64,000 nucleotides of DNA, from positions 1-64,000 of the forward strand of contig NZ_KQ958179.1 in the NCBI RefSeq assembly GCF_001546855.1, written 5' to 3'. Both the position numbers and the translations under genes were made by a program. Positions within the stretch are counted from its first letter, which is position 1. Every line of letters begins with the position of its first letter. This document shows positions 1 to 64,000 of this stretch, piece by piece. The notes under the pieces were generated by a model that worked only from the letters and a program-made list of their open reading frames with translations, was not told the DNA's origin and made no database searches. This DNA is from Megasphaera sp. MJR8396C (lineage in GTDB: Bacteria > Bacillota > Negativicutes > Veillonellales > Megasphaeraceae).

Positions 1-11
1 ACGACTTGTTT

Positions 12-40
12 ATCTTACCAAACTACGAAGAGCTTGTCAA
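12..40 (-). promoter_or_regulatory. Strong sigma-70-type promoter reading off the left edge
   Basis: On the minus strand a perfect -35 TTGACA (35-40) is followed after 17 bases by -10 TAAGAT (12-17). It points out of the window, so its gene lies to the left. The near-consensus form resembles the tRNA promoters elsewhere in the window (16592-16619, 46235-46264, 53790-53818), so a stable RNA or a strongly expressed gene is plausible. Confidence 0.6.
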
Positions 41-151
41 GCATTATTTTGAATTTCTTCATAAAACCCGACAACCATAAACAGGCACAATAAAAAAAAT
101 TGCATTTTCTTTCTCACGTCTCGTTGCAGCTGGTTTTTATATAATAACATT

Positions 152-190
152 AACGCCGAGAAAAGTCAATCACTTTTCTCGGCGTTTTTT
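152..190. terminator. Terminator after the peptide-uptake operon
   Basis: A perfect 14-bp stem (152-165 with 173-186) has a 7-base loop. A T run follows it on the plus strand; on the minus strand a weaker T-rich stretch follows. It abuts the stop codon of the M20 peptidase gene, so it probably ends the minus-strand opp operon and may also serve a plus-strand gene outside the window. Confidence 0.75.
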
Positions 191-191
191 C

Positions 192-1328
192 TTAATGTTC
201 TTCTCCCATGACGTCAAGTCCTACCATAGCCATGGCTTTGGCCCCGGTCAGGGCCTGCATTTTTCCAAGGTCACTGCCGGCCGCTGCTGCAAATTCCGAC
301 GTATGACCGGACATGCCATAACCGATACAGATTTCCGGTTGGCTGACTCGCGTCACTTGACTGACATTGCCCACATCCGTCGAACCTTCGGCAAAATCAT
401 CGCTGCGAAGGCCGAATTCTTCATAGAGCTGATTGAAGGCGTCGGCAAAGTAGACGTCCATCTTCGGATCATTGATCATATTTTTATAAAGCGGTTCATA
501 ATGTACCATCTCTACCGATGCCTGGTGAGCCGCCGCAACATCCTGAGCCATCTGTTTGATATCGGGCAGCATTTTATTTTCTAAATAGTCCACCGTCAAA
601 GCTCGAATCGTCGCCTTGAGAACGGCCCTGTCGGGGACGATGTTCGGGGCCGTACCGCCTTCGGTAATGATAGCACCGATGATATGGCGTTCGGTCAAGG
701 TCTTTTCGTACTCTTTCAGACGGGCGTAAAAGTCAACTAGGGCATCGAGGGCGTTGATGCCGTGATACTCCGTATCGGCGACATGGGCGGATTTTCCCCA
801 AAAGGTAAATTGTAAGGGATGGGTCGCATAGGACGTACCGCCAATATAAGTCTTATCGACACCGGGATGGACGATGACAGCCGCATGAAGAGCGTCGAAG
901 ACACCGTGTTCACTCATATAAACTTTACTGCCCACCGTTTCTTCGGCAGGGCAGCCGTAGACATGAACCGTCGCTTTATCGCCGGCAGCTTTGGCAAAAG
1001 CCAGGGCCGCACCGATACTCATGGCAGCAATGAGGTTGTGTCCGCATCCGTGTCCGATTTTCGGCAGGGCATCGTATTCCGCTAAAAAGCCCATCTGAAA
1101 AGGCCCCTTTCCAAGGGTTCCATGAAAGGCCGTCGGAAAAGCATCGGCAACGGGATTGTCGATGGTAAAACCGTGGTCGGTCAAGATGTCTTTCAGTAAA
1201 GACGAAGCAAAAAATTCCTCTTGCCCCAGTTCCGGACGGGCGTGCAGCTTATCGGCGATTTCATAGATGAGGGGTTTCAATTCGTCGACATAACGGCAGG
1301 CGTCTTCTTTTAATTGTTTATACTCCAT
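192..1328 (-). CDS. M20 family metallo-amidohydrolase/peptidase (AbgB-like)
   Basis: A 378-residue zinc-type amidohydrolase of the M20 family, the group that hydrolyses aminobenzoyl-glutamate, N-acyl amino acids or small dipeptides in the cytoplasm. Visible family marks are GHGCGHN (residues 92-98, metal ligands), the acidic pair in CPAEETVG (about 126-133, catalytic Glu), HPG (154-156) and a C-terminal GHTSEF. The length is normal for a single-chain M20 enzyme with its lid domain. It is the last gene of the opp-ldcA operon, 18 bp after ldcA and just before a terminator. That position suggests it finishes degradation of imported peptides or acylated products. The exact substrate cannot be read from sequence. 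Confidence 0.88.
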   Translation of the reverse strand: MEYKQLKEDACRYVDELKPLIYEIADKLHARPELGQEEFFASSLLKDILTDHGFTIDNPVADAFPTAFHGTLGKGPFQMGFLAEYDALPKIGHGCGHNLIAAMSIGAALAFAKAAGDKATVHVYGCPAEETVGSKVYMSEHGVFDALHAAVIVHPGVDKTYIGGTSYATHPLQFTFWGKSAHVADTEYHGINALDALVDFYARLKEYEKTLTERHIIGAIITEGGTAPNIVPDRAVLKATIRALTVDYLENKMLPDIKQMAQDVAAAHQASVEMVHYEPLYKNMINDPKMDVYFADAFNQLYEEFGLRSDDFAEGSTDVGNVSQVTRVSQPEICIGYGMSGHTSEFAAAAGSDLGKMQALTGAKAMAMVGLDVMGEEH

Positions 1329-1346
1329 CAGGATTTCCTCCTACAG

Positions 1347-2276
1347 TCAGGGTAAAAATACGAGTTCTGCCCGATCCGGCTTGGCATCCAGGCGAACCTT
1401 CTGGCCTAAGGGCAGCCAGGCATTATCGGCACCGTGGCCAAAGGACAGGCCCTTAATGGCCGGCTTTCCCCATTTTTTGGCATAGGCCTGAATGACTTCG
1501 TTGACGGTCCATTCATAAGTGCTCCCTTCCGTGGGATTGCAGCGGTAAAATTCACCAAAGGCGATGCCTTTCACCCCGTCGATGAGGCCGGCCTGCTCGA
1601 TATGACAGAGCATTCTGTCGAGAGAATAGGCGTCTTCCCCGACTTCTTCCAAGCAGAGAATGCCGCCTTCAGACTGTAACGCATAAGGTGTCCCCATGGT
1701 AACCGACAGCAGCATCAAGTTGCCGCCTAAGAGGGGGCCCGTCGCCGATCCGGGAACGAGGGTCTCAGGATGCATTTCCGGTGCCGAGGGCAGGACCCGG
1801 GGATCATAGGGATGGGCCAGGCCCCAGCGCAGTTCATCCCTCGTATACGCGGAAGCCTTGCGAGCCAGGGACATGACCATCGTCCCGTGGATGGGGCGAA
1901 AATGGCAGCGCTGCAAAAAGACGGTATGCAGGGCCGTAATGTCACTGAAACCGACGAAAATTTTCGGATGGGCAGCAATCAAATCGTAGTCGAGGAGCGG
2001 CAAAATCCGCGTTGCTCCGTAGCCGCCGCGAAGGCAGATAATAGCCTTCACCTGATCATCGGCAAAAGCAGCGTTGATGTCGGCCGCCCGCAGTTCGTCA
2101 CTGCCGGCCAGATAGCCGTCATGAGCCGATACGGATTTCCCTACGGCTACCTGATAGCCAAGTTCTTTTAAAAAGGCAATGCCCTGGGCCGCGTCATCTT
2201 CAGCAAGGGCCGCGGATGGGGCCACGACGGCAATCGTATCGCCCGGATTCAACGGGGCGGCACAACGATAATCCAT
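1347..2276 (-). CDS. ldcA: LD-carboxypeptidase, peptidase family S66
   Basis: A 309-residue serine peptidase of the LdcA family, which removes the terminal D-alanine from the murein tetrapeptide during cell-wall recycling. The triad can be placed: nucleophile Ser111 in GFSDIT, Glu210 or Glu211 in CLEEVGEDAYSLDR, and His281 in SFGHG; these are close to the known E. coli positions. An upstream in-frame ATG at 2300 exists, but the start at 2276 has AAAGGACG about 7 bases before it and clears the oppA stop, so I chose it. The gene sits 4 bp after the peptide-binding lipoprotein gene. This suggests the operon imports and processes murein peptides, which is an inference from context. Confidence 0.88.
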   Translation of the reverse strand: MDYRCAAPLNPGDTIAVVAPSAALAEDDAAQGIAFLKELGYQVAVGKSVSAHDGYLAGSDELRAADINAAFADDQVKAIICLRGGYGATRILPLLDYDLIAAHPKIFVGFSDITALHTVFLQRCHFRPIHGTMVMSLARKASAYTRDELRWGLAHPYDPRVLPSAPEMHPETLVPGSATGPLLGGNLMLLSVTMGTPYALQSEGGILCLEEVGEDAYSLDRMLCHIEQAGLIDGVKGIAFGEFYRCNPTEGSTYEWTVNEVIQAYAKKWGKPAIKGLSFGHGADNAWLPLGQKVRLDAKPDRAELVFLP

Positions 2277-2280
2277 AAAG

Positions 2281-3870
2281 TTACGTCCTTTCTTCGTCAT
2301 CGATATAGGCGTTTTTAAAATCTACCAACCCCAACTGCGACCAATGATAGCCTTTAATATAAGGCTGGGCCACGTACGGCTGGGTCGTGTAGTAGATGGG
2401 AATGATGACACAATCGTCAAAAAGCATCTGTTCGGCCTGATGCATATAGGCCATGCGCTGGGCTTCATCATTCGTCGACTTGGCCCGGCGAATCAATTCA
2501 TTATAAGCCGGATTGTGGTACTGAGCGTCGTTTTCCTCATCGGCAAAGACGTCGAGGAAGGTCATGGGATCGGCATAATCGGCAATCCACGAAGCTCGGG
2601 CGACCTGGTAGTCCCCTTGGGCCCGGGAAGCCATGAATACCTTCGATTCCTGATTCATGAGCGATACGGACACGCCAAGATTGTTTTTCCACATTTCCTG
2701 AATGGCTTCGGCTACCGCCTTGTGCATCTCGTTGGTGTTAAACAAGATGGTCACCGGCGGCAGGGGATGGGTTTCATCGTAACCGGCTTCACGCAGGAGC
2801 TCTCGTGCCTTTTCCGGATCTTCCGTAATGAGATTGCCCCCTTCTTCCCGAAAATCACGGCCCGTAGCCTTATCTTTCAGTCCCGGCGGGACCCAGGCAT
2901 AGGCCGGTTCCTTTTCAGCCCGGATGATATGGTCGATGAGCCCTTGCCGTTGAACGGAAAGGGCAAAGGCCTTGCGAACACGGACGTCGTCAAAGGGCTT
3001 TTGCTGGACATTAAAGACGTAGTAATAGGCGCCTAAATAAGGAGCAATTTTATACAGCCCCATTTTTTCCAGACGCTCTTGGTCGGCCGGCGGCGGTTCA
3101 ACGGTCATATTAGCCTGATTGCTTTCGACCAGAGTCAATCTCGTCGCCTGAGAATCGCTGATGGGCAGGTCGATGTGGCTGAGTTTCACCGCATCGGCAT
3201 CCCAATAGCGTTCATTTTTAACCAATTTAATTTCACTGGAATGGTTCCAACTGACGATTTTAAAAGGTCCGCTGGAAACCATACCTTCAGCATCGGCAGC
3301 CCACGTATCAGGCTTTTCTTCGACGAGTTTCCGAGGTACGGGATAGTAGCAGTGAAAGGCTGTCAGATTCAGGAAATAAGAAGTCGGCTCTTTTAAACGG
3401 ACTTCTAAGGTTTTATCGTCGAGGGCTTTGACCCCGACTTCATCGGCAGAGGCCTTCTTCTTAAAGTAATCTTCGGCCTTATCGATACAAAAGAGCATAT
3501 ACGCATTTTCCGAAGCTACGTCAGGATTTACGACGCGCTTCCAAGAATATTCGATATCGCCGGCCGTAATGGGCGTACCGTCGCTCCACTCGATTCCGTC
3601 GCGGAGATGAAAGATATAAGTCCGTCCGTCATCTGAAATATCCCAGCTCTTGGCCAGGGCCGGTTGAGGCACGTCATCGACGAGACGGGTCAGGCCTTCA
3701 AAAATTTGTAATTCCGTATTGCTTTCAGCTAAGGCCGTCGTCATCGCCGGATCGAGGCGGGACGGTTCTGCTTCTAAGACGTAACTCACCGTATCCGGCC
3801 GTTCTACGCCGCAGGCGCTGAGAAAGACGGTCATGAGGATGGCCATGAATAACAGGATATATTTTTTCAT
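2281..3870 (-). CDS. oppA: Oligopeptide ABC transporter substrate-binding lipoprotein
   Basis: A 529-residue extracytoplasmic solute-binding protein of the SBP_bac_5 (OppA/DppA) family. It starts with a lipoprotein signal peptide, MKKYILLFMAILMTVFLSAC, with the lipobox cysteine at residue 20. The SBP_5 fold follows, including YSWKRVVNP and the LREAGYDE region. The start at 3870 is set by AAAGGAGG about 8 bases upstream and by the signal peptide; a longer frame to 3954 has no such signal. The ATG overlaps the oppF stop (ATGA), so the two are translationally coupled. Captured peptides would be delivered to OppBC. Confidence 0.92.
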   Translation of the reverse strand: MKKYILLFMAILMTVFLSACGVERPDTVSYVLEAEPSRLDPAMTTALAESNTELQIFEGLTRLVDDVPQPALAKSWDISDDGRTYIFHLRDGIEWSDGTPITAGDIEYSWKRVVNPDVASENAYMLFCIDKAEDYFKKKASADEVGVKALDDKTLEVRLKEPTSYFLNLTAFHCYYPVPRKLVEEKPDTWAADAEGMVSSGPFKIVSWNHSSEIKLVKNERYWDADAVKLSHIDLPISDSQATRLTLVESNQANMTVEPPPADQERLEKMGLYKIAPYLGAYYYVFNVQQKPFDDVRVRKAFALSVQRQGLIDHIIRAEKEPAYAWVPPGLKDKATGRDFREEGGNLITEDPEKARELLREAGYDETHPLPPVTILFNTNEMHKAVAEAIQEMWKNNLGVSVSLMNQESKVFMASRAQGDYQVARASWIADYADPMTFLDVFADEENDAQYHNPAYNELIRRAKSTNDEAQRMAYMHQAEQMLFDDCVIIPIYYTTQPYVAQPYIKGYHWSQLGLVDFKNAYIDDEERT

Positions 3871-4838
3871 CGGTCCGTCCCTCCTTTCGCATGGTGACAG
3901 GCAACGAGGCGCCCTTCCCCGACGGGACGAAGAACAGGCACTTCTCTCCGACACCGTTCATCACCATAGGGACAGCGGGGATGGAAGACACAGCCCGACG
4001 GTACATCGAGGGGACTGGGGACTTCACCTGACACAAGAGTCTTTCGCCGATAATGAGGATCCGGTCGGGGCACGGACGCAATGAGCATCTGCGTATAAGG
4101 ATGGAGGGGTCGATGAAAGACGGCATCGCTCGGACCTAATTCAACGAGACTTCCCAAGTACATGACGCCGATGCGTCGACTGAGGTGATGAACCATACTC
4201 AAATCATGGGCAATAAAGAGATAGGACAACTGTCGTTCCCCTTGGAGCCGCTTCAGCATATTGACGATTTGGACCTGGACCGACACGTCGAGGGCTGAAA
4301 TCGGTTCATCGCAGAAGATGCATTCCGGATCGACCGCCAGAGCTCTGGCAATGCCGATGCGCTGGCGTTGACCGCCGCTGAATTCATGGGGATAACGCTG
4401 GGCTGTTTCCGGTCTCAAATCGACTTGCGTCAATAAGTCAGCCACGCGCTGACGCCGCTCCGTATCGTTAGAGCAGAGTCCGTAATTGCGAAGAGGCTCG
4501 CTGATGATATCTTCGACAGTCATCCGCGGGTCCAAAGAGGCATAGGGATCCTGAAAGATCATCTGAACCTGACGGCGATAGGCCTGGCCTACGCCAGGAT
4601 CGTCGATGTTACGGTCTTTATAAAAGATACTTCCCGCGGTCTTAGGATATAAGCCCAATAAGGTACGGGCAAAGGTCGACTTACCACAGCCCGATTCCCC
4701 GACCAAGCCGACGGTTTCACCCGGTTCAATCGTAAGGGATACACCATTGACAGCGGTCAACAGCTTTTTCGGACGGCCCAGCCAATTGCGATCGACGACA
4801 AATTGCTTGGTAAGTCCTTTAGCTTCAATGAGTGCCAT
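3867..4838 (-). CDS. oppF: Oligopeptide ABC transporter ATP-binding protein, OppF type
   Basis: A 323-residue ATPase with Walker A GESGCGKST, signature SGGQRQR and Walker B IFCDEPISALD. The C-terminal oligopeptide-transporter extension (VPSPLDVPSGCVFHPRCPYGDERC) carries the cysteine cluster typical of OppD/OppF. The start at 4838 has AAAGGAGGGG just upstream and overlaps the end of oppD by 14 bases. It pairs with OppD to power uptake. Confidence 0.93.
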   Translation of the reverse strand: MALIEAKGLTKQFVVDRNWLGRPKKLLTAVNGVSLTIEPGETVGLVGESGCGKSTFARTLLGLYPKTAGSIFYKDRNIDDPGVGQAYRRQVQMIFQDPYASLDPRMTVEDIISEPLRNYGLCSNDTERRQRVADLLTQVDLRPETAQRYPHEFSGGQRQRIGIARALAVDPECIFCDEPISALDVSVQVQIVNMLKRLQGERQLSYLFIAHDLSMVHHLSRRIGVMYLGSLVELGPSDAVFHRPLHPYTQMLIASVPRPDPHYRRKTLVSGEVPSPLDVPSGCVFHPRCPYGDERCRREVPVLRPVGEGRLVACHHAKGGTDR

Positions 4839-5820
4839 CGTCTCCCCTCCTTTCTGCCGCTGCCAGCCAGCAGGCATAGTGATGATGGGGACCTGCTTCT
4901 TCCCGCGGCGGTTCCGCTTCCATACAGACTTTCATCGCCTGAGGGCAGCGCCGATAGAAACGGCAGCCTTTTGGCATGTGGAATAAATCCGGGGCCTGGC
5001 CGGGAATCCCCGTCAATACCTTATCCCGGTCAGACGGATCAGGCAGGGAGGCTAAAAGACCTTTGGTGTAAGGATGAACAGGACGGTAAAAAATATCGTC
5101 GGCCGTCCCTTCTTCGACGACGGTACCGGCATACATGACATAAATGCGGCGGCACATCTGAGCGATGACGCCTAGGTTATGGGAAATGAGGACGACAGCC
5201 ATACCGAGTTCTGCCTGCAGTTTCTTCAAGACATCCAGGACCTGGGCTTCTGTCGTAACGTCGAGGGCCGTCGTCGGTTCGTCGGCAAAGAGGAGTTTCG
5301 GCGAACAGGATAGGGCCATGGCAATGAGACAGCGTTGGCGCATGCCACCCGATAATTGGTGCGGATATTGATCGAGCCGCTTTTCCGGCGACGTCAGGCC
5401 GACGGCCTTTAAGAGTTCTAACGCCTTTTCCCGCTGCTCATTTTTGGACAGCTTCTGATAGAGGGCAAGGCCTTCACAAAGCTGGGCACCGATGGTGAGG
5501 ACCGGATTTAAAGACGTCATGGGGGCCTGAAAAATCATGGCCATATCGCGGCCGCGAAGACCATTCATGTCGCGTTCTGACAAGGGAAGGATGTCGCGGC
5601 CTTCCCATAAAATCTCTCCGGATTGGTATTCTGCCGCCCTTTGAGGCAGTAATTTCATGACCGCCTGAGACGTAACCGACTTGCCGCAGCCCGATTCACC
5701 GACGATGCCGACAGTTTCACCGGCGTGGACCGTAAGCGATACGGCATGAACCGCTTCTAACAGGCCCCGATAGGTATGGAACGAAATGGACAGGTGACGC
5801 ACTTCAAGTAACGGTTTCAT
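4825..5820 (-). CDS. oppD: Oligopeptide ABC transporter ATP-binding protein, OppD type
   Basis: A 331-residue ABC ATPase with Walker A GESGCGKS, signature LSGGMRQR, Walker B LLFADEPTTALD and the OppD-type C-terminal segment MPKGCRFYRRCPQAMKVC, whose cysteines may hold an Fe-S cluster as reported for some members. The start at 5820 (MKPLLEV) has AGAAGGAGGG in front and overlaps the oppC stop as ATGA; the longer frame to 5904 lies inside oppC. It is the fourth gene from the promoter side of this cluster's order B-C-D-F-A, and both ATPases are encoded side by side as usual for dipeptide and oligopeptide systems. Confidence 0.93.
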   Translation of the reverse strand: MKPLLEVRHLSISFHTYRGLLEAVHAVSLTVHAGETVGIVGESGCGKSVTSQAVMKLLPQRAAEYQSGEILWEGRDILPLSERDMNGLRGRDMAMIFQAPMTSLNPVLTIGAQLCEGLALYQKLSKNEQREKALELLKAVGLTSPEKRLDQYPHQLSGGMRQRCLIAMALSCSPKLLFADEPTTALDVTTEAQVLDVLKKLQAELGMAVVLISHNLGVIAQMCRRIYVMYAGTVVEEGTADDIFYRPVHPYTKGLLASLPDPSDRDKVLTGIPGQAPDLFHMPKGCRFYRRCPQAMKVCMEAEPPREEAGPHHHYACWLAAAERRGDDGTH

Positions 5821-6722
5821 CGACTTCCCTCCTTCTGGTTCTGCGGATCTAAGGCATCGCGCAGGCCGTCGCCTAAGAACATGAAGCCCAGCATGGTAAT
5901 GCACAGAGCCAAGGCCGGAAAGACGAGCTGAAAGGGAAAGGACCGCATGCTGTTAATGCCTTCGGAAGCGAGAACGCCCCAGCTGGCCATCGGTGCCGAT
6001 ACGCCGAGACCGATAAAGCTTAAAAAGGCTTCCGTAAAGATCGCTTCCGGAATCGATAAGGTCAAGGTGACGATAATCGGTCCGACGCAGTTGGGAATCA
6101 TATGACGCCGCAAGATCTGCCAGGTCGACGTCCCGCAGGAACGGGCGGCCATGACGTATTCCTGCTGTTTCAGACTGAGGATCTGACCGCGGACGACGCG
6201 GGCCATATTGAGCCAGTAGGCGATGCCTAAGGCCAAATAAATATTGAGCAGTCCCGGTTTGAAGACGACCATCAGCAAGATGACGTACAGCAGCATGGGA
6301 ATGGAGTACAGAATATCGACGATGTGCATCATGATCCGGTCGACTCGACCGCCAACCAGGGCTGAAATCCCGCCGTAGAGGACGCCGATGAAGACGTTGA
6401 TAAGACTGGCTACCAGGCCGATGGACAAGGAAATGCGGGCGCCGTACAGGACGCGGACAAAGAGATCTCGTCCGAGCGAATCGGTACCGAACCAGTGTGC
6501 CGCCGACGGCCAGGCGTTGGCATCGGCCAGGCTCTGATCGGCATAGGTATAAGGGGATAAAAAAGGCCCGATGACAGCCAGGAGGGTCATGACGATGACG
6601 ATAGCCATCCCCCAGAGGGCCAGGGGATTTCCTTTCATTCGGCGCCAGCCCCGGTCCCGCAGCGTTTGAGGTGCCACATAAGGTTCCTGACGGTCGGCTG
6701 CCGTAATCGGTGTGAAATCCAT
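5817..6722 (-). CDS. oppC: Oligopeptide ABC transporter permease, OppC type
   Basis: A 301-residue inner-membrane permease. A cytoplasmic N-terminal stretch leads to the first membrane helix at about 34-55, then five more. The EAA coupling loop is visible as EYVMAARSCGTSTWQILRRH. A conserved HWFGTDSLGRD segment marks the OppC/DppC group. Start ATG 6722 has GAAAGGAGG. It overlaps oppD by 4 bases and follows oppB by 2, so all five transporter genes should be cotranscribed. Confidence 0.93.
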   Translation of the reverse strand: MDFTPITAADRQEPYVAPQTLRDRGWRRMKGNPLALWGMAIVIVMTLLAVIGPFLSPYTYADQSLADANAWPSAAHWFGTDSLGRDLFVRVLYGARISLSIGLVASLINVFIGVLYGGISALVGGRVDRIMMHIVDILYSIPMLLYVILLMVVFKPGLLNIYLALGIAYWLNMARVVRGQILSLKQQEYVMAARSCGTSTWQILRRHMIPNCVGPIIVTLTLSIPEAIFTEAFLSFIGLGVSAPMASWGVLASEGINSMRSFPFQLVFPALALCITMLGFMFLGDGLRDALDPQNQKEGSR

Positions 6723-6724
6723 GG

Positions 6725-7657
6725 CTATTCCTCCTTTCGGCTGTCGACAGTGATGCGCGGATCTAAGAGCGGATAGATGATGTCGACGAGTAAATTCATC
6801 ATCATGATGAGAAAACTGTAAAAAATCGTAATGCCTAAGATGACCGTATAATCGCGGTTATAAATACTGGTAACAAAATGACGCCCCAAGCCGGGAATGG
6901 CAAAAATCGTCTCGACGATAAAGCTCCCGGTCATCAAGGCCGCCGCCAAGGGGCCGATATAACTGACGACAGGCAAGAGGGCATTGCGCAGGGCATGGCG
7001 GTACAATAAAGACCAGGGACCAATCCCCCGCGAACGGGCCGTCCGTATATAATCTTGTCCCAAGGCATCGACCAGGCTCGACCGCGTCAAACGCATGATA
7101 AAAGCCGTCGGCTGCGCAGCCAGGGCCAAGGCCGGCAGGATGACATAGGCCGGTCCCTTCCACAAGGCCGCCGGCAAGACGGGCCAGGTAAAGGCAAAGA
7201 GTTGTATGAGGACAGCCGCTAAAATAAAACTGGGCACCGAAACACCGAGGGTAGCCCCGATCATCATCCCGTAATCGACCCAGGTATTCTTATACCAGGC
7301 AGCGGCCATGCCAGCCAGGATACCGGCCCCGATAGCCAGAAGAAGGCTGATCAGCCCGAGCTCAGCCGAGACGGGCAAGGTTTCGGCGATAATGTCGTTG
7401 ACCGTTTTTCCGGGATACTTGTAGGACGGGCCGAGGTCGAGCACGGCGGCGTGGCGGACGTAATCGACATACTGATCCCACAACGGTTCATCGAGATGGT
7501 ACCGGGCTTCGACCGTCGCCATGACGGCCGGCGGCAGTTTCTTTTCCTGTGTAAACGGTCCGCCGGGAATGGCGTGCATCAGGCCAAAGGTAATGGTAAT
7601 GACCGCCCATAGGACGATACAGGCGCCAATCAGGCGCTTTGCAAGATAAATGGCCAA
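6725..7657 (-). CDS. oppB: Oligopeptide ABC transporter permease, OppB type
   Basis: A 310-residue permease with the OppB N-terminus MAIYLAKRLIGACIVLW, the HAIPGGPF segment and the EAA loop DYIRTARSRGIGPWSLLYRHALRNA. The start is TTG at 7657, supported by GGAAAGGAA about ten bases upstream and by family alignment of the first helix. It is the first gene of the seven-gene operon and is driven by the promoter at 7691-7719. Confidence 0.92.
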   Translation of the reverse strand: MAIYLAKRLIGACIVLWAVITITFGLMHAIPGGPFTQEKKLPPAVMATVEARYHLDEPLWDQYVDYVRHAAVLDLGPSYKYPGKTVNDIIAETLPVSAELGLISLLLAIGAGILAGMAAAWYKNTWVDYGMMIGATLGVSVPSFILAAVLIQLFAFTWPVLPAALWKGPAYVILPALALAAQPTAFIMRLTRSSLVDALGQDYIRTARSRGIGPWSLLYRHALRNALLPVVSYIGPLAAALMTGSFIVETIFAIPGLGRHFVTSIYNRDYTVILGITIFYSFLIMMMNLLVDIIYPLLDPRITVDSRKEE

Positions 7658-7690
7658 GGAGAATCATTCCTTTCCAACATAGATAAATTC

Positions 7691-7719
7691 ATTATACGGC
7701 GCGATATCGCTCATGACAA
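7691..7719 (-). promoter_or_regulatory. Promoter of the opp-ldcA operon
   Basis: Minus-strand -35 TTGTCA (7714-7719), 17-base spacer, -10 TATAAT (7691-7696), about 35 bases before the oppB start. It is back to back with the MFS promoter, so the two units share a short divergent control region. Confidence 0.65.
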
Positions 7720-7730
7720 GGCGATAGCCG

Positions 7731-7759
7731 TTGTTATTATCACGGCGGCGGCGTATAAT
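7731..7759 (+). promoter_or_regulatory. Promoter of the efflux MFS gene
   Basis: Plus-strand -35 TTGTTA (7731-7736), 17-base spacer, consensus -10 TATAAT (7754-7759). It ends about 43 bases before the chosen GTG start at 7803. Confidence 0.65.
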
Positions 7760-7802
7760 AGTAAATTGACTACGTTAACAAATCGAAAGAAAGGTGATCG
7801 CT

Positions 7803-9011
7803 GTGAACTGGAAACTTTGTTTAGCAATTCTAACGTGTAACGTCGTCTTCATGTCCTCAAGCTACACCATGCTCATCCCCTTCCTTCCTATGTACCTGAC
7901 GAGAGATCTCGGCGTCGATGCAGCGTCGGTCAATATTTGGTCGGGCATCGTCTTTTCCTCGACGTTTCTCATCAGCGCCGTCATGGCCCCTATCTGGGGA
8001 CGGATGGCCGATAAACGAGGCAAGCGGCTCATGGCTATTCGAGCCAGTTTTCTCTTATCCATCAGTTACTTTCTCGGCGGCATCGTAACGTCACCGCTGG
8101 AACTGACCTTCATGCGCATGTTCCAAGGTTTTGCCTCGGGCCTGTGGCCCATGGAGCTGGCCATCATGACCACCTATGCGCCACCAAAAAAACTGGGGAT
8201 CTGCCTGGGCGTCATGCAGGGGGCTCTCACGGCCGGCGGCATCATCGGCCCCCTCTTCGGCGGCATCTTAGCCGAAGCCTTCGGCATGCGCCGGTCCTTC
8301 TTTTTGGCAGCCGCCGCCTTGTTCCTCAACTTTTTAGTCCTGGTCTTCTTCATTAAAGAACCGCCGACGGACACGGCACCGGCTGCCGATACGGCAAAGG
8401 CCGATGACAAAAGCGGCAAAGTCAGCCTCTGGAAGATTCCCGTCATCCGCCTGATGCTCCTCAGCGCCGCCTTGGTACAGGCCGTCATCCTCATCGTCCA
8501 GCCGATTTTAACGACCTATATTTCCCACCTGGCCGGAGATATTGACAACCTGGTCTTCGTAGCCGGCCTGATCTTTTCGCTGGGCGGCTTTGCCAGCGCC
8601 ATTACGGCTCCTCTTTGGGGCCGCTTCGGTCAGCGTCACGGCTTCGTCAAGACCTTGCGCATCGTCCTGATTTTGGCAGGTATTTTCTTCCTCATCCAGT
8701 CGCTGCCCGATACGCTGTATACCTTCGCCGCCAGTCAATTTGCCGTCGGCCTGTTCTTCTCCGGCATCTATCCGTCGATCAACGCCATCTTGGCCGAAAG
8801 GACGAGTGCCAGCATCAAAGGCCGCGTCTTCGGTTTCCTGTTCTCCGCTCAGCAGATTGGTTCCATGGGCGGCCCGATCTTAGGCGGCGTCATCGCCACT
8901 TACATCGGCATGAAATACGTCTTTTTGGCAGCCGGCGCCATTCTCTTGTGCCTGAGTTTTGCCATCAACTGGAAGGTCCGTCACCTTCACGGCGAAAAAA
9001 TTACCGATTAA
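7803..9011 (+). CDS. MFS transporter, probable drug efflux (MdtG/Bmr-like)
   Basis: About 402 residues with twelve predicted membrane segments in two halves. The MFS motif between helices 2 and 3 is GRMADKRGKR, and its counterpart in the second half is GRFGQRHG. The helix 5 motif reads GGIIGPLFGG, as in antiporter-type efflux proteins. The start is GTG at 7803, eight bases after AAGAAAGG; an earlier GTG at 7794 overlaps that site. A charged linker (about residues 183-206) separates the halves. No regulator gene is adjacent, and the drug or metabolite exported is unknown. Its stop lies 5 bp from the convergent flavoprotein gene, with no clear terminator between. Confidence 0.85.
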   Translation: MNWKLCLAILTCNVVFMSSSYTMLIPFLPMYLTRDLGVDAASVNIWSGIVFSSTFLISAVMAPIWGRMADKRGKRLMAIRASFLLSISYFLGGIVTSPLELTFMRMFQGFASGLWPMELAIMTTYAPPKKLGICLGVMQGALTAGGIIGPLFGGILAEAFGMRRSFFLAAAALFLNFLVLVFFIKEPPTDTAPAADTAKADDKSGKVSLWKIPVIRLMLLSAALVQAVILIVQPILTTYISHLAGDIDNLVFVAGLIFSLGGFASAITAPLWGRFGQRHGFVKTLRIVLILAGIFFLIQSLPDTLYTFAASQFAVGLFFSGIYPSINAILAERTSASIKGRVFGFLFSAQQIGSMGGPILGGVIATYIGMKYVFLAAGAILLCLSFAINWKVRHLHGEKITD

Positions 9012-9016
9012 AAGCC

Positions 9017-10627
9017 TTATCCCCGGGTTCCCCGATTGTGGGTGTAATCGGGCAGGAGTTTCGGTGACAGGATGTTCCCTGTAAAACCGGCAGCGGCCCG
9101 TTCCCGGTCAAAGCGGCGAACGTGGTCGAGATTCCCCTTTCCGGGATGAGCGGTCTTGCTGTAGGCAGCCGCTTCGGTTCCGGCAATCCGACCAAAGACG
9201 ATGATATCCAAGAGGCTGTTGCCCATGAGGCGGTTCTTACCGTGAATACCGCCGACGTCTTCTCCGGCAGCATAGAGGCCAGGAATCTTGGTTTCACTCT
9301 TCGCCCCGATGCAGATGCCGCCATTTTGATAATGGAGGGTCGGATACACTAAAATCGGCTGTTTTCGGATATCGATGCCGAATTTTTCATACATATGAAT
9401 CATGGCCGGTAGCCTCTTTTCCATCGTCCCCTCGCCATGGATCAAATCGACCATAGGCGTATCGAGCCAGACCGCCTGGCCATGCAGGGCATAGACGCCA
9501 TTGTTCCGTTCCTGGCACTCGCGGATGATGGCCGCCGCTACGACATCCCTCGTTTCCAAGGGATGGAGGAAGGCATCGCCGTTCTTATTGACCAACATGG
9601 CATCGAGAGAACGGACCTTCTCCGTAACCAAAGCCCCATAAATTTGGGGCGGATAGGCAGCTCCCGTCGGGTGATACTGAATGGCACCGGCATAGAGAAG
9701 CGGAATGCCGGCCCGATAGGCCATGACCAATCCGTCAGCCGTCGATCCGTAATGGTTCGACGTCGGAAACCCCTGATAATGGAGGCGTCCAGCACCGCCG
9801 GCAGCCAGGATGACGCTTTTGGCCCGGACGACGTGATATTCCTGAGTATCGAAATCGTACAAGACGGCACCGGCAGCCTGTCCGTCCCCGTCAAGGAGCA
9901 ATTCGACAGCCGGTGAATATTCAATGACATCGACGCCGGCATTGCGGACTTCATCGCGAAGAACGCGCATGATTTCCGCTCCCGTGTAATCCCCACAGGC
10001 ATGCATCCGTTTATACGACGTCCCGCCGCCGTGGGTCGTTACCATAGCGCCGTCACTGTCCTTGTCGAATAAGACGCCTAAGGAGCTGAGCCACTGGATG
10101 GCTTCCGGTCCGCGAAGGACCAATTCAGCGAGAAGTTCGGGGATATTCTTATAATGACCGCCGCCCATGGCGTCCAAGTAATGTGCTGCCGGCGAATCAT
10201 GTTCCTTATCGGCAGCCTGTATCCCGCCTTCGGCCATGCCCGTATTGGCATCGCCCAGGCGCAGTTTCGTGGCCATGAGGACCTTGGCTCCATGGCGGGC
10301 CGCTTCAATGGCCGCTGCCGCACCGGCTCCACCGCCGCCGATGACCAGGACGTCCGTTTCAAACTGGATATGGTCTACATCGACGTCGGCTTCATCCATA
10401 CGGCTCTTGCCCTGTAAGAGGACAGCCAGCTCCGACGGTACCTGATCGCCCTTATTGGGACCGACAGAAAGGCGGGTAAACCCTTCTTCGTGATAATCAG
10501 GATGAAACTGTTTTAAAAGGACGTCTTTTTCTTCTGCCGTAAACCGCGGCAGTTCCTCCGACAAGCGGAGATTGCGCGTCGCTTCGACCCGCGACTGAGA
10601 CGCCCGCATTTCTTCGGTATATATCAT
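9017..10627 (-). CDS. Fumarate-reductase/succinate-dehydrogenase-like flavoprotein subunit
   Basis: A 536-residue FAD protein of the FrdA/SdhA/NadB superfamily. An uncommon ~88-residue N-terminal extension precedes the dinucleotide motif VIGGGGAGAAAA (95-106). Active-site landmarks include QYHPTGAAYP and NRLMGNSLLDIIVFGR. Where SdhA/FrdA carry the histidine that binds FAD covalently (SHT..QGGI), this protein has DANTGMAEGGI, with Asn128 in place of His, so FAD is probably non-covalent. It follows the Fe-S subunit gene by 9 bp, with AGGAGG five bases before ATG. No cytochrome b or membrane-anchor gene is adjacent, so a soluble two-subunit reductase is likely. The electron donor and substrate are not shown. 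Confidence 0.8.
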   Translation of the reverse strand: MIYTEEMRASQSRVEATRNLRLSEELPRFTAEEKDVLLKQFHPDYHEEGFTRLSVGPNKGDQVPSELAVLLQGKSRMDEADVDVDHIQFETDVLVIGGGGAGAAAAIEAARHGAKVLMATKLRLGDANTGMAEGGIQAADKEHDSPAAHYLDAMGGGHYKNIPELLAELVLRGPEAIQWLSSLGVLFDKDSDGAMVTTHGGGTSYKRMHACGDYTGAEIMRVLRDEVRNAGVDVIEYSPAVELLLDGDGQAAGAVLYDFDTQEYHVVRAKSVILAAGGAGRLHYQGFPTSNHYGSTADGLVMAYRAGIPLLYAGAIQYHPTGAAYPPQIYGALVTEKVRSLDAMLVNKNGDAFLHPLETRDVVAAAIIRECQERNNGVYALHGQAVWLDTPMVDLIHGEGTMEKRLPAMIHMYEKFGIDIRKQPILVYPTLHYQNGGICIGAKSETKIPGLYAAGEDVGGIHGKNRLMGNSLLDIIVFGRIAGTEAAAYSKTAHPGKGNLDHVRRFDRERAAAGFTGNILSPKLLPDYTHNRGTRG

Positions 10628-10636
10628 GAGGTCCTC

Positions 10637-11308
10637 CTATTTTTCAATGGTCCGCCCTTCATACAAGCGGCGCAATTCGTCGTCATCGGCATTCATTAAG
10701 CGTTCTACATCGGCAATATACTGCCCTTCTTGAATGGCCTTTACGCGGTCTTCCAAATGGCGGCTCTTTTTGGCAATATACTTGCCCAGGAGGCGCCGCG
10801 CCAAGAGACCGACCGGTCCGTGACTGATCTTGGCCGGGCAGCTGGCGGCACAGATATTGCAGCAGACACAGCGAAAAGACTCTTTTGCACAGCCGGCATA
10901 ATCGCCCTTCTGAGCCAAGGCGATATACTTCATGACTTGGATTCCCTGAGGACAGTTTCGCGTGCAGGCATTACAATGGATGCAGTTATAGATTTCAGGA
11001 TAAAGCTGGCCGACGACGTTGCCGGCAACGGGAAGATCATCCATATCGTATTCCATCTTTTTGATGGGAAACGATTCTAGCCGGCCGACACACATGCCGT
11101 CTTCGACCTTCGTCTGACAAGCCAGGGCCGAATGCGTTTCAGTCTGTCCTTTCAGACGATAAACGACGGCACAGGCTCCACAAAAGCCGCTTCGACAGCC
11201 GCAGCCTCGAACCAGGCGGAAGCCGGAATATTCCATAGCCCGCATAATCGTCAAATCTTCAGGGACGGAAAACATCTTACCCAGTAAATAGACGGTTACC
11301 ATTTTCAT
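10637..11308 (-). CDS. Fumarate-reductase-like iron-sulfur subunit (2Fe-2S plus two 4Fe-4S motifs)
   Basis: A 223-residue electron-transfer subunit. The N-terminal half is a plant-type 2Fe-2S domain with RGCGCRSGFCGAC (Cys36, 38, 43, 46) and Cys64. The C-terminal half has two clusters, CIHCNACTRNCPQ (109-121) and CVCCNICAASCPA (147-159), both in the CxxCxxCxxxCP form of low-potential 4Fe-4S ferredoxins. The start at 11308 (MKMVTVYL) follows AAAGGAG; the longer frame to 11347 would begin inside the preceding terminator. It is encoded just before the flavoprotein partner and just after a terminator that ends pyc. Confidence 0.82.
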   Translation of the reverse strand: MKMVTVYLLGKMFSVPEDLTIMRAMEYSGFRLVRGCGCRSGFCGACAVVYRLKGQTETHSALACQTKVEDGMCVGRLESFPIKKMEYDMDDLPVAGNVVGQLYPEIYNCIHCNACTRNCPQGIQVMKYIALAQKGDYAGCAKESFRCVCCNICAASCPAKISHGPVGLLARRLLGKYIAKKSRHLEDRVKAIQEGQYIADVERLMNADDDELRRLYEGRTIEK

Positions 11309-11326
11309 AGCTATTTCTCCTTTAAT

Positions 11327-11363
11327 GAAAAAGGTGCTGCCGCACATGCGGCAGCACCTTTTA
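11327..11363 (-). terminator. Terminator between pyc and the Fe-S/flavoprotein pair
   Basis: A 15-bp GC-rich stem (AAAAGGTGCTGCCGC with its complement, 4-base loop) is followed by a T run on the minus strand. It lies after the pyc stop and directly before the ribosome-binding site of the Fe-S gene. No promoter fits between them. Confidence 0.85.
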
Positions 11364-11383
11364 TTGCTTTATAAACCGTAATC

Positions 11384-14300
11384 TTATTCCAAGACTTCGA
11401 GCAGGCAGTCGCCGCTGATGATAGCTTGGCCTTTGACGGCATAGATTTCACCGACAGTACCGTCGATGGGCGACGTAATCGTCGTTTCCATCTTCATGGC
11501 TTCGGTAACAACCAAGGGTTCGCCCTTCTTGACTTTCTGGCCCTTGGAAACGAGGACGTTGACGACCGAACCGGACAAAGTGGCGCCGATGTCACCGGCC
11601 TTATCGGGATCTGCCTTACGGCGGGAAACGGTCTTCATGTCGACGCTCTTATCCTGAATGCGGATTTCACGTTCGGCACCGTTGAACATGAAGGTGACCG
11701 CGCGGATACCGCTTTCGTCAGGATCGCTGATATTAATCAGGGTGATGATGAGATCCTTCCCTTCTTCGATTTCAACGTGAAGTTCTTCATTTTTCTTCAT
11801 GCCGAAGAAGAAGGTCGGCGTATCGAGAACGCTGACATCACCGAATCTCTTGACCTTTTCATTGTAGTCTTCGAAGACTTTCGGATACTGGCAGTAGGCA
11901 TTGATATCTTCGGCTTCGTGTTTGTAGCCGTTTTCAGCCAATTTGGCGCGGACGGCGTCGAAGTCGACCGGTGCCAGGCTCTTGCCCGGACGTTCCGTAA
12001 GCGGTTTCTTTCCTTTGAGGATGATCTTCTGAAGTTTTTCCGGGAAGCCCTGGTACGGAATGCCGATACGGCCTTCGAAGAATTCGACGACGGACTGCGG
12101 GAAGTCGAGGACGTCGCCCTTATCGTAAATATCCTGTTCGGTCAGGTTGTTCTGGACCATGAACAAGGTCATGTCGCCGACAACCTTAGACGACGGCGTA
12201 ACTTTGATGATATCGCCGAACATCATGCTGACCGTATGGTACATCTTTTTAATTTCATTCCAGTGGTCGCCAAGGCCCACAGCCTTCGCCTGCTGACGGA
12301 GGTTGGAGAACTGACCGCCCGGCATTTCATGCTGGTAGACTTCCGTATTCGGATAGGCTTCGGCTTTGTCGACACCTTTGTAGTACGGACGAACTGTTGC
12401 CCAGTAGCGGGACATTTCTTCCATAGCATTGACGTCGAGATCCGGCTGACGATCCTTGCCGCTCAAAGCGTAATACAAGGTGCTCATGCTCGGCTGGCTG
12501 GTACCGCCGGCAAAGGCAGAATAAGCTACGTCGACGATATCGACGCCGGCATCGATAGCCCGGCTGTAGGTCGTAATAGCATTGCCTGAGCCGTCATGGG
12601 TATGGAGGTGAATCGGCAGGTCAACAGCATCTTTCAATGCCGATACCAGACGGTAGGAAGCTTCCGGTTTCAAGAGGCCGGCCATATCTTTAATGGCGAT
12701 GATGTTGGCGCCGGCATTCTTCAATTCCTTAGCCATATTGACATAGTATGCCAAGTCGTATTTATTCCGCGACGGATCGAGGATATCGCCGGTATAGCAG
12801 AGAGCTACTTCGGCCAATTTATTGTTTTCACGAACGGCCTGAATCGTGCCGTACATATTGTCTAAGCTGTTCAAGCTGTCAAAAACGCGGAAGACGTCGA
12901 TGCCGTTCTTGGCCGAGAGGTCGATAAAGTTTTTGACGACATTGTCCGGATAGCTCGTATAGCCGACGGCATTGGCACCGCGGACGAGCATCTGAAGAAG
13001 GATATTCGGAGCCTTTTCACGCATCTGACGCAGGCGGACCCAAGGATCTTCATAGAGGAAACGGTAGGCTACGTCGAAGGTTGCCCCGCCCCAGCATTCA
13101 TAGGAGAAGAGATTGGGCAGCTTCTTAGAAGCCGATTCCAGGACGCGAAGCATATCGATGGTGCGGACACGGGTTGCAAACAGGGACTGGTGAGCGTCAC
13201 GCATGGTCGTATCGGTAAAGAATACCTTATGCTGATCTTTGATCCACTGGGAGAATTTTTCCGGTCCCATGGCATCGAATTTCTGTTTCGTGCCGTCAGG
13301 ATAGGGTCCGTTTTCGACACTCGGCATTTCCAAGGGTTCAAATTCAGCTTTTTCCTGATGACCGGCGCCGGCATAGCCATTGATGGTCGTATCGCTGATG
13401 TACTCTAAGAGTTTCGTGCCGCGGTCCTGTACGACCGGAAGGTTGAACAGTTCCGGATGATCATCGATGAAGTTGACGTTGTAAGAGCCGTCGACGAATT
13501 CAGGGCTCTTCAATACGTTGATCAAGAAGCCGATATTGGTCTTGACGCCGCGGATACGGAATTCCTGAAGGACGCGGAGCATCTTCTGAACGGCTGCGGC
13601 ATGGTTGAGGCCATAAGTCGTCGTCTTGACCAACAGGGAGTCGTAGTACGGCGTAATGATCGAACCCGTATAGGCATTGCCGCTGTCGAGACGGACGCCA
13701 AAGCCGCCGCCGCTGCGGTATACCGTGATTTTACCGGAATCCGGCATGAAGTTGTTCATCGGATCTTCCGTCGTAATACGGCACTGGATGGCATTGCCGA
13801 GACAGTGGACCGATTCCTGGGACTTAATACCGATTTCATCGCTGTCGAGGGCATAGCCTTCAGCGACTTTGATCTGGGTCTGGACGATGTCGATACCGGT
13901 AATCATTTCGGTAACCGTGTGTTCTACCTGGACACGGGGGTTGACTTCGATGAAATAGAAGTTGCCGTCAGGCGTAACCAAGAATTCGACCGTACCGGCA
14001 TTGACGTAATGAACGTTTTTCATCAATTTCAAAGCAGCGTCGCAAATCTTCTGACGAAGTTCGACGGGCAGGGCCGAAGCCGGAGCCGTTTCAACGACCT
14101 TCTGATGACGGCGCTGAATGGAGCAGTCACGTTCAAAGAGATGAATGACGTTGCCGTGTTCGTCGCCCATGATCTGGACTTCGATATGTTTCGGGTTGAT
14201 GATACATTTTTCGAGATAAATTTCATCGCTGCCGAAAGCCAGCTGTGCTTCCGATTTCGCCCGTTCATAAGCATCGCGCAGTTCTTCCATGGAGTCGACC

Positions 14301-14818
14301 ATACGCATGCCGCGGCCACCGCCGCCGTTTACGGCTTTAAGCATAATCGGGAGTCCGACTTCCTTGGCAAATTTTTCGACTTCTTCGTAGCTTTCTACGC
14401 GGCCGTCACTGCCGGGGATGTACTGAATACCGGCCTTCTTTGCCTGAATACGGGCATTGATCTTATCGCCGAACATGATGAGATGTTCAACCTTAGGACC
14501 GATAAAGATAATACCTTCTTCTTCACAGCGTTTCGCTAAGTCCGCATTTTCGGACAAGAATCCGTAACCGGGATGGATGGCATCGACGTCGTGCTCATGG
14601 GCAATACGGATAATATCTTCAATATCTAAATATGCATCTACCGGTTTTTTGCCTTCACCGACGAGATACGATTCATCTGCACGGAAACGGTGCAGCGACA
14701 GCGAATCTTCTTTGGAATAAATCGCAATCGTGCGGATTCCCAGTTCATTACAAGCCCGGAAAACACGAATGGCAATTTCTCCGCGGTTGGCAACTAAAAC
14801 CGAACGAATTTTTTTCAT
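11384..14818 (-). CDS. pyc: Pyruvate carboxylase (single-chain, biotin-dependent)
   Basis: A 1144-residue enzyme converting pyruvate, bicarbonate and ATP to oxaloacetate. Domains in order: biotin carboxylase (about 1-455, ATP-grasp loop GGGGRGMR and HPGYGFLSEN), carboxyltransferase (about 530-800, FFTDTTMRDAHQSL, metal-binding HLHTHDGSG), the allosteric/PYC_OADA region, and the C-terminal biotin carrier with EAMKMETT, biotinyl-Lys at about 1109. This is the full length of the single-chain form. ATG 14818 has GCAGGAGGG. It fits anaplerotic flow toward oxaloacetate, malate and fumarate, which gives metabolic sense to the fumarate-reductase-like pair downstream. Confidence 0.97.
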   Translation of the reverse strand: MKKIRSVLVANRGEIAIRVFRACNELGIRTIAIYSKEDSLSLHRFRADESYLVGEGKKPVDAYLDIEDIIRIAHEHDVDAIHPGYGFLSENADLAKRCEEEGIIFIGPKVEHLIMFGDKINARIQAKKAGIQYIPGSDGRVESYEEVEKFAKEVGLPIMLKAVNGGGGRGMRMVDSMEELRDAYERAKSEAQLAFGSDEIYLEKCIINPKHIEVQIMGDEHGNVIHLFERDCSIQRRHQKVVETAPASALPVELRQKICDAALKLMKNVHYVNAGTVEFLVTPDGNFYFIEVNPRVQVEHTVTEMITGIDIVQTQIKVAEGYALDSDEIGIKSQESVHCLGNAIQCRITTEDPMNNFMPDSGKITVYRSGGGFGVRLDSGNAYTGSIITPYYDSLLVKTTTYGLNHAAAVQKMLRVLQEFRIRGVKTNIGFLINVLKSPEFVDGSYNVNFIDDHPELFNLPVVQDRGTKLLEYISDTTINGYAGAGHQEKAEFEPLEMPSVENGPYPDGTKQKFDAMGPEKFSQWIKDQHKVFFTDTTMRDAHQSLFATRVRTIDMLRVLESASKKLPNLFSYECWGGATFDVAYRFLYEDPWVRLRQMREKAPNILLQMLVRGANAVGYTSYPDNVVKNFIDLSAKNGIDVFRVFDSLNSLDNMYGTIQAVRENNKLAEVALCYTGDILDPSRNKYDLAYYVNMAKELKNAGANIIAIKDMAGLLKPEASYRLVSALKDAVDLPIHLHTHDGSGNAITTYSRAIDAGVDIVDVAYSAFAGGTSQPSMSTLYYALSGKDRQPDLDVNAMEEMSRYWATVRPYYKGVDKAEAYPNTEVYQHEMPGGQFSNLRQQAKAVGLGDHWNEIKKMYHTVSMMFGDIIKVTPSSKVVGDMTLFMVQNNLTEQDIYDKGDVLDFPQSVVEFFEGRIGIPYQGFPEKLQKIILKGKKPLTERPGKSLAPVDFDAVRAKLAENGYKHEAEDINAYCQYPKVFEDYNEKVKRFGDVSVLDTPTFFFGMKKNEELHVEIEEGKDLIITLINISDPDESGIRAVTFMFNGAEREIRIQDKSVDMKTVSRRKADPDKAGDIGATLSGSVVNVLVSKGQKVKKGEPLVVTEAMKMETTITSPIDGTVGEIYAVKGQAIISGDCLLEVLE

Positions 14819-14902
14819 GAAAATACCCTCCTGCGTATAAAAATTGAATCAGACCGGTAAACGCACAGCTTAATCGACGCCCATACATTCACCGCTTTCT
14901 CT

Positions 14903-14930
14903 ATTATAGCAAAATGGAAACACATTACAA
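14903..14930 (-). promoter_or_regulatory. Probable pyc promoter
   Basis: Minus-strand -35 TTGTAA (14925-14930), 16-base spacer, -10 TATAAT (14903-14908), about 85 bases before the pyc start. Confidence 0.5.
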
Positions 14931-15005
14931 GAGACGGCCACTTTGTATACAAAAAAATACTGTATACATGCGTCACAAAATCATTATATTTCAATAAATA
15001 TGCCC

Positions 15006-15701
15006 CTAAGGCTTCATGAATCGCATGAACAAAATCGTTCCCTCATAGAGAAAAATCAAAGGCACGGCAATGGCCGTCTGGGTAATCATATCCGTCGTCG
15101 GCGATACGACGCCGGCAAAGATGAAGGCACCTACAATAAAGACCCGCCTTTTCTTTCGAAGGGACTTCCCGGTCACCAATCCCAGGTGAGCGAGGATGAT
15201 CAAGGCCAGTGGCAGTTCAAACCCAATGGCAAAAGGCAGGACGAAAGCGATAAAAAAGGACAAGTAGGCCGCCAAGGAAAACATGGGCTGTAGGGATACG
15301 GCAGAAAAGCTCAGAAAAAATTGGACGGCTTGGGGAAAGACGACGAAGAAAGAAAAGGCCGCCCCGCCATACCACAGAATGAGGGCTGCCGGCATAAACC
15401 AAACGAAGGCCCTGGACTCCTTGTCCTGCAGGCCCGGCCGTAAAAATCGCCATAGTTCATAGCAATGAATGGGCAGCGTCACAAATAAGCCCGTAACGGC
15501 AGCAATCTGCAGGTAGGAAAAAAAGACTTCCGCCGGGTTCAGGAAATAAAGCTTTCCGGCCGGCGCCGAGATGACGGCAATGATATCTTCGACATGGGCA
15601 TACGCGGCGATACTGCCAATGAGCCAGGCTGTCAGCGAAAAGAGGATGCGCCGTCGCAGTTCCGCTAAATGGAAGGTTATGGGCGTTTTTTCTTCAATCA
15701 T
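15006..15701 (-). CDS. tatC: Sec-independent protein translocase TatC
   Basis: A 231-residue polytopic membrane protein of the twin-arginine translocation system. The signature N-terminus HLAELRRRILFSL (11-23) is the Tat signal-binding region, and FVTLPIHCYELWRFLRPGL carries the conserved FxxPxxxYExWRFxxPGL motif. Six hydrophobic segments follow the usual pattern. ATG 15701 has AAGAAGGGA upstream. No tatA/tatB gene lies nearby, so the partner must be encoded elsewhere. A terminator at 15730-15763 separates it from the nitroreductase. Confidence 0.93.
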   Translation of the reverse strand: MIEEKTPITFHLAELRRRILFSLTAWLIGSIAAYAHVEDIIAVISAPAGKLYFLNPAEVFFSYLQIAAVTGLFVTLPIHCYELWRFLRPGLQDKESRAFVWFMPAALILWYGGAAFSFFVVFPQAVQFFLSFSAVSLQPMFSLAAYLSFFIAFVLPFAIGFELPLALIILAHLGLVTGKSLRKKRRVFIVGAFIFAGVVSPTTDMITQTAIAVPLIFLYEGTILFMRFMKP

Positions 15702-15729
15702 AAAAATCCCTTCTTTAACAATAAATAGG

Positions 15730-15763
15730 AAAAGGCCCTGCCAAATAACGACAGGACCCTTTC
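15730..15763 (-). terminator. Terminator after the nitroreductase gene
   Basis: Minus-strand stem of about 12 of 13 pairs (with G-U pairs) and an 8-base loop, followed by a short T-rich stretch, just after the nitroreductase stop. Confidence 0.55.
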
Positions 15764-15769
15764 GAGGCC

Positions 15770-16282
15770 TTACAAAAAGTCTACGTAATGAATGCGGGAT
15801 GGATCATAGCGGTCTTCATGCGGTTTGTCTTCTGCCGTTGCCTGCGGATAGCCGAGAGCAACGATGGCAAAGGGGGTAACGCCCTTCGGAGCGCCCAAAG
15901 CACGGCGTACCAAGACTTCGCGAGCCCGATAAGGCGTAACGCCAAGCCAAACAGCGCCGAGATCGAGGTGTACTGCTTCGATGAGGATGTTCTCCACAGC
16001 AGCACTGAGATCAAGGGTCGTAAAGGCAGGAAAACGCATGTGTTCGTCACGAGAACAGACGACAATCGCCAGGGCCGCACCATTAGCACAGCCAGCATAG
16101 GGACTGCATTGAGATAAGTCCTGAATGACCCGTTTGTCGCGGACGACATAAAATTCCCAAGGTTGTTGATTTCCGGCAGATGGAGCAGCCATGGCAGCGC
16201 GCAGCAGCTGTTCGATCTTTTCATCTTCTACCATGGTAGGTAAAAATTTCCGGATACTCCGTCTGGCAAAGATTTCATTCAT
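15770..16282 (-). CDS. Nitroreductase family protein (FMN-dependent oxidoreductase)
   Basis: A 170-residue nitroreductase-fold protein. The N-terminal FARRSIRKF is the FMN phosphate-binding segment of the family; APSAGNQQPWEFYVV and the C-terminal AIVALGYP are also typical. The start is ATG 16282 after GGGAGGAG; the longer frame to 16453 runs into the tRNA-Leu region and is rejected. Members reduce nitro groups, quinones or flavins with NAD(P)H as dimers. The substrate is not evident. Confidence 0.88.
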   Translation of the reverse strand: MNEIFARRSIRKFLPTMVEDEKIEQLLRAAMAAPSAGNQQPWEFYVVRDKRVIQDLSQCSPYAGCANGAALAIVVCSRDEHMRFPAFTTLDLSAAVENILIEAVHLDLGAVWLGVTPYRAREVLVRRALGAPKGVTPFAIVALGYPQATAEDKPHEDRYDPSRIHYVDFL

Positions 16283-16411
16283 GTAAATCGACTCCTCCCT
16301 ATAATCATTTATCCATTTTATTATAACATATATAGATAGAAAGAAAACAGGGGCGGATTGAAAAAGAGTGTGACTCCGAAAATCAACCTTCTTTATCATT
16401 CTATAATTACG

Positions 16412-16450
16412 AAAAAAGAAGCACAGTACAAAGCTTTGTACTGTGCTTCT
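16412..16450 (-). terminator. Terminator of tRNA-Leu
   Basis: A perfect 17-bp inverted repeat (16417-16433 with 16434-16450) is followed on the minus strand by six T residues, directly after the tRNA 3' end. Confidence 0.85.
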
Positions 16451-16457
16451 CAAGGTT

Positions 16458-16541
16458 TGGTGCCGAGGGAGGGACTTGAACCCTCACGGTGTTACCCGCC
16501 TGATTTTGAGTCAGGTGCGTCTGCCATTCCGCCACCCCGGC
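16458..16541 (-). tRNA. tRNA-Leu (anticodon CAA)
   Basis: An 84-base class II tRNA on the minus strand with encoded CCA. The acceptor GCCGGGG pairs with CCTCGGC (one G-U), the anticodon arm is CCTGA-CTCAAAA-TCAGG with anticodon CAA reading UUG, there is a long variable arm, and GGTTCAAGTCC is the T arm. It is a single-tRNA unit with its own promoter and terminator. Confidence 0.96.
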
Positions 16542-16591
16542 ATAGCTCTTGTGCCTTGCAGAATTTTTACTCAGTGCTTGGCACAAGATTA

Positions 16592-16619
16592 ATTATACCA
16601 TAATGGAGAGAATCGTCAA
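16592..16619 (-). promoter_or_regulatory. tRNA-Leu promoter
   Basis: Minus-strand -35 TTGACG (16614-16619), 16-base spacer, -10 TATAAT (16592-16597), about 50 bases before the tRNA 5' end. Confidence 0.75.
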
Positions 16620-16637
16620 GTATTTTTTACAAAAGAT

Positions 16638-18023
16638 TTAGTGACCTGGCGTTGCTTCTTCTTCTAAATCGTCGGGCATATCCTTCTTTTCTTCTTTCAA
16701 GTAATCGAAGTATTTTTTCGTTTCTGCTACGACGACGCCGCTCAAGCCGATGAGGGCAATGAGGTTCGGGATAGCCATCAGACCGTTTACGATATCGGCC
16801 AAGATCCAGATGACGTCGAGTTTGATGAAGGCGCCGCAGGCGACGAGGGCGATAAAGATAATACGGTAGGGCATGATGCCTTTAACGCCGACGAGGTATT
16901 CGACGCAGCGTTCACCGTAGTAGTTCCAGCCGAGGATCGTCGTGAAAGCAAAGAGGGTAAGGCCAACGCAGAGGATGATGCTGCCATAGGTCGGGAAGGC
17001 CATGGTAAAGGCGGCATTGGTAAGAGCTGCCCCGTTGACGTCACCCATCCAGGCACCGCTGACGACTAAGACGAGGCCCGTCAAGGTGCAGATGATGATC
17101 GTATCGATGAAGGTACCGGTCATGGAGATGAGGCCCTGTTCAGCCGGCCATTTGGTTTTAGCAGCTGCAGCGACAATCGGTGCACTGCCGAGACCCGATT
17201 CGTTGGAGAAGACGCCGCGGGCTACCCCATTTCGCATGGCAACCAAAACGGTAGCGCCGAGGAAACCGCCGGCAGCAGCCGTCGGAGTGAAGGCGCTGAC
17301 GAGAATCTGTTCGATAGCTGCCGGAACCTTATCGGCAAAGACGACCAGGAAGGCAACCGTCGAAATGATGTAGATAATGGCCATGGCCGGAACGACTTTA
17401 GAAGCTACGCGGGCGATGGACTGCAGGCCGCCGATGGTAATGGCTGCAACCAGGATGGTCAGGACGACAGCCGTGTATTCGACGGGAATGCTCGTCGTCA
17501 ACCGCGTGATTTCGACGATGGAGTTAACCTGAGCAAAGGTACCGATACCGAAGAAAGCGACGAGGACGCCGAAGAAAGCAAACAGGAATGCCAAGGGTTT
17601 ATATTTTTTACCCAACCCATTTTCGATGTAGTACATCGGGCCGCCGGCGATTTCACCGTTCTTGTCGACCGTCCGATATTTGACGGCTAAACAGCCTTCA
17701 GCATATTTCGTGGCCATGCCGACGAAAGCTGCCATCCACATCCAGAAAATAGCTCCGGGACCGCCGGCATGAACTGCCGTCGCAACGCCGACAATATTAC
17801 CGGTACCGACCGTAGCTGCCAGAGCCGTGCACAAGGCTTTAAAGCTGTCTACGTCACCATCGCCCTGATTCTTGGCCGTGAAGATGAGCTTCAAAGCTCT
17901 CGGCAATTTCGAAATCTGCAGTAAGCGAAGGCGAGCCGTCAATAAGATACCCGTCCCGATGAGCAGGATCAATAAAGGCGGTCCCCAAATAAAACTGTCA
18001 ATGGCATTCAATGTTTCCAACAT
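16638..18023 (-). CDS. Sodium:alanine/glycine symporter (AGCS family)
   Basis: A 461-residue membrane transporter of the alanine-or-glycine:cation symporter family. Family segments include LCTALAATVGTGNIVGVA, GPGAIFWMWMAAFVGMATKYAEG, the ARGVFSNESGLGSAPI signature and GGPMYYIENG. Start ATG 18023 is preceded by AAAGGGGAG; a frame running upstream to 18305 crosses the riboswitch and is not coding. The leader carries a tandem glycine riboswitch and a terminator hairpin, so expression should respond to glycine, which supports glycine (and alanine) as the cargo. Confidence 0.93.
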   Translation of the reverse strand: MLETLNAIDSFIWGPPLLILLIGTGILLTARLRLLQISKLPRALKLIFTAKNQGDGDVDSFKALCTALAATVGTGNIVGVATAVHAGGPGAIFWMWMAAFVGMATKYAEGCLAVKYRTVDKNGEIAGGPMYYIENGLGKKYKPLAFLFAFFGVLVAFFGIGTFAQVNSIVEITRLTTSIPVEYTAVVLTILVAAITIGGLQSIARVASKVVPAMAIIYIISTVAFLVVFADKVPAAIEQILVSAFTPTAAAGGFLGATVLVAMRNGVARGVFSNESGLGSAPIVAAAAKTKWPAEQGLISMTGTFIDTIIICTLTGLVLVVSGAWMGDVNGAALTNAAFTMAFPTYGSIILCVGLTLFAFTTILGWNYYGERCVEYLVGVKGIMPYRIIFIALVACGAFIKLDVIWILADIVNGLMAIPNLIALIGLSGVVVAETKKYFDYLKEEKKDMPDDLEEEATPGH

Positions 18024-18062
18024 CTTGCATACTCCCCTTTTAGTGTATTTTAGTATAATAAC

Positions 18063-18100
18063 AAAAAAAGACCTGTCATCATCACTCTGAAGACAGGTCC
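18063..18100 (-). terminator. Riboswitch expression-platform terminator
   Basis: Minus-strand stem GACCTGTC/GACAGGTC (18092-18099 with 18070-18077) followed by seven T residues, between the glycine aptamers and the symporter start. This is the expected position of a transcription-attenuating switch. Confidence 0.75.
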
Positions 18101-18133
18101 TAAAAGGTCGCACAAAAGAAAGGTTTTCTTTCG

Positions 18134-18291
18134 TTAGCTCTGTCCTTTTGCCTGAGAGATTGGAAACAATATCCTTGCACCTTCGGCGCCCAAATGGGAC
18201 TCTCCAGAGTCGTGTCCACATACGGTCCCACCCCTTTAGAGGGCACCTGAGAGTTTGACTCCGTCGGTAGGCTTTTGCCTTCTCCCGTATG
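18134..18291 (-). promoter_or_regulatory. Tandem glycine riboswitch
   Basis: On the minus strand two glycine aptamers follow one another. The first is closed by CATACGG/CCGTATG (18285-18291 with 18219-18225) and has the core AAACTCTCAGG. The second runs from about 18209 to 18134, with GGCGCCGAAGG and CTCTCAGGCAAAAGGACAGAG as core strings. It lies in the leader of the AGCS symporter, upstream of a terminator. For a transporter an OFF response to glycine is plausible, but the polarity is not proven by sequence. Confidence 0.93.
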
Positions 18292-18323
18292 TTTCGTTCA
18301 CGCAATATGTATGATGTGCTGTT

Positions 18324-18352
18324 ATTATAACGCGGCTTTCAAAAAAATGCAA
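18324..18352 (-). promoter_or_regulatory. Promoter of the riboswitch-symporter transcript
   Basis: Minus-strand -35 TTGCAT (18347-18352), 17-base spacer, -10 TATAAT (18324-18329), about 30 bases before the first aptamer. Confidence 0.65.
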
Positions 18353-18385
18353 GCCCTTTATGGAAATTTGTCCGTATCGACGATA

Positions 18386-18778
18386 CTATTGAGACAAAGC
18401 GTCTCCCGAAAAGGCGTAAGGCAAGAGATCTTCCCAGGAAACGACTTCGACGTCGCCCTTCAGATTGGCCATGATAATCCGTGGAATGCGAAACTCGGCC
18501 ATGACTTGACGGCAGGCACCGCAGGGCGAGCAAGGCCTTTCCGTATCAGCTACGACAGCCAGGGCTTTAAAGCCCCTCTCCCCTTCGGAAAGGGCCTTAA
18601 AAATGGCCGTCCGTTCGGCGCAGTTACTCAAGGGGTAGCTGGCGTTCTCGATGTTGCAGCCGCCAAAAACCCGGCCCGACTCCATCAAGACGGCAGCGCC
18701 GACGGGAAAATGAGAGTACGGGCTGTACGAATGGCGGCGATAGTCGATAGCCAATTCGATAAGGTCGGCATCACTCAT
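18386..18778 (-). CDS. cdd: Cytidine deaminase
   Basis: A 130-residue zinc enzyme converting cytidine or deoxycytidine to the uridine form (pyrimidine salvage). Motifs: NIENASYPLSNCAERTAI (Cys and catalytic Glu) and PCSPCGACRQV (two zinc cysteines), typical of the small tetrameric class. Start ATG 18778 overlaps the surE stop (ATGA). It is the last gene of the guaB-to-cdd run. Confidence 0.95.
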   Translation of the reverse strand: MSDADLIELAIDYRRHSYSPYSHFPVGAAVLMESGRVFGGCNIENASYPLSNCAERTAIFKALSEGERGFKALAVVADTERPCSPCGACRQVMAEFRIPRIIMANLKGDVEVVSWEDLLPYAFSGDALSQ

Positions 18779-19536
18779 AAATGGAGGGCTCCCTTCAAAT
18801 GATCCAGAGAGCGTTCTGCCGTCTGCTGCCATTTGAGCGGCGTCAAGGCGATATGACCGTCGCGCACGCTGGCGACGTCACTGTCTGGCGGTGCCGTTTC
18901 CATGTCGATATCACCGACGATTCGATAGCAGATACTGCCGTCGAGGTCGCGCTTTTCGGCAATGACGTTGTGATAAATCTGAACGGTCTGGGACGTAATC
19001 CGAACGTTTTTTAAGCTGATTTCCCCTTGGGGCGGCACGTTGACGTTGACGATGCCGGGAAAACGGCCCTGAAGGGTGATTTTTTGAATCAACTGCCATA
19101 CCAAGCGAGCCGTTTCCACGCAGCGTTCTTCGGTCATATCTTTCATCGATACGGCAAAGGCCGGCAGGCCGTAGTAAGGCCCTTCCATGGCAGCCGACAC
19201 AGTCCCGGAATAGAGGACGTCGCTGCCGAGATTATAGCCGTCGTTGATGCCGGAAATGATGAGATCCGGCTGGTCATCTTTGAGGAAGTATTCAAGGGCC
19301 ATCTTGACGCAGTCTACAGGCGTACCGGAAACGGCGATTTCCCGGATGCCTTCTTTTTCACGAGGGAGTTCCTGGCAGTAAAGGGCCTTATTAATCGACA
19401 TCGAATGGGATGCAGCACTGCGCTGGCCATTCGGCGCAACAACAGTCAGCCGGCAGTTATGGGCCGAAAGTTCTCGTTTTAACGTCTGCAGGCCCAGCGC
19501 CTTCAAACCGTCATCATTGGTCAACAAAATGTGCAT
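18775..19536 (-). CDS. surE: 5'/3'-nucleotidase SurE
   Basis: A 253-residue nucleoside-monophosphate phosphatase. The N-terminal MHILLTNDDG holds the metal-binding Asp-Asp pair, NGQRSAASHSM and SGINDGYNLGSDVLYSGTVSAAMEG are hallmark SurE segments, and SGTPVDCVKMAL follows them. ATG 19536 has GTAGGAGG. It is cotranscribed with the GT2 gene upstream (11 bp gap) and coupled to cdd, which groups two nucleotide-salvage steps. Confidence 0.95.
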   Translation of the reverse strand: MHILLTNDDGLKALGLQTLKRELSAHNCRLTVVAPNGQRSAASHSMSINKALYCQELPREKEGIREIAVSGTPVDCVKMALEYFLKDDQPDLIISGINDGYNLGSDVLYSGTVSAAMEGPYYGLPAFAVSMKDMTEERCVETARLVWQLIQKITLQGRFPGIVNVNVPPQGEISLKNVRITSQTVQIYHNVIAEKRDLDGSICYRIVGDIDMETAPPDSDVASVRDGHIALTPLKWQQTAERSLDHLKGALHL

Positions 19537-19547
19537 AATAAAGCCTC

Positions 19548-20798
19548 CTACTTTTTATTTTCCTTCCGCAGCAAGGCTGCGCTTTCATACGACAGGGCCC
19601 GCGTATGCAGGGTGTGACTCCACTTCATCTTATGCCGATCCTTGAACCCCAGGAAATTGACGGGAATCCAGCTGTACATGAATAGCGGGTAGACGATGAG
19701 GTACAGCCAGGATTTACGGGGCACTTTGATTTGCAGTAAGACGATAATCGGAATGAGGTACTGCCCGACGCCGATGATCGTCCAGATTTGAACGGGCACG
19801 ATCGTATTTAAGATATTGGTATAAAAGGGCCAATAGGAATTAATCGATGCCAGGACGGCGTATATCGTCGAAGCCATCATGAAAAACGGCTGTGACAAGG
19901 TGATGATGCCGTCAAGCATGCGAATATTCCCGGTCTTGATGCCCCGGGCAAACAGCTTGGGAATAAATCGCTCACCGCAGTCGCACTGCCCTTGGGCCCA
20001 GCGCTTACGCTGGCGGCAGGACTGCATGAAGCCGACGACCTTTTCGTCATAAATGATGGCGTCATGAGCCCAACAGGTGCGCACGCCTTCGAGGAGGACC
20101 TTCATGGAAAATTCCATGTCTTCCGTCAGGCATTCACAGCCCCAGCCGTATTTGCGGACGATTTCCGTAGCAATGCACATCCCCGTACCGCCCAAGGCCG
20201 TCGACAGACCGATGTTGTACTTGGCCAGGTGCCACATGTGATTGATCAGCCAAAAGGCGATGGAAAAGGTACCGGCAATCCAGGAGTCGGTCGGATTCTT
20301 CGAATCCATATAGCCTTGGATGACCTTTTCGCCCTTCATGAGGTGGTGGTTCATTTCCCGCAAAAACTCGGGATGGACCAGGTTGTCGGCGTCAAAGACG
20401 ACGAAGGCGTCATACTGCTTTTCCTGGGCCAGCATTTGCGAAAACATCCAGTCCAGGGCATAGCCCTTGCCCACTTCTTCCTTATTGGTCCGGACCTTGA
20501 CGATGGCCCCGTGTTCGCGGCAGATATCGGCCGTATTATCCGTACAATTATCGGCAACGACGTAGATATCATACATATCCCTTGGATAATTAAGCTGTTT
20601 TAAGTTATCGATGAGCTGCCAAACGACGCGCTCTTCGTTATGCGCACAAATGACGGCAGCGAAAGTATGCTTTGGGGCTGCCGTACTGTGCTCGCGCCGC
20701 TTCATCAATCCGAAGCAGGCTAACGTAAAGTAATATAGTGAATAAAAAACGATGATGACTTGTATGGGTATCATAACGATATCCAATATATGTTCCAT
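19548..20798 (-). CDS. Membrane glycosyltransferase, family 2
   Basis: A 416-residue processive-type GT2 enzyme. An N-terminal membrane helix (about 6-30) precedes the catalytic domain with AVICAHNEERVVW, VVADNCTDNT, the metal-binding VVFDADN, ECLTEDMEFS (catalytic Asp region) and QRKRWAQG (QxxRW motif). Several membrane helices follow (about 290-395). These are the marks of cellulose/chitin/hyaluronan-synthase-like enzymes that both polymerise and export a sugar chain, but the product is unknown. It lies between pssA and surE in the operon, close to phospholipid genes and a WecG/TagA enzyme, so a role at the envelope is likely. Confidence 0.85.
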   Translation of the reverse strand: MEHILDIVMIPIQVIIVFYSLYYFTLACFGLMKRREHSTAAPKHTFAAVICAHNEERVVWQLIDNLKQLNYPRDMYDIYVVADNCTDNTADICREHGAIVKVRTNKEEVGKGYALDWMFSQMLAQEKQYDAFVVFDADNLVHPEFLREMNHHLMKGEKVIQGYMDSKNPTDSWIAGTFSIAFWLINHMWHLAKYNIGLSTALGGTGMCIATEIVRKYGWGCECLTEDMEFSMKVLLEGVRTCWAHDAIIYDEKVVGFMQSCRQRKRWAQGQCDCGERFIPKLFARGIKTGNIRMLDGIITLSQPFFMMASTIYAVLASINSYWPFYTNILNTIVPVQIWTIIGVGQYLIPIIVLLQIKVPRKSWLYLIVYPLFMYSWIPVNFLGFKDRHKMKWSHTLHTRALSYESAALLRKENKK

Positions 20799-20818
20799 AT
20801 GCGACTCTCCCTAAATAC

Positions 20819-21490
20819 TTAGCGAGCTGCTGCGACGTTCATAGCCGTATTGACTAACCCGAAGATGATGTACAGTAAGAATGGCAGGGTAATGACCAAG
20901 TGCCAATCTACGTACAGAACCAGGGCACCGATAATCACAGCAATAGCCAGGGCCGACTTATGGAGCACATCGGGACTGGCACCTTTGAAGTCGGGGTGAT
21001 GAATCTGGCTGACCAGATTATACCCCAGGAGGACGACTAAAATCGCAACCAACCAGGCCGGAAGCACGGCACCGGAAATGACGAAGGTTGCGATGAGGCA
21101 GCCCCCGTTCGGAATCGGCATGCCCTGAAAATAGCCGTGGACGACGCCGGTATTGAGATTAAAACGCGCCAGGCGAATGCCGCCCAAAGCTGCGTAAATA
21201 ATAGCAGGAATCGCGCCGACCCAGCCCAGGGTCTGTAAGGAATAGGTATAAATCAAAAACGCCGAAGCTGCCCCAAAGGACACGACGTCCGACAGGGAAT
21301 CCAGTTCTTTGCCGAATTCGCCGGCAACTCCCAGGGCTCTGGCCGAACGGCCGTCACAAGCATCGCAGACGACAGCCAAGAGGATGCAGATCCCGGCCCA
21401 AACGTATTCCCCATGGAGTGTCATCATCATACTCAGGACCCCAAAACTAAGGTTGCCTGAGGTGAACAGACACGGTATTATCTTCTTCAT
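20819..21490 (-). CDS. pssA: CDP-diacylglycerol-serine O-phosphatidyltransferase
   Basis: A 223-residue membrane enzyme making phosphatidylserine. The CDP-alcohol phosphotransferase motif DG-x2-AR-x8-G-x3-D-x3-D is complete in DGRSARALGVAGEFGKELD followed by SLSD. The remaining residues form several membrane helices. Its ATG overlaps the psd stop (4 bases), with AGGGAGG upstream. With psd it gives the two-step route to phosphatidylethanolamine. Confidence 0.94.
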   Translation of the reverse strand: MKKIIPCLFTSGNLSFGVLSMMMTLHGEYVWAGICILLAVVCDACDGRSARALGVAGEFGKELDSLSDVVSFGAASAFLIYTYSLQTLGWVGAIPAIIYAALGGIRLARFNLNTGVVHGYFQGMPIPNGGCLIATFVISGAVLPAWLVAILVVLLGYNLVSQIHHPDFKGASPDVLHKSALAIAVIIGALVLYVDWHLVITLPFLLYIIFGLVNTAMNVAAAR

Positions 21491-22140
21491 GAAACAATCC
21501 TCCCTATCACCGATTCACCGCCGCGAACCTTATCGCCCTTTTTGACGGTGATTTCAACGTTGTCGCGTACATAGATTTCTGCACAGGACCCGAATTTTAT
21601 CATGCCGTATAACTGGCCATGCTGTAATTCATCGCCTAAGGTGACCCAGGAGACAATGCGCCGGGCCAGGACGCCGGCAATGATATTGACTAAAATATCC
21701 GTACGTGTCGAATGAATGCCGATGGAGTAGCGTTCATTTTCGTAACCGACGCCATCTTTATAGGCCGGACGGAATCGACCGCAGGTATACTGCTGAAAGT
21801 CAATCGTTCCCGGAAGGGGTGCCCGATTGACATGGGCATCGAAAATAGACAGGAAAATAATGACTTTCCGACACTTCTGATTCAGATATGTATCTTCATC
21901 GACCTCTTCGATACCGACGACGGTACCGTCAGCCGGCGATACCAAAAGACTGTCATCGGTCGGCGGCCGGCGCCGGGGGTTGCGGAAAAAATACATAAAA
22001 TACAAGGCCAGCAAAACCGGCAGGACTGCCGCATAGGCATTGATGAAATAGCCTGCCGCCAGGGCCAGTAAAAGCGGCACAATGATAAATGGGTAGCCGT
22101 CTTCTACAATATAGGGTTTGTTTAAGACATCACTATTCAA
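21487..22140 (-). CDS. psd: Phosphatidylserine decarboxylase, short type
   Basis: A 217-residue proenzyme of the short PSD type. Hydrophobic helices at about 18-50 anchor it. VSPADGTVVGIEEV and IFLSIFDAHVNRAP are family segments. Self-cleavage to the pyruvoyl form is expected at Gly-Ser in KFGSC near residue 180. The start is TTG 22140, set by GAGGTGAT upstream. It converts the PssA product to phosphatidylethanolamine. Confidence 0.93.
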   Translation of the reverse strand: MNSDVLNKPYIVEDGYPFIIVPLLLALAAGYFINAYAAVLPVLLALYFMYFFRNPRRRPPTDDSLLVSPADGTVVGIEEVDEDTYLNQKCRKVIIFLSIFDAHVNRAPLPGTIDFQQYTCGRFRPAYKDGVGYENERYSIGIHSTRTDILVNIIAGVLARRIVSWVTLGDELQHGQLYGMIKFGSCAEIYVRDNVEITVKKGDKVRGGESVIGRIVS

Positions 22141-22154
22141 TTTATCACCTCAAC

Positions 22155-22886
22155 TCATTGGCTTCGCTTGCTGCCCTTTACAGCCAGTACGAACCGCGGC
22201 AGCGCCAGCATGCGCTTAAAGCGTGTCGGCTCTTTAAGGAGACGATAGAGCCATTCCAAGCGGTTTTCCTGCATCCACTTCGGTGCCCGGGCCGCTTTAC
22301 CCGCTAAGACGTCAAAGGTCCCGCCGACACCCATACAGACACAGGGACCGAGTTCATACAAATGCTCGTGTATCCATTTTTCTTGCTTTGGCACGCCGAG
22401 GGCGACTAAAAGGATTCGAGTGCCCTTGCTGCCGATATCTTCGATAATCTTTTTTTCTTCATCATCTGAGAAAAAACCCGAATGAGTCCCGACGACATTG
22501 AGCGTCCCGAGTCGCTTCTGCATATTGGCCGCAGCCTGTTCAGCAATGCCGGGAGCCCCTCCAAAGAGGTAGACAGCCGTTTGGCGTGCAGCTGCTTCTT
22601 GCAGCAGACTGCACGCCAAATCGACACCTGTAACGCGTTCTTTAAATTTCTTGCCCTGTTGCTCTGCAGCCCACAAGACACCGGCCCCATCGGGAACTAC
22701 CAGGTCGGCCTGCTGCAGGATCTGCGCCAGTTCGGAATCGGACTGGGCCCGCATGACCATCTCCGCATTGGCCGTCGCAATGGAAGCGGCACGGCCTTCA
22801 TCGATACATTTGAAGGCCAGTGTCTGCGCTTCTTTCATGGTGACATTGCCGATGGGAATGGACAAGATATCGATTATACTAGTCAA
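22155..22886 (-). CDS. WecG/TagA/CpsF-family glycosyltransferase
   Basis: A 243-residue GT26 enzyme. Family features are ASIATANAEMVMRAQ, DLVVPDGAGVLWAAE, GVDL, YLFGGAPGIAEQAA, ILLVALGVPKQEKWI and the C-terminal APKWMQENRLEWLYRLLKEPTRFKRM. It probably transfers a ManNAc-type sugar to a lipid-linked intermediate of a wall polymer or surface polysaccharide; the donor is not certain. The start is TTG 22886 with CGGAGGG about seven bases before it. It sits 18 bp downstream of guaB and 14 bp before psd. Confidence 0.9.
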   Translation of the reverse strand: MTSIIDILSIPIGNVTMKEAQTLAFKCIDEGRAASIATANAEMVMRAQSDSELAQILQQADLVVPDGAGVLWAAEQQGKKFKERVTGVDLACSLLQEAAARQTAVYLFGGAPGIAEQAAANMQKRLGTLNVVGTHSGFFSDDEEKKIIEDIGSKGTRILLVALGVPKQEKWIHEHLYELGPCVCMGVGGTFDVLAGKAARAPKWMQENRLEWLYRLLKEPTRFKRMLALPRFVLAVKGSKRSQ

Positions 22887-22904
22887 CGTATCCCTCCGCC
22901 CTGC

Positions 22905-24434
<1,530 letters not shown>

Positions 24435-24436
24435 TT

Positions 24437-24465
24437 ATTATAACTGAAATCACCTATTCTGTACA
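24437..24465 (-). promoter_or_regulatory. Probable guaB promoter
   Basis: Minus-strand -35 TGTACA (24460-24465), 17-base spacer, -10 TATAAT (24437-24442), about 70 bases before guaB. A small hairpin AAGGGG/CCCCTT (near 24401-24420) with a T-rich tail lies in the leader and could be a recG terminator or an attenuator. Confidence 0.5.
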
Positions 24466-24487
24466 TAATTTTAAAGCAATTTTCTCG

Positions 24488-26527
24488 TCAGTTGTTCAAA
24501 AGGCCGGCAAAAGACTTGCCGAAACGACGCTTCAAAGCTTCTTCTACAACTGCCGCATCGCCCGAGGTCTGCCACCACTTCCTGGCTTCGTCACGGGCGG
24601 CTTCCAAGATGGCTACATCGTTTATGATGTCGGCTGCCTTTAAGTCGGGCAGACCGTGCTGCAGGTAGCCAAAGAGCTGACCCGAACCGCGCAGGAGCAG
24701 ATCCTTTTCAGCCAGGGTAAAGCCGTCATGAATCGTTTCCATCCATTTAAGGCGCTGCTTCGTTTCTTCACTGCCGCCTTTCGCCATGAGGATGCAGTAG
24801 GCCTGCAAATCACCGCGGCCAACGCGGCCGCGAAGCTGGTGGAGCTGAGCCAGTCCGAAGCGCTCGGCGCCATCGATGAACATGATGGTCGCATTGGGTA
24901 CGTTGACGCCGACTTCGATGACACTCGTCGCCACCAAGAGGTCGATATCTCCCTTTTGAAAGGCCTCCATGACGGCTTCCTTTTCTTTGCCGGCCATGCG
25001 GCCATGGACCAGGCCGCAGGTGCGTTTCTTGAAGAATTTATGGCGCAGCTCTTCATAAAGGTCGGTCGCGGCCTGAAGGTCAACAGACTCCGACGCTTCC
25101 ACCAGAGGACAGACGACGTAGCACTGCTGTCCCGCTTCCATGAGCTTGTCCATGAAGGTATAGACCCGCCGGCGCAGGGCTTCGCCGACGGCATAGGTTT
25201 TGACCATCTTTCGTCCCGGCGGCAGTTCACGGATGGACGACACGTCGAGATCCCCATACAACGACAAGGTGAGCGTCCGGGGAATGGGCGTAGCCGTCAT
25301 GAATAAGGCATGGGGTTCCTGCCCTTTCCGGGCCAGGGCCGAACGCTGACGGACGCCAAAACGATGCTGTTCATCAGTTACGACCAACCCCAGGCTGTAA
25401 AATAAGACGTCGTCCTGAATGAGGGCATGGGTTCCGATGAGGATGTCGATGGCCCCGTCGTGAAGGTCCGCCAGAATCTGCTGCCGTTCCTTTCCCGTCG
25501 TCCGACCGGTCAAAAGCGCGATGCGGACGTCGAGGTCCTTAAAAAGGCGGAGAAACTCTTCATAATGCTGAGCTGCCAAAATGCCTGTCGGCGCCATCAG
25601 CGCCCCTTGGTAGCCGTTTTCAACGATCTTTGCCAAAGCCAGGGCGGCGACGACGGTTTTCCCAGAGCCGACATCCCCTTGAACGAGGCGCTGCATCGCA
25701 ACTTCACTTTCCATATCGTTCTGAATGTCTAAAAAGGCCCTTGTCTGTCCCTTGGTCAGGGTAAACGGCAGGTGCTCATAAAAAGACCGGAGAAGGCGGC
25801 CGTTGGGGCCACATTTAATCCCCTTCCGCTTCCCCTCGCGGTGACGCCGCAATAAGAGGCCGAGCTGCATATCGAAGAGTTCTTCAAAGGCCATCTGTTT
25901 GCGAGCCTGTTCCTTGGCCTCCAAAGATGGCGGAAAATGGAGGGTTTCATAGGCGGTAAGAGAGGGCATCTGGGAAAAAGCCGAATGGCGGCCTGCATCC
26001 CAGCCGGGGAGGATATCCGGGTGAACTGCGGCTAAATCAAGGGCTCCACGGACGGCCTTTCGCACATCCTGCTGACGAAGGCCATCGGTCAGGCCATAGA
26101 CGGGGACGAAACCCGAGCCTTCTACCCGTCCCTCTTCCGTGTCGGGTGAATTCATCTGCCGCCGGCCATAGGCCCATTCCAATTTCCCAAAAGCGGTCAG
26201 TGTCATGCCGACCTTGAACTGGCGCTTCTTAAAAGCCTGGTTGAACCAAACCAACTCGACGGCACCGGTCCCGTCGCCGACGGCCACTTTCAGCAGCGAC
26301 AACCCCCGTCGCGGCCGGGCCTCCTGAACGGAGGCGACAGTCCCGCACAAAAGGATGGCTTCCCCGGTCCCGCACGGAGCCTGACCGATGGACCAAATGT
26401 GGCTGCGGTCCTCGTAATCGCGAGGAAAATACTGCAGAAGATCCGTCACCGTCATAAGGTGCAGCCGGGCAAAAAGCGCTTCCTTACGCGGTCCGATTCC
26501 TTTTATATCGCGAATAGAAAATTCCAT
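24488..26527 (-). CDS. recG: ATP-dependent DNA helicase RecG
   Basis: A 679-residue replication-fork-reversal helicase. The N-terminal wedge/OB domain spans about 1-230. Helicase motifs follow: I in QGDVGSGKTVVA, Ia APTGILAAQHY, II as DEQHRFG (variant DExH), III TATPIPRT, and VI QLRGRVGRG. The C-terminal RecG-specific segment includes GSGQLFGYLQHG. Start ATG 26527 is preceded by AAGGAG; a frame extending to 26545 lacks its own site. It is divergent from rpmB. Confidence 0.96.
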   Translation of the reverse strand: MEFSIRDIKGIGPRKEALFARLHLMTVTDLLQYFPRDYEDRSHIWSIGQAPCGTGEAILLCGTVASVQEARPRRGLSLLKVAVGDGTGAVELVWFNQAFKKRQFKVGMTLTAFGKLEWAYGRRQMNSPDTEEGRVEGSGFVPVYGLTDGLRQQDVRKAVRGALDLAAVHPDILPGWDAGRHSAFSQMPSLTAYETLHFPPSLEAKEQARKQMAFEELFDMQLGLLLRRHREGKRKGIKCGPNGRLLRSFYEHLPFTLTKGQTRAFLDIQNDMESEVAMQRLVQGDVGSGKTVVAALALAKIVENGYQGALMAPTGILAAQHYEEFLRLFKDLDVRIALLTGRTTGKERQQILADLHDGAIDILIGTHALIQDDVLFYSLGLVVTDEQHRFGVRQRSALARKGQEPHALFMTATPIPRTLTLSLYGDLDVSSIRELPPGRKMVKTYAVGEALRRRVYTFMDKLMEAGQQCYVVCPLVEASESVDLQAATDLYEELRHKFFKKRTCGLVHGRMAGKEKEAVMEAFQKGDIDLLVATSVIEVGVNVPNATIMFIDGAERFGLAQLHQLRGRVGRGDLQAYCILMAKGGSEETKQRLKWMETIHDGFTLAEKDLLLRGSGQLFGYLQHGLPDLKAADIINDVAILEAARDEARKWWQTSGDAAVVEEALKRRFGKSFAGLLNN

Positions 26528-26594
26528 AAAAAAACTCCTTGTCAAGAACTTTCATTTATTGTATCATATTTTGTAGGCTTTTTATAAATAAAAC

Positions 26595-26623
26595 TTGCGT
26601 TGCCCTATGATTTATGATAAGAT
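26595..26623 (+). promoter_or_regulatory. rpmB promoter
   Basis: Plus-strand -35 TTGCGT (26595-26600), 17-base spacer, -10 TAAGAT (26618-26623), 39 bases before the rpmB start. Confidence 0.6.
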
Positions 26624-26662
26624 TTATACGTTGTACTGTGATGGTGCAGGGAGGTGTAACTA

Positions 26663-26854
26663 ATGGCAAACTTTTGCGAAGTATGTGGTAAAGGAACAAT
26701 GAGCGGCATGAATGTCAGCCATTCCCACTTAAAAACGAAAAAAACCTGGAAACCGAATATCCAGCGAGTCCGCGCTATCGTCGACGGCGAAATTAAACGA
26801 GTTAACGTCTGCACTCGTTGCCTTCGTTCCGGCAAAGTCCAGCGTGATGTTTAA
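26663..26854 (+). CDS. rpmB: 50S ribosomal protein L28 (zinc-ribbon form)
   Basis: A 63-residue ribosomal protein. It has paired cysteines CEVCG near the N-terminus and CTRC near the C-terminus, so this is the C+ (zinc-binding) variant. NVSHSHLKTKKTWKPNIQ is the L28 core. GGGAGGTG lies about seven bases before ATG. Monocistronic, with a promoter and terminator of its own. Confidence 0.97.
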   Translation: MANFCEVCGKGTMSGMNVSHSHLKTKKTWKPNIQRVRAIVDGEIKRVNVCTRCLRSGKVQRDV

Positions 26855-26862
26855 TGACTATC

Positions 26863-26896
26863 GAAAAAGCGTTGCCTATAACGGCAGCGCTTTTTT
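26863..26896 (+). terminator. rpmB terminator
   Basis: Stem AAAAGCGTTGCC/GGCAGCGCTTTT (one G-U) with a 6-base loop and a T run, directly after the rpmB stop. Confidence 0.8.
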
Positions 26897-26963
26897 AATG
26901 CCAAAAACCTGGGGAAAACGCCGCCAGGCTTCGTAAAGCGCAACCAACAAAAGGCGTAAAAAC

Positions 26964-26997
26964 AAAAAGGATTGGTCCTCGGACCGAATCCTTTTTT
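26964..26997. terminator. Bidirectional terminator between rpmB and ppsR
   Basis: Stem AAAAAGGATTGGTCC with its near complement GGACCGAATCCTTTTT and a three-base loop. There are T runs on both strands. It closes the minus-strand ccpN-ppsR unit and backs up the rpmB terminator. Confidence 0.75.
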
Positions 26998-27013
26998 TAT
27001 TTTCCCCTGAAGG

Positions 27014-27844
27014 TTATCCCTCATCAGGGTATAATTCTTTATTTCGTTTGACGATTTCCATGACTAAGTTTGCCGTCTCTTCGATAGCCTTTGACGACAC
27101 GTCGATAATCGGGCAGTGCAGACGCCGCATGACCCCGCGAGCATACTCTAATTCTTCGTTGATCCGTTCAATATTGGCATAGCTAGCATTGGCATCAAGG
27201 CCCATGCTGCGAAGCCGTTCGGAACGAATAAAATTCAATTTGAAGGGATCGATAATCAGGCCGACGATTTTGCGGGCCGGAATCTGGAACAATTCAGGCG
27301 GCAGATTGACTTCCGGTACGAGGGGCAGATTGGCCGCCTTGACCCGTTTATGAGCCAAATACATGGACAGCGGCGTCTTCGACGTCCGCGATACGCCGAC
27401 GATGACGATGTCGGCCTTTAAAAAGCCCATGGGGTTCTTTCCGTCGTCGTACTTTACGGCAAATTCAATGGCTTCGACGCGCTTGAAGTATTCTTCGTCG
27501 AGCTGATGGATCATGCCGGCTTTCAACGTCGGTTCCGTATCGGTCAAGGTGCCGACACCGGCCAGCATAGGACCGATGATGTCGACGACGGTGACATTGG
27601 CCGAGGCCGTCAGGTCCTTCAATTTACGGCGCAAAGCCGGAGAAATGATGGTATAGCAAATCATGGCCCCGTCGGCTTCGGCCTTACGGACCAATTCTTC
27701 GATCTGCTGATCGGAGCGAATATACGGTACACGGATGATATTAAATTCTTGCTTATCGTATTGACTTGCCGCTGCCCGGGCGACGCGTTCGGCCGTCTCA
27801 CCCAGGGAGTCGGAGCAAGCATAAATAATCGGCTTTTTTTCCAA
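27014..27844 (-). CDS. ppsR: Pyruvate, phosphate/water dikinase regulatory protein (PPSR/PDRP family)
   Basis: A 276-residue bifunctional kinase/pyrophosphorylase of the DUF299 family, which inactivates and reactivates PEP synthase or PPDK by ADP-dependent threonine phosphorylation. The nucleotide loop GVSRTSKTPLSMYLA is clear, as is YACSDSLGETAE at the N-terminus. The start is TTG 27844, eight bases after AGGGAGGAG; an ATG at 27868 lies ahead of that site. It follows the CcpN-like gene by 2 bp, an arrangement known from Bacillus (ccpN-yqfL). Its target is very probably the PpsA encoded just upstream. Confidence 0.93.
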   Translation of the reverse strand: MEKKPIIYACSDSLGETAERVARAAASQYDKQEFNIIRVPYIRSDQQIEELVRKAEADGAMICYTIISPALRRKLKDLTASANVTVVDIIGPMLAGVGTLTDTEPTLKAGMIHQLDEEYFKRVEAIEFAVKYDDGKNPMGFLKADIVIVGVSRTSKTPLSMYLAHKRVKAANLPLVPEVNLPPELFQIPARKIVGLIIDPFKLNFIRSERLRSMGLDANASYANIERINEELEYARGVMRRLHCPIIDVSSKAIEETANLVMEIVKRNKELYPDEG

Positions 27845-27846
27845 GA

Positions 27847-28485
27847 TTATCTCCTCCCTAACCCACATTCTACAAATAAACGGTTGATGTTGGTCTTTGA
27901 AATTCTTCCGATGACCTGCAGTTCTTTTTTATCATCTTCATCGCTGGTGATGACGTTGACGACAGGCAGACAGTCGATTTCGTATTCGTTCAAACGCTGG
28001 GCGGCGACGATGGCCTTTTCATCGGGCTGTACATAGATCACCTTGCTCACCGGCGTCATGACCATTCTCACCGGCAGGGTCCGCAGGTCATTGCTGCCCA
28101 TGGCTGTCTTCAACAAATCCTTTCGCGATACGACGCCGGCCAAAATATTGTCGGTTCCGACGAACACCGTCCCCACATCTTCCGTAAACATGGCGATGAT
28201 GGCATCGTAGGCACTCGTGTGCTCGCCGACGATGACCGGTTGAGACAGGCAGGAATCGATGGTAATATCAGTAATGGCCCGCGACAGCAGGTCTTTTTCC
28301 TTATTTCCTGTAAAAAAGTAGCCTAATTTCGGACGTGCATCGATGAGTCCCAGCATCGTCAAAATAGCCAGGTCTGAACGCAAGGCCGCCCGAGTCACAT
28401 GAAGGCGATTGGCAATATGCTGGCCCGTAATCGGACTGTTTTCCTTTACAATCTGTAAAATTTTCTCCTGACGTTCCGATAACAT
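27847..28485 (-). CDS. ccpN: CcpN-like transcriptional repressor (HTH plus CBS pair)
   Basis: A 212-residue regulator. The N-terminal helix-turn-helix is at about 5-55 (QHIANRLHVTRAALRSDLAIL), followed by two CBS modules (about 75-200, with VVSRKDLLKTAMG in the first). CcpN of Bacillus represses gluconeogenic genes when ATP/ADP ratios are high. The family match and the coupling to ppsR support the same role here, with ppsA as the obvious candidate target. AGGAGGTG precedes ATG 28485. Confidence 0.88.
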   Translation of the reverse strand: MLSERQEKILQIVKENSPITGQHIANRLHVTRAALRSDLAILTMLGLIDARPKLGYFFTGNKEKDLLSRAITDITIDSCLSQPVIVGEHTSAYDAIIAMFTEDVGTVFVGTDNILAGVVSRKDLLKTAMGSNDLRTLPVRMVMTPVSKVIYVQPDEKAIVAAQRLNEYEIDCLPVVNVITSDEDDKKELQVIGRISKTNINRLFVECGLGRR

Positions 28486-28611
28486 AGCGTCTTTTCACCT
28501 CCTATGTACCAATAGCACTCTCATTCGCTTACTATCATATCATATATAGGGCTAATCTGCGATATAAAGTATACATTATTTATAATCACATCATACCGAA
28601 TAGTCCTACCC

Positions 28612-28648
28612 GAAAAAGGCGGTCCAATCATGTCGTTGGACCGCCTTT
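28612..28648 (-). terminator. ppsA terminator
   Basis: Perfect 13-bp stem AAAGGCGGTCCAA/TTGGACCGCCTTT with an 8-base loop and a T run on the minus strand, just after the ppsA stop. Confidence 0.85.
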
Positions 28649-28674
28649 CTTCGGCTCACTTCGTCACGGGACGA

Positions 28675-31086
28675 TTACCACGTATAATCTTCAGTATCAG
28701 CACGGCCTTTTCCAGTCAGGGAATCGAGGAGGATTCGCTGTTCGACCTGAGCAATGTGCTTACGCGTCGAGATAACGGCATCGGGGTTGACGGAAATGGA
28801 GTCAATGCCGCTCTTGACCAGGAATTCTGCAAAATCAGGATAGACGCTCGGCGCCTGGCCGCAGATAGAAACGGTCTTGCCGTCCTTATGAGCCACGGCG
28901 ATGAGGTGGCGGATTGCCCGTTTGACAGCTAAGTTCCGTTCATCAAAGAGAGGTGCTACGGTATCATTATCACGGTCGCAGCCCATGATCAGCATCGTCA
29001 AGTCATTGGAACCGATGGAGTAGCCATCGACGAACTGGTTGAACTGGTCAGCCAGGATGATGTTCGACGGGATTTCAGCCATGAGCCATACCTTAAAGTC
29101 CGGACCGCGATGGAGTCCTTCCTGGGCCATGAGGTCGACGACTTTCTGCATTTCATCGACACGGCGGCAGAAGGGAATCATGACGTTGAGGTTCTTGAAG
29201 CCGTATTCTTCGCGGACTTTACGAACGGCCTGCAATTCGAGTTTAAAGGCTTCTACGTATTTGGGATCGTAGTAGCGGGACGCACCGCGCCAACCGAGGA
29301 GGGCGCTGCTTTCTTCCGGTTCGTATTTATCGCCGCCTTTGAGGTTGCGGTATTCGCTCGATTTAAAGTCGCTCAGGCGCAGGGTTACCGGGCGCGGAGC
29401 CAAGGCCTGGCAGACTTTGCGGATGCCTTCGGACAACTGGTCGACGACGTGGTCCGGACGGCCCGTTTCGATGAGATATAAAGGATGTTCATGAATGAAG
29501 GTCGTCCAAATGAATTCTTCACGCATGAGGCCGATGCCGTCACACGGAAGGGTGCCGTATTTTTCAGCCAGGTCGGGATTGCCGAGATTCATATAAATCT
29601 TGGTCCCCGTAACCGGTACCGACTCAGCAGCGACGACAGTCGTCCCGGCCGTACCGCCGGAAGCTTCAGCTGCCTTGGGTTTTACGAGGTCGGCTACGAC
29701 GCCTTCATAGACGATGCCATTGGTTGCATCGACGGTGATTTCAGCTCCGTCAGGAATGGCCGTCGTCGCTTCGACGCTGCGGCTCTTGGTCCCGACGATA
29801 CAAGGAATGCCCAATTCACGGCTGACAATGGATGCATGGCAGGTCATGCCGCCGGCATCGGTAACGATGGCTTTTGCTTTCTTCATAGCCGGTACCCAGT
29901 CCGGAGCGGTCATGGTCGTAACCAGGATTTCGCCGTCTTTAAATTCAGCAATCTTAGACGGATCGAGGATGACGTGAGCTTTGCCGGCAGCACTGCCTGG
30001 GCTTGCCGGAAGGCCTTTTACGATAACCTTGCGGTCTGTCGTCGTAGCCACCGGTGCCGCAGCGGCTTCACCCTTTTCTTTATTCTTCTTCGACCAAACC
30101 GTTTCCGGCCGAGCCTGAAGGAGCCATACTTTATTGGTCCGTTCATCGACGCCCCATTCCATATCCATGTAGCAGCCGTAGTGTTTTTCGATTTTTTTAG
30201 CATAGACAGCAAGTTCCCGGATCTGTTCGTCCGTAATGACCTGCTGCTTCTGCAGTTCCGGAGGAACGAGTCGTTCTTCGCAGTCGCCGCCGGGCTTGCG
30301 GACCAATTCAACAGGCTTCGTGTTGACCATCCGCGATACGATGGACAGATCGTCTTTGCGGATCTTGAAGTTATCCGGCGTAACCGTCCCTTGGACGACG
30401 TATTCGCCAAGACCCCAGGCGCCTTCGATGGTAATCGTCGTATCGTCACCGGTTACCAGGTCGACCGTAAACATAACGCCGGCCGACTTGGAGAAAACCA
30501 TCATCTGAACGGCAGCGCTCAAAGCGACAGTAAGGTGATCAAATCCCTGTTTCGTCCGGTAATACGTAGCCCGGTCGGTAAAGGTCGAGGCATAACATTC
30601 CTTTACTTTTTGGATGACCATGTCGGCACCTTGTACATTGAGGTACGTATCCTGCTGACCGGCAAAGCTGGCATCGGGCAAGTCTTCTGCCGTAGCGCTG
30701 GAGCGAACGGCAACAAAAGGCTGGGCTTCGCCGACTTTCTGGCCTAATTCTTCATAGCTCTTACGAATTTCTTCGGCTAAATCATCCGGCATCTGCACAT
30801 CACAGATGGCCTGACGGATTTTAGCGGTAACATCACGAAGTTGAACGGCGTCTTCCACGTCGGTCAATCCTTTTAACAATTCCGGAATCTTAACATCCAT
30901 GCCTGTTTCATGCATAAAGTGGCGGTACCCGGCAGCCGTCGTCGCAAAACCGTAAGGAACAGGAACGTCCGTCTGGGACGTCAATTCGCCAAGGGAAGAC
31001 GATTTACCGCCTACGAGCGCTACGTCTTCTCTGCGCAATTCATCAAACCATAATACATACGCCTTTTCTCTATCCATTGCCATCAT
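28675..31086 (-). CDS. ppsA: Phosphoenolpyruvate synthase (pyruvate, water dikinase)
   Basis: An 803-residue enzyme making PEP from pyruvate and ATP. The N-terminal ATP-grasp domain (about 1-350) shows LVGGKSSSLGEL and VRSSATAEDLPDASFAGQQ. The central phospho-His domain has DAGGMTCHASIVSRELGIPC with the catalytic His near 420. The C-terminal PEP barrel includes SIGSNDLTMLI and SICGQAPS with the active-site Cys. The start at 31086 (or the next ATG at 31083) follows CAGGAGG. Thr in GGMTCH is the site PPSR-type kinases modify. It is next to its likely regulators ppsR and ccpN. Confidence 0.95.
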   Translation of the reverse strand: MMAMDREKAYVLWFDELRREDVALVGGKSSSLGELTSQTDVPVPYGFATTAAGYRHFMHETGMDVKIPELLKGLTDVEDAVQLRDVTAKIRQAICDVQMPDDLAEEIRKSYEELGQKVGEAQPFVAVRSSATAEDLPDASFAGQQDTYLNVQGADMVIQKVKECYASTFTDRATYYRTKQGFDHLTVALSAAVQMMVFSKSAGVMFTVDLVTGDDTTITIEGAWGLGEYVVQGTVTPDNFKIRKDDLSIVSRMVNTKPVELVRKPGGDCEERLVPPELQKQQVITDEQIRELAVYAKKIEKHYGCYMDMEWGVDERTNKVWLLQARPETVWSKKNKEKGEAAAAPVATTTDRKVIVKGLPASPGSAAGKAHVILDPSKIAEFKDGEILVTTMTAPDWVPAMKKAKAIVTDAGGMTCHASIVSRELGIPCIVGTKSRSVEATTAIPDGAEITVDATNGIVYEGVVADLVKPKAAEASGGTAGTTVVAAESVPVTGTKIYMNLGNPDLAEKYGTLPCDGIGLMREEFIWTTFIHEHPLYLIETGRPDHVVDQLSEGIRKVCQALAPRPVTLRLSDFKSSEYRNLKGGDKYEPEESSALLGWRGASRYYDPKYVEAFKLELQAVRKVREEYGFKNLNVMIPFCRRVDEMQKVVDLMAQEGLHRGPDFKVWLMAEIPSNIILADQFNQFVDGYSIGSNDLTMLIMGCDRDNDTVAPLFDERNLAVKRAIRHLIAVAHKDGKTVSICGQAPSVYPDFAEFLVKSGIDSISVNPDAVISTRKHIAQVEQRILLDSLTGKGRADTEDYTW

Positions 31087-31144
31087 CTTTACCTCCTGCT
31101 GGTGCATTAATTTGTATATGCTAAATTGTCTTTTTCATACGTTT

Positions 31145-31173
31145 ATAGTACGCTAATAAGTTCACAATGTCAA
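31145..31173 (-). promoter_or_regulatory. ppsA promoter
   Basis: Minus-strand consensus -35 TTGACA (31168-31173), 17-base spacer, -10 TACTAT (31145-31150), about 60 bases before ppsA. The rest of the ~320-bp spacer up to the PBP gene (31174-31407) is AT-rich. It holds several plus-strand TATAAT strings (31330-31335, 31363-31368, 31374-31379) without a good -35, and nothing else I can name. Confidence 0.7.
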
Positions 31174-31407
31174 TAGTTTTTTCAAAAAGATGGATTACTC
31201 TCTTTTCAAGAGTATACTACATATGAAAAATTTTCAGATTCAGTGTATCGTAAAACGTTTAAAAACCAGGGTCCACTTTAAAGTTTCTCAACCTCTTCGA
31301 TATATATAGGATAATAAAGCCGATTGTGGTATAATAAGGAGTTAGTAATATTTTAATTTATATATAATAACCTTATAATGAGTACAAACGTCATGTAGGA
31401 GGAAAAA

Positions 31408-33486
31408 ATGTATACACCCAGACGCAGAGCAAAAAAAGCCAAAGAGGCCGGTCCATTTCGCCGCATCCGCCTTTTTATCGCCTTATGCCTTGTTGTTTTT
31501 GCCGGCTTAGGGTTTGGCTATATTTTTGCTGCCTATCAGAGCTTACCGACGGTAAGCAATAGCATGCGGCCTGCCGTATCGTCCCAGGTCTTCGATGCCC
31601 ATGGACGCCTGATCACGACCCTTCATTCCGATCAGAACAGGCTTCCCATCGACATCAATAAAGTGCCGCAAAACCTGCAGAATGCCTTTATTGCAGCCGA
31701 AGACAACCGCTTTTATCAACACATCGGTATCGATCCCATCGGCATCGTCCGCGCCTTGTTCACCAACTTGACCAACCGCGGCATCGCCCAAGGCGGCAGT
31801 ACGATTACGCAGCAGCTTGCCAAAAACGCCTTCCTGTCTCAGGAACAGACGTTGAAGCGAAAGATTCAAGAAGCCATGCTGGCCTTAGAAATCGAGCAAA
31901 AGTACAGTAAAAAAGAAATCCTCGAAATGTACATGAACCAGATTTACTTCGGTCAGGGCGCCTACGGGATCCAGACAGCCGCCAAGACATACTTTAATAA
32001 AGACGTCAGTGAATTGACCCTGACCCAGTGTGCCCTCTTGGCGGGTCTTCCCAAGAGCCCGAATTACTATTCGCCGTTCAATAACCTGAGTGAAGCCAAG
32101 CAGCGGACCAACGTCGTCCTCGACCAAATGGCAAAATACGGCTACATCTCGCAGGCCGAAGCCGATCAGGCCAAGAATCAGGACCTCGACCTTTCGAAGA
32201 ACCACCAGACTCAGGAAAGCGACGAAAACGCATCCTTCATCGACTACGTATCCCAGCAGGTCGCTCAAAAATACGGCGACGATGCCCTCTACAAAGAAGG
32301 CCTCAAGATCTACACCACCCTCGACGTCGACAAACAGCACGCAGCCGTCCAGGCCCTGCACAACCTGCCTGAAAACTACACCGATGAAAACGGTCTGACC
32401 CAGCCTCAGGGCGCCATCGTCTCCATCGATCCCAAGACAGGCTACATCTTAGCGATGGTCGGCGGCCGCGGCCAAGACAGCTTCAACCGCGCCAGCCAAG
32501 CCGTCCGTCAGCCGGGTTCCGCCTTTAAACCCTTCGTCTATCTGACGGCCCTGCAGCACGATATGACGCCCGATACGACGATGGAAGATAAACCGGTCAC
32601 CTACGGCAGCTGGAGTCCGAAGAACGCCAGCGGTTCCTATCGAGGCTCGATGCCCCTCAGCGTCGCCTTGGCAAACTCGGTCAACACCATTGCCGTTCAG
32701 CTCGCCGACCGCGTCGGCCCCAGCAATATCATTGCCAACGCCAAGAAAATGGGCATCACCACCCTCGACGACAAGGACGACAACTTAGCCATGGCCCTCG
32801 GCGGTCTGACCCGAGGCGTCACGCCCCTTGAAATGGCCAGTGCTTACGGCACCTTTGCCAACAAAGGCGTTCACGTCAAACCGACGGCCATCGTTAAAAT
32901 CCTCGACCGCAACGGCAACGTCCTGGAAGATGAATCGACCCTTGGAAAAGAAGAAAACAAGACGCGCGTCATGTCCGAAAAAGAAGCCTATGAAATGACA
33001 GTCATGTTAGAAGGCGTCATCGACTACGGCACCGGTACAGCCGCCGCCCTCGGACGGCCGGCAGCCGGCAAGACCGGTACGACGGACGACAATAAAGACG
33101 CCTGGTTCGTCGGCTATACCCCGGATATCGTAACCGCCGTTTGGATCGGTGACGATACGGGTGCCCACAGCCTTGGCGAAGTCTACGGCGGCACGATCCC
33201 GGCAGAAATCTGGAAAGATTACATGTCCTCTGCCGCAGCGGACGAGCCCGACCGGGAATTTGCCGTTCCGGCCGGTATGGAACGGATGCGGGCACGAACA
33301 GCCCTTTCCAACAACAGCGCCCGCGTCGCTGACGACTCCAAGAAAGAAGCCGCAACCGAAAAGAAAGAATCCGACGATAAAGAAAAGACCGACGAAAAAG
33401 CCGAGTCCCGGAGTGAAGAAGCTTCGAGACAGCCGTCAGAAGAAGCACGAAGACAGCAGGAAGACAGCAACAATAAAGCACAGTAA
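31408..33486 (+). CDS. Class A penicillin-binding protein (PBP1A-like)
   Basis: A 692-residue bifunctional peptidoglycan synthase. A basic N-terminal tail leads to one membrane helix (about 22-45). The GT51 glycosyltransferase domain (about 60-235) has FIAAEDNRFYQHIG with the catalytic Glu and GGSTITQQLAKN. The transpeptidase domain (about 320-605) has the SxxK nucleophile in RQPGSAFKPF, the SVN motif and AGKTGTTDD. A Lys/Glu/Ser-rich, low-complexity tail of about 60 residues ends the protein. TAGGAGG precedes the ATG. Confidence 0.94.
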   Translation: MYTPRRRAKKAKEAGPFRRIRLFIALCLVVFAGLGFGYIFAAYQSLPTVSNSMRPAVSSQVFDAHGRLITTLHSDQNRLPIDINKVPQNLQNAFIAAEDNRFYQHIGIDPIGIVRALFTNLTNRGIAQGGSTITQQLAKNAFLSQEQTLKRKIQEAMLALEIEQKYSKKEILEMYMNQIYFGQGAYGIQTAAKTYFNKDVSELTLTQCALLAGLPKSPNYYSPFNNLSEAKQRTNVVLDQMAKYGYISQAEADQAKNQDLDLSKNHQTQESDENASFIDYVSQQVAQKYGDDALYKEGLKIYTTLDVDKQHAAVQALHNLPENYTDENGLTQPQGAIVSIDPKTGYILAMVGGRGQDSFNRASQAVRQPGSAFKPFVYLTALQHDMTPDTTMEDKPVTYGSWSPKNASGSYRGSMPLSVALANSVNTIAVQLADRVGPSNIIANAKKMGITTLDDKDDNLAMALGGLTRGVTPLEMASAYGTFANKGVHVKPTAIVKILDRNGNVLEDESTLGKEENKTRVMSEKEAYEMTVMLEGVIDYGTGTAAALGRPAAGKTGTTDDNKDAWFVGYTPDIVTAVWIGDDTGAHSLGEVYGGTIPAEIWKDYMSSAAADEPDREFAVPAGMERMRARTALSNNSARVADDSKKEAATEKKESDDKEKTDEKAESRSEEASRQPSEEARRQQEDSNNKAQ

Positions 33487-33490
33487 CGCC

Positions 33491-33533
33491 AAAAGAGCAG
33501 CCGCACCGACAAGGGTGCAGCTGCTCTTTTTTT
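33491..33533 (+). terminator. PBP gene terminator
   Basis: Stem AAAAGAGCAGCCGCACC with near-perfect complement GGTGCAGCTGCTCTTTT and a T run. It also lies at the end of the convergent acetyltransferase gene. Confidence 0.85.
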
Positions 33534-33547
33534 CTGTTTCCTGGCAA

Positions 33548-33997
33548 TTATTCTTTTCTCATATAGACAAAGGACAGTCCCGTCGCCTCCGTCACTTCCT
33601 TAACCGGTCGATAACCCATTTTTTCGTAGAGCCTGATATTGGTCCAGCTTTTCGTACAAGTATATAGCTCTCTCGTCTTTCCGGCACAGACTGAATCAAC
33701 GGCTTCCAAGAGTTTTTCTGCCAATCCCTGGCGACGGTAATCGGGATGAGTCATGAGCCGGCCCACGTCGACGATATCCCCGTCATGGCGATAACGGATG
33801 ACGCCGACGATGACATCTTCATCGGTGACGAGTTTCAGTGTCGTCCAATGGGCAAAATCGCGCTGGAAGTCATCTTCCGTTTCTTGGAGCGCCGGTACGT
33901 CGCGGCTGCCGATCATGGCGGCTTCGCTCTCAAAAGCCAGTAACTGCAGCCGATATAATTCAGGAATATCCGGCTCCCCTGCGGTCATTATATTCAT
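33548..33997 (-). CDS. GNAT-family N-acetyltransferase
   Basis: A 149-residue acetyltransferase. The acetyl-CoA loop is in VGRLMTHPDYRRQGLAEKLL (V-x-x-x-Y-R-x-Q/R-G-x-A), followed by WTNIRLYEKMGYRPV typical of motif B. Start ATG 33997 is eight bases after AAAGGAG; an earlier GTG at 34006 overlaps that site. The substrate is unknown and the gene stands alone. Confidence 0.85.
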   Translation of the reverse strand: MNIMTAGEPDIPELYRLQLLAFESEAAMIGSRDVPALQETEDDFQRDFAHWTTLKLVTDEDVIVGVIRYRHDGDIVDVGRLMTHPDYRRQGLAEKLLEAVDSVCAGKTRELYTCTKSWTNIRLYEKMGYRPVKEVTEATGLSFVYMRKE

Positions 33998-34094
33998 GGT
34001 CCCCACTCCTTTGACGTCAAGGTGATGCTTCTTCCATCAATATTTTTATTATACACAAGGGGCTTCCTCCATCCAAGAGTACCCTTAAAACAGC

Positions 34095-34125
34095 AAAAAA
34101 AAGCAGCCCCAAACGGAGCTGCTTT
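34095..34125 (-). terminator. Terminator of the NCS1 permease gene
   Basis: Minus-strand stem GAAAGCAGC..GCTGCTTT followed by a run of eight T residues, about 75 bases past the permease stop. The DNA between (34126-34201) shows nothing else clear. Confidence 0.75.
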
Positions 34126-34201
34126 CAAGGCACCTATGAGCCGCAGAGAAATGTTAGTCAAGAGAATCGTTAAGTCGACTCACAGCTGACTCATCATGAT
34201 G

Positions 34202-35365
34202 TCAGGCTTTTACGATTTTATGGATAAGGGTGCTGATGACCATGATGATGACGACGACAGGAACGGTAATACCGACCGGCGTATCAACACTGAGCAGATA
34301 GCGATACAAGATGACACCGAGGACCCATAAAACAATGTTGAGCCAATTGACGCTTTCTGCCGTATGATCTCGCTTCAAAATAAAGAAGTCTGCCAAGAGG
34401 ATAGCCGTCATAGGCGCAAAGACGGATCCGATGAGATAGAGGAAATCCTGGAACTGATCGGGCGCTGCAAAAATAGCCAAGACGACACCGAGTACCGTCG
34501 CTGCCAGGGCCATGATCTTATCCGAAGCCTTAGGCGCTAAGCTTTGGAAGCTGACGCCGGCGGAAAAGGCATCGAGGAAGGTCGTCGTAACCGTCGACAG
34601 TAAGACGACGAGGATACCGGCGATTCCCATGCCGGCTTGGAGCATGATGGCAGCAATGTCGTCCTGCCCTGTAAACAAGGCGGCGCCCATGCCGATGATA
34701 AACATCCAGGAGCTAGCGATAAAGTACGCACCGCAGCTAGCCGCCGTTGCCAGGACCGGCTTCTTGGCCGTTCTCGTATAGTCCGAAATAATCGGCAGCC
34801 ACGATAAGGGCATAGCGACAGCCAATTCTACGGCACCGCCAAAGGTGAGTTCTCCGTCCGGAACGATTGGCGTTCCGTTTTGGAATACGACCATGCTGAG
34901 GACAATCGTCAAAATAAACAAAGCTGCCATGACGACGACATTGACCTTGCTGAGATTCTTAAGGCCCATGACGATCCACAAGGCGATGAAGGCGCCGATG
35001 ATAATACTCCACCAAGACACGCCGATAGCAGCAATGGTGTTAGCCGCCAAAGCGGCACTGCCTACCATAACGGCCGTCCAGCCGACGAGCTGGATGACGT
35101 TCAGGCCGGCAAAGAGCTTTGCCCCCTGCGTACCAAAGGAGATGCGCACCGTTTCCATGGCACTGCCTCCCGTCCGGCCGCCGATGAGGCCTGCCAGATA
35201 CATGATGATGCCGCCGATGACATGCCCCAAAATGATGGCTTCCAGGGCCCGGACAAAGCCCAAGGGAGCCAAGAGCATGCCGGTCAAAATTTCTGCAATG
35301 GAAATCCCCGCGCCAAACCACAACAAGCCGTTGGAAAAGGCCGAGGTCTTTCGTTCATTTACCAT
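34202..35365 (-). CDS. NCS1-family cytosine/hydroxymethylpyrimidine permease (CodB/CytX-like)
   Basis: A 387-residue nucleobase:cation symporter of about eleven or twelve membrane helices. Segments GFVRALEAIILGHVIGG, GGRTGGSAMETVRISFGTQGAK and LSWLPIISDYTRTAKKPVLAT match the CodB/CytX branch. CytX members often carry a TPP riboswitch, but none is visible in the 240-bp leader, so thiamine-precursor transport is not supported; cytosine or another pyrimidine remains possible. AGAAAGG lies about 13 bases before ATG 35365. Confidence 0.85.
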   Translation of the reverse strand: MVNERKTSAFSNGLLWFGAGISIAEILTGMLLAPLGFVRALEAIILGHVIGGIIMYLAGLIGGRTGGSAMETVRISFGTQGAKLFAGLNVIQLVGWTAVMVGSAALAANTIAAIGVSWWSIIIGAFIALWIVMGLKNLSKVNVVVMAALFILTIVLSMVVFQNGTPIVPDGELTFGGAVELAVAMPLSWLPIISDYTRTAKKPVLATAASCGAYFIASSWMFIIGMGAALFTGQDDIAAIMLQAGMGIAGILVVLLSTVTTTFLDAFSAGVSFQSLAPKASDKIMALAATVLGVVLAIFAAPDQFQDFLYLIGSVFAPMTAILLADFFILKRDHTAESVNWLNIVLWVLGVILYRYLLSVDTPVGITVPVVVIIMVISTLIHKIVKA

Positions 35366-35604
35366 ATAGTATCAAACCTTTCTATTATAAAGACTGGTAT
35401 AAATAATAACCTATCTCAGTATACCATATTCTTTCCGAAAACCCTATGGCGAAGGGAAGATTTATCACAGTTTTAACTCACTTTACAATAACTGAGGGCT
35501 TTTCCTTTATCCTTGGACCTTGACCATGCTATACTTGTACTGATTATAAGCTTAACATTACTATTGGCAGCAGATTTCAAGTATTATACGTTTGGAGTGA
35601 TATC

Positions 35605-36750
35605 ATGAGAATAGACAAGCGCCTGAAAATTGCCATTGCCGCTGTCGTCATCGCCGCCTGTGCCTTTGGCGGGTACACGTACTACCAAAGCCAGCAGAAG
35701 GCAAAACAAGCAGCCGCCGTAGAAACGGCAGAAGTCGTCCGCAAGGATTTGAAGTCGACCGTATCGGCGACAGGGACCATCAGCCCCGTCGATTCTGTCG
35801 AAGTATCGCCGAAGATCACGGCTCGTATCAGCCAGGTTCTGGTCAAGGAAAATGACCACGTCACGGCCGGCCAGACCGTCGCCATCCTCGACGGCAAAGA
35901 TTTCGAAGCCCAGCGTGATCAGGCTCAGTACAAGGTCACCAATACCAAGGTGGAATACGAACGAGCCGAACAGCTCTACAATCTCGGCGCCGGGACCAAG
36001 CAGGACCTGGACACGGCTAAGTTTAATTACGATACGGCCCTCAGTACCTTATCAGAAGCCGAATCAGACGTAGCCGAAACAGTCATTACAGCCCCGATGG
36101 ACGGCGTCGTCGTCGGCGAACCGAAGACGGTCGGCACCATGGCCGTTCAGGGCAACAGCAACCCGACAGTCATCATGCGTATCGCCGATACGGCAAATAA
36201 ACAGATTTTAGCCCAAGTCGACGAAACGGATATCGGCAAGGTCCAAGTCGGTCAGGAAGCTACCTTTACGGTAGACGCCTATACGGACCGCACCTTTACG
36301 GCCAGAGTCACAAAAATCTCCCAGACCGACACCAGCAACACCTGGGATACGAACAGCTCCACGTCGTCCTCTTCGTCGAGTTCATCCAGTTCTTCAGCCA
36401 GCGTCATCTACTATTACGTCACCCTCGACGTCAATGACCCTGACGACGTCTTAAAACTGGGCATGACGGCCCGCGTCGACATTACGACGTCGGAAAAACA
36501 AGACGCCTTAGTCGTCCCCATTGCCGCCTTGAAGACCAATGACTCTGGTTCCTACGTCGTCCGCGTCAACGACGACGGCACGACAGAACAAGTTCCGGTC
36601 AAGACCGGTATCTACAGCAGTGACTACGTCGAAATCCTGTCGGGCCTCACCGAAGGCGACAAGGTTTCCATTACCTATACGGCCACCAAGTCCTCTTCGT
36701 CATCATCCTCCTCGAAGAGCAGCAGCCGCCAAGGGCCACCGCCCATGTAA
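35605..36750 (+). CDS. MacA-like periplasmic adaptor (HlyD/RND family)
   Basis: A 381-residue membrane-fusion protein anchored by an N-terminal helix (about 8-27). The lipoyl-like halves ([26 protein letters not shown] and [19 protein letters not shown]) flank a short helical hairpin (about 90-150), and a beta-barrel follows. A run of serines (about residues 252-268) interrupts the barrel, and the tail is also Ser-rich. The hairpin is shorter than in Gram-negative MacA, but a Negativicutes cell has an outer membrane, so an outer partner may exist elsewhere. It is the first gene of a three-gene exporter operon. Confidence 0.87.
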
Positions 36751-36764
36751 GGGAGGTCCTTACC

Positions 36765-37458
36765 ATGAATCCAATCATTGAACTCCAAGGTATCGAAAAG
36801 ATATACCACATCGGCGGTGAAGATTTCGCCGCCTTAGCCGGCATCACCCTCAACATCGAAGAAGGGGAATTTGCCGCCCTCATGGGGCCGTCCGGTTCCG
36901 GGAAGTCGACGCTGATGAACATCCTCGGCTGCCTCGACCGACCGACAGCCGGCTCCTACCAGCTTGGCGGCAAGGAAGTCGCTCACCTCAATGACGATGA
37001 ATTAGCCGTCGTCCGCAACCAGCACATCGGCTTCGTCTTCCAGAACTTCAACCTCTTGTCGCGAATCACAGCCCTCGACAACGTCGCCCTGCCCTTGGTA
37101 TACGCCGGCGTCGGCCGCAAAGAGCGGACTGAACGGGCCATGGATAAACTGAAATCCGTCGGCCTTGAAACCTGGGCCCACCATAAACCAAACGAGCTCT
37201 CCGGCGGCCAGCGCCAGCGCGTGGCCATCGCCCGGGCCCTGGTCAACAATCCGCACATCATCATGGCCGACGAACCGACGGGCAACCTCGATACGAAGTC
37301 GACCAAAGACATCATGCGCCTCTTTGAAGAGCTCCACGAAGACCATAAGACGATCATCCTGGTCACACACGAACCGGAAATCGCCGCCTGCGCCACCCGT
37401 CAGCTCCTCTTGTCAGACGGTAAGATTACCAAAGATGCCGGAAAGGGGGTCGTTATGG

Positions 37459-37469
<11 letters not shown>
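36765..37469 (+). CDS. MacB/LolD-type ABC transporter ATP-binding protein
   Basis: A 234-residue ATPase with Walker [10 protein letters not shown], signature [15 protein letters not shown] and Walker [13 protein letters not shown], with the NLDTK variant typical of MacB, LolD and FtsE-like mechanotransmission exporters. GGGAGG lies before the ATG, 14 bp after the adaptor gene. It partners the permease at 37459-38676 and overlaps that gene by 11 bases. Confidence 0.93.
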
Positions 37470-38676
<1,207 letters not shown>

Positions 38677-38680
38677 AAAA

Positions 38681-38713
38681 GAAGCACTGTTCCTTATGGA
38701 GCAGTGCTTTTTG
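38681..38713 (+). terminator. Terminator of the MacAB-like operon
   Basis: Stem AAGCACTGTTCC/GGAGCAGTGCTT (one G-U) with a 4-base loop and a T run, directly after the permease stop. Confidence 0.8.
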
Positions 38714-38724
38714 CATGTCAAAAA

Positions 38725-39246
38725 TTATCCGTTCAGCCAGCGGCGCACATCGCTTTCAGCATCTTGAACGGTCGAACCCAGGATGACCAGACTCGTTCCC
38801 AAAGTGGCTTTCGGGCAAAGGGCGTGGATATCTTCCAGGCTGCGGCCGATGCCGCTTCCTTCGTGAGTACAGAAAGGATAGATGGTCTTGCCGGAAAAGT
38901 CGTGATTTTCTAAAAAGGTCCACATGGCCATGGGCATGGTGCCGCACCAATTGGGATAGCCGAGAAAGACGAGGTCGTAACCGCTGATATCGTCGAGATC
39001 CCGGGCCAGTGCCGGCCGAAGCCTCTTTTCCCATTCATGGCGGGCCAGGGAGACCGTTTCTTTATACTCGTGAGGATAGACGGCTGCCGCGCGGATATGA
39101 AACAGGTCACCGCCGGTCATACGACTGATCATCTTGGCGGCCTGTTCCGTATTGCCGACCTTGAGATTGACGATCTTACCGCTGACGTAATTCATCCCGG
39201 CATGTGAAAAATAGGCGATGAGACATTTTTTCCCCTTGTAATCCAT
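38725..39246 (-). CDS. Flavodoxin-like protein
   Basis: A 173-residue FMN-fold protein of the flavodoxin_4 type. KCLIAYFSHAGMNYVSG is the phosphate-binding loop region, though the usual T/S-G-N-T is altered, and GYDLVFLGYPNWCGTMPMAMWTFLE with PFCTHEGSGIGRS are conserved in this group. Start ATG 39246 (MDYKGKK) follows GGGAGGAG by 11 bases. It may reduce quinones or serve electron transfer, but this is not determined. It is convergent with the exporter operon. Confidence 0.82.
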   Translation of the reverse strand: MDYKGKKCLIAYFSHAGMNYVSGKIVNLKVGNTEQAAKMISRMTGGDLFHIRAAAVYPHEYKETVSLARHEWEKRLRPALARDLDDISGYDLVFLGYPNWCGTMPMAMWTFLENHDFSGKTIYPFCTHEGSGIGRSLEDIHALCPKATLGTSLVILGSTVQDAESDVRRWLNG

Positions 39247-39386
39247 AGACAGGTCACTCCTCCCGGCTCGATGGGCCTCGAACATATTGATTATAATTTC
39301 ATTATACGGCAAAAAGAAAAGCGATTCAATCACCGTCACGAATGGCAGTCATTTTATTTTCTCATGCCTGCCGCCGTCCCCTTACC

Positions 39387-39415
39387 TTTCCAATGTCCAT
39401 AGAATGTAGTAAAAT
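39387..39415 (+). promoter_or_regulatory. Possible dapL promoter
   Basis: Plus-strand -35 TTTCCA (39387-39392), 17-base spacer, -10 TAAAAT (39410-39415), 49 bases before dapL. The -35 is weak. Confidence 0.4.
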
Positions 39416-39464
39416 AAAGGAGCTAACAGATTTTTACTATCAACGAACATAAGGAGGTCCATTT

Positions 39465-40706
39465 ATGGCTCACGTAAATGAAAACTACTTGAAACTCCCC
39501 GGAAACTACCTCTTTGCCACGATTGCAAAGAAAGTAGAAGCCTACTCCAAAGCACATCCGGAAGCGAATATCATCCGTCTCGGCATCGGCGACGTCACCC
39601 GTCCCCTGGCATCGGCCATCATCGACGCCATGCACAAAGCCGTCGACGAAATGGGCAAAGCCGAAACCTTCCGCGGTTACGGCCCCGAACAAGGTTATGA
39701 CTTCCTCCGCCAGGCCATCATCGACGGTGACTATAAAACACGGGGCATCGACCTCGATCTTGACGAAGTCTTCGTCGGCGACGGCGCTAAGACAGACGTT
39801 GCCTGCATCCAGGAAATCTTCGGCAGCGACCTCAAATTCGCCGTAGCCGATCCGGTCTACCCGGTCTATCTCGACTCCAACGTCATGTGCGGTCACACGG
39901 GCGAATGGAACGCCGAAAAGGGCATTTACGACGGCGTCGTCTACCTTCCCTGCACACCGGAAAATGGCTTCAAAGCCGTACCGCCGACGGAAAAAGTCGA
40001 CATCGTCTACCTCTGCAACCCCTCCAACCCGACGGGCACGGCCATGAGCAAAGAAGAACTGGCCAATTGGGTCTCAGCCGCTAAGAAGAACAACTTCATC
40101 ATCATCTATGACTCGGCTTATGAAACGTACATCACCGAACCGGACGTTCCCCACAGCATCTTTGAAGTCGAAGGGGCAAAAGAAGTCGCCATCGAACTTC
40201 GCTCTTACTCCAAATGCGCAGGCTTCACGGGCACTCGCTGCTCCTATGTCGTCGTTCCCCACGCCTGCACGGCTTATAAAAAAGACGGCACGGCTGTCGA
40301 ACTCAATCCCTTGTGGAACCGCCGCCAGTGCACCTTCTTCAACGGCACGCCGTACATCGTCCAGCGCGCTGCCGAAGCGTACTACAGCCCGGAAGGCCAG
40401 AAACAGTGCCTGGCTGACGTCAAATACTACATGGAAAATGCCCACATCATCCGCGACGGCCTAACCAAAGCAGGCTTCACCGTCTACGGCGCAACCAACT
40501 CGCCTTACGCCTGGGTACAGACGCCGAACGGCATGAAGAGCTGGGACTTCTTCGACCTTCTCCTCGAAAAAGCACACGTCGTAACGACGCCGGGTTCGGG
40601 CTTTGGCCCCCACGGCGAAGGCTACCTCCGCCTGACGGCTTTCGGTACCAAAGAAAATACCATTGAAGCTGTCAACCGCATCGCTAATTTAAATTTATTC
40701 AAATAA
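39465..40706 (+). CDS. dapL: LL-diaminopimelate aminotransferase
   Basis: A 413-residue PLP aminotransferase that makes LL-diaminopimelate directly from tetrahydrodipicolinate and glutamate. NYLFATIAKKVEAY, LGIGDVTRPLA and FRGYGPEQGYDFLR are DapL marks. The PLP Lys lies in SYSKCAGFTGTRC. CNPSNPTGT is the fold I aminotransferase motif. AAGGAGG precedes the ATG. It supplies DAP for the Gram-negative-type wall and lysine. It stands 14 bp before ychF, so the two are likely cotranscribed. Confidence 0.96.
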   Translation: MAHVNENYLKLPGNYLFATIAKKVEAYSKAHPEANIIRLGIGDVTRPLASAIIDAMHKAVDEMGKAETFRGYGPEQGYDFLRQAIIDGDYKTRGIDLDLDEVFVGDGAKTDVACIQEIFGSDLKFAVADPVYPVYLDSNVMCGHTGEWNAEKGIYDGVVYLPCTPENGFKAVPPTEKVDIVYLCNPSNPTGTAMSKEELANWVSAAKKNNFIIIYDSAYETYITEPDVPHSIFEVEGAKEVAIELRSYSKCAGFTGTRCSYVVVPHACTAYKKDGTAVELNPLWNRRQCTFFNGTPYIVQRAAEAYYSPEGQKQCLADVKYYMENAHIIRDGLTKAGFTVYGATNSPYAWVQTPNGMKSWDFFDLLLEKAHVVTTPGSGFGPHGEGYLRLTAFGTKENTIEAVNRIANLNLFK

Positions 40707-40720
40707 AGGTGGTTTAACCA

Positions 40721-41827
40721 TTGAGTACAAATTTGGAAGTAGGCATCGTCGGCTTGCCGAATGTCGGTAAGAGCACCCTTTTCAATGCCATTACCAAGGC
40801 CGGCGCAGAAGCGGCAAACTATCCCTTCTGCACGATTGAACCGAACGTCGGTATCGTAGAAGTACCGGATCCGCGCATCCAGGTCCTGACCGACATGTAC
40901 AACCCGAAGAAAACGATTCCCGCCGTCATGCGTTTCGTCGATATCGCCGGCCTCGTTGCCGGTGCCTCCAAGGGCGAAGGCCTGGGCAATAAGTTCCTCA
41001 GCCATATCCGCGAAACCGACGCCATCGCCGAAGTCGTCCGCTGCTTTGAAGATTCAAACATCACCCACGTCGACGGCTCCATCGATCCCATTCGTGACAT
41101 CGAAACGATCAATACCGAGCTCTGCCTGGCCGACCTGGAAACAGTACAGAAACGGGCCGACCGCATCGCCAAAGTTGCCCAGTGCGGCGATAAAGAAGCC
41201 AAGGCCGAATACGACGTCCTGAAAAAAGTCCTGGCCTGCCTTGAAAACGGCGAACCGGCCCGCAAAGCCGGTCTTACCAAAGACGACCTGCCTCAGGTCA
41301 AAGACCTCAACCTCTTGACCTTAAAGCCCATCATCTACATCGCCAACGTCGCCGAAGATGAAGCCGGCGACCCCGATTCCAACCCCAACGTCAAACGCGT
41401 TGAAGAATACGCCGCTCAGGAAGGCGCCCAAGTCGTCGCCGTTTCGGCCAAGATCGAAGCGGAAATCGCCGAGCTTCCTGCCGACGAAGCCGCCGTCTTC
41501 TTAGAAGAACTGGGACTCCCCGAATCGGGCCTCGATAAGCTCATCAAAGCCAGCTATGCCCTCCTCGGCCTGATCAACTTCTTCACCGCCGGGGCCGACG
41601 AAGTCCGTGCCTGGACCATCGTCAACGGCACGAAGGCCCAGAAAGCTGCCGGCAAGATCCACACCGACATCGAACGGGGCTTCATTCGCGCTGAAATCGT
41701 CTCTTACGACGACCTCATCGCCTGCGGCAGTGAACAAGGAGCCAAAGAAAAAGGCCTGGTCCGCCTCGAAGGAAAGGATTACATCATGAAAGACGGCGAT
41801 GTAACTTATTTCCGTTTCAACGTCTAA
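40721..41827 (+). CDS. ychF: Ribosome-binding ATPase YchF (OLA1 family)
   Basis: A 368-residue Obg-family P-loop NTPase. [13 protein letters not shown] is G1, [21 protein letters not shown] is G3, and the G4 position reads YIANVAED rather than NKxD, which gives ATP preference. A helical insert and the C-terminal TGS domain ([13 protein letters not shown] to [11 protein letters not shown]) complete it. The start is TTG 40721, preceded by AAAGGTGG. Confidence 0.95.
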
Positions 41828-41861
41828 CCAATCGCTAACATCTGACAACCTCTAAAATACG

Positions 41862-41912
41862 AAAAAAGCTCATCCCGTGACAGCAGTTTACTGCCATGGG
41901 ATGAGCCTTTTT
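41862..41912. terminator. Bidirectional terminator between ychF and the XRE gene
   Basis: A long stem built on AAAAAGCTCATCCC/GGGATGAGCCTTTTT with inner pairing and T runs on both strands. It ends ychF (+) and the XRE regulator gene (-). Confidence 0.8.
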
Positions 41913-42163
41913 CATAAGACTTGTACTTCTTCTTCACTCTTCAGATTGGGTCGAGGCGTCCGTTCATCCGTCAGCCCGGCAATGTAATCTAACGAAGTAT
42001 GATACAGCTTCGCCAGTTGAATCAGTTTTTCCACGGGAATCTTCCGTTTCCCCAATTCGTACATGCCGTACCCGACTTGTGAACATTTTAAGATTTTGGC
42101 TACATCAGCTTGAGAAAGTCTCGCCTCCAATCGGAGCGTCTTCAAACGGCTGTAGTATTTCAT
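41912..42163 (-). CDS. XRE-family helix-turn-helix regulator
   Basis: An 83-residue Cro/C1-type protein that is nearly all HTH. LKTLRLEARLSQADVAKILKCS is helices 1-3 and YELGKRKIPVEKLIQLAKLYHTSLDYIAGL completes the five-helix fold; a short acidic tail follows. Start ATG 42163 follows AGGTGA; an upstream frame to 42205 has no better site. Two 13-bp palindromes upstream (42202-42214 and 42221-42233) are likely autoregulatory sites. Confidence 0.85.
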   Translation of the reverse strand: MKYYSRLKTLRLEARLSQADVAKILKCSQVGYGMYELGKRKIPVEKLIQLAKLYHTSLDYIAGLTDERTPRPNLKSEEEVQVL

Positions 42164-42201
42164 GTCATCACCTGTTTTCATCATTATCGTATTCCAGAAG
42201 T

Positions 42202-42233
42202 ACATTAGTAATGTCCTTTATACTATTATAGTA
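42202..42233 (-). promoter_or_regulatory. Paired palindromes at the XRE gene promoter
   Basis: ACATTAGTAATGT (42202-42214) and TACTATTATAGTA (42221-42233) are perfect 13-bp palindromes six bases apart, directly upstream of the XRE gene. The second contains a TATAAT-like -10 on the minus strand (TACTATAATAGTA). Confidence 0.5.
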
Positions 42234-42238
42234 AATAT

Positions 42239-42284
42239 ATAAAAAGACGGCAACGATTATCTGCATATAATCGTTGCCGTCTTT
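42239..42284 (-). terminator. Terminator of the D-lactate dehydrogenase gene
   Basis: A perfect 18-bp stem (42243-42260 with 42267-42284), 6-base loop, T run on the minus strand, 28 bases past the gene's stop. Confidence 0.9.
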
Positions 42285-42312
42285 GCAAGTTAGGCAATCT
42301 TTTATGAAATAC

Positions 42313-43722
42313 TTAACAAATTTGTACCAATTTACCGGGATTCATTACATTATTGGGATCTAAAGCCTTCTTAATGGCTTTGATGACATTTAGTTCTGCT
42401 TCCGGCGTGCAAAGGGCGAACTCTTCCAATTTCTTAAATCCGACGCCGTGTTCGCCGGACATCTTGCCGCCCAGAGCATAGACACGAGGGAAGAGGTCGC
42501 GGTGGAAGGCCTTGATCTTTTCAAACCATTCTTCCGGTGAGAGGCCCTTCGCATTCAAAGGCAGGACGTGGATGTTCCCATCGCCGATATGAGCAACAGT
42601 GACGCAGTAGAGATCGTACTTTTCGCGAAGTTCCGGAATCTGTTTGGTGATATCGGGAATCTTATCGAGGGGAACGACGAAATCTTCCGTCTGGAACATC
42701 TTGTCGACGTCGCGGGCCGCTTCAGCAAACTGCTTGCGCAGCTTCCAAATACGCTTATCGGCTTCAAATTCGTCGATAGACCCATTTTCTTCGGCCAAAT
42801 CGCAGAGCTGTTCCATCTTGCGGTCCGAATCGTCTTCACTGAAGGATTCGACGGTGACGATGACGTAGTCGCAGCCTTCGTCGACGTGGGGCATCTTCAT
42901 ATCCAAGAACTTGCAGGTCATGCGCAGCGCTTCATTGTCCATGAATTCAATACTCGTCGGGTCGATGCCGGCTTTCAAAATTTTATTCGGCAGGGCGAAG
43001 GCTTCTTCATCGGTCTTGAATACGCAGACCATATTGAAGGTATACGGCGGCATGGGGCGGAGTTTGACCGTGACTTCCGTAATGATGCCGAGGACGCCTT
43101 CCGAGCCGGCAAAGAGCTGTTCCAGGCAAAGGCCGGTAGAACATTTCTTTAAGCGGGCACCGGCATCGAGGATATCCCCCGTCGGCGTAACGACTTTCAG
43201 GCTGTAGATCTGGTTGCGCGTCGTCCCGTATTTAACGGCTTTATTGCCGCCGGCATTGTTGGCTACGTTGCCGCCGATCATGCTGCTGTCAGCGCTGGAC
43301 GGATCACCGGCGTACAGGAGGCCGTGTTTAGCCGCTTCCCGCTGCAGGTCACCGGTGATGACCCCGGTCTGGCAGACGGCATACATATTGTCGGCATCAA
43401 AGGTGAGAATCTGATTCATCCGTTCCAATTCGACGACGATGCCGTGATAGACAGGGATAGCGCCGCAGGCAACACCGGAACCGGCCGAACGAGGCGTAAT
43501 CGGTACCAGGTATTTATTGGCCAGTTTGACGACTTCCGCCACTTCTTCCGTCGAGCCCGGGAAGACGACGACTTCCGGTTTATGGAAATAATGAGAGTTC
43601 CCTTCTTCATCGGTCTGATATCTTTCGAGATAATCGTCATCGGTCTTAACGAACTTATCCCCCAAGACGCGACGTAATTCATCTAATAAAGCTGGTGTAA
43701 CGGAATTAAATGATGCTGCCAT
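42313..43722 (-). CDS. FAD-binding D-lactate dehydrogenase (GlcD/Dld family)
   Basis: A 469-residue flavoprotein of the PCMH-type FAD-linked oxidase family. The FAD domain has PRSAGSGVACGAIP, DPSSADSSMIGGNVANNAGGNKAVKYGTT (in two halves) and GSEGVLGIITEVTVKL. The C-terminal domain carries metal-binding HIGDGNIHV and GEHGVGFKK. Megasphaera has a known zinc-flavin D-lactate dehydrogenase that passes electrons to ETF, and this fits it; glycolate or 2-hydroxyglutarate dehydrogenase is the alternative. It would feed lactate carbon into pyruvate, linking to pyc and ppsA. Confidence 0.87.
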   Translation of the reverse strand: MAASFNSVTPALLDELRRVLGDKFVKTDDDYLERYQTDEEGNSHYFHKPEVVVFPGSTEEVAEVVKLANKYLVPITPRSAGSGVACGAIPVYHGIVVELERMNQILTFDADNMYAVCQTGVITGDLQREAAKHGLLYAGDPSSADSSMIGGNVANNAGGNKAVKYGTTRNQIYSLKVVTPTGDILDAGARLKKCSTGLCLEQLFAGSEGVLGIITEVTVKLRPMPPYTFNMVCVFKTDEEAFALPNKILKAGIDPTSIEFMDNEALRMTCKFLDMKMPHVDEGCDYVIVTVESFSEDDSDRKMEQLCDLAEENGSIDEFEADKRIWKLRKQFAEAARDVDKMFQTEDFVVPLDKIPDITKQIPELREKYDLYCVTVAHIGDGNIHVLPLNAKGLSPEEWFEKIKAFHRDLFPRVYALGGKMSGEHGVGFKKLEEFALCTPEAELNVIKAIKKALDPNNVMNPGKLVQIC

Positions 43723-43780
43723 ATATAAACGCTTCCCCTCTGTCAGTCTGGATTTATGTATTCCAAAAGGCTATAGTAAA

Positions 43781-43834
43781 TTCACTTCTTCATGGAAGTT
43801 GAACATAGTATACCATATCCCAAAGACTTGTAAA
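43781..43834 (-). promoter_or_regulatory. D-lactate dehydrogenase promoter with dyad
   Basis: Minus-strand -35 TTTACA (43829-43834), 16-base spacer, -10 TATACT (43807-43812). An imperfect inverted repeat, TTCACTTC..GAAGTTGAA (43781-43803), sits just downstream of the start point, where a repressor could bind. Confidence 0.55.
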
Positions 43835-43979
43835 GCCACTTTTTCTTCATTTCTTAGGATTACACCCGTTTATTCTCTAATCTTGAAATGAAAGAACGTG
43901 ATTTTTACATAAAGTTTTACGTTTTACGGCAGCATCACTTTTACCGGTTATATTTATTTTTTATATCTTCTATGCTTGA

Positions 43980-45881
43980 TTAAGATTCAGCCAGTGATTC
44001 CCACTCTTCATAGGCGGCATCGAGCTTGGCCTGGGCCGCTTCATAGTCCGCCGTCAGGCTCATCATAGCCTCGGCGTCGGTCTGATTTTCAGGCATATTC
44101 ATCTTTACTTCATACATTTTAAGGGTCGCTTCGAGTTCAGCGATCTTCAGCTCTAACTTTTGAAGCTTCGCTTCCTGACCGTAGACCGGTGCCTTTTGAA
44201 CTTTGGCGGCCGGAGCCGGTGCCGACGACTTTTTGGCCGCCGTGTCTTTTTCCGGAAGGGCTTCTATTTCATCTTCGGCAGAAAGTTCCTGGGCTTCCCG
44301 GAGTTTTTCCCGATAATAGCTGTAGTTTCCGACGTATTCCGTCAGTTTCTTGTTTTCGAGAACCAGCGTACGGCGAGTAATCTTATCGAGGAAATAACGG
44401 TCATGGGAAATGACGAGATAGGTCCCGCCAAAATCGAGGAGAGCCTGTTCAAGGACTTCTCGCGTGGGAATATCCAAATGGTTGGTCGGTTCGTCGAGGA
44501 TGAGGAAATTAGGTCCCTGCAAAAAGAGTTTGAGCAGAGCCACTCGCGCCTGTTCCCCACCGCTTAAGCTGTCGATGACCTTAAAGACGTCGTCGCCGCG
44601 GAAGAGGAAGTGGCCTAAGGCCGACCGGGCTTCGTCTTCGCCGTAACTGAAGGCATTCATGATTTCATCGAGAACGGTCCAGGCCCCGTGAAGTTCCGTA
44701 TGTTCCTGAGCAAAGTAGCCGATATGGACCTTGCTGCCCAGGGTAATATGGCCGTCTGTCGGCTCCTTTTCCCCCATGATCATGCGGATAAGGGTCGTCT
44801 TCCCGGCTCCGTTGGGGCCGATGAGGGCCGCCGCTTCCCCGCGGCGCAGGAGAAGGGACAGATGATCAAAGAGCTGACGGTCGGCAAAACCACCACTGAC
44901 CTTATCGAGGGTCAGTACCTTTTGGCCGCACTCTTCGACGGGCTTAAAATTAAAGCAAAGGGATGCTTCATCGGGCTGCCATTCGATCCGTTCCAATCGA
45001 TCGAGCTGAGACTGGCGGCCCCGGGCCTGTTTTGCCTTGATGCCGGCCTTGTATTTACGAATATATTCTTCCGTCTCATGAATATGTTCCTGCTGTTTCT
45101 TATAGGCCCGTTCGAGGGCTTTTTGCTGCTGGTCGTGCTGTTCGACATAGCGCGTATAATTGCCCTTGTACTTGGTCACCTTGCCGTGAGACAGCTCTAA
45201 GATGCCTGTCGCTACCCGGTCGAGGAAATAACGGTCATGGGAAACGATGAGAATGCCGCCGCCGTACGACAAGAGGTAGCCTTCGAGCCATTCCAGCATG
45301 TCCATGTCGAGATGGTTCGTCGGTTCGTCGAGGAAGAGATAGTCCGGACGGCGCACTAAGGCCTTGGCCAAATTGATGCGCGTCTTCTGGCCGCCGGAAA
45401 AACTCTGGACAGGCCGATCCATGTCGGCTTCCGAAAAGCCGAGACCGCGGACGATTTTGCGGGACATCGATTCGTACTCATAGCCGCCGAGCCATTCAAA
45501 GCGCTCCTGAAGGCGGGCATAGCGATTCATCAGCCCTTCGTCATCGGGGCTGGCCTGCATCTCCTTTTCAAGGACTTTCAAATCCTTTTCCATGCGCATG
45601 ACGTCCTGCCAGGCCTCGGTAATCAACTGGCCGAGGGTAATGTCGTCGGCATAGGTCACATCCTGCTGCAAATAGCCGATAGACTCCCCTTCCGATACGA
45701 TAAAGGCACCGGCATCGTATTCCTCTTCCCCAATCAGACACTTGAGGAGCGTCGACTTCCCGGCCCCATTGGCCCCGATAAGGCCGATCCGTTCGCCGCG
45801 GCGGATTTCAAAACTGACGTCCTGGAAGACCGTGCGCACGCCAAAAGACTTACCCAATTTCTGTACCTTAATGCTGCCCAT
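43980..45881 (-). CDS. ABC-F family ATPase (YdiF/Uup-like)
   Basis: A 633-residue cytoplasmic protein with two ABC domains and no membrane part. First domain: GANGAGKSTLLKC, SFSGGQKTRINLAKAL, LFLDEPTNHLDMD. Second: GPNGAGKTTLIRM, LSGGEQARVALLKL, LILDEPTNHLD. A charged linker (about 240-300) and a C-terminal coiled coil (about 565-630) resemble Uup/YdiF types that act on ribosomes or structured DNA. Drug-resistance function is not indicated. Confidence 0.92.
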   Translation of the reverse strand: MGSIKVQKLGKSFGVRTVFQDVSFEIRRGERIGLIGANGAGKSTLLKCLIGEEEYDAGAFIVSEGESIGYLQQDVTYADDITLGQLITEAWQDVMRMEKDLKVLEKEMQASPDDEGLMNRYARLQERFEWLGGYEYESMSRKIVRGLGFSEADMDRPVQSFSGGQKTRINLAKALVRRPDYLFLDEPTNHLDMDMLEWLEGYLLSYGGGILIVSHDRYFLDRVATGILELSHGKVTKYKGNYTRYVEQHDQQQKALERAYKKQQEHIHETEEYIRKYKAGIKAKQARGRQSQLDRLERIEWQPDEASLCFNFKPVEECGQKVLTLDKVSGGFADRQLFDHLSLLLRRGEAAALIGPNGAGKTTLIRMIMGEKEPTDGHITLGSKVHIGYFAQEHTELHGAWTVLDEIMNAFSYGEDEARSALGHFLFRGDDVFKVIDSLSGGEQARVALLKLFLQGPNFLILDEPTNHLDIPTREVLEQALLDFGGTYLVISHDRYFLDKITRRTLVLENKKLTEYVGNYSYYREKLREAQELSAEDEIEALPEKDTAAKKSSAPAPAAKVQKAPVYGQEAKLQKLELKIAELEATLKMYEVKMNMPENQTDAEAMMSLTADYEAAQAKLDAAYEEWESLAES

Positions 45882-45938
45882 ATAGCTTACCCTTACCCTC
45901 CTGCAAGAACTAAAAATCGATTCCTATCATAAGTTATA

Positions 45939-45967
45939 ATTATATCATGAAAAGGCATCTCTCTCAA
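45939..45967 (-). promoter_or_regulatory. ABC-F gene promoter
   Basis: Minus-strand -35 TTGAGA (45962-45967), 17-base spacer, -10 TATAAT (45939-45944), about 58 bases before the gene. Confidence 0.6.
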
Positions 45968-46091
45968 CGCATGAGGGCTGTGAGGCCTATTCTCCAGACT
46001 GCCGTCGCTATGCGTATCAATCGATATTTACAAGATTCTCTTTTTTATAAATGCCCCTTATTTGCCCCCCTCGGCACTTTTATTTTAATAT

Positions 46092-46126
46092 AAAAATAAC
46101 CACGCGGCTTATAAACCGCGTGGTTA
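46092..46126 (-). terminator. tRNA-Ala terminator
   Basis: Stem AACCACGCGG/CCGCGTGGTT with an 8-base loop and a T run on the minus strand, 13 bases after the tRNA. Confidence 0.85.
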
Positions 46127-46138
46127 TCACATTTATTA

Positions 46139-46214
<76 letters not shown>

Positions 46215-46234
46215 ATGTATTGGTTACAAAAGAG

Positions 46235-46264
46235 ATTATAGCACTACCAGCTGGTAGCTGTCAA
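46235..46264 (-). promoter_or_regulatory. tRNA-Ala promoter with palindromic spacer
   Basis: Minus-strand -35 TTGACA (46259-46264), 18-base spacer, -10 TATAAT (46235-46240). The spacer contains the 14-bp perfect palindrome CTACCAGCTGGTAG. Confidence 0.75.
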
Positions 46265-46269
46265 GCATT

Positions 46270-46725
46270 TTATGCAGCCGGATTATTTTCAATACGACTG
46301 TAGGTATTTTCGGCGAAGTTCTTCACCGTTTCCGTATCTAGGAGTTCATCGACGCCTAAGGGAATCTCAGCCATGCTTTCGTCGACGTAGACGACGTGCG
46401 TACCGGCAACCCAAACGCCTTCCGGCAGGAGTTCTACGGCCTGACGCAGATTCTTCGAGATGTCGTCAGAGAAGAGGTCGCGGTGCATGGTAGCAAAGAG
46501 AGCTACTTTCTTAGCCTTCAGCCGCGGCAAAAGGGACCGGGACTTTTCATCGAGCTTAAGATTCAAGAACCAAATGCCGGCAAAGACGATGTCATAATCA
46601 TCGAAGCTTTCTGGGGCCTCTTCCATAGGCAGAAAATCGGTGTTGGCTGGTAAAACAGAAAGGACCGCTTCAGCTAATTTTTTCGTTCTTCCCGTTTCGG
46701 ATGAGTATAAGACTAAGGCTTTCAT
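46270..46725 (-). CDS. Flavodoxin-like protein
   Basis: A 151-residue flavodoxin-fold protein. YSSETGRTKKLAEAV is the FMN-phosphate loop (S-S-x-T-G-x-T) and DYDIVFAGIWFLN the second flavin-contact region. It belongs to the short flavodoxin family with a SSETGRT start. GAAAGGAG precedes ATG 46725. About 75 bases upstream is the inverted repeat GTTGCATTTGCAAC, related to the operator of the accessory modules at 48970 and 62346. The electron partner is unknown. Confidence 0.83.
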   Translation of the reverse strand: MKALVLYSSETGRTKKLAEAVLSVLPANTDFLPMEEAPESFDDYDIVFAGIWFLNLKLDEKSRSLLPRLKAKKVALFATMHRDLFSDDISKNLRQAVELLPEGVWVAGTHVVYVDESMAEIPLGVDELLDTETVKNFAENTYSRIENNPAA

Positions 46726-46800
46726 AAAATCTATCTCCTTTCGCTAGAATAAGTGTCTTTTTCTATGACTCTACTATACGCTAGAAACGAAAAGAACGCC

Positions 46801-46814
46801 GTTGCATTTGCAAC
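46801..46814. repeat. Inverted repeat upstream of the flavodoxin gene
   Basis: GTTGCATTTGCAAC is an imperfect-centre palindrome whose core TTGCATTTGCAA matches TTGCATTWRCAA, shared with the -35 regions at 48970-48991 and 62346-62363. Confidence 0.45.
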
Positions 46815-46944
46815 AAAGAAAATTTATTTTCGAAAGGTCTGCACAGCAAAGGATATCCGAAATCAGGTACACTCTGATCTTCCTAATTCATCGCAAAAAG
46901 ACGCCAGCCACAAGGGTTATATTCCGAGCGATTATTTTTTATAC

Positions 46945-47682
46945 TTATAGCTCGGAAGACAACTGAGCCTTATATTGTTTATATGCTTCATTATAAATGG
47001 CTTCCCGATATGATTCTGGAACCGGTATTTCCTCCCGGCCCCAATACCGGTCGTATGCATCACGTCCGGATACCGTTCCCTTATCAAAATCACAGATATA
47101 GCTATCATTATGAGAATTTCCCCATAAAACATATACGAGTGCTCTATGATTTAATGCATCGACTTCAATATTATTCAAATCAATAGAATATTTGTCCAAT
47201 TGACCTTGCGTATAAACAACCTTCCATAAAGGCTTAGCATACAGCGGTTGTCTACCACAAAGTCGTGAAACCAGATCCGTCAATGTATCCCCGGGGAACA
47301 GATTAAAGGTGACTCCCTCCGGAGCCTCAAAATTCGTAGTCTCTGCATTGGGCGCACCATTAATATATTTTGACTCGCCTATTTTTGTGACGGTTCGATT
47401 TTTAAAATCAATCATTTCATGATTCAAATGCGTTGGTACATACACGCCATTTCGATTAACAGAGCGTTCATACTTTATCCAGTACGTAACGCGATCTTGC
47501 TCCTTATCATATTTAATAGTCTGCGTATCAAGCGACATCTTCCAATATGAGTCTTGATTAAATGCCATCCATCGATCAGATTCATCATTGGCATACGCAA
47601 CATGGCTTATCAGACTGACAGTTACAATAAGTAAAAACATCAACAACTTTAAAAAATTTCTACATTCAACAAAAGTAATCAT
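46945..47682 (-). CDS. Exported protein of unknown function
   Basis: A 245-residue protein I do not recognise. It begins with a signal peptide (hydrophobic core about 12-28, likely cleavage after HVAYA), so it should be exported to the periplasm or outer surface. The mature part has SDRWMAFNQDSYWKMSLDT, RVTYWIKYERSV and a C-terminal SYREAIYNEAYKQYKAQL. The pattern of a short repeated beta-rich domain resembles small secreted proteins found singly in Negativicutes. Its AT content is well above that of the neighbouring housekeeping genes, which suggests acquisition. AGGAAGG stands about nine bases before ATG 47682. No partner gene is obvious. Confidence 0.7.
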   Translation of the reverse strand: MITFVECRNFLKLLMFLLIVTVSLISHVAYANDESDRWMAFNQDSYWKMSLDTQTIKYDKEQDRVTYWIKYERSVNRNGVYVPTHLNHEMIDFKNRTVTKIGESKYINGAPNAETTNFEAPEGVTFNLFPGDTLTDLVSRLCGRQPLYAKPLWKVVYTQGQLDKYSIDLNNIEVDALNHRALVYVLWGNSHNDSYICDFDKGTVSGRDAYDRYWGREEIPVPESYREAIYNEAYKQYKAQLSSEL

Positions 47683-47964
47683 AATACCCGGCCTTCCTAC
47701 TCTATTGTCTTACATCGATCAACAATTTTTATGGGGGCAGCAAGTCCTTCTCGGGACTTCTGACGCCAAGGAAATTATAAGTAAGATATCCAGTAATAAA
47801 ATAAATAGTAATCTTCCATTTTTAACCACTCATTTTGCCATTCTTATTTTTATAAATAAAACATATTTTTATTATACACCTTTTACAGGGTTATTTTTTG
47901 CTCGAACAGAACGAATCCATTCCCCCCTTCCGAATCCCCTGGGCTCCCATCCTATGCGCCCATA

Positions 47965-48002
47965 AAAAAAAGCTTCCGAAAAAATCGGAAGCTTTTTCTT
48001 TA
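47965..48002. terminator. Terminator of the microprotein transcript
   Basis: Stem AAAGCTTCCGA/TCGGAAGCTTT with a short A-rich loop and T runs on both strands (eight on minus). It lies about 70 bases past the stop of the 36-residue gene at 48070-48180. Confidence 0.8.
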
Positions 48003-48069
48003 TTTCAGAGCCGTCCTGTTCTCATGCTCTTTTGTGAGCGGTTGTGCCGAAGAAAGCACGCATTTTCAC

Positions 48070-48180
48070 TCAACCGAACAAGGCCTCATACAGCCAAAAC
48101 AGGAAACAGAGAAAAAGAATGATCGGTAAATGAGAAAATACCCAGCGGCCGATGTAAAAAGCTATCAGAAATGTACGCAT
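48070..48180 (-). CDS. Small single-span membrane protein (36 residues)
   Basis: A short minus-strand frame with GAAAGGAG eight bases before its ATG at 48180 (another ATG at 48186 lies too close to the site). The product begins MRTFLIAFYIGRWVFSHLP and ends IILFLCFLFWLYEALFG, so nearly all of it could form one membrane helix or a short hairpin. A plausible promoter (48253-48280) and a strong terminator (47965-48002) frame it as a monocistronic unit. I cannot name a family. It could be a regulator of a membrane complex or a hydrophobic type I toxin; there is no clear antisense RNA to favour the latter. Confidence 0.55.
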   Translation of the reverse strand: MRTFLIAFYIGRWVFSHLPIILFLCFLFWLYEALFG

Positions 48181-48252
48181 AACCATAGCTCCTTTCGAGG
48201 ATCACAGCAAAAAAACACCTGATGCCTACTGCATCTGATACTGGTTCTGCTC

Positions 48253-48280
48253 ATGATAGCCAAAAAAGAGGCCGCTTCAA
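48253..48280 (-). promoter_or_regulatory. Possible promoter of the microprotein gene
   Basis: Minus-strand -35 TTGAAG (48275-48280), 16-base spacer, -10 TATCAT (48253-48258), about 70 bases upstream. Confidence 0.4.
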
Positions 48281-48394
48281 CATCCTTCTTCTTTTATCTC
48301 CGAAATAATGACACATTTTTATATTTTATATATCGTTCAGATGACTTTAAAATCATCTTACCATATTACGGACTAAGGTGCAATGAAGCAAACA

Positions 48395-48560
48395 TCAAAA
48401 GAGCCTTTCAGAGCTGAAAAGGATCTGTCCCCCGAAGGCAACCGGAGTCACCGACTCTGGTACTTCGCGCAACGGCTTATTCTTCAGACTGATACTACCG
48501 GCCGATTCGCCCAGCCTGCAAAAACCGAGGGAAAGAGAATCCCTTAGACGTTTTTTAATT
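48395..48560. other. GC-rich structured non-coding stretch
   Basis: In a 0.8-kb gap without a convincing gene, this stretch stands out by GC content and folding. 48434-48468 forms CGAAG-(GCAA)-CCGGAGTC-ACC-GACTCTGG-(TA)-CTTCG, and 48405-48423 forms CCTTTCAG-AG-CTGAAAAGG. On the plus strand it is followed by a weak hairpin (GAGGGA/TCCCTT) and six T residues. It may be a small RNA, a leader or a dispersed repeat. A 74-codon minus frame (48395-48619) has a TTG start and weak site and is not called. Confidence 0.35.
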
Positions 48561-48658
48561 GTCAAAACAGATCTTCCCCGTAAATCAGTAAAACAACGAC
48601 GCTGTACGGAGAATATCAAAGTGCCTTCAATGATACTGCGTTATTTCCAGCGTCTTTA

Positions 48659-48676
48659 CTATTGCTATTGCAATAG
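48659..48676. repeat. CTATTG-N6-CAATAG element
   Basis: CTATTGCTATTGCAATAG has the same CTATTG-N6-CAATAG layout as the promoter elements at 48972-48989 and (variant) 62346-62363. The surrounding 48561-48971 holds no gene I can support. Confidence 0.5.
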
Positions 48677-48969
48677 ATACGATTAGCCCCTCAATTCACA
48701 CAGACGGCGATGTCCCAATCTGTCATCTAACGTATCCGCATCGCCAGCTTTAGCGCGTATAAAGAAGTTCTTCTTGCCAGTCGGCTCATTCGGATGTCTC
48801 GCTAGATGATGGACTTTTCTATCCACTAATCGATAACACGAAAAAAACACTTGACAATTTCCATACAGGGTATCTAACTTTTCTCAGTCTGTCTCTACCA
48901 CATAATTATTTCATTGTCAATACTGTTCAACAAAAAATATATTGTAAATAAAATATATTTTTTCAACCC

Positions 48970-49003
48970 AACTATTGCATTTACAATAGTTACATGTTAC
49001 AAT
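48970..49003 (+). promoter_or_regulatory. Promoter with palindromic operator, module A
   Basis: The inverted repeat AACTATTG-N6-CAATAGTT (48970-48991) contains the -35 TTGCAT (48975-48980). After a 17-base spacer comes -10 TACAAT (48998-49003). The same geometry recurs at 62332-62363 before the paralogous module. Confidence 0.65.
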
Positions 49004-49068
49004 AGCTGTGTAAGAATAAAGAAAGACTATTCATGTTACTGGGAAAGCCGAAGGGAGGGGCCTTAGGA

Positions 49069-49356
49069 ATGACTCAGGATGCATCTGGAAATAATGAACA
49101 GCACGCAAACATTCGCCCGAGCTGAAGAAAATGCTTCGGCTGTATCTCCGGCTGAATGCCCAGATGCTCCGGAAATTGTTAGCCATCGGGATTGCGGTCG
49201 TCGAGAGAAGAAAAACTTTACCCGCTTTATTACAACAGTGAGGCGCAGTATTGCTTTTCTTTGCCGAAAACGCCGACGATAATCGGATCCAATGCAGTAT
49301 CTCATATCTACATTAACCTGATTTTGCTGAAGACCTCAGTGTACGAGAGTATGTAA
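49069..49356 (+). pseudogene. Frameshifted copy of the 90-residue protein gene
   Basis: A broken paralogue of the gene at 62000-62272. Translating in pieces gives NEQHANIR, then after a shift near 49111-49118 ELKKMLRLYLRLNAQMLRK and LLAIGIAVVERRK, then after a +1 shift near 49205-49229 LYYNSEAQYCFSLPKTP and SNAVSHIYINLIL. The intact copy reads RAMLKKIFKQYRRMNASIR, ALAEIGITVVEGRK, HYKLYYNNDDRYCFPLPKTP and ANAVSRIYNSLIL. AAGGGAGGGG precedes ATG 49069. It lies 42 bp ahead of the nuclease/Gly-Ala-rich gene, just as the intact copy precedes its partner by 31 bp. Confidence 0.75.
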
Positions 49357-49398
49357 GGGATTTGATTTTAAGTTATTGGGAATTAGAAAAGGAGCGCT

Positions 49399-50253
49399 AT
49401 GATGAGCAATTTCGAAAAAGATGCGAAGAACATGACGGGAACCGTTGCCAAAGAAGGGTACGAAGCGAGTGTCGGCGCTAGGGCCCTTGCTCGTGCTGGG
49501 AAATGCCCTAACCTGAAAGGACATGTTCACGAGCAGATCTTCTGCGACAAGTTCAACATGAACCCCCGCAATATCTTGGAGGGAAATCACGCCCAGCTCA
49601 CGAAATCGACGACGGCAAAAATGAAGGATGTCGTTGTCTTGAACAAGAAGGGCCAGGTTGTGAAGCATTTTCAGCTGAAGGACACGACCAGCAGCTCCGG
49701 CGTTGCTAAGACGTCGAAACAGATTATCGAGAAACATTACGGCAAGACCAAGGTCATGGGCACCGAAGAAACGGCTAAGAAAGTCGCCGACAAGATTGCC
49801 AATAAGACGAATCAGAAGATTCACAGTACCAATATTTCGACGAAAACGACTACTCGCATCGCCGATAAGGCTTTGGGAAAGATGCCGACGGCGGCGGCGC
49901 TGCGCTCGGCTGCTAAGAGTGGCGGCGTCAGCGGGGCCGTCTTCGGCGCCGGTATCGAGGCCGTTTCTTCGGTTATCGATGTCGTTGACGGGAAAAAGGA
50001 CGTCGACGATGCCGTGATCGACATCGCCGGCGCCGGCATTAAGGGCGGCGTCACTGGTGCTGCGTCGGCCGCTGCCGGCAGTGCGGCTGCCGGTGCCGCC
50101 GGTGCGGCTGTGGCAGCCGTTACCGGGACGACCGTCGGCGGGGCCTTGGCGGCGACGACGGTTGGCGCCGCTACGGTTGTGGCAGCCCCGGTTGTCATTG
50201 GCTTTGCGGCCGCCTGTGCCGTCGGCAGTTTCATTTCCGACCTCTTCGATTAG
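49399..50253 (+). CDS. PD-(D/E)xK-like nuclease domain fused to a Gly/Ala-rich membrane segment
   Basis: A 284-residue protein of unknown function. Residues 1-34 carry VAKEGYEASVG, shared with its paralogue at 61573-61968. Residues 35-135 look like a PD-(D/E)xK nuclease core: Glu45 in GHVHEQIF, Asp77 in KMKDVVVLN, then Gln92-x-Lys94 in FQLKD. Residues 176-284 form a Gly/Ala-rich, glycine-zipper-like region (GAGIEAVSSVIDVVDGKKD, then long small-residue hydrophobic stretches) ending SFISDLFD, and are closely alignable to the paralogue. This suggests a toxin- or defence-type effector that inserts in membranes, but this is inferred. AAAGGAG precedes tandem ATGs at 49399 and 49402. Confidence 0.72.
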   Translation: MMSNFEKDAKNMTGTVAKEGYEASVGARALARAGKCPNLKGHVHEQIFCDKFNMNPRNILEGNHAQLTKSTTAKMKDVVVLNKKGQVVKHFQLKDTTSSSGVAKTSKQIIEKHYGKTKVMGTEETAKKVADKIANKTNQKIHSTNISTKTTTRIADKALGKMPTAAALRSAAKSGGVSGAVFGAGIEAVSSVIDVVDGKKDVDDAVIDIAGAGIKGGVTGAASAAAGSAAAGAAGAAVAAVTGTTVGGALAATTVGAATVVAAPVVIGFAAACAVGSFISDLFD

Positions 50254-50299
50254 TAGATTTTCCTAATTCCTATTTTTAACAAGTACCACAGAAATTGCA

Positions 50300-50346
50300 G
50301 AAAAAAACAGAGAAGGAATGTTCTTCATTCCCTCTCTGTTTTTTAT
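50300..50346. terminator. Bidirectional terminator
   Basis: Stem AAACAGAGA-AGGAATG with CATTCC-CTCTCTGTTT, 5-base loop, T run on plus and T-rich on minus. It separates the nuclease-like gene (+) from the pyruvate-kinase-like gene (-). Confidence 0.85.
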
Positions 50347-50353
50347 TGCCCCT

Positions 50354-51874
50354 TTATGATTTTCCGTTTTCAAACATATGCTGGGCAATATGCAAGGCCC
50401 GAAGCTGGGATGTTTTCTTATGTTGATGCTGTTCCATTCGCAGCAAAATGTTGGTCAAGGCCGTAACGGCTTCTACGATGTACGGTCCTTTATTGAGCAT
50501 GACGCATTCGGCGCGTTCCCCCATAGCGGCGTCGGTAATTTCAGCCCGCGACGGGAGGCCTTTCTTAACTAGGTTTTCGAGTACCTGGGTTGCCCAGATG
50601 ACTGGGACATGAGCTGCTTCACAGATCCACATGATTTCTTCCTGCAGTTCGGCCAAGCGCCTGTAACCGACTTCAACGGCCAGATCGCCGCGGGCAATCA
50701 TGATGCCCAGGGGCTGTTTTGACGCAGCTTGTACGATGATTTCCGGCAGGTTGTCGACGGCTTCCTTGTTTTCAATCTTAGCTACCAATGCGATTTGGCG
50801 GTAGGCCTTGCCGCAGCGTTGTTGAAGTTCCTTCTGCAAGAGGGATACGTCAGCCGCCGATTTGACGAAGGAGTATCCGATGGCATCGGCATACTGCACG
50901 ACGAAGTCTAAATCTTCTTTATCTTTATCCGTAAGAGGCGACAGTTCTACCGGCGTCTGGGGGAAGTTCAAACTCTTTTCGTTCTTGATTTTCCCACCTA
51001 AGGGCTTGGTATAGGTAATGGTCAAATAAGCCCCTTCGGGCGTTACTTTTTCAACGATGGCCCGAATCTTCCCGTCATCGATGAGGACTGGATGGCCGGC
51101 CTCCATGTGTTCAAAGATTTCAGGGATACTGCAGGAGATGACGATATTGCCCTTATACTCTTCGGGATAGGTTGAAATCGATCCCGATACCAAAAAGATC
51201 TGCTCACCCGGCATGACCCGCGCTTCACCATAGCGCAACAGGACCGACTCGATGCGAACTTTCGGTCCGGCCAAATCCATGTAAACCTTACAATGATTCC
51301 CCGTTTCCTGTTCGGCCCGATGGATATAGGAAATCATCGTCCCCCACAGCTCCTTCGAGTCGTGCGCACAGTTGATACGGGCACAGTCCATGCCGGCTGC
51401 CACTAAGTCACGAATGAGAATGCCATTGTCTTCTGCCGCTTCTGTCGGCAGGGTTACCATGATTCGCGTCCCCGTCTTGGCCGTTCCAAAAATCCGCCCC
51501 GTATTATAGGCCAAGAGGCCGTCTCCATAGAAAAACCGCCGCTGCTGCGGATAAGGAACGAGATTTTGCTCCGGTTCCTGACAGATTCGCCCCAAGGACG
51601 CCATGACGGCATCGAGCTTGGTAATCGCCCTTGCTTCGCCCCGTCCGAGGGACGACAGGCCAAAGGGAAGGAGCGAACGCTGTATCTTTCGCAGGTCGTG
51701 ACAGCGAAGGGCCAGATAAAAGGCCAGATTCCAAGCACTGTATGTAAAGTGTCGCCGCTGAATCAGCGGTTTCCACTGCCGGTATAACGAGTCGCCTCGC
51801 GAAAGGACGTCCTTCCTCAATCGGCAAAGGACGCTATACAGTTCTTTCGCTGATGGATATATGTCTTGTTCCAC
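50354..51874 (-). CDS. Pyruvate-kinase-like protein with N-terminal helical extension
   Basis: A 506-residue protein. Residues about 135-480 form a pyruvate kinase barrel: TRIMVTLPTEAAEDNGILIRD (weak match to the first PK motif), ARINCAHD, MDLAGPKVRIE, KIENKEAVDNL with the catalytic Lys, MIARGDLAVEVG, and IWATQVLENLVKKGLPSRAEITDA. Compared with classical PykF/PykA it has an extra ~130-residue helical N-terminal part and lacks the C-terminal regulatory domain. In canonical enzymes the first motif is TKIICTIGP, so catalysis may be altered. The start is GTG 51874 with GAGGTGA. It may be a true PK variant or a regulatory homologue. Confidence 0.82.
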   Translation of the reverse strand: MEQDIYPSAKELYSVLCRLRKDVLSRGDSLYRQWKPLIQRRHFTYSAWNLAFYLALRCHDLRKIQRSLLPFGLSSLGRGEARAITKLDAVMASLGRICQEPEQNLVPYPQQRRFFYGDGLLAYNTGRIFGTAKTGTRIMVTLPTEAAEDNGILIRDLVAAGMDCARINCAHDSKELWGTMISYIHRAEQETGNHCKVYMDLAGPKVRIESVLLRYGEARVMPGEQIFLVSGSISTYPEEYKGNIVISCSIPEIFEHMEAGHPVLIDDGKIRAIVEKVTPEGAYLTITYTKPLGGKIKNEKSLNFPQTPVELSPLTDKDKEDLDFVVQYADAIGYSFVKSAADVSLLQKELQQRCGKAYRQIALVAKIENKEAVDNLPEIIVQAASKQPLGIMIARGDLAVEVGYRRLAELQEEIMWICEAAHVPVIWATQVLENLVKKGLPSRAEITDAAMGERAECVMLNKGPYIVEAVTALTNILLRMEQHQHKKTSQLRALHIAQHMFENGKS

Positions 51875-51924
51875 TTCAATTCACCTCATTTGCATAATTT
51901 TTATTCATATAATTCATATCATTT

Positions 51925-51953
51925 ATTATATTCCTGTAAGCAAACTTTCTCAA
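51925..51953 (-). promoter_or_regulatory. Promoter of the pyruvate-kinase-like gene
   Basis: Minus-strand -35 TTGAGA (51948-51953), 17-base spacer, -10 TATAAT (51925-51930), about 50 bases before the GTG start. Confidence 0.6.
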
Positions 51954-52096
51954 CGCCGCCAGCCTTGCTTTACATTGATTTTACACCCCTACAAAGTGCT
52001 GTAGCTTTATCTTAAAAACACGTTGTCCTACACACTATCCCAAAAAGCCTTTTCTAAAACAAAAACGACGGTCAAACCTTCGGCAGGTGCAACGAT

Positions 52097-52123
52097 GGCC
52101 CCGGCACAAAGAGCGCCGGGGCC
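52097..52123. other. Very stable hairpin after the acyl-CoA dehydrogenase gene
   Basis: Perfect 9-bp all-GC stem GGCCCCGGC/GCCGGGGCC with a 9-base loop, 33 bases past the stop. There is no T run on either strand, so it may stabilise a 3' end rather than act as a classic terminator. Confidence 0.5.
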
Positions 52124-52155
52124 AAGTACAACAGTCTTTGTCTTATAAAGGAAGC

Positions 52156-53319
52156 TTATTTCTGAGCCGCTACGAAACCGGCGATGACCATGCGCTGAAC
52201 TTCGTTAGTGCCTTCATAAATCTGCATGATCTTAGCATCACGAACCAATTTTTCAACCGGATATTCACGGCTGTAACCAAAGCCGCCGAGAATCTGAACG
52301 GCTTCTAAAGCAACTTCTACGGAAATATCCCCGGCGAAGCATTTTGCGATAGCGGCTTCACGAGTGTAGCTCCGTTTCGGTTCTGCATAATACGTATTGA
52401 GGAAGTTGATGATGGCCGAGCGAGCGACTTCGGTCTTCATGTCCATGTCAGCCAGTTTAAAGGAAATGACTTCATGTTTGATGATTGGTTTGCCAAAGGT
52501 AACGCGTTCTTTTGCATATTTAACAGCTTCATTGATAGCCCGCTGAGCAATACCAACAGCCAGGGATGCTACCATCGGACGAGCGAGGTCCAAGGTCTGC
52601 ATGGCATAAACGAAACCCTTACCTTCTTCACCGATGAGGTGGTCAGCCGGAATATGAACGTCCTGGAAAATAACTTCTGTCGTATTGGAGAGGCGGATAC
52701 CCATCTTATCTTCTTCTTTACCGACGGAAACGCCCGGGCGGTCGCGTTCAACGATAAAGGCCGAAATCCCTTTTACGCCCTTCGATTTATCGGTAATAGC
52801 AAAGACGGTGTAAACGGAAGCGACGCCGCCGTTGGTAATGAAGCATTTCGTACCGTTGATGACGTATTCATCGCCCTGTTTTACAGCAACCGTCGTCCCG
52901 GCAGCCGCATCAGAACCCGCATTGGCTTCCGTCAGGCAGAATGCGCAGAAGCCGCTGCCTTTTTCACCGGTCAAGTATTCGGCATACAATTTCTTTTGCG
53001 CGTCGTTACCATGCTGGAGAACCGGTTTGAGGCCCAAGCCAGAAGCTGCAATAGCCGTAGCTACGCCGGCATCGACTTTAGACAGTTCTTCATAAACAGC
53101 TGCAACGGTGTAGTAATCCTGGCCCATGCCGCCGTATTCTTCAGGAATCTCTAAGCCGCAAAAACCGATATCGACGGCTTCCTGGTAAATATCCAAAAGC
53201 TTCTGACCCGGTTCTTTCGCTTCATCCAATTCATGCACGAAGGGAGCTACTTTCTTTTCTGCAAAGTCCCTTGCTAAGGCGACGAGATCCTGCTGATCCT
53301 TATTGAGAATATAACCCAT
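52156..53319 (-). CDS. Acyl-CoA dehydrogenase
   Basis: A 387-residue FAD enzyme of the short/medium-chain acyl-CoA dehydrogenase family. CLTEANAGSDAAAGTT and CFITNGGVASVYTVFAIT line the FAD and substrate sites, FGKPIIKHEVISFKLADM is the dimer and FAD contact, and IYEGTNEVQRMVIAG holds the catalytic Glu (in YEGT). It resembles the butyryl-CoA dehydrogenase class used in butyrate and caproate formation but is clearly not the classical M. elsdenii BCD sequence as I remember it, so a different chain length or branched substrate is possible. No etfAB genes are adjacent. GAGGAGG precedes ATG 53319. Confidence 0.93.
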   Translation of the reverse strand: MGYILNKDQQDLVALARDFAEKKVAPFVHELDEAKEPGQKLLDIYQEAVDIGFCGLEIPEEYGGMGQDYYTVAAVYEELSKVDAGVATAIAASGLGLKPVLQHGNDAQKKLYAEYLTGEKGSGFCAFCLTEANAGSDAAAGTTVAVKQGDEYVINGTKCFITNGGVASVYTVFAITDKSKGVKGISAFIVERDRPGVSVGKEEDKMGIRLSNTTEVIFQDVHIPADHLIGEEGKGFVYAMQTLDLARPMVASLAVGIAQRAINEAVKYAKERVTFGKPIIKHEVISFKLADMDMKTEVARSAIINFLNTYYAEPKRSYTREAAIAKCFAGDISVEVALEAVQILGGFGYSREYPVEKLVRDAKIMQIYEGTNEVQRMVIAGFVAAQK

Positions 53320-53537
53320 GATAAAAAACCTCCTCTAACGGATAATAAAAAATAATACGACGGCGGTAACTATACTATTCATACTTATATTCTATCAAAT
53401 ATCCGCATATAAAGAAAGTTTAAAATAAAGAAAAAGCATATTTTAATTCTATTTTAAGAATGAATCGTTAAAAATAAAAATTTCAATAAACGGCTTGTTA
53501 TTCGATAAATCCTTTGCCTGACAAAAATCAATCCTAC
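53320..53537. other. AT-rich spacer, no gene seen
   Basis: This upstream region of the acyl-CoA dehydrogenase gene is strongly AT-rich. I see no open frame with a ribosome site and no clear promoter pair. It ends at the tRNA-Pro terminators. Confidence 0.5.
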
Positions 53538-53563
53538 AAAAAAAGACGAGTCATGAACCCGTC
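53538..53563 (-). terminator. Second terminator downstream of tRNA-Pro
   Basis: Stem GACGGG/CTCGTC (one G-U) with a 7-base loop and seven T residues on the minus strand. Confidence 0.55.
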
Positions 53564-53631
53564 CTCAAAAAAAGCATCGTAATCGCTTACGAAAAATTAT
53601 TCATGCACCTACGCTGCAGCTACTTTTTATG

Positions 53632-53673
53632 AAAAAAAAGCCACTCTCCAAATCGAATGATTCGAAGAATGGC
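53632..53673 (-). terminator. tRNA-Pro terminator
   Basis: Minus-strand stem GCCATTCT/AGAGTGGC (one G-U) enclosing a smaller TCGAAT/ATTCGA pairing, followed by eight T residues. It starts seven bases after the tRNA. Confidence 0.75.
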
Positions 53674-53679
53674 TGTATT

Positions 53680-53756
53680 TGGTCGGAACGGCGAGATTTG
53701 AACTCGCGACCTCTTCCACCCCAAGGAAGCGCGCTACCAAGCTGCGCCACGTCCCG
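53680..53756 (-). tRNA. tRNA-Pro (anticodon GGG)
   Basis: A 77-base tRNA with encoded CCA. Acceptor CGGGACG pairs with CGTTCCG, D arm GGCGCAGCTTGGTAGCGC, anticodon arm CTTCC-TTGGGGT-GGAAG giving GGG, T arm GAGTTCAAATCTC. Confidence 0.96.
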
Positions 53757-53789
53757 TCAACTATCGACCCTTGTCCTGTCGACCTTTTA

Positions 53790-53818
53790 ATTCTAACCGA
53801 TTCAAGGATACTTGTCAA
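53790..53818 (-). promoter_or_regulatory. tRNA-Pro promoter
   Basis: Minus-strand consensus -35 TTGACA (53813-53818), 17-base spacer, -10 TAGAAT (53790-53795), 34 bases before the tRNA. Confidence 0.75.
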
Positions 53819-54000
53819 GGTATAATTTTTCTCACCTCTATGATAAGGACTTTTCACTGCGGAATCATCTGCCGATTTTATGTGCTGACTCTATTTCCGA
53901 TAAAAAATAAGAGATTTACTTCCATTTATGCTACTCGGAATGGATATATGTAACGATTAGTTGTATACTATATGTATAAATAAAACAAGAGGTGGTAAAT

Positions 54001-54360
54001 TTGAATACTTTAGTAAAAACGCATTACATTAGAAATAACCTCATAGCCCTTTTCTTCGGAGTGATAGTACCAGCATTTCTCTTGACAAGTTCTCGCAGCA
54101 ACGCTTGTGGTGCCTACTTATTAACGGCACTAATCGCACTAATACCAACAAATATTGCCTATAGTAAGGGTAGGAATTTCGCTAAATGGTTTATTTATAG
54201 TACCTTTTTATGGATTATTGCCATAATTCATAGTATAAAAATTACTCCTAATGATAAATCAAGAATCAGAGCCGGATATCATAAATGCCCTTACTGCGGC
54301 GAACTCAGCCGCCCGGAAGCCACCGTTTGTCATTGCTGCGGCCGAGATTTATTTATATAA
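54001..54360 (+). CDS. Membrane protein with C-terminal zinc ribbon (paralogue 1)
   Basis: A 119-residue protein I cannot name. Three hydrophobic segments (about 14-30, 38-52 and 62-80) are followed by a cytoplasmic-type zinc ribbon, CPYCGELSRPEATVCHCCGRDL (four zinc cysteines as two CxxC pairs). The start is TTG 54001, five bases after AAGAGGTGG; a GTG at 53992 lies within that site. The gene is AT-rich. It is followed 40 bp later by a close paralogue, so the two are likely a tandem duplication and one operon. Confidence 0.78.
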   Translation: MNTLVKTHYIRNNLIALFFGVIVPAFLLTSSRSNACGAYLLTALIALIPTNIAYSKGRNFAKWFIYSTFLWIIAIIHSIKITPNDKSRIRAGYHKCPYCGELSRPEATVCHCCGRDLFI

Positions 54361-54400
54361 TAGCCTGGAATAATTTCTAAACAAACGAGAGGTATCTATT

Positions 54401-54763
54401 ATGGAAAAACCACACAATGTACGTTACTCATTAATAGCTTTTTTAATCTTTTCTATTCTCGTTCCCATCCTATTATCCGATGTGAACTTATTGGGGAATA
54501 AAGGTGAGCTCTATATGGAGTATTGGATTTTCTCGGTATTAGCGCTAATCCCTGCCAACATCGCCTCCAACAAAGGCCGCAGCTTTGCCATTTGGTATAT
54601 CTATGGACTTTGCCTTTTTCTAATCGCCTTCATTCATAGTTTATGCATCAAGGACAATGATATTGCTAAAACGTTCAAGGGCTGGCATAAATGCCGACAC
54701 TGCGGCGAATTTAGCCAACCGGAAGCGACGGTTTGTCACTGCTGCGGCCGGGATTTAGCTTAG
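54401..54763 (+). CDS. Membrane protein with C-terminal zinc ribbon (paralogue 2)
   Basis: A 120-residue paralogue of the preceding gene. The shared plan is clear: N-terminal hydrophobic helix, ALIPANIASNKGRSFAIWYIYGL (ALIPTNIAYSKGRNFAKWFIYST in its neighbour), a third helix, then HKCRHCGEFSQPEATVCHC ending CGRDLA. ACGAGAGG lies about ten bases before the ATG. The ribbon may bind another protein or nucleic acid at the membrane surface; function unknown. Confidence 0.78.
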   Translation: MEKPHNVRYSLIAFLIFSILVPILLSDVNLLGNKGELYMEYWIFSVLALIPANIASNKGRSFAIWYIYGLCLFLIAFIHSLCIKDNDIAKTFKGWHKCRHCGEFSQPEATVCHCCGRDLA

Positions 54764-54795
54764 CATCATTCTTTAAAATACTCAAACACATCAAA

Positions 54796-54852
54796 AGGCC
54801 CTTCCCTATCATGATGGTATATACGGTCATGACAGGAAAGAGCCTTTTCGCG
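54796..54852 (-). terminator. Terminator of the LacI-family regulator gene
   Basis: Long interrupted stem AAAAGGCTCTTTCCTGTCATGA with its partner TCATGATAGGGAAGGGCC, a T4 tail on the minus strand. It also lies at the end of the zinc-ribbon gene pair (+). Confidence 0.65.
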
Positions 54853-54891
54853 TCTTACTGACAAGTGGTCCCCTTGCCTCGCATTCTCCGC

Positions 54892-55911
54892 TTATAGGTT
54901 TTCCAAGAGCTTTATTTCATTTTTCAGGATGTAGCGTTCCCGTTCCGGTTTCTGATCGTTGACCAGGTACTGAAAGGCCAAATCCATGGCCCGATAGCCC
55001 TGCTGGTAGGGGTGCTGATAGATGATGGTCTTTAAGACGCCCTGCTTCATCATGTCGACCGTCGTCGGCGTGCTGTCGAAGGCGACGATGGTCAGGTCTT
55101 TTTCTTTTTTAAGGCTGACAACAGCCCGGCAGGCACCGTACACGCCGCCGGCGACGATGAACAAGGAGTCGATATCCGGATGTTCTTCGAGCATCTTCTT
55201 CGTTTCTTCATAAGAGCGGATTTCATCGTCCTTATTGACGGCTGTCGCCAAGATAGAAAATCCCGGAACTTTTTCCATGCGCCGCTGGAAACCTTCAAGG
55301 CGAAGTTCATGGCCCCAGGCCTGACGAGAACCGGTCACGACGCCGATTTTAGCAGTCTGGCCTCGCAGGAGCTGCAGCAAGGCGCAGGCCGTTTCACCGC
55401 CATTGGTGTAGTCACTGCCGACATAACACTGGCGGCGGCAGTTTTGTACGTCATTATTGACGTTGACGACGAAAACGCCTTTATCGACCAAGGCATTGAT
55501 GGCCTCAGCAATTCGCGTATCGTTGATGGGGCTGATGATGAGACCGCTCACGTGGATGGACTCCAACTCGTCAATGAGTGCCAGCTGAGCCTCTACGTCG
55601 TAGCCTTTCATGCGGCGCATGGTCAGCTTCATACCGTAAATCTGATAACGGCTTTCTGCCGTTTCGATACCGCGGATGATTTCATCGAAAAAGGCATTGC
55701 CCTCTGAATTCAAAATGACGCCGACGATGGGCCGGTGCCGTCTGGCAGCCAAGGCCTTGCCGGCCGGATTGGGTTTATATCCTAATTGCTTTACCATATT
55801 CATGACCGCTTCGGCCGTTTCCGGCTTGACGCGCCCGCGGCCATTGAGGACTCGGTCGACGGTCCCTCGCGAAACACCGCAAAGTTCGGCAATTTTTTTA
55901 ATCGTTACCAT
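54892..55911 (-). CDS. LacI-family transcriptional regulator
   Basis: A 339-residue regulator with an N-terminal LacI helix-turn-helix (TIKKIAELCGVSRGTVDRVL, 3-22), the hinge-helix region KPNPAGKALAA, and a periplasmic-binding-protein-like effector domain (about 60-339) of the sugar-binding type (RbsB-like). It is separated from the pentose cluster by a terminator but lies next to it. It is the best candidate to bind the GTGCCTARGCAC palindromes at 59690 and 59886. GAGGGAG precedes the ATG. Ligand unknown. Confidence 0.9.
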   Translation of the reverse strand: MVTIKKIAELCGVSRGTVDRVLNGRGRVKPETAEAVMNMVKQLGYKPNPAGKALAARRHRPIVGVILNSEGNAFFDEIIRGIETAESRYQIYGMKLTMRRMKGYDVEAQLALIDELESIHVSGLIISPINDTRIAEAINALVDKGVFVVNVNNDVQNCRRQCYVGSDYTNGGETACALLQLLRGQTAKIGVVTGSRQAWGHELRLEGFQRRMEKVPGFSILATAVNKDDEIRSYEETKKMLEEHPDIDSLFIVAGGVYGACRAVVSLKKEKDLTIVAFDSTPTTVDMMKQGVLKTIIYQHPYQQGYRAMDLAFQYLVNDQKPERERYILKNEIKLLENL

Positions 55912-55983
55912 ACTTCTCCCTCACTTATCCTCATACTTAAGGTTAACTGGTACCCTCTATTGTACCAAACATTGCGGCATGAT

Positions 55984-56030
55984 AAAAGGAACTATTTACA
56001 AAGTTCGTCCTTTATAAATAGTTCCTCATC
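55984..56030 (-). terminator. Terminator of the xylB-transporter-DUF4867 operon
   Basis: Stem AGGAACTATTTA/TAAATAGTTCCT (12 bp) with a longer loop and a T4 tail on the minus strand, directly after the DUF4867 stop. Confidence 0.75.
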
Positions 56031-56032
56031 CT

Positions 56033-56650
56033 TTAAATCTGTATATTTTCTCCAACCAGGCCTATCCAAGCCTTGTCCTTTTGCAGTCCGCTCTCTTCAT
56101 GAGCGATGAGCCACTTATTAATGGCAAAGAGGAGGGCATTCTCGCCGTGACCGCCGCCCTTTTCCGGCAAGGGTTCGTTGGTTCCCTTGGGAAGGACGAC
56201 GCCGCAGCGGAATTCTTTGCCGTCTACACTGCACGGCGCAAAGTGAAGTGTCGTCGCATAGAGCTCGACGGCCGTCCCTGCCGGCACGAAGAAGGCTTCG
56301 ACCCGTGCCGTATCGTATGTATAGGAGGATACATCGATATCTTGCTGCCGGCCAACTAATAAGATGAGGTCTGTCGCCGCAATGTCGATCTCTGAAGACC
56401 GGTGATACTCTAGGGCATTGAGTTTATTATTATAGCCGCTGCAATGACCGAATTCAATGGGAAGGAAACCGAAGGATTCCTGTTCCAAGGTCTTGGCCAA
56501 GGGAAGGGCTTCAAAAGCGCCGACAGAAGGTTCATACATCGTTCCTTCCGAGACGACAGGGACGTCTTTCATTACGTCTACAAATTCATTGACATCGACA
56601 TCAAGGACGCGTCCGTAGACGGCAAATTCTTTATCGGTTACTTTTTTCAT
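56033..56650 (-). CDS. DUF4867 family protein
   Basis: A 205-residue cytoplasmic protein matching the DUF4867 family as I recognise it. Likely cupin-type metal ligands are seen in EFGHCSGYNNKLNALEYHRSSE and in TTLHFAPC. The family is usually found next to sugar isomerase and kinase genes. A sugar-epimerase or aldose-isomerase-like role is conceivable but unproven. Its ATG overlaps the transporter stop (TAATG), with GGAGG upstream, so it is translationally coupled to sugar uptake. Confidence 0.75.
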   Translation of the reverse strand: MKKVTDKEFAVYGRVLDVDVNEFVDVMKDVPVVSEGTMYEPSVGAFEALPLAKTLEQESFGFLPIEFGHCSGYNNKLNALEYHRSSEIDIAATDLILLVGRQQDIDVSSYTYDTARVEAFFVPAGTAVELYATTLHFAPCSVDGKEFRCGVVLPKGTNEPLPEKGGGHGENALLFAINKWLIAHEESGLQKDKAWIGLVGENIQI

Positions 56651-58089
56651 TAGTCATTACCTCCATGAACCCCAATATTTTTTAACTTCATGCCAGACAT
56701 TAAATTCTTTTCAATCTGTTCCAGAGAAACATTTTTCGTTTCCGGGACAAAGGCAAAGGTCAAGGCGATGAATACGGCATTCAAACCGGCATACATCCAG
56801 AAAGTCATGGAAGAACCGAGGGCATCGATGAGGCTGAGGAAGGTAGCACCGACGACGGCACAGGTGATCCAGTTGGTCATGGTCGAGCAAGCAACGCCGA
56901 ATTCACGCATCTTAAGCGGCTGGATTTCCGAGCACAGAACCCAAACGATCGGACCGGCACTCATGGCAAAACCAGCGATGAAGATCATGGTCATGATAGC
57001 CGATAAGTAGCAGACCCAGGGAGCGGGATTTCCGCCTTCAATGACGGCCATGCAAAGACCCATGACGACCATAGCGGCGGCCATGACGGCAAACCCGATT
57101 TTAAGGGCCGGTTTACGACCGGACTTATCAACGGTATAGACGGCAATCAGGGTTGCCAAAACGAAGACGATCCCATTTATGACCGTACCGATCATCTGAT
57201 CTTCCGTGCTGGAAAAACCGCCCAGACTGAGGATTTTCGGCGAATAATACATGATGACGTTAAAGCCTGTAAACTGCTGCATGGCTTGGAGCAGGACGCC
57301 GAGGAAAACGGCACGACGCACGTTTTTATTGGATCTTAATAAGGACCAACCGGCCTGTTTTACTTTCAGCGTATCTTTAATATCATTTAATTCAGATTTT
57401 GCTAAGGAAACATCGGCATGGAGGGTCTGCAACACTTTTTCTGCTTCTGAAAAACGACCCTTGGCAGCCAACCAGCGCGGACTTTCGGGCAGTACAAAGA
57501 CGGTCAAGATCAAGATGACGGCCGGAATGGCAATGACTGTCAGCATCATCCGCCAAGAACCACTGTAACTGAAATACGTATTAGACAGGAAGGCCGATAG
57601 AATCCCGACAGTAACCATAAACTGGTAACCTGAAATGACCTGGCCTCGCGAGTCTTTATCGGCCATTTCCGCCAAATAGAGCGGCGCCGTGTAGGACGCG
57701 ATACCGACGGACAAGCCGAGAATCAGGCGAAAACCGATGAGCATGTCAACGTTAACGGCAAGGCCGGAACCGACAGAGCCGACGATAAACAGGGCGGCCC
57801 CGGTAAGCAGGCTTCGCTTTCTACCGATGCGGGCCGTCATAAACGCGGCACACAAGGCCCCGATGGCAGCCCCTACCATCATACAGCTGACTACCCGTTC
57901 TTGAGCGGCGCTGTTGAGGCCCCATTCAGCCGTAATAAAAGGCAGCGCCCCGGCGATGACCCCTTGGTCGAGGCCGAATAACAAACCTGCCATACCGGCC
58001 GTAAAATAAATGAACTTTCGTACTCGTGAAGCGTGAGACTTCTCTAACACTTTGTCGTCACAAATCATGGCTGCTTCTTGATTCATCAT
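56650..58089 (-). CDS. Sugar:proton symporter (MFS sugar porter, XylE/AraE-like)
   Basis: A 479-residue transporter with twelve membrane helices. Sugar-porter marks: GLDQGVIAGALPFI in helix 1, GRKRSL between helices 2 and 3, the GRKPAL repeat between 8 and 9, PESPRWLAAKGR after helix 6, QQFTGFNVIMYYSP in helix 7, and PETKNVSLEQIE at the C-terminus. The start at 58089 is eight bases after TAGGAGAG; an upstream frame to 58140 overlaps xylB. It lies 23 bp after xylulokinase. The cargo is probably a pentose or pentitol. Confidence 0.9.
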   Translation of the reverse strand: MMNQEAAMICDDKVLEKSHASRVRKFIYFTAGMAGLLFGLDQGVIAGALPFITAEWGLNSAAQERVVSCMMVGAAIGALCAAFMTARIGRKRSLLTGAALFIVGSVGSGLAVNVDMLIGFRLILGLSVGIASYTAPLYLAEMADKDSRGQVISGYQFMVTVGILSAFLSNTYFSYSGSWRMMLTVIAIPAVILILTVFVLPESPRWLAAKGRFSEAEKVLQTLHADVSLAKSELNDIKDTLKVKQAGWSLLRSNKNVRRAVFLGVLLQAMQQFTGFNVIMYYSPKILSLGGFSSTEDQMIGTVINGIVFVLATLIAVYTVDKSGRKPALKIGFAVMAAAMVVMGLCMAVIEGGNPAPWVCYLSAIMTMIFIAGFAMSAGPIVWVLCSEIQPLKMREFGVACSTMTNWITCAVVGATFLSLIDALGSSMTFWMYAGLNAVFIALTFAFVPETKNVSLEQIEKNLMSGMKLKNIGVHGGND

Positions 58090-58112
58090 GGTCACATCTC
58101 TCCTAACGTCAT

Positions 58113-59636
58113 TTATAAAGTTGCCAAATCTTGATAACATCCGGCTAATTGCCGATATAATTTCTGATATAAAGCGTGGCCTTTTTCATAATAGGCGTGT
58201 GCTGTCGGGTCGGGCTGGCAGTATGTCTTAGTATCGATGAAATCACGGCAGGCCGTGACGACGTTCTTAAACAAACCGGCTCCGACACCGGCCAGGATCG
58301 CTGCCCCCAGGGCAGGACCTTCCTTCGACGATACCGTTTTGACTTCGCAGTTATACATATCAGCCAGCATCTGACGCCACAAGGGACTCCGTCCACCGCC
58401 ACCGCAGGCCATCATTTCCTGAACGACGATGCCCATATCGCGGAGGATATCCTGGCAGTCGGTCAAGGAATAGCTGACGCCTTCCATAACGGCGCGGAGC
58501 ATATCGTCCTGCGTATGGATAGCCGATAACCCGAAGAATACACCGCGGCAATCCGGATCGAGGTGCGGCGTCCGTTCGCCCATAAGATAGGGTAAATAAA
58601 GGAGCCGACGACTGCCTATGGGCACGTGTTCGACGTGGTGATCCATGACGACATAAGGATCAAGACCGGCCTGTTCGGCTTCTTTCATATAGTCATGTCC
58701 CAGCGTATCACGGAACCAGCGAAGTGACAAGCCGGCCGCCTGAGTTACGCCCATGACGTGCCAACAACCGGGAACAGCGCAGCAGAATGAATGGACGCGC
58801 CCTTTGGGATCGATATGAAGATCGCTCGTATGGGCAAAGACGACGCCGCTGGTTCCGATCGTCGTAAAGGCTTTGCCGTCACTGACGATGCCCGTTCCGA
58901 CGGCAGCCGCTGCATTGTCACCAGCGCCGCCGACGACGATGGTCTGCGGGAGAAGTCCCGTTGCTGCGGCAAAAGCAGTTGTCAGCGTTCCGGTCACATC
59001 GGGCGACTCGTAGACTTTAGCCAGCCACGACGGATCGATGTCGAGGCGGTCCAGGATTTCATCGGACCAGCAGCGATGGCGTACATCGAGGAACTGCATG
59101 CCGCTGGCATCAGAAACGTCAGTCGCATACTGACCGGTCATGCGCAGGCGTACATAGTCTTTCGGCAGTAAAATGTGCCGGCACTGGCGATAATGTTCCG
59201 CTTCATGATTGCGCACCCAGAGGAGTTTCGATGCCGTAAAACCGGTCAGGGCCGGATTGGCCGTAATCTTCATCAATTTATCAGCACCGACGGTCCGGGT
59301 GATTTCAATACATTCCTTCCCGGTCCGCTGATCACACCAGATAATAGCCGGTCGAATGACTTCTTCCTTTTCATTCAGCATGACCAGACCATGCATCTGC
59401 CCCGATAAACCGATACCGACGATGTCTTTCGCATCTACCGGGGACTTAGCCAAGATTTCCCGTATCGTCTGGACAACGGCTTGATACCAGTCTTCCGGCT
59501 GCTGCTCTGCCCAGCCGTTCTGGGGCTGATACAAAGGATACTCGCAAGACGCCATAGCAACGGCCTGACAGGTTTCATCAAAGAGTACCGTCTTCGTCGC
59601 TGACGTGCCAATATCAATTCCCATTACATACTTCAT
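58113..59636 (-). CDS. xylB: Xylulokinase
   Basis: A 507-residue FGGY carbohydrate kinase. GIDIGTSATKTVLFD is phosphate-1, GLSGQMHGLVML the substrate site, IWCDQRT with a conserved Asp, GGAGDNAAAAVG with the catalytic Asp, and GGGGRSPLWRQMLAD the adenosine site. This pattern matches XylB (D-xylulose to xylulose 5-phosphate). No classical xylose isomerase is adjacent; the divergent isomerase-family gene may provide the ketose. ATG 59636 has GGGAGG; its promoter and operator are at 59690-59744. Confidence 0.9.
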   Translation of the reverse strand: MKYVMGIDIGTSATKTVLFDETCQAVAMASCEYPLYQPQNGWAEQQPEDWYQAVVQTIREILAKSPVDAKDIVGIGLSGQMHGLVMLNEKEEVIRPAIIWCDQRTGKECIEITRTVGADKLMKITANPALTGFTASKLLWVRNHEAEHYRQCRHILLPKDYVRLRMTGQYATDVSDASGMQFLDVRHRCWSDEILDRLDIDPSWLAKVYESPDVTGTLTTAFAAATGLLPQTIVVGGAGDNAAAAVGTGIVSDGKAFTTIGTSGVVFAHTSDLHIDPKGRVHSFCCAVPGCWHVMGVTQAAGLSLRWFRDTLGHDYMKEAEQAGLDPYVVMDHHVEHVPIGSRRLLYLPYLMGERTPHLDPDCRGVFFGLSAIHTQDDMLRAVMEGVSYSLTDCQDILRDMGIVVQEMMACGGGGRSPLWRQMLADMYNCEVKTVSSKEGPALGAAILAGVGAGLFKNVVTACRDFIDTKTYCQPDPTAHAYYEKGHALYQKLYRQLAGCYQDLATL

Positions 59637-59689
59637 ATATCTTCCTCCCTATGTCCTCCATTTATTTCGAGGACCTTACGCCTTATTGC

Positions 59690-59744
59690 GTGCCTAAGCA
59701 CATGTCTATGTTCGAAGTATACCATGACAAAATTAGATGGTCAA
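59690..59744 (-). promoter_or_regulatory. xylB promoter and palindromic operator
   Basis: Minus-strand -35 TTGACC (59739-59744), 17-base spacer, -10 TATACT (59716-59721). The near-palindrome GTGCCTAAGCAC (59690-59701) sits about 10-20 bases past the start point, as expected for LacI-type repression. Confidence 0.75.
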
Positions 59745-59841
59745 CAGGAATCTTCATACATGCACTTTTGCTATATTCTAGGGTTTACCTGTATTTTTTC
59801 TGCATAATGCTGTCTTTCGTAAAAAAATGTCAAACTATGTA

Positions 59842-59897
59842 TTGACAGAAATTTGACAAGCGTGCTATCATTCCCTTAACGAAATGTGCCTAGGCAC
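59842..59897 (+). promoter_or_regulatory. Isomerase-gene promoter and palindromic operator
   Basis: Plus-strand -35 TTGACA (59842-59847), 18-base spacer, -10 TATCAT (59866-59871). The perfect palindrome GTGCCTAGGCAC (59886-59897) lies just past the start point, mirroring the site on the xylB side. Confidence 0.75.
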
Positions 59898-59942
59898 TCA
59901 AAAATTTATAAGTATCCCTTACATGGGAAAGGAGACCTTATT

Positions 59943-61427
59943 ATGAATATTCCTGAAGTGAAATGCGGTATTATTTCTGTCAGCCGTGACTGCTTTATTA
60001 TTTCTTTATCACAGAACCGTCGTCAGGCTATCGTCGATGCCTACACGAAACAATATGGCGACCTCTATGAAGTACCGACGGTCGTAGAAAATGAAACGGA
60101 TATGCTCAAAGCCGTTGAAGAAGCCAAAGCTGCCGGCTGTAACGCCCTCGTCGTTTTCTTAGGCAACTTCGGCCCTGAAACGCCGGAAACCTTAGTCGCC
60201 AAATACTTCGATGGCCCGGTCATGTACGCTGCTGCTGCCGAAGAAACGGGCAAGAACCTCATCAACGGCCGTGGCGACGCTTACTGTGGCATGCTCAACT
60301 GTTCCTACAATTTAGGCCTTCGTAAATTAAAAGCCTATATTCCTTCGTATCCTGTAGGAACGGCTGAAGAAGTCGCAAAAATGATTGCCGACTTCCAGCC
60401 CATGGCCCGTACCCTCATCGGCCTCAGCCAGTTAAAAATCATCACCTTCGGTCCCCGTCCTCAGGACTTCTTTGCCTGCAACGCACCGATCAAGCCGCTC
60501 TACGACTTAGGGATTGAAATCGAAGAAAATTCCGAACTCGACCTTCTCGTATCGTACCAGGCTCATAAAGATGATCCGCGTATTGCTGACGTCGTCGCCG
60601 ATATGACCGAAGAACTCGGCAAAGACGGCAACCCCTGGCCGGACCTCCTGCCCCGCATGGCACAGTATGAACTGACCCTTCTCGACTGGGCCGAAGCCCA
60701 CAAGGGTTCCCGTCAGTACGTAGCCTTTGCCAATAAATGCTGGCCGGCCTTCCCGTCCCAGTTCGGCTTTGAACCGTGCTACGTCAACAGCCGCCTCGTA
60801 TCCCGCGGCATCCCCGTCGCCTGTGAAGTCGACATCTACGGCGCCGTCAGCGAATACATCGGCATGTGCGCCAGCGGCGATACAGTCACCCTGCTCGACA
60901 TTAACAACTCCGTCCCCCGTGATCTCTACGAATCGGATATCAAACCGCCGACGAACTATACGCAGAAAGATACCTTCATGGGCTTCCACTGCGGCAACAC
61001 CCCGCTGTGCAAATTGAAAAAGGGCGGCGTAAAATATCAGCTCATCCAGAACCGTCTCTTAGAAGACGGCGGCACGCCGGACATTACCCGCGGCACCCTC
61101 GAAGGCGACATTGCCGAAAGCCCGATCACCTTCTTCCGCCTCCAGAGCACGGCCGGCGGACAGCTGCGGGCCTACATCGCTCAAGGTGAAGTCCTGCCGG
61201 CTGCAACCCAGTCCTTCGGCGGCATCGGCATCTTTGCCATCCCCGAAATGGGCCGCTTCTACCGCCACGTCCTCATCGCCAAGCAGTATCCGCATCACGG
61301 CGCCGTCGCCTTTGCTCACATTGGGAAAGTCCTCTTCTCCATCTTCCAGTACCTGGGCATCGAAGACATCGCCTTCAACCAACCTAAAGGCATGCTCTAT
61401 CCTACGGAAAATCCCTTTGATATCTAA
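59943..61427 (+). CDS. L-fucose/L-arabinose-isomerase-family protein
   Basis: A 494-residue sugar ketol-isomerase of the FucI/AraA fold. The metal site is recognisable: Glu295 in ACEVDIYGAVSEY, Asp319 in LLDINNSVP and His349 in GFHCGN, and NKCWPAFPSQFG is the substrate-loop segment. Start ATG 59943 has AAAGGAG; an upstream frame to 59886 begins in the operator. With xylulokinase and a sugar porter it could convert an aldopentose (D-arabinose, L-arabinose, D-lyxose or D-xylose) to the ketose. The combination with xylB rather than a ribulokinase favours a D-xylulose-yielding sugar, but the substrate is open. Confidence 0.85.
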   Translation: MNIPEVKCGIISVSRDCFIISLSQNRRQAIVDAYTKQYGDLYEVPTVVENETDMLKAVEEAKAAGCNALVVFLGNFGPETPETLVAKYFDGPVMYAAAAEETGKNLINGRGDAYCGMLNCSYNLGLRKLKAYIPSYPVGTAEEVAKMIADFQPMARTLIGLSQLKIITFGPRPQDFFACNAPIKPLYDLGIEIEENSELDLLVSYQAHKDDPRIADVVADMTEELGKDGNPWPDLLPRMAQYELTLLDWAEAHKGSRQYVAFANKCWPAFPSQFGFEPCYVNSRLVSRGIPVACEVDIYGAVSEYIGMCASGDTVTLLDINNSVPRDLYESDIKPPTNYTQKDTFMGFHCGNTPLCKLKKGGVKYQLIQNRLLEDGGTPDITRGTLEGDIAESPITFFRLQSTAGGQLRAYIAQGEVLPAATQSFGGIGIFAIPEMGRFYRHVLIAKQYPHHGAVAFAHIGKVLFSIFQYLGIEDIAFNQPKGMLYPTENPFDI

Positions 61428-61438
61428 GTTTTAGCTCA

Positions 61439-61496
61439 TAAAAAGAGGCTGTAACGAAAGCGTTTTGAACTCGCATTTCGTTACAGCCTCTTTTTC
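61439..61496. terminator. Bidirectional terminator
   Basis: Long stem AAAAAGAGGCTGTAACGAAA with complement TTTCGTTACAGCCTCTTTTT, T run on both strands. It ends the isomerase gene (+) and module B (-). Confidence 0.85.
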
Positions 61497-61572
61497 AATT
61501 AATCAGCAATCCATCTTGAAGTCGGCTTTATTGGGTCTACACCGACACAATCCTAAATCGTACGGCAGACGG

Positions 61573-61968
61573 CTAGTCAAAAATCTCATCGAAGATATCA
61601 CTGACGGCCCCAGCCACAGCACAGGCCGCCGTAAAGCCAATGATAACCGGAGCCGCCACAACAGCAGTACCAACCGTCGTTGCAGCCAGGGCCCCAGCAG
61701 CGGCATTGCCAGCAACGGCCGAAACGGCCCCGATCACACCGCCCTTAACACCGGCGCCGGCAATATCTACCGCCGCATCGACCACATCCTTTTTACCGTC
61801 CATGACATCAGTCACCGAGGACACGGCCTCCATGCCAGCCCCGAAAAGAGCTCCGGTGGCCCCACTGTTCTTCACAGCCATCAAAGGCCAAGAACCGACC
61901 GAAGCCGGATACCCCTTTTTAGCTACAGGAATCCCGACTTCTTTATAAAATTTCTGGTTGTTCATCAT
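61573..61968 (-). CDS. Gly/Ala-rich membrane protein, short paralogue without nuclease domain
   Basis: A 131-residue protein of unknown function. Residues 14-26 (VAKKGYPASVGSW) and 36-131 (GATGALFGAGMEAVSSVTD, DVVDAAVDIAGAGVKGG, then small-residue hydrophobic stretches to SDIFDEIFD) align with the two ends of the protein at 49399-50253. The middle ~140 residues of that protein, including the nuclease-like motif, are absent. The zipper-like C-terminus should insert in a membrane. GAGGAGG lies before tandem ATGs at 61968 and 61965. It is the second gene of a two-gene operon, 31 bp after the 90-residue gene. Confidence 0.72.
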   Translation of the reverse strand: MMNNQKFYKEVGIPVAKKGYPASVGSWPLMAVKNSGATGALFGAGMEAVSSVTDVMDGKKDVVDAAVDIAGAGVKGGVIGAVSAVAGNAAAGALAATTVGTAVVAAPVIIGFTAACAVAGAVSDIFDEIFD

Positions 61969-61999
61969 GATAATCCTCCTCTTGAAAAACTCTTACTCC

Positions 62000-62272
62000 T
62001 TATACAAATTGGGGCAAAATCAAAGAATTATAAATCCGAGATACAGCGTTGGCCCCGGTCCTCGATCCGCTTGGCGTTTTCGGCAAAGGGAAGCAATACC
62101 GATCATCGTTGTTATAGTAAAGCTTGTAATGCTTTCTGCCTTCAACAACGGTAATCCCGATTTCAGCCAACGCCCGCCGAATCGATGCATTCATCCTTCG
62201 ATACTGCTTAAAAATTTTCTTTAACATTGCTCGAATATGCTGTGCTTCATCCAACACTGCTTTTTTCGCCAT
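62000..62272 (-). CDS. Small basic protein of unknown function (90 residues)
   Basis: An unrecognised small basic protein. The N-terminal half is helical (EAQHIRAMLKKIFKQYRRM, ASIRRALAEIGITVVEG). The C-terminal half RKHYKLYYNNDDRYCFPLPKTPSGSRTG (in two parts) and ANAVSRIYN resembles the pattern RKHYKL..RY...PKTPS..R.G.N seen in small proteins with a HicA-like fold, but this is only a resemblance. Start ATG 62272 follows AAGGGAG by nine bases; a longer frame to 62320 lacks a site. A frameshifted copy lies at 49069-49356. It is encoded directly upstream of the Gly/Ala-rich protein and could be its regulator or partner. Confidence 0.65.
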   Translation of the reverse strand: MAKKAVLDEAQHIRAMLKKIFKQYRRMNASIRRALAEIGITVVEGRKHYKLYYNNDDRYCFPLPKTPSGSRTGANAVSRIYNSLILPQFV

Positions 62273-62331
62273 CCACAGATCTCCCTTCCATTTTAAGAGA
62301 ACAAAAAGATCATGTTTCATATTACATTATC

Positions 62332-62375
62332 ATTATATCAGTTATCTGTTGCTAATGCAATAGCAAATGCAATAT
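62332..62375 (-). promoter_or_regulatory. Promoter with palindromic operator, module B
   Basis: Minus-strand -35 TTGCAT (62355-62360), 17-base spacer, -10 TATAAT (62332-62337). The -35 lies inside CTATTGCATTAGCAACAG (62346-62363, minus orientation), a variant of the module A palindrome. Next to it (62364-62375) is ATATTGCATTTG, which makes a 12-base direct repeat. Confidence 0.65.
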
Positions 62376-62404
62376 ATTTTTATTTTCTTCATATTACCCT
62401 GCCA

Positions 62405-62433
62405 TTGATTATAAAATCGTTATATGTTAAAAT
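62405..62433 (+). promoter_or_regulatory. Promoter of the HTH coiled-coil gene
   Basis: Plus-strand -35 TTGATT (62405-62410), 17-base spacer, -10 TAAAAT (62428-62433), 28 bases before ATG 62462. The shared operator elements of module B lie 30-60 bases upstream. Confidence 0.5.
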
Positions 62434-62461
62434 AATGACAAAAGACAGAGGAGGTGATTTT

Positions 62462-63388
62462 ATGCCATTACCCATATTGACAGCTTTGCGGGCAGCAGGA
62501 ATCATTGCAGCGGGAGCTACCGGATCCCTTCCACTGGCCTTAATTGCAGGGGCAGTAACGGAAGCTATGGTCTCGACGGAAACTGATAACTCAGGAGAAT
62601 CTGAGACGAAAACAGCCGAAGCCCAAAAAAACTCGACGGAGACTACGGATACACTTACGGAACCGACTGAGGCTGCCACAGCCGCAGGAATGGCAGCCGC
62701 AACGGAAGAAGCAGCTAAGACTATAGGAAACATCATGGAAAGAGCTTCTTTAAAAACTGGTGACAATTTCTCCGATGAAAAGAAAGAATATACCGTAGCC
62801 GAAGCTGCTGATTTGCTGGGAATCAGCCAATATACGGTAAAAAAGAAAATCCGTGAAAAAAAACTTCTCGGACGCATCGATGGAAAGAAATATATGGTTT
62901 TCGCGGAGTCAATCCAAGAGTATTCTAAAAACGCCAAAAAGTCTGGACATATTCTGGGAGATCCAGTAAGCGGCGAAGAGTCCGCTACCGAGGCGTGGAA
63001 AAATCCCGCTCTACTGGAAAAATCTATTGAAAGTGCAAGATTACAGCAAGAGATCTTCTCTCTAGAAATGGAAAAACTTGAGTTATCAAAAAAAATGGCC
63101 AAGAAATCAAACGACGAAGATCAAGTAGACAAATTGAGCCAACAAATTATCGATAAAAAAATTCAAATATTAGAGATTTCTAAAGAGATAAAGATATTCG
63201 AAGCCCAAATTCTGTATTTATCAGAGCATCCTGACCTCTCCCAAGACAACGATGAGGATATCAATATAAAGTCTTTTATGGAAGACGATTCGGATTTTTT
63301 CACGAAAGATGATTCGGACCTTTTCCCAGAAACTGATAGAGCTGTTGAGAAAGAGCCTAACAGAAAAAAAATACCCAAGAGAAAATAA
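62462..63388 (+). CDS. Predicted membrane-anchored helix-turn-helix coiled-coil protein
   Basis: A 308-residue protein. Residues 8-36 (ALRAAGIIAAGATGSLPLAL and on) form a small-residue hydrophobic hairpin. A long Thr/Glu/Ala-rich linker follows (about 38-105). Residues 108-156 are an excisionase/MerR-like helix-turn-helix (EYTVAEAADLLGISQYTVKK, GRIDGKKYMVF). A coiled coil (about 183-255) and an acidic tail with two DDSD repeats end in a basic cluster. The start at 62462 has GAGGAGGTGAT, which decides against the longer frame from 62312. The gene is AT-rich, and it is divergent from module B, whose operators it may bind. No family assigned. Confidence 0.75.
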   Translation: MPLPILTALRAAGIIAAGATGSLPLALIAGAVTEAMVSTETDNSGESETKTAEAQKNSTETTDTLTEPTEAATAAGMAAATEEAAKTIGNIMERASLKTGDNFSDEKKEYTVAEAADLLGISQYTVKKKIREKKLLGRIDGKKYMVFAESIQEYSKNAKKSGHILGDPVSGEESATEAWKNPALLEKSIESARLQQEIFSLEMEKLELSKKMAKKSNDEDQVDKLSQQIIDKKIQILEISKEIKIFEAQILYLSEHPDLSQDNDEDINIKSFMEDDSDFFTKDDSDLFPETDRAVEKEPNRKKIPKRK

Positions 63389-63404
63389 AAGTCTTTACGG
63401 GTAC

Positions 63405-63442
63405 AAAAAAAGGGGCTGAAAACATTGTTTTCAGTCCCTTTT
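63405..63442 (+). terminator. Terminator of the HTH coiled-coil gene
   Basis: Stem AAAGGGGCTGAAAAC/GTTTTCAGTCCCTTT (one mismatch or G-U) with a short loop and T4 tail. Confidence 0.75.
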
Positions 63443-63466
63443 ACATTTCTATAAGAAAACCTTGGA

Positions 63467-63499
63467 TGATCGGTTTATTCGTCATCCAAGGTTTTTTTT
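63467..63499. terminator. Second, bidirectional terminator before nudC
   Basis: Perfect stem CCTTGGATGA/TCATCCAAGG with a 12-base loop; eight T residues on plus and a T-rich tail on minus, ending the nudC-like gene as well. Confidence 0.8.
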
Positions 63500-63501
63500 G
63501 A

Positions 63502-64000
63502 TCAATATATCCCCTTTTTAAAGAGGGTCATCATTTCCATCGTAAGGCTGGCTTTTTCTAAGTCATCGGGAATATCCTGTCGGTCGATCCAATCGGCAGT
63601 TGCCAGTTCCCGGTGATCGACTTTCAGCGTATCATCACCGTCAAGGTCACAGAAAAATCCCAGGAGCAGGGTATCGGTAAAGCACCAGGGCTGACTCTTA
63701 TAGAAGGTCAGGTTCTTGACCTTGATGCCTACTTCTTCCATGACTTCGCGATGGACCGTATCTTCGATAGACTCGCCGACTTCGGCAAATCCGGCCAATA
63801 GGGCGACATTCTTATATTCCCTGCCTGCGTATTTTGAAACCAGGAGTTTATCGCCATAGCGGACGGCTACGATGACAGCCGGGCAGATGCGCGGATAGAT
63901 CATAGTATGGCAAGCATCGCAATGGACCATACGCTCTGTGTCGCTGTGTTTCATCGGACGGCCGCAGTGACCACAAAAGCGGTGGTTGCCGTACCAAACG
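63502..64000 (-). CDS. nudC: NADH pyrophosphatase-like Nudix hydrolase (5' end beyond window)
   Basis: A partial gene whose start lies past the right edge. The visible part holds a zinc ribbon, FCGHCGRPM and CDACHTMIYPR, then the Nudix domain with AGFAEVGESIEDTVHREVMEEVGI, matching G-x5-E-x7-REUxEExGU, then SQPWCFTDTLLLGFFC, where the SQPWPFPxS motif of NudC is recognisable in altered form (SQPWCFTDT). NudC hydrolyses NADH or removes NAD caps from RNA; the altered motif leaves the exact substrate uncertain. The frame is open to base 64000. Confidence 0.88.
   Translation of the reverse strand, partial: VWYGNHRFCGHCGRPMKHSDTERMVHCDACHTMIYPRICPAVIVAVRYGDKLLVSKYAGREYKNVALLAGFAEVGESIEDTVHREVMEEVGIKVKNLTFYKSQPWCFTDTLLLGFFCDLDGDDTLKVDHRELATADWIDRQDIPDDLEKASLTMEMMTLFKKGIY

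Follow-up and report, generated by a model that had tools for sequence, protein, structure and literature searches.

Two diverged gene modules of Megasphaera sp. MJR8396C, referred to here as A and B, have palindromic sites centred over the −35 region of their predicted promoters. On balance, we favour the view that both sites are bound by the same HcpR-like regulator and that they lie in a repressing position. The identity of the palindrome comes from the fourth site of the set, upstream of a flavodoxin-family gene. This site very probably belongs to an HcpR-type regulon. The features of the window (the whole 64-kb stretch of DNA analysed) are listed in Table 1.

Table 1. Sites, predicted promoters and genes in the window. 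Centres are given with respect to the predicted transcription start; scores are from the weight matrix.
Feature	Position	Strand	Details
Flavodoxin-family gene, HcpR-type regulon member	46270..46725	−	
Flavodoxin operator GTTGCAAATGCAAC	46801..46814	−	centre −41.5; −10 TATAGT 46778-46773; kept in 5 other species of the genus; score 24.2
Third site CTATTGCTATTGCAATAG	48657..48678	.	orphan; score 14.5
Site A	48970..48991	+	centre −29.5, over the −35; score 15.7
Predicted module A promoter	48975..49003	+	TTGCAT 48975-48980; 17 bp; TG-T-TACAAT; −10 48998-49003; extended −10
Small gene of module A, a broken counterpart of the protein at 62000-62272	49027..49326	+	43% identity; 2 TGA and 1 TAG
Module A effector candidate, 284 aa	49399..50253	+	PD-(D/E)XK-like domain (E45, D77, Q92-x-K94) and Gly/Ala-rich tail
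Module B Gly/Ala-rich protein, 131 aa	61573..61968	−	ends as in the 284-aa protein; no nuclease domain
Module B small protein, 90 aa, intact	62000..62272	−	start and ribosome site from sequence; longest ORF starts 62320
Predicted module B promoter	62332..62360	−	TTGCAT 62360-62355; 17 bp; TG-A-TATAAT; −10 62337-62332; extended −10
Site B	62344..62365	−	centre −29.5 of module B promoter; score 19.8
HTH_17 (excisionase-type) protein	62462..63388	+	divergent from module B; E 5.6e-8

Palindromic sites at the module promoters

The palindromes at the modules are real. Site A is AACTATTGCATTTACAATAGTT, with perfect 8-bp arms (AACTATTG-N6-CAATAGTT), and its minus-strand core is TTGTAAATGCAA. At site B, the palindrome CTATTGCATTAGCAACAG (positions 62346-62363) has one arm mismatch. 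As the earlier note had described, the inverted repeats at both modules contain TTGCAT, followed by a 17-base spacer and then TACAAT or TATAAT. In both promoters TTGCAT is a poor −35 element (3/6) and the extended −10 is good (TGTTACAAT and TGATATAAT). The −10 hexamer, which matches at 5/6 positions in A and 6/6 in B, is 17 nt from the centre of the palindrome.

We counted matches to the palindrome by pattern searches of the whole genome (2,452,772 bases, or 2.45 Mb, in 69 contigs) with the reversed pattern as a control. The exact sequence CTATTG-N6-CAATAG occurs twice, at 48659 and 48972, a pair within 313 bp, and never in the control. Allowing up to one mismatch gave 6 sites in the genome and 4 in the control; three of the six, including 62346, are in the module region. 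Across 24 related genomes there is a single exact occurrence.

The site at 48659-48676 is an exact match, as claimed previously, but it does not share the layout of sites A and B. A search in both directions from its centre, at spacings of 17 and 29 nt, gave no −10 element. The site was rejected as a third promoter because there is no −10 at either the class II or the −35-overlap spacing. A near-palindrome, ATATATTGTAAATAAAATATAT, is found at 48937-48958, some 33 bp upstream of site A, and resembles a degenerate operator (matrix score 6.6).

The flavodoxin site and a probable HcpR-type regulon

The core match previously reported ahead of the flavodoxin gene is present (TTGCATTTGCAA, 46802-46813). 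With its centre at −41.5, it is activator-type and does not overlap a −35 element. In orthologous regions the operator reads GTTGCAAATGCAAC in our genome and in G013 (and, by pattern, in G012), GTTGTAAATACAAC in G007 and G003, and GTTGTAAATGTAAC in G001. The site stays symmetric, and its arms covary between species, from TTGC..GCAA to TTGT..ACAA.

Sites with up to one mismatch to GTTGYAAATRCAAC exceed the reversed control across the genus. The exact sites that we inspected precede genes for hcp, ferredoxin, flavodiiron protein (NO reductase) and flavodoxin. The core TTGYAAATRYAA occurs six times in the genome, ahead of the ferredoxin, hcp, flavodiiron protein and flavodoxin genes, at site A and at one other position, against none in the control. 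The operator precedes hcp in six genomes (G000, which is our own, G013, G012, G007, G003 and G006) and an frdX-type ferredoxin gene in three (G000:C5, G007 and G003); a second ferredoxin gene also has the site. The products are well assigned: hydroxylamine reductase (hybrid cluster protein) scored 748 bits against an NCBIfam cut-off of 367, and the flavodiiron protein scored 704, with a cut-off of 635, as anaerobic NO reductase flavorubredoxin in a family search.

The spacing between site and promoter is fixed. In 26 of 26 regulon promoters, comprising 20 non-crp targets with a TATA(A/C/G)T box and six crp-linked ferredoxin promoters, the −10 element is exactly 29 nt from the palindrome centre, which places the centre at −41.5. 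Class II activators of the CRP/FNR family classically sit at this position. The symmetric pattern RTTGYNWWNRCAAY matched 16 positions genome-wide, compared with 4 in the control. Among these matches, five regulon sites have a −10 at 29 nt; of the sites that we inspected, only A and B have a −10 at 17 nt, and the unrelated ones have neither spacing. What the sequences show directly is the set of sites, their conservation across the genus, their fixed spacing and their target genes.

Six genomes have a CRP/FNR gene that diverges from a ferredoxin gene across an intergenic copy of this site: G002, G006, G011, G014, G015 and our own, where the site has one mismatch and the regulator gene is at G000:C9:38893-39552 (L157). 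A contig match to L039 identifies G015 as Megasphaera paucivorans. The product has cNMP_binding and HTH_Crp_2 domains. On the ferredoxin side, the −10 is at 29 nt in 6/6 genomes. Toward the crp gene, the site is downstream of promoter-like sequence in most of the six, a placement that would fit negative autoregulation. A MarR-type regulator was rejected: a MarR gene adjoins hcp in G006 only, and the site accompanies the CRP/FNR gene in all six genomes named above.

In the recognition helix (..SVDRSAMS..), Arg occupies the position of CRP R180 and Ser that of E181. For HcpR, residue R180 has been linked with motif position G3, residues 180 and 181 of the helix with variation of the motif, and Ser-181 with a divergent motif in the proteins of C. 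difficile and C. thermocellum (Rodionov et al. 2005, PMC1274295). The Megasphaera regulon shares the Arg at the R180 position together with G at motif position 3, and shares Ser at the E181 position with the two clostridial proteins. Like the published HcpR regulon (PMC1274295; C. difficile hcpR, PMC12915319), it includes hcp and ferredoxin genes, with a palindromic site and a CRP/FNR protein encoded beside a target. In Megasphaera-like genomes NO-detoxifying enzymes are also targets. The flavodoxin gene and the nuclease module appear as targets here, binding at the module being predicted. Published motifs are GTAAC-N4-GTTAC, TTGAC-N4-GTCAA and TGTGA-N6-TCACA; the one here, GTTGY-N4-RCAAC, is distinct from these and matches none of the HcpR consensus motifs in the text of PMC1274295. 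Since the HcpR motif varies with residues 180 and 181, we regard GTTGY-N4-RCAAC as a variant. In the literature searched, no paper combined HcpR with Megasphaera, and among the papers listed none combined it with other Negativicutes. Taken together, the GTTGYAAATRCAAC site family is a predicted HcpR-type nitrosative-stress regulon with a variant motif.

Relationship of the module sites to the regulon

We scored the 64-kb window with a weight matrix trained on 25 regulon sites that excluded those of the modules. The four highest scores were those of the flavodoxin site, itself a training site, then site B, site A and the site at 48657 (Table 1); the next were 12.0 and 10.5. In simulated sequence, a score of at least 14.4 has an expected frequency of 0.08-0.16 per 64 kb. 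A match inside a coding region, at G000:C19:73079, scores 14.8, so chance can produce such scores in a genome. The training sites score between 19.1 and 28.6. Site B is within this range, whereas site A is below every training site and has the outer G/C of the motif on neither side. Hence, site B looks like a full member of the regulon and site A like a weak one. As duplicates, A and B have one origin and are not independent observations.

The earlier note had proposed a single regulator for both copies. One regulator could indeed recognise A, B and the flavodoxin site, since a single matrix derived from independent genes accommodates all three. The modules are diverged duplicates, with DNA blocks 67-74% identical, so common descent accounts for part of what the two copies share.

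Sites A and B are not in the class II position, their centre being 17 nt rather than 29 nt from the −10 element. They are therefore unlike the activator sites of the other targets and have the geometry of a repressor site. We looked for a site at −29.5 among the other regulon members and found none. In B we also considered another site in tandem, at −41.5, and rejected it on its matrix score of only 3.8.

These positions suggest a model. An HcpR-like CRP/FNR regulator of nitric-oxide and nitrosative-stress genes would bind the palindrome as its operator. At the hcp, ferredoxin, flavodiiron protein and flavodoxin genes, a dimer at −41.5 would replace the missing −35 contact, giving class II activation. 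At the modules, the promoters have a good extended −10, and the same type of site, centred at −29.5, covers their −35 region; a dimer bound here should keep RNA polymerase out. Binding of the regulator would shut the modules, and its absence from the site would leave them open. We infer binding of the CRP/FNR protein at the module sites, and repression from geometry, because the centre of the site is over the −35 and spacer.

Could the palindrome of A and B have been inherited by duplication from one ancestral promoter and be the site of a different regulator, with its HcpR-type likeness due to coincidence or family resemblance? We consider this rather unlikely. The candidates would be another CRP/FNR paralogue, at least two more CRP/FNR proteins being above the Pfam cut-off in this genome, or a module-borne HTH protein such as that at 62462-63388. 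Site A and the 48659 site have CTATTG..CAATAG flanks that the regulon sites (TGTTG..CAACR) do not, and the HTH_17 gene shares an intergenic region with module B, from which it diverges. However, the score of site B is inside the true regulon range. Furthermore, the HTH protein is an ORFan: it has no relatives in 150 related genomes and no copy by module A. For these reasons we rejected this protein, which had been put forward previously as the regulator; the site family, by contrast, occurs throughout the genus and is linked to an HcpR-like CRP/FNR gene at another locus. Its N-terminus is hydrophobic and Gly/Ala-rich, like the module tails.

It is quite improbable that there is no operator at all, so that TTGCAT would merely be a −35 element and the palindrome an accident of AT-rich sequence that duplication then copied. 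With up to three mismatches allowed, CTATTG-N6-CAATAG shows no enrichment in the window, with 27 matches where 21 are expected. Nor is the 12-base core TTGC-N4-GCAA enriched genome-wide (40, with 67 in the control); the core by itself means little and, its count being below control, was rejected as marking a genome-wide regulon. Against this stand the rarity of matrix scores such as those of A, B and the third site, the poor quality of TTGCAT as a −35 element, and the pattern of divergence. The alignment of the two promoters has 24 identities over 32 bases. Of the 18 bp of the site, 14 positions are kept between A and B, compared with about 3 of 8 in the stretch that follows, so the arms are better kept than the remaining spacer.

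That the regulator activates the modules from a weaker second start 12 bp downstream, with the centre then at −41.5 and class II as in all other targets, is highly improbable and was rejected: at 29 nt, A has GTAAGA and B has GTAATA, with 1/6 matches each, whereas the 20 non-crp targets have TATA(A/C/G)T. The favoured reading is that the HcpR-like regulator would repress a nuclease module that was probably acquired.

Gene content and origin of the modules

The module encodes a candidate nuclease of PD-(D/E)XK-like type that carries a Gly/Ala-rich tail. In the 284-aa protein, E45, D77, Q92 and K94 are invariant among 14 sequences and occur in the order expected for such nucleases. The structure model is good for approximately residues 30-160; the tail is predicted to be helical, with low confidence. 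Most structural matches to the N-terminal domain are nucleases of the PD-(D/E)XK fold or its relatives. The best neighbour is PaqCI (Z 6.2 over 119 residues), and a Z below 8 is no proof of fold. We identified no close sequence relative with a solved structure. Compared with PD-(D/E)XK nucleases (PaqCI, EcoT38I, HindIII; Can2/Card1), the catalytic residues are alike and the fold may be as well; the 284-aa protein differs in its fusion to the Gly/Ala-rich tail. The nuclease-like part also matches the PADLOC candidate defence family PDC-M72B, weakly and partially (E 4.6e-6, residues 31-109), and this was the one component model of PDC-M72 to match.

Relatives of the 284-aa protein are found in Selenomonadaceae, Phascolarctobacterium, Lachnospiraceae, Bacillus and others, in varying gene neighbourhoods. 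In Megasphaera paucivorans (L039, 2843-6789), a 277-aa relative follows genes for a dynamin-like protein, with an N-terminal HTH and LeoBC-like, and a JukA-family protein (E 1.9e-65); serine recombinase genes flank this locus. In viral, plasmid and phage collections, the 284-aa protein had no match to a plasmid or a viral contig; the searches gave one unverified faecal 'phage' record (MT837620.1), and its protein resembles that of a [Ruminococcus] torques contig.

Scanning the upstream regions of 13 nuclease relatives revealed no palindrome at any promoter. The single TATTG-N6-CAATA among them (L038) is inside a short reading frame with no promoter near. Conservation of the palindrome along with the nuclease family was therefore rejected. 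The module is thus accessory, and its operator is local to the Megasphaera sp. MJR8396C genome and not general to the nuclease family.

The small 90-aa protein has matches in related genomes (L018, L009, L011-L017 and L019), where it corresponds to the C-terminal domain of far larger proteins, and it also matches PHROG 2053, of unknown function. A profile match to HicA (6hpb) is weak (E 0.32); the topology and an invariant His in a G-x-H-type motif recall HicA. The 131-aa protein of module B keeps the first ~29 residues and the Gly/Ala-rich tail, the central nuclease-like domain having been lost in frame. The decay of the two copies is complementary: in A the nuclease is intact and the small gene broken; in B the small gene is intact and the nuclease domain lost.

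Module A is located between the flavodoxin promoter and the pyruvate kinase gene (46815-50353). In G003 these two genes nearly abut, in G013 two other small genes separate them, and in G012 the interval holds a 245-aa gene that is found here at 46945-47682. The interval is thus a variable spot. Elsewhere in the window, the neighbouring genes at 53992-54360 and 54401-54763 encode small membrane proteins that resemble each other and end in zinc-ribbon-like motifs at the C-terminus, likely a tandem duplication.

Implications

The sites described here define, from sequence alone, a nitrosative-stress regulon of Megasphaera-like anaerobes whose recognition site is a variant. They also point to a link between this regulon and a nuclease module resembling a defence or toxin element. 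It is conceivable, if unlikely, that the NO-stress regulator was recruited to silence an acquired, possibly membrane-linked nuclease module, and that, after the complementary decay of the two copies, the shared operator co-regulates the surviving halves in trans, much as in a toxin-antitoxin or defence unit that has been split. If the link is true, nitric-oxide stress would be tied to the control of accessory, defence-like genes.

Follow-up and report, generated by a model that had tools for sequence, protein, structure and literature searches.

A candidate membrane-associated DNA-binding protein of MerR type encoded beside a duplicated gene module in Megasphaera sp. MJR8396C

A gene in Megasphaera sp. 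MJR8396C encodes a 308-aa protein that is probably a local regulator of its own island. Our preferred and still tentative reading is that it is a membrane-associated, MerR-type DNA-binding protein built on a plan like that of RocS and TubY, which may control the adjacent module B, and perhaps module A, through the inverted repeat CTATTG-N6-CAAYAG. This reading is favoured because the HTH_17 domain scores above its cutoff, a wing is modelled, the sites are rare and lie by the modules, the gene shares an island with module B, and TubY and RocS provide a precedent. Regulation of the modules is inferred from two things, gene order and the sites; counting against it, module A has two of the sites yet no such gene beside it. 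The plan of the protein is uncommon and testable. It varies a known design, and the relatives form a small family of which no description was found.

The gene and the parts of its protein

The window analysed is a 64,000-nt stretch (contig NZ_KQ958179.1, positions 1-64,000), in which the gene lies at 62462-63388. The frame is intact over 308 codons, from an ATG at 62462 to a stop at 63388, and the coordinates and length given by an earlier, sequence-only reading are correct. The start was placed at 62462 and not at the in-frame upstream ATG at 62312 because a strong ribosome-binding site, AGGAGGTGAT, sits at 62449-62458. The G + C content of the gene is 41.7% versus 51.1% for the window, which is in keeping with an accessory gene, and we take the ORF to be a real gene. 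Its features are:

62405-62433, plus strand: promoter-like TTGATT-17-TAAAAT of the 308-aa gene (consensus match only)
62449-62458, plus strand: ribosome-binding site, read from the sequence
62462-63388, plus strand: coding sequence, 308 aa (hydrophobic N-terminus, winged helix-turn-helix (HTH), coiled-coil hairpin, acidic/basic tail)
62471-62572, plus strand: small-residue hydrophobic stretch, a putative membrane segment, residues 4-37 (low pLDDT)
62774-62944, plus strand: MerR-type winged HTH (HTH_17/excisionase-like), residues 105-161 (Pfam; modelled helices and wing; BldC, Xis and RacA structural rows)
63005-63226, plus strand: coiled-coil hairpin, residues 182-255 (both models; homology to C-termini of relatives)
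63245-63385, plus strand: acidic DDSD tail ending in NRKKIPKRK, residues 262-308 (missing in relatives by alignment)
63408-63442, plus strand: terminator-like stem-loop 3' of the gene (sequence scan)

Pfam HTH_17 (PF12728) was matched at residues 110-154 with an E-value of 5.6e-8 and 33.4 bits, above the gathering cutoff of 27; the excisionase-like DNA-binding domain proposed earlier is upheld by this match and by the modelled fold. NCBIfam TIGR01764 ("excise", excisionase family DNA-binding domain) gave 27.6 bits, just below its cutoff of 28.8, which is passed by five of six relatives, L106 falling below. AlphaFold2 was run with an 8-row alignment (eight family members), and a separate single-sequence model was made. 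In the alignment-based model residues 109-161 fold as a winged HTH, with wing strands at 137-147 and a block pLDDT of about 79-92. Among the VIA-align rows for residues 104-161 were BldC (6ama; Z 8.0, rmsd 2.1 over 56 aligned residues) and the Xis of phage Pukovnik (4j2n; Z 7.8, rmsd 2.4 over 53), and these matches of a predicted structure speak to fold class and not to function. A Foldseek search with the predicted structure returned nothing at E 0.001 or less, RacA (5i44) appearing weakly at E 0.12. The domain is common to the protein and the HTH_17/excisionase family (PF12728, TIGR01764), but that name covers the domain only; compared with HTH_17 alone, the protein adds a membrane-like stretch, a linker and a coiled coil.

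Both models contain helices at residues 182-215 and 219-255, with block pLDDT 85-98 when the 8-row alignment was used. A long coiled coil had been described here; a coiled coil is modelled, but as a two-helix hairpin and not as a single long rod. A hidden Markov model built from seven relatives scored the 308-aa protein at 24.9 bits, a score reached by none of 1000 heptad-preserving shuffles (maximum 20.4 bits) and none of 500 plain shuffles (maximum 17.6). Because 24.9 bits exceeds every shuffle of either kind, the coiled coils of the protein and its relatives look homologous, beyond mere likeness. In structural comparison the coiled coil gave Z values as high as 10, which long helices commonly reach, and a sequence search of the PDB gave one coiled-coil match, at E 0.71. 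The tail was said to carry DDSD repeats; EDDSDFF and KDDSDLF are present, but two copies are too few for an array, and the basic C-terminus, NRKKIPKRK, had been omitted. The alignment-based model has no helix beyond residue 281.

The best 19-residue Kyte-Doolittle mean of the protein is 1.87, at residues 14-32. When the full sequence was shuffled, 46 of 2000 versions reached this value, as did, within the first 60 residues, 12 of 84 ATG ORFs of at least 200 aa on the contig (spurious frames included), so the hydrophobicity of the N-terminal stretch is unusual, not rare. The single-sequence model shows two short N-terminal helices (4-17 and 23-36) with a pLDDT near 40; in the alignment-based model there are none (pLDDT about 37), and its first 77 residues stay below 50. 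The membrane hairpin of the sequence-only reading is one possibility, a single pass being the other. An arginine lies inside the hydrophobic segment at residue 10.

Modules A and B and the inverted-repeat sites

As the sequence-only reading had noted, the gene is divergent from module B, both genes of which lie on the minus strand. The features of the two modules, the island and the sites are:

48659-48676, plus strand: site CTATTG-CTATTG-CAATAG, upstream of module A
48972-48989, plus strand: site CTATTG-CATTTA-CAATAG, upstream of module A
49027-49326, plus strand: module A counterpart of the 106-aa gene, broken by 2 TGA and 1 TAG
49399-50253, plus strand: module A protein, 284 aa, with a PDC-M72B-like N-terminal part and a Gly/Ala-rich C-terminus
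61428-63457, no strand assigned: island of about 2 kb with module B and the 308-aa gene (about 300 unrelated bases in sister species G007)
61573-61968, minus strand: module B, 131-aa Gly/Ala-rich membrane-like protein, without the nuclease-like part of module A
62000-62320, minus strand: module B, 106-aa protein (phrog_2053, unknown function)
62332-62360, minus strand: TTGCAT-17-TATAAT, promoter-like sequence for module B (seen by eye; below promoter-scan threshold)
62346-62363, minus strand: site CTATTG-CATTAG-CAACAG, between module B and the 308-aa gene, overlapping TTGCAT of the promoter-like sequence for module B

Module B is a shortened duplicate of module A. It is 74% identical to A where it aligns with the C-terminal part, and the DNA similarity runs on through the 106-aa gene that is broken in A. 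The diverged duplicates A (49027-50253) and B (61573-62320) are damaged differently, A having a broken 106-aa gene and B having lost the nuclease-like part. Larger proteins, about 500 aa long, contain a part that the 106-aa module B protein matches; they lie at four loci (L005-L008) in G009, G007, G010 and another contig of its own genome.

Sister species G007, with about 90% identity over the flanking genes, is without modules A and B and the 308-aa gene. Because the gene and module B lie in one island that is absent in G007, they came or went together. It could be supposed that the protein is the directionality factor (excisionase) of this 2-kb island, given its excisionase-like HTH, the structural match to Pukovnik Xis and the presence or absence of the island between sister species. 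No integrase-like gene, however, was found among the ORFs of 61428-63457 by reading them, and the protein has a long linker, a membrane-like segment and a coiled coil, which makes such a role scarcely credible. Small Xis proteins are not known to have a long linker, membrane-like segment or coiled coil.

With at most one mismatch allowed, CTATTG-N6-CAAYAG gave six strand matches, that is three places, in the 64-kb window, against a mean of 0.37 in shuffled sequence (0 of 100 shuffles reached 6), for a pattern that was built after the sites themselves had been seen. All three sites are upstream of modules A or B. Two of them may share descent through the A/B duplication; the site at 48659 lies outside the aligned duplicate part. 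Because the modules are duplicates, the sites may also have been inherited and be read by another protein. A longer site pattern was applied genome-wide and gave one exact match, at module B; its mismatch counts (36, 43) equalled those of the reversed control (32, 50) and were uninformative.

Proteins of similar plan and a proposed mode of action

The combination of a MerR-type winged HTH, a coiled coil and a membrane-binding part is known from few bacterial regulators. RocS of Streptococcus pneumoniae tethers chromosomal DNA to the membrane (PMC11500499), TubY of type III plasmid partition is a membrane-binding MerR-like regulator (PMC7762940), and each must oligomerise for membrane binding. 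These two show that proteins of such a plan can place DNA at the membrane (PMC11500499, PMC7762940).

The likeness to RocS lies in the MerR-type winged HTH, the oligomerising coiled coil, the membrane-binding part, putative in the 308-aa protein, and the DNA that would be brought to the membrane. In RocS the order is HTH, coiled coil with DUF536 and a C-terminal MinD-like amphipathic helix (PMC11500499), whereas in the 308-aa protein the hydrophobic stretch precedes the HTH. The winged HTH precedes the coiled coil as in RocS, but begins near residue 105; DUF536 is missing from the Pfam rows at E up to 1; and in place of the amphipathic helix the C-terminus is DDSD-rich, then basic. TubY (PMC7762940) has in common with the 308-aa protein a MerR-like HTH of a regulator, a coiled coil, a basic C-terminal tail and the binding of membrane and DNA, which is predicted for the 308-aa protein; it differs in its parallel four-helix bundle and in an amphipathic, Lys-rich helix at the C-terminus. 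RacA of Bacillus subtilis likewise has a winged HTH followed by a coiled coil and ties DNA to the cell pole; it anchors through DivIVA, whereas the 308-aa protein has its own hydrophobic segment (PMC11500499). By analogy of plan the protein would work like RocS and TubY, but it is not a member of either, as it has no amphipathic helix at the C-terminus and carries its membrane-like part ahead of the HTH. No tubR- or tubZ-like genes were noticed beside the gene, its neighbours being module B and isomerase-like and Nudix-like genes (named by reading their sequences).

In the mechanism we propose, the small-residue hydrophobic N-terminus would insert into the membrane and anchor the protein on its inner side, and an acidic, Ser/Thr/Glu-rich linker of about 65 residues would let the winged HTH reach DNA. 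The coiled-coil hairpin would make the protein oligomeric; a winged HTH of MerR type usually requires an oligomer for tight DNA binding. The protein would most likely bind CTATTG-N6-CAAYAG in the 141-bp intergenic region, over the module B promoter, and so control module B and, through the two further sites, perhaps module A, 12 kb away. Through the membrane segment, binding would depend on the membrane, on its state or on what occupies it, the Gly/Ala-rich module proteins being one example. The three sites offer a direct, cheap test of the binding target.

Relatives of the protein and of the modules

Single-sequence searches found the gene in its own genome only, at the level of the genus (1 of 15 genomes, the other 14 without it), the family (1 of 17) and the order (1 of 61), and no relative was found in a GTDB contig pattern scan or among plasmids, phages and viral contigs. 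The isolation of the gene within its order, together with the damage to both module copies, would fit a decaying passenger without present function; we consider this very unlikely, since all 308 codons are intact, a promoter-like sequence, a ribosome-binding site and a terminator accompany them, and HTH and coiled coil are conserved against the family.

At class level, the single-sequence search matched eight genomes of one genus, through the HTH. A profile made from four proteins of that genus and the 308-aa protein was run on 380 class genomes (Negativicutes) and matched in 17, its own included, hence in 16 further genomes. In 12 of these genomes (again with its own) the match extends from the HTH through the coiled coil, and in the other five (G212, G267, G302, G332, G335) it is confined to the HTH; for three of the five (L101, L102, L103), an alignment served to place the coiled coil. 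By sequence comparison these proteins form a Negativicutes family with a homologous HTH and coiled-coil hairpin in one chain and an optional small-residue stretch. A profile search of the phylum (matches in 49 of 398 genomes) was set aside, as most matches span the HTH part only; three of 29 phylum loci (L110-L138) passed the motif filter and all resemble other HTH_17 proteins, and this search is no evidence either way on members beyond the class. Searched with relatives, plasmids gave one 285-kb Selenomonas plasmid and later also an Acetoanaerobium record; two relatives gave nothing against viral contigs, and two gave nothing against phages. No paper on the protein or its family was found in the open-licence literature.

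A hydrophobic stretch (Kyte-Doolittle mean at least 1.47) is present in six of the nine representatives measured: before the HTH in the 308-aa protein, L101 and L102 (at the extreme N-terminus in the latter two) and after the HTH but ahead of the coiled coil in L103, L077 and L106. L104, L105 and L107 have none (0.53, 0.54, 1.11). On reading, all eight proteins of the first-matched genus have a Gly-rich stretch. An N-terminal membrane-like segment is a recurring, not constant, feature of the family. The segment reported earlier therefore stands as a small-residue hydrophobic stretch but not as a fixed one, and the architecture called unusual recurs as HTH and coiled coil, often with such a stretch and on the RocS/TubY plan, though the stretch is missing in three of nine and moved in three of nine. 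Such a family would test whether attachment, and not its position, matters.

The same counts bear on two further readings. One is a soluble, antitoxin-type regulator whose hydrophobic N-terminus pairs with the Gly/Ala-rich module proteins instead of entering the membrane, as the moderate hydrophobicity, Arg10, the lack of a high-confidence helix, the three representatives without the segment and the divergent gene order would allow; relatives that bear the segment without the module, however, mean that a module protein cannot be the general partner, and we hold this improbable. The other is a family in which winged HTH and coiled-coil hairpin are fixed and the membrane segment shifts between two positions in the chain, one member having been recruited as a membrane-coupled regulator of both module copies. 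This is rather doubtful as a whole; if true, the output of the nuclease/Gly-Ala-rich module would depend on membrane state through CTATTG-N6-CAAYAG at both copies.

The gene's link to the module is private to its own genome. Homologues with no tie to the module, which the sequence-only reading had named as evidence against it, do occur, and the link fails in both directions: relatives are found without the module, with no module relative at 16 loci of the 16 other family genomes, and tblastn of the 308-aa protein against 12 long module relatives from the class search found the gene beside none (some stretches short or cut by contig ends). The small-residue character said to be shared with the module proteins holds for composition, but BLASTP of the module B protein against the Gly-rich neighbour of L102 gave no match. 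None of these results supports the sensing of membrane damage suggested by that reading, or a function in common with the module. No CTATTG-N6-CAAYAG-like site was seen by eye upstream of L102, L103 or L077.

Relatives in unrelated settings, such as the L105 member, which adjoins rqcH-, miaB- and mutS/mutL-like genes (named from reading the sequences), and the one on the 285-kb Selenomonas plasmid, fit a general, non-module role. The protein might then be a tether or positioning protein of RocS/TubY type, holding chromosomal or element DNA at the membrane with no part in module transcription, and its winged HTH, coiled coil and putative membrane-binding part are by analogy the same three elements. 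On the other side, absence from the other 14 genomes of the genus searched argues against a core segregation factor, there are only three sites in 64 kb and no centromere-like array was noticed, there is no C-terminal amphipathic helix, and DUF536 does not appear in the Pfam rows. A tether is unlikely on balance, and we retain the membrane-associated regulator as the preferred reading.

Gly-rich genes lie near some relatives (a divergent 70-aa gene at L102, one downstream at L103, one two genes off at L107). Of 308 background genes, however, 51 also satisfy the rough criterion used, which with four neighbours each gives about that frequency; a link of relatives to Gly-rich membrane genes is about chance and is not claimed; the gene caller behind these neighbourhoods and the background count was crude, and some antisense frames were picked. 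At L103 (7552-9255; Selenomonas ruminantium pSRC1, WP_014431216.1) a protein of about 560 aa adjoins the family member; it combines a stretch resembling D..(E/Q)xK with a region resembling a Gly zipper, and no Pfam family matched it above cutoff. Homology to module A was rejected for it, as the Gly-rich stretch alone aligns (E 1e-4, one comparison).

Elsewhere, a module A relative with 62% identity (L032, 3980-8807) stands directly before two helicases matching PADLOC HamB (Hachiman) models, a context that suggests that the module belongs to a defence setting. The module A protein also has a distant relative, at 32%, on a faecal phage contig that is unannotated (MT837620.1; L033, 2397-2867). 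Within the window, two adjacent similar genes (53992-54360 and 54401-54763) encode small membrane-like proteins with a Cys-rich, zinc-ribbon-like tail and look like tandem duplicates.
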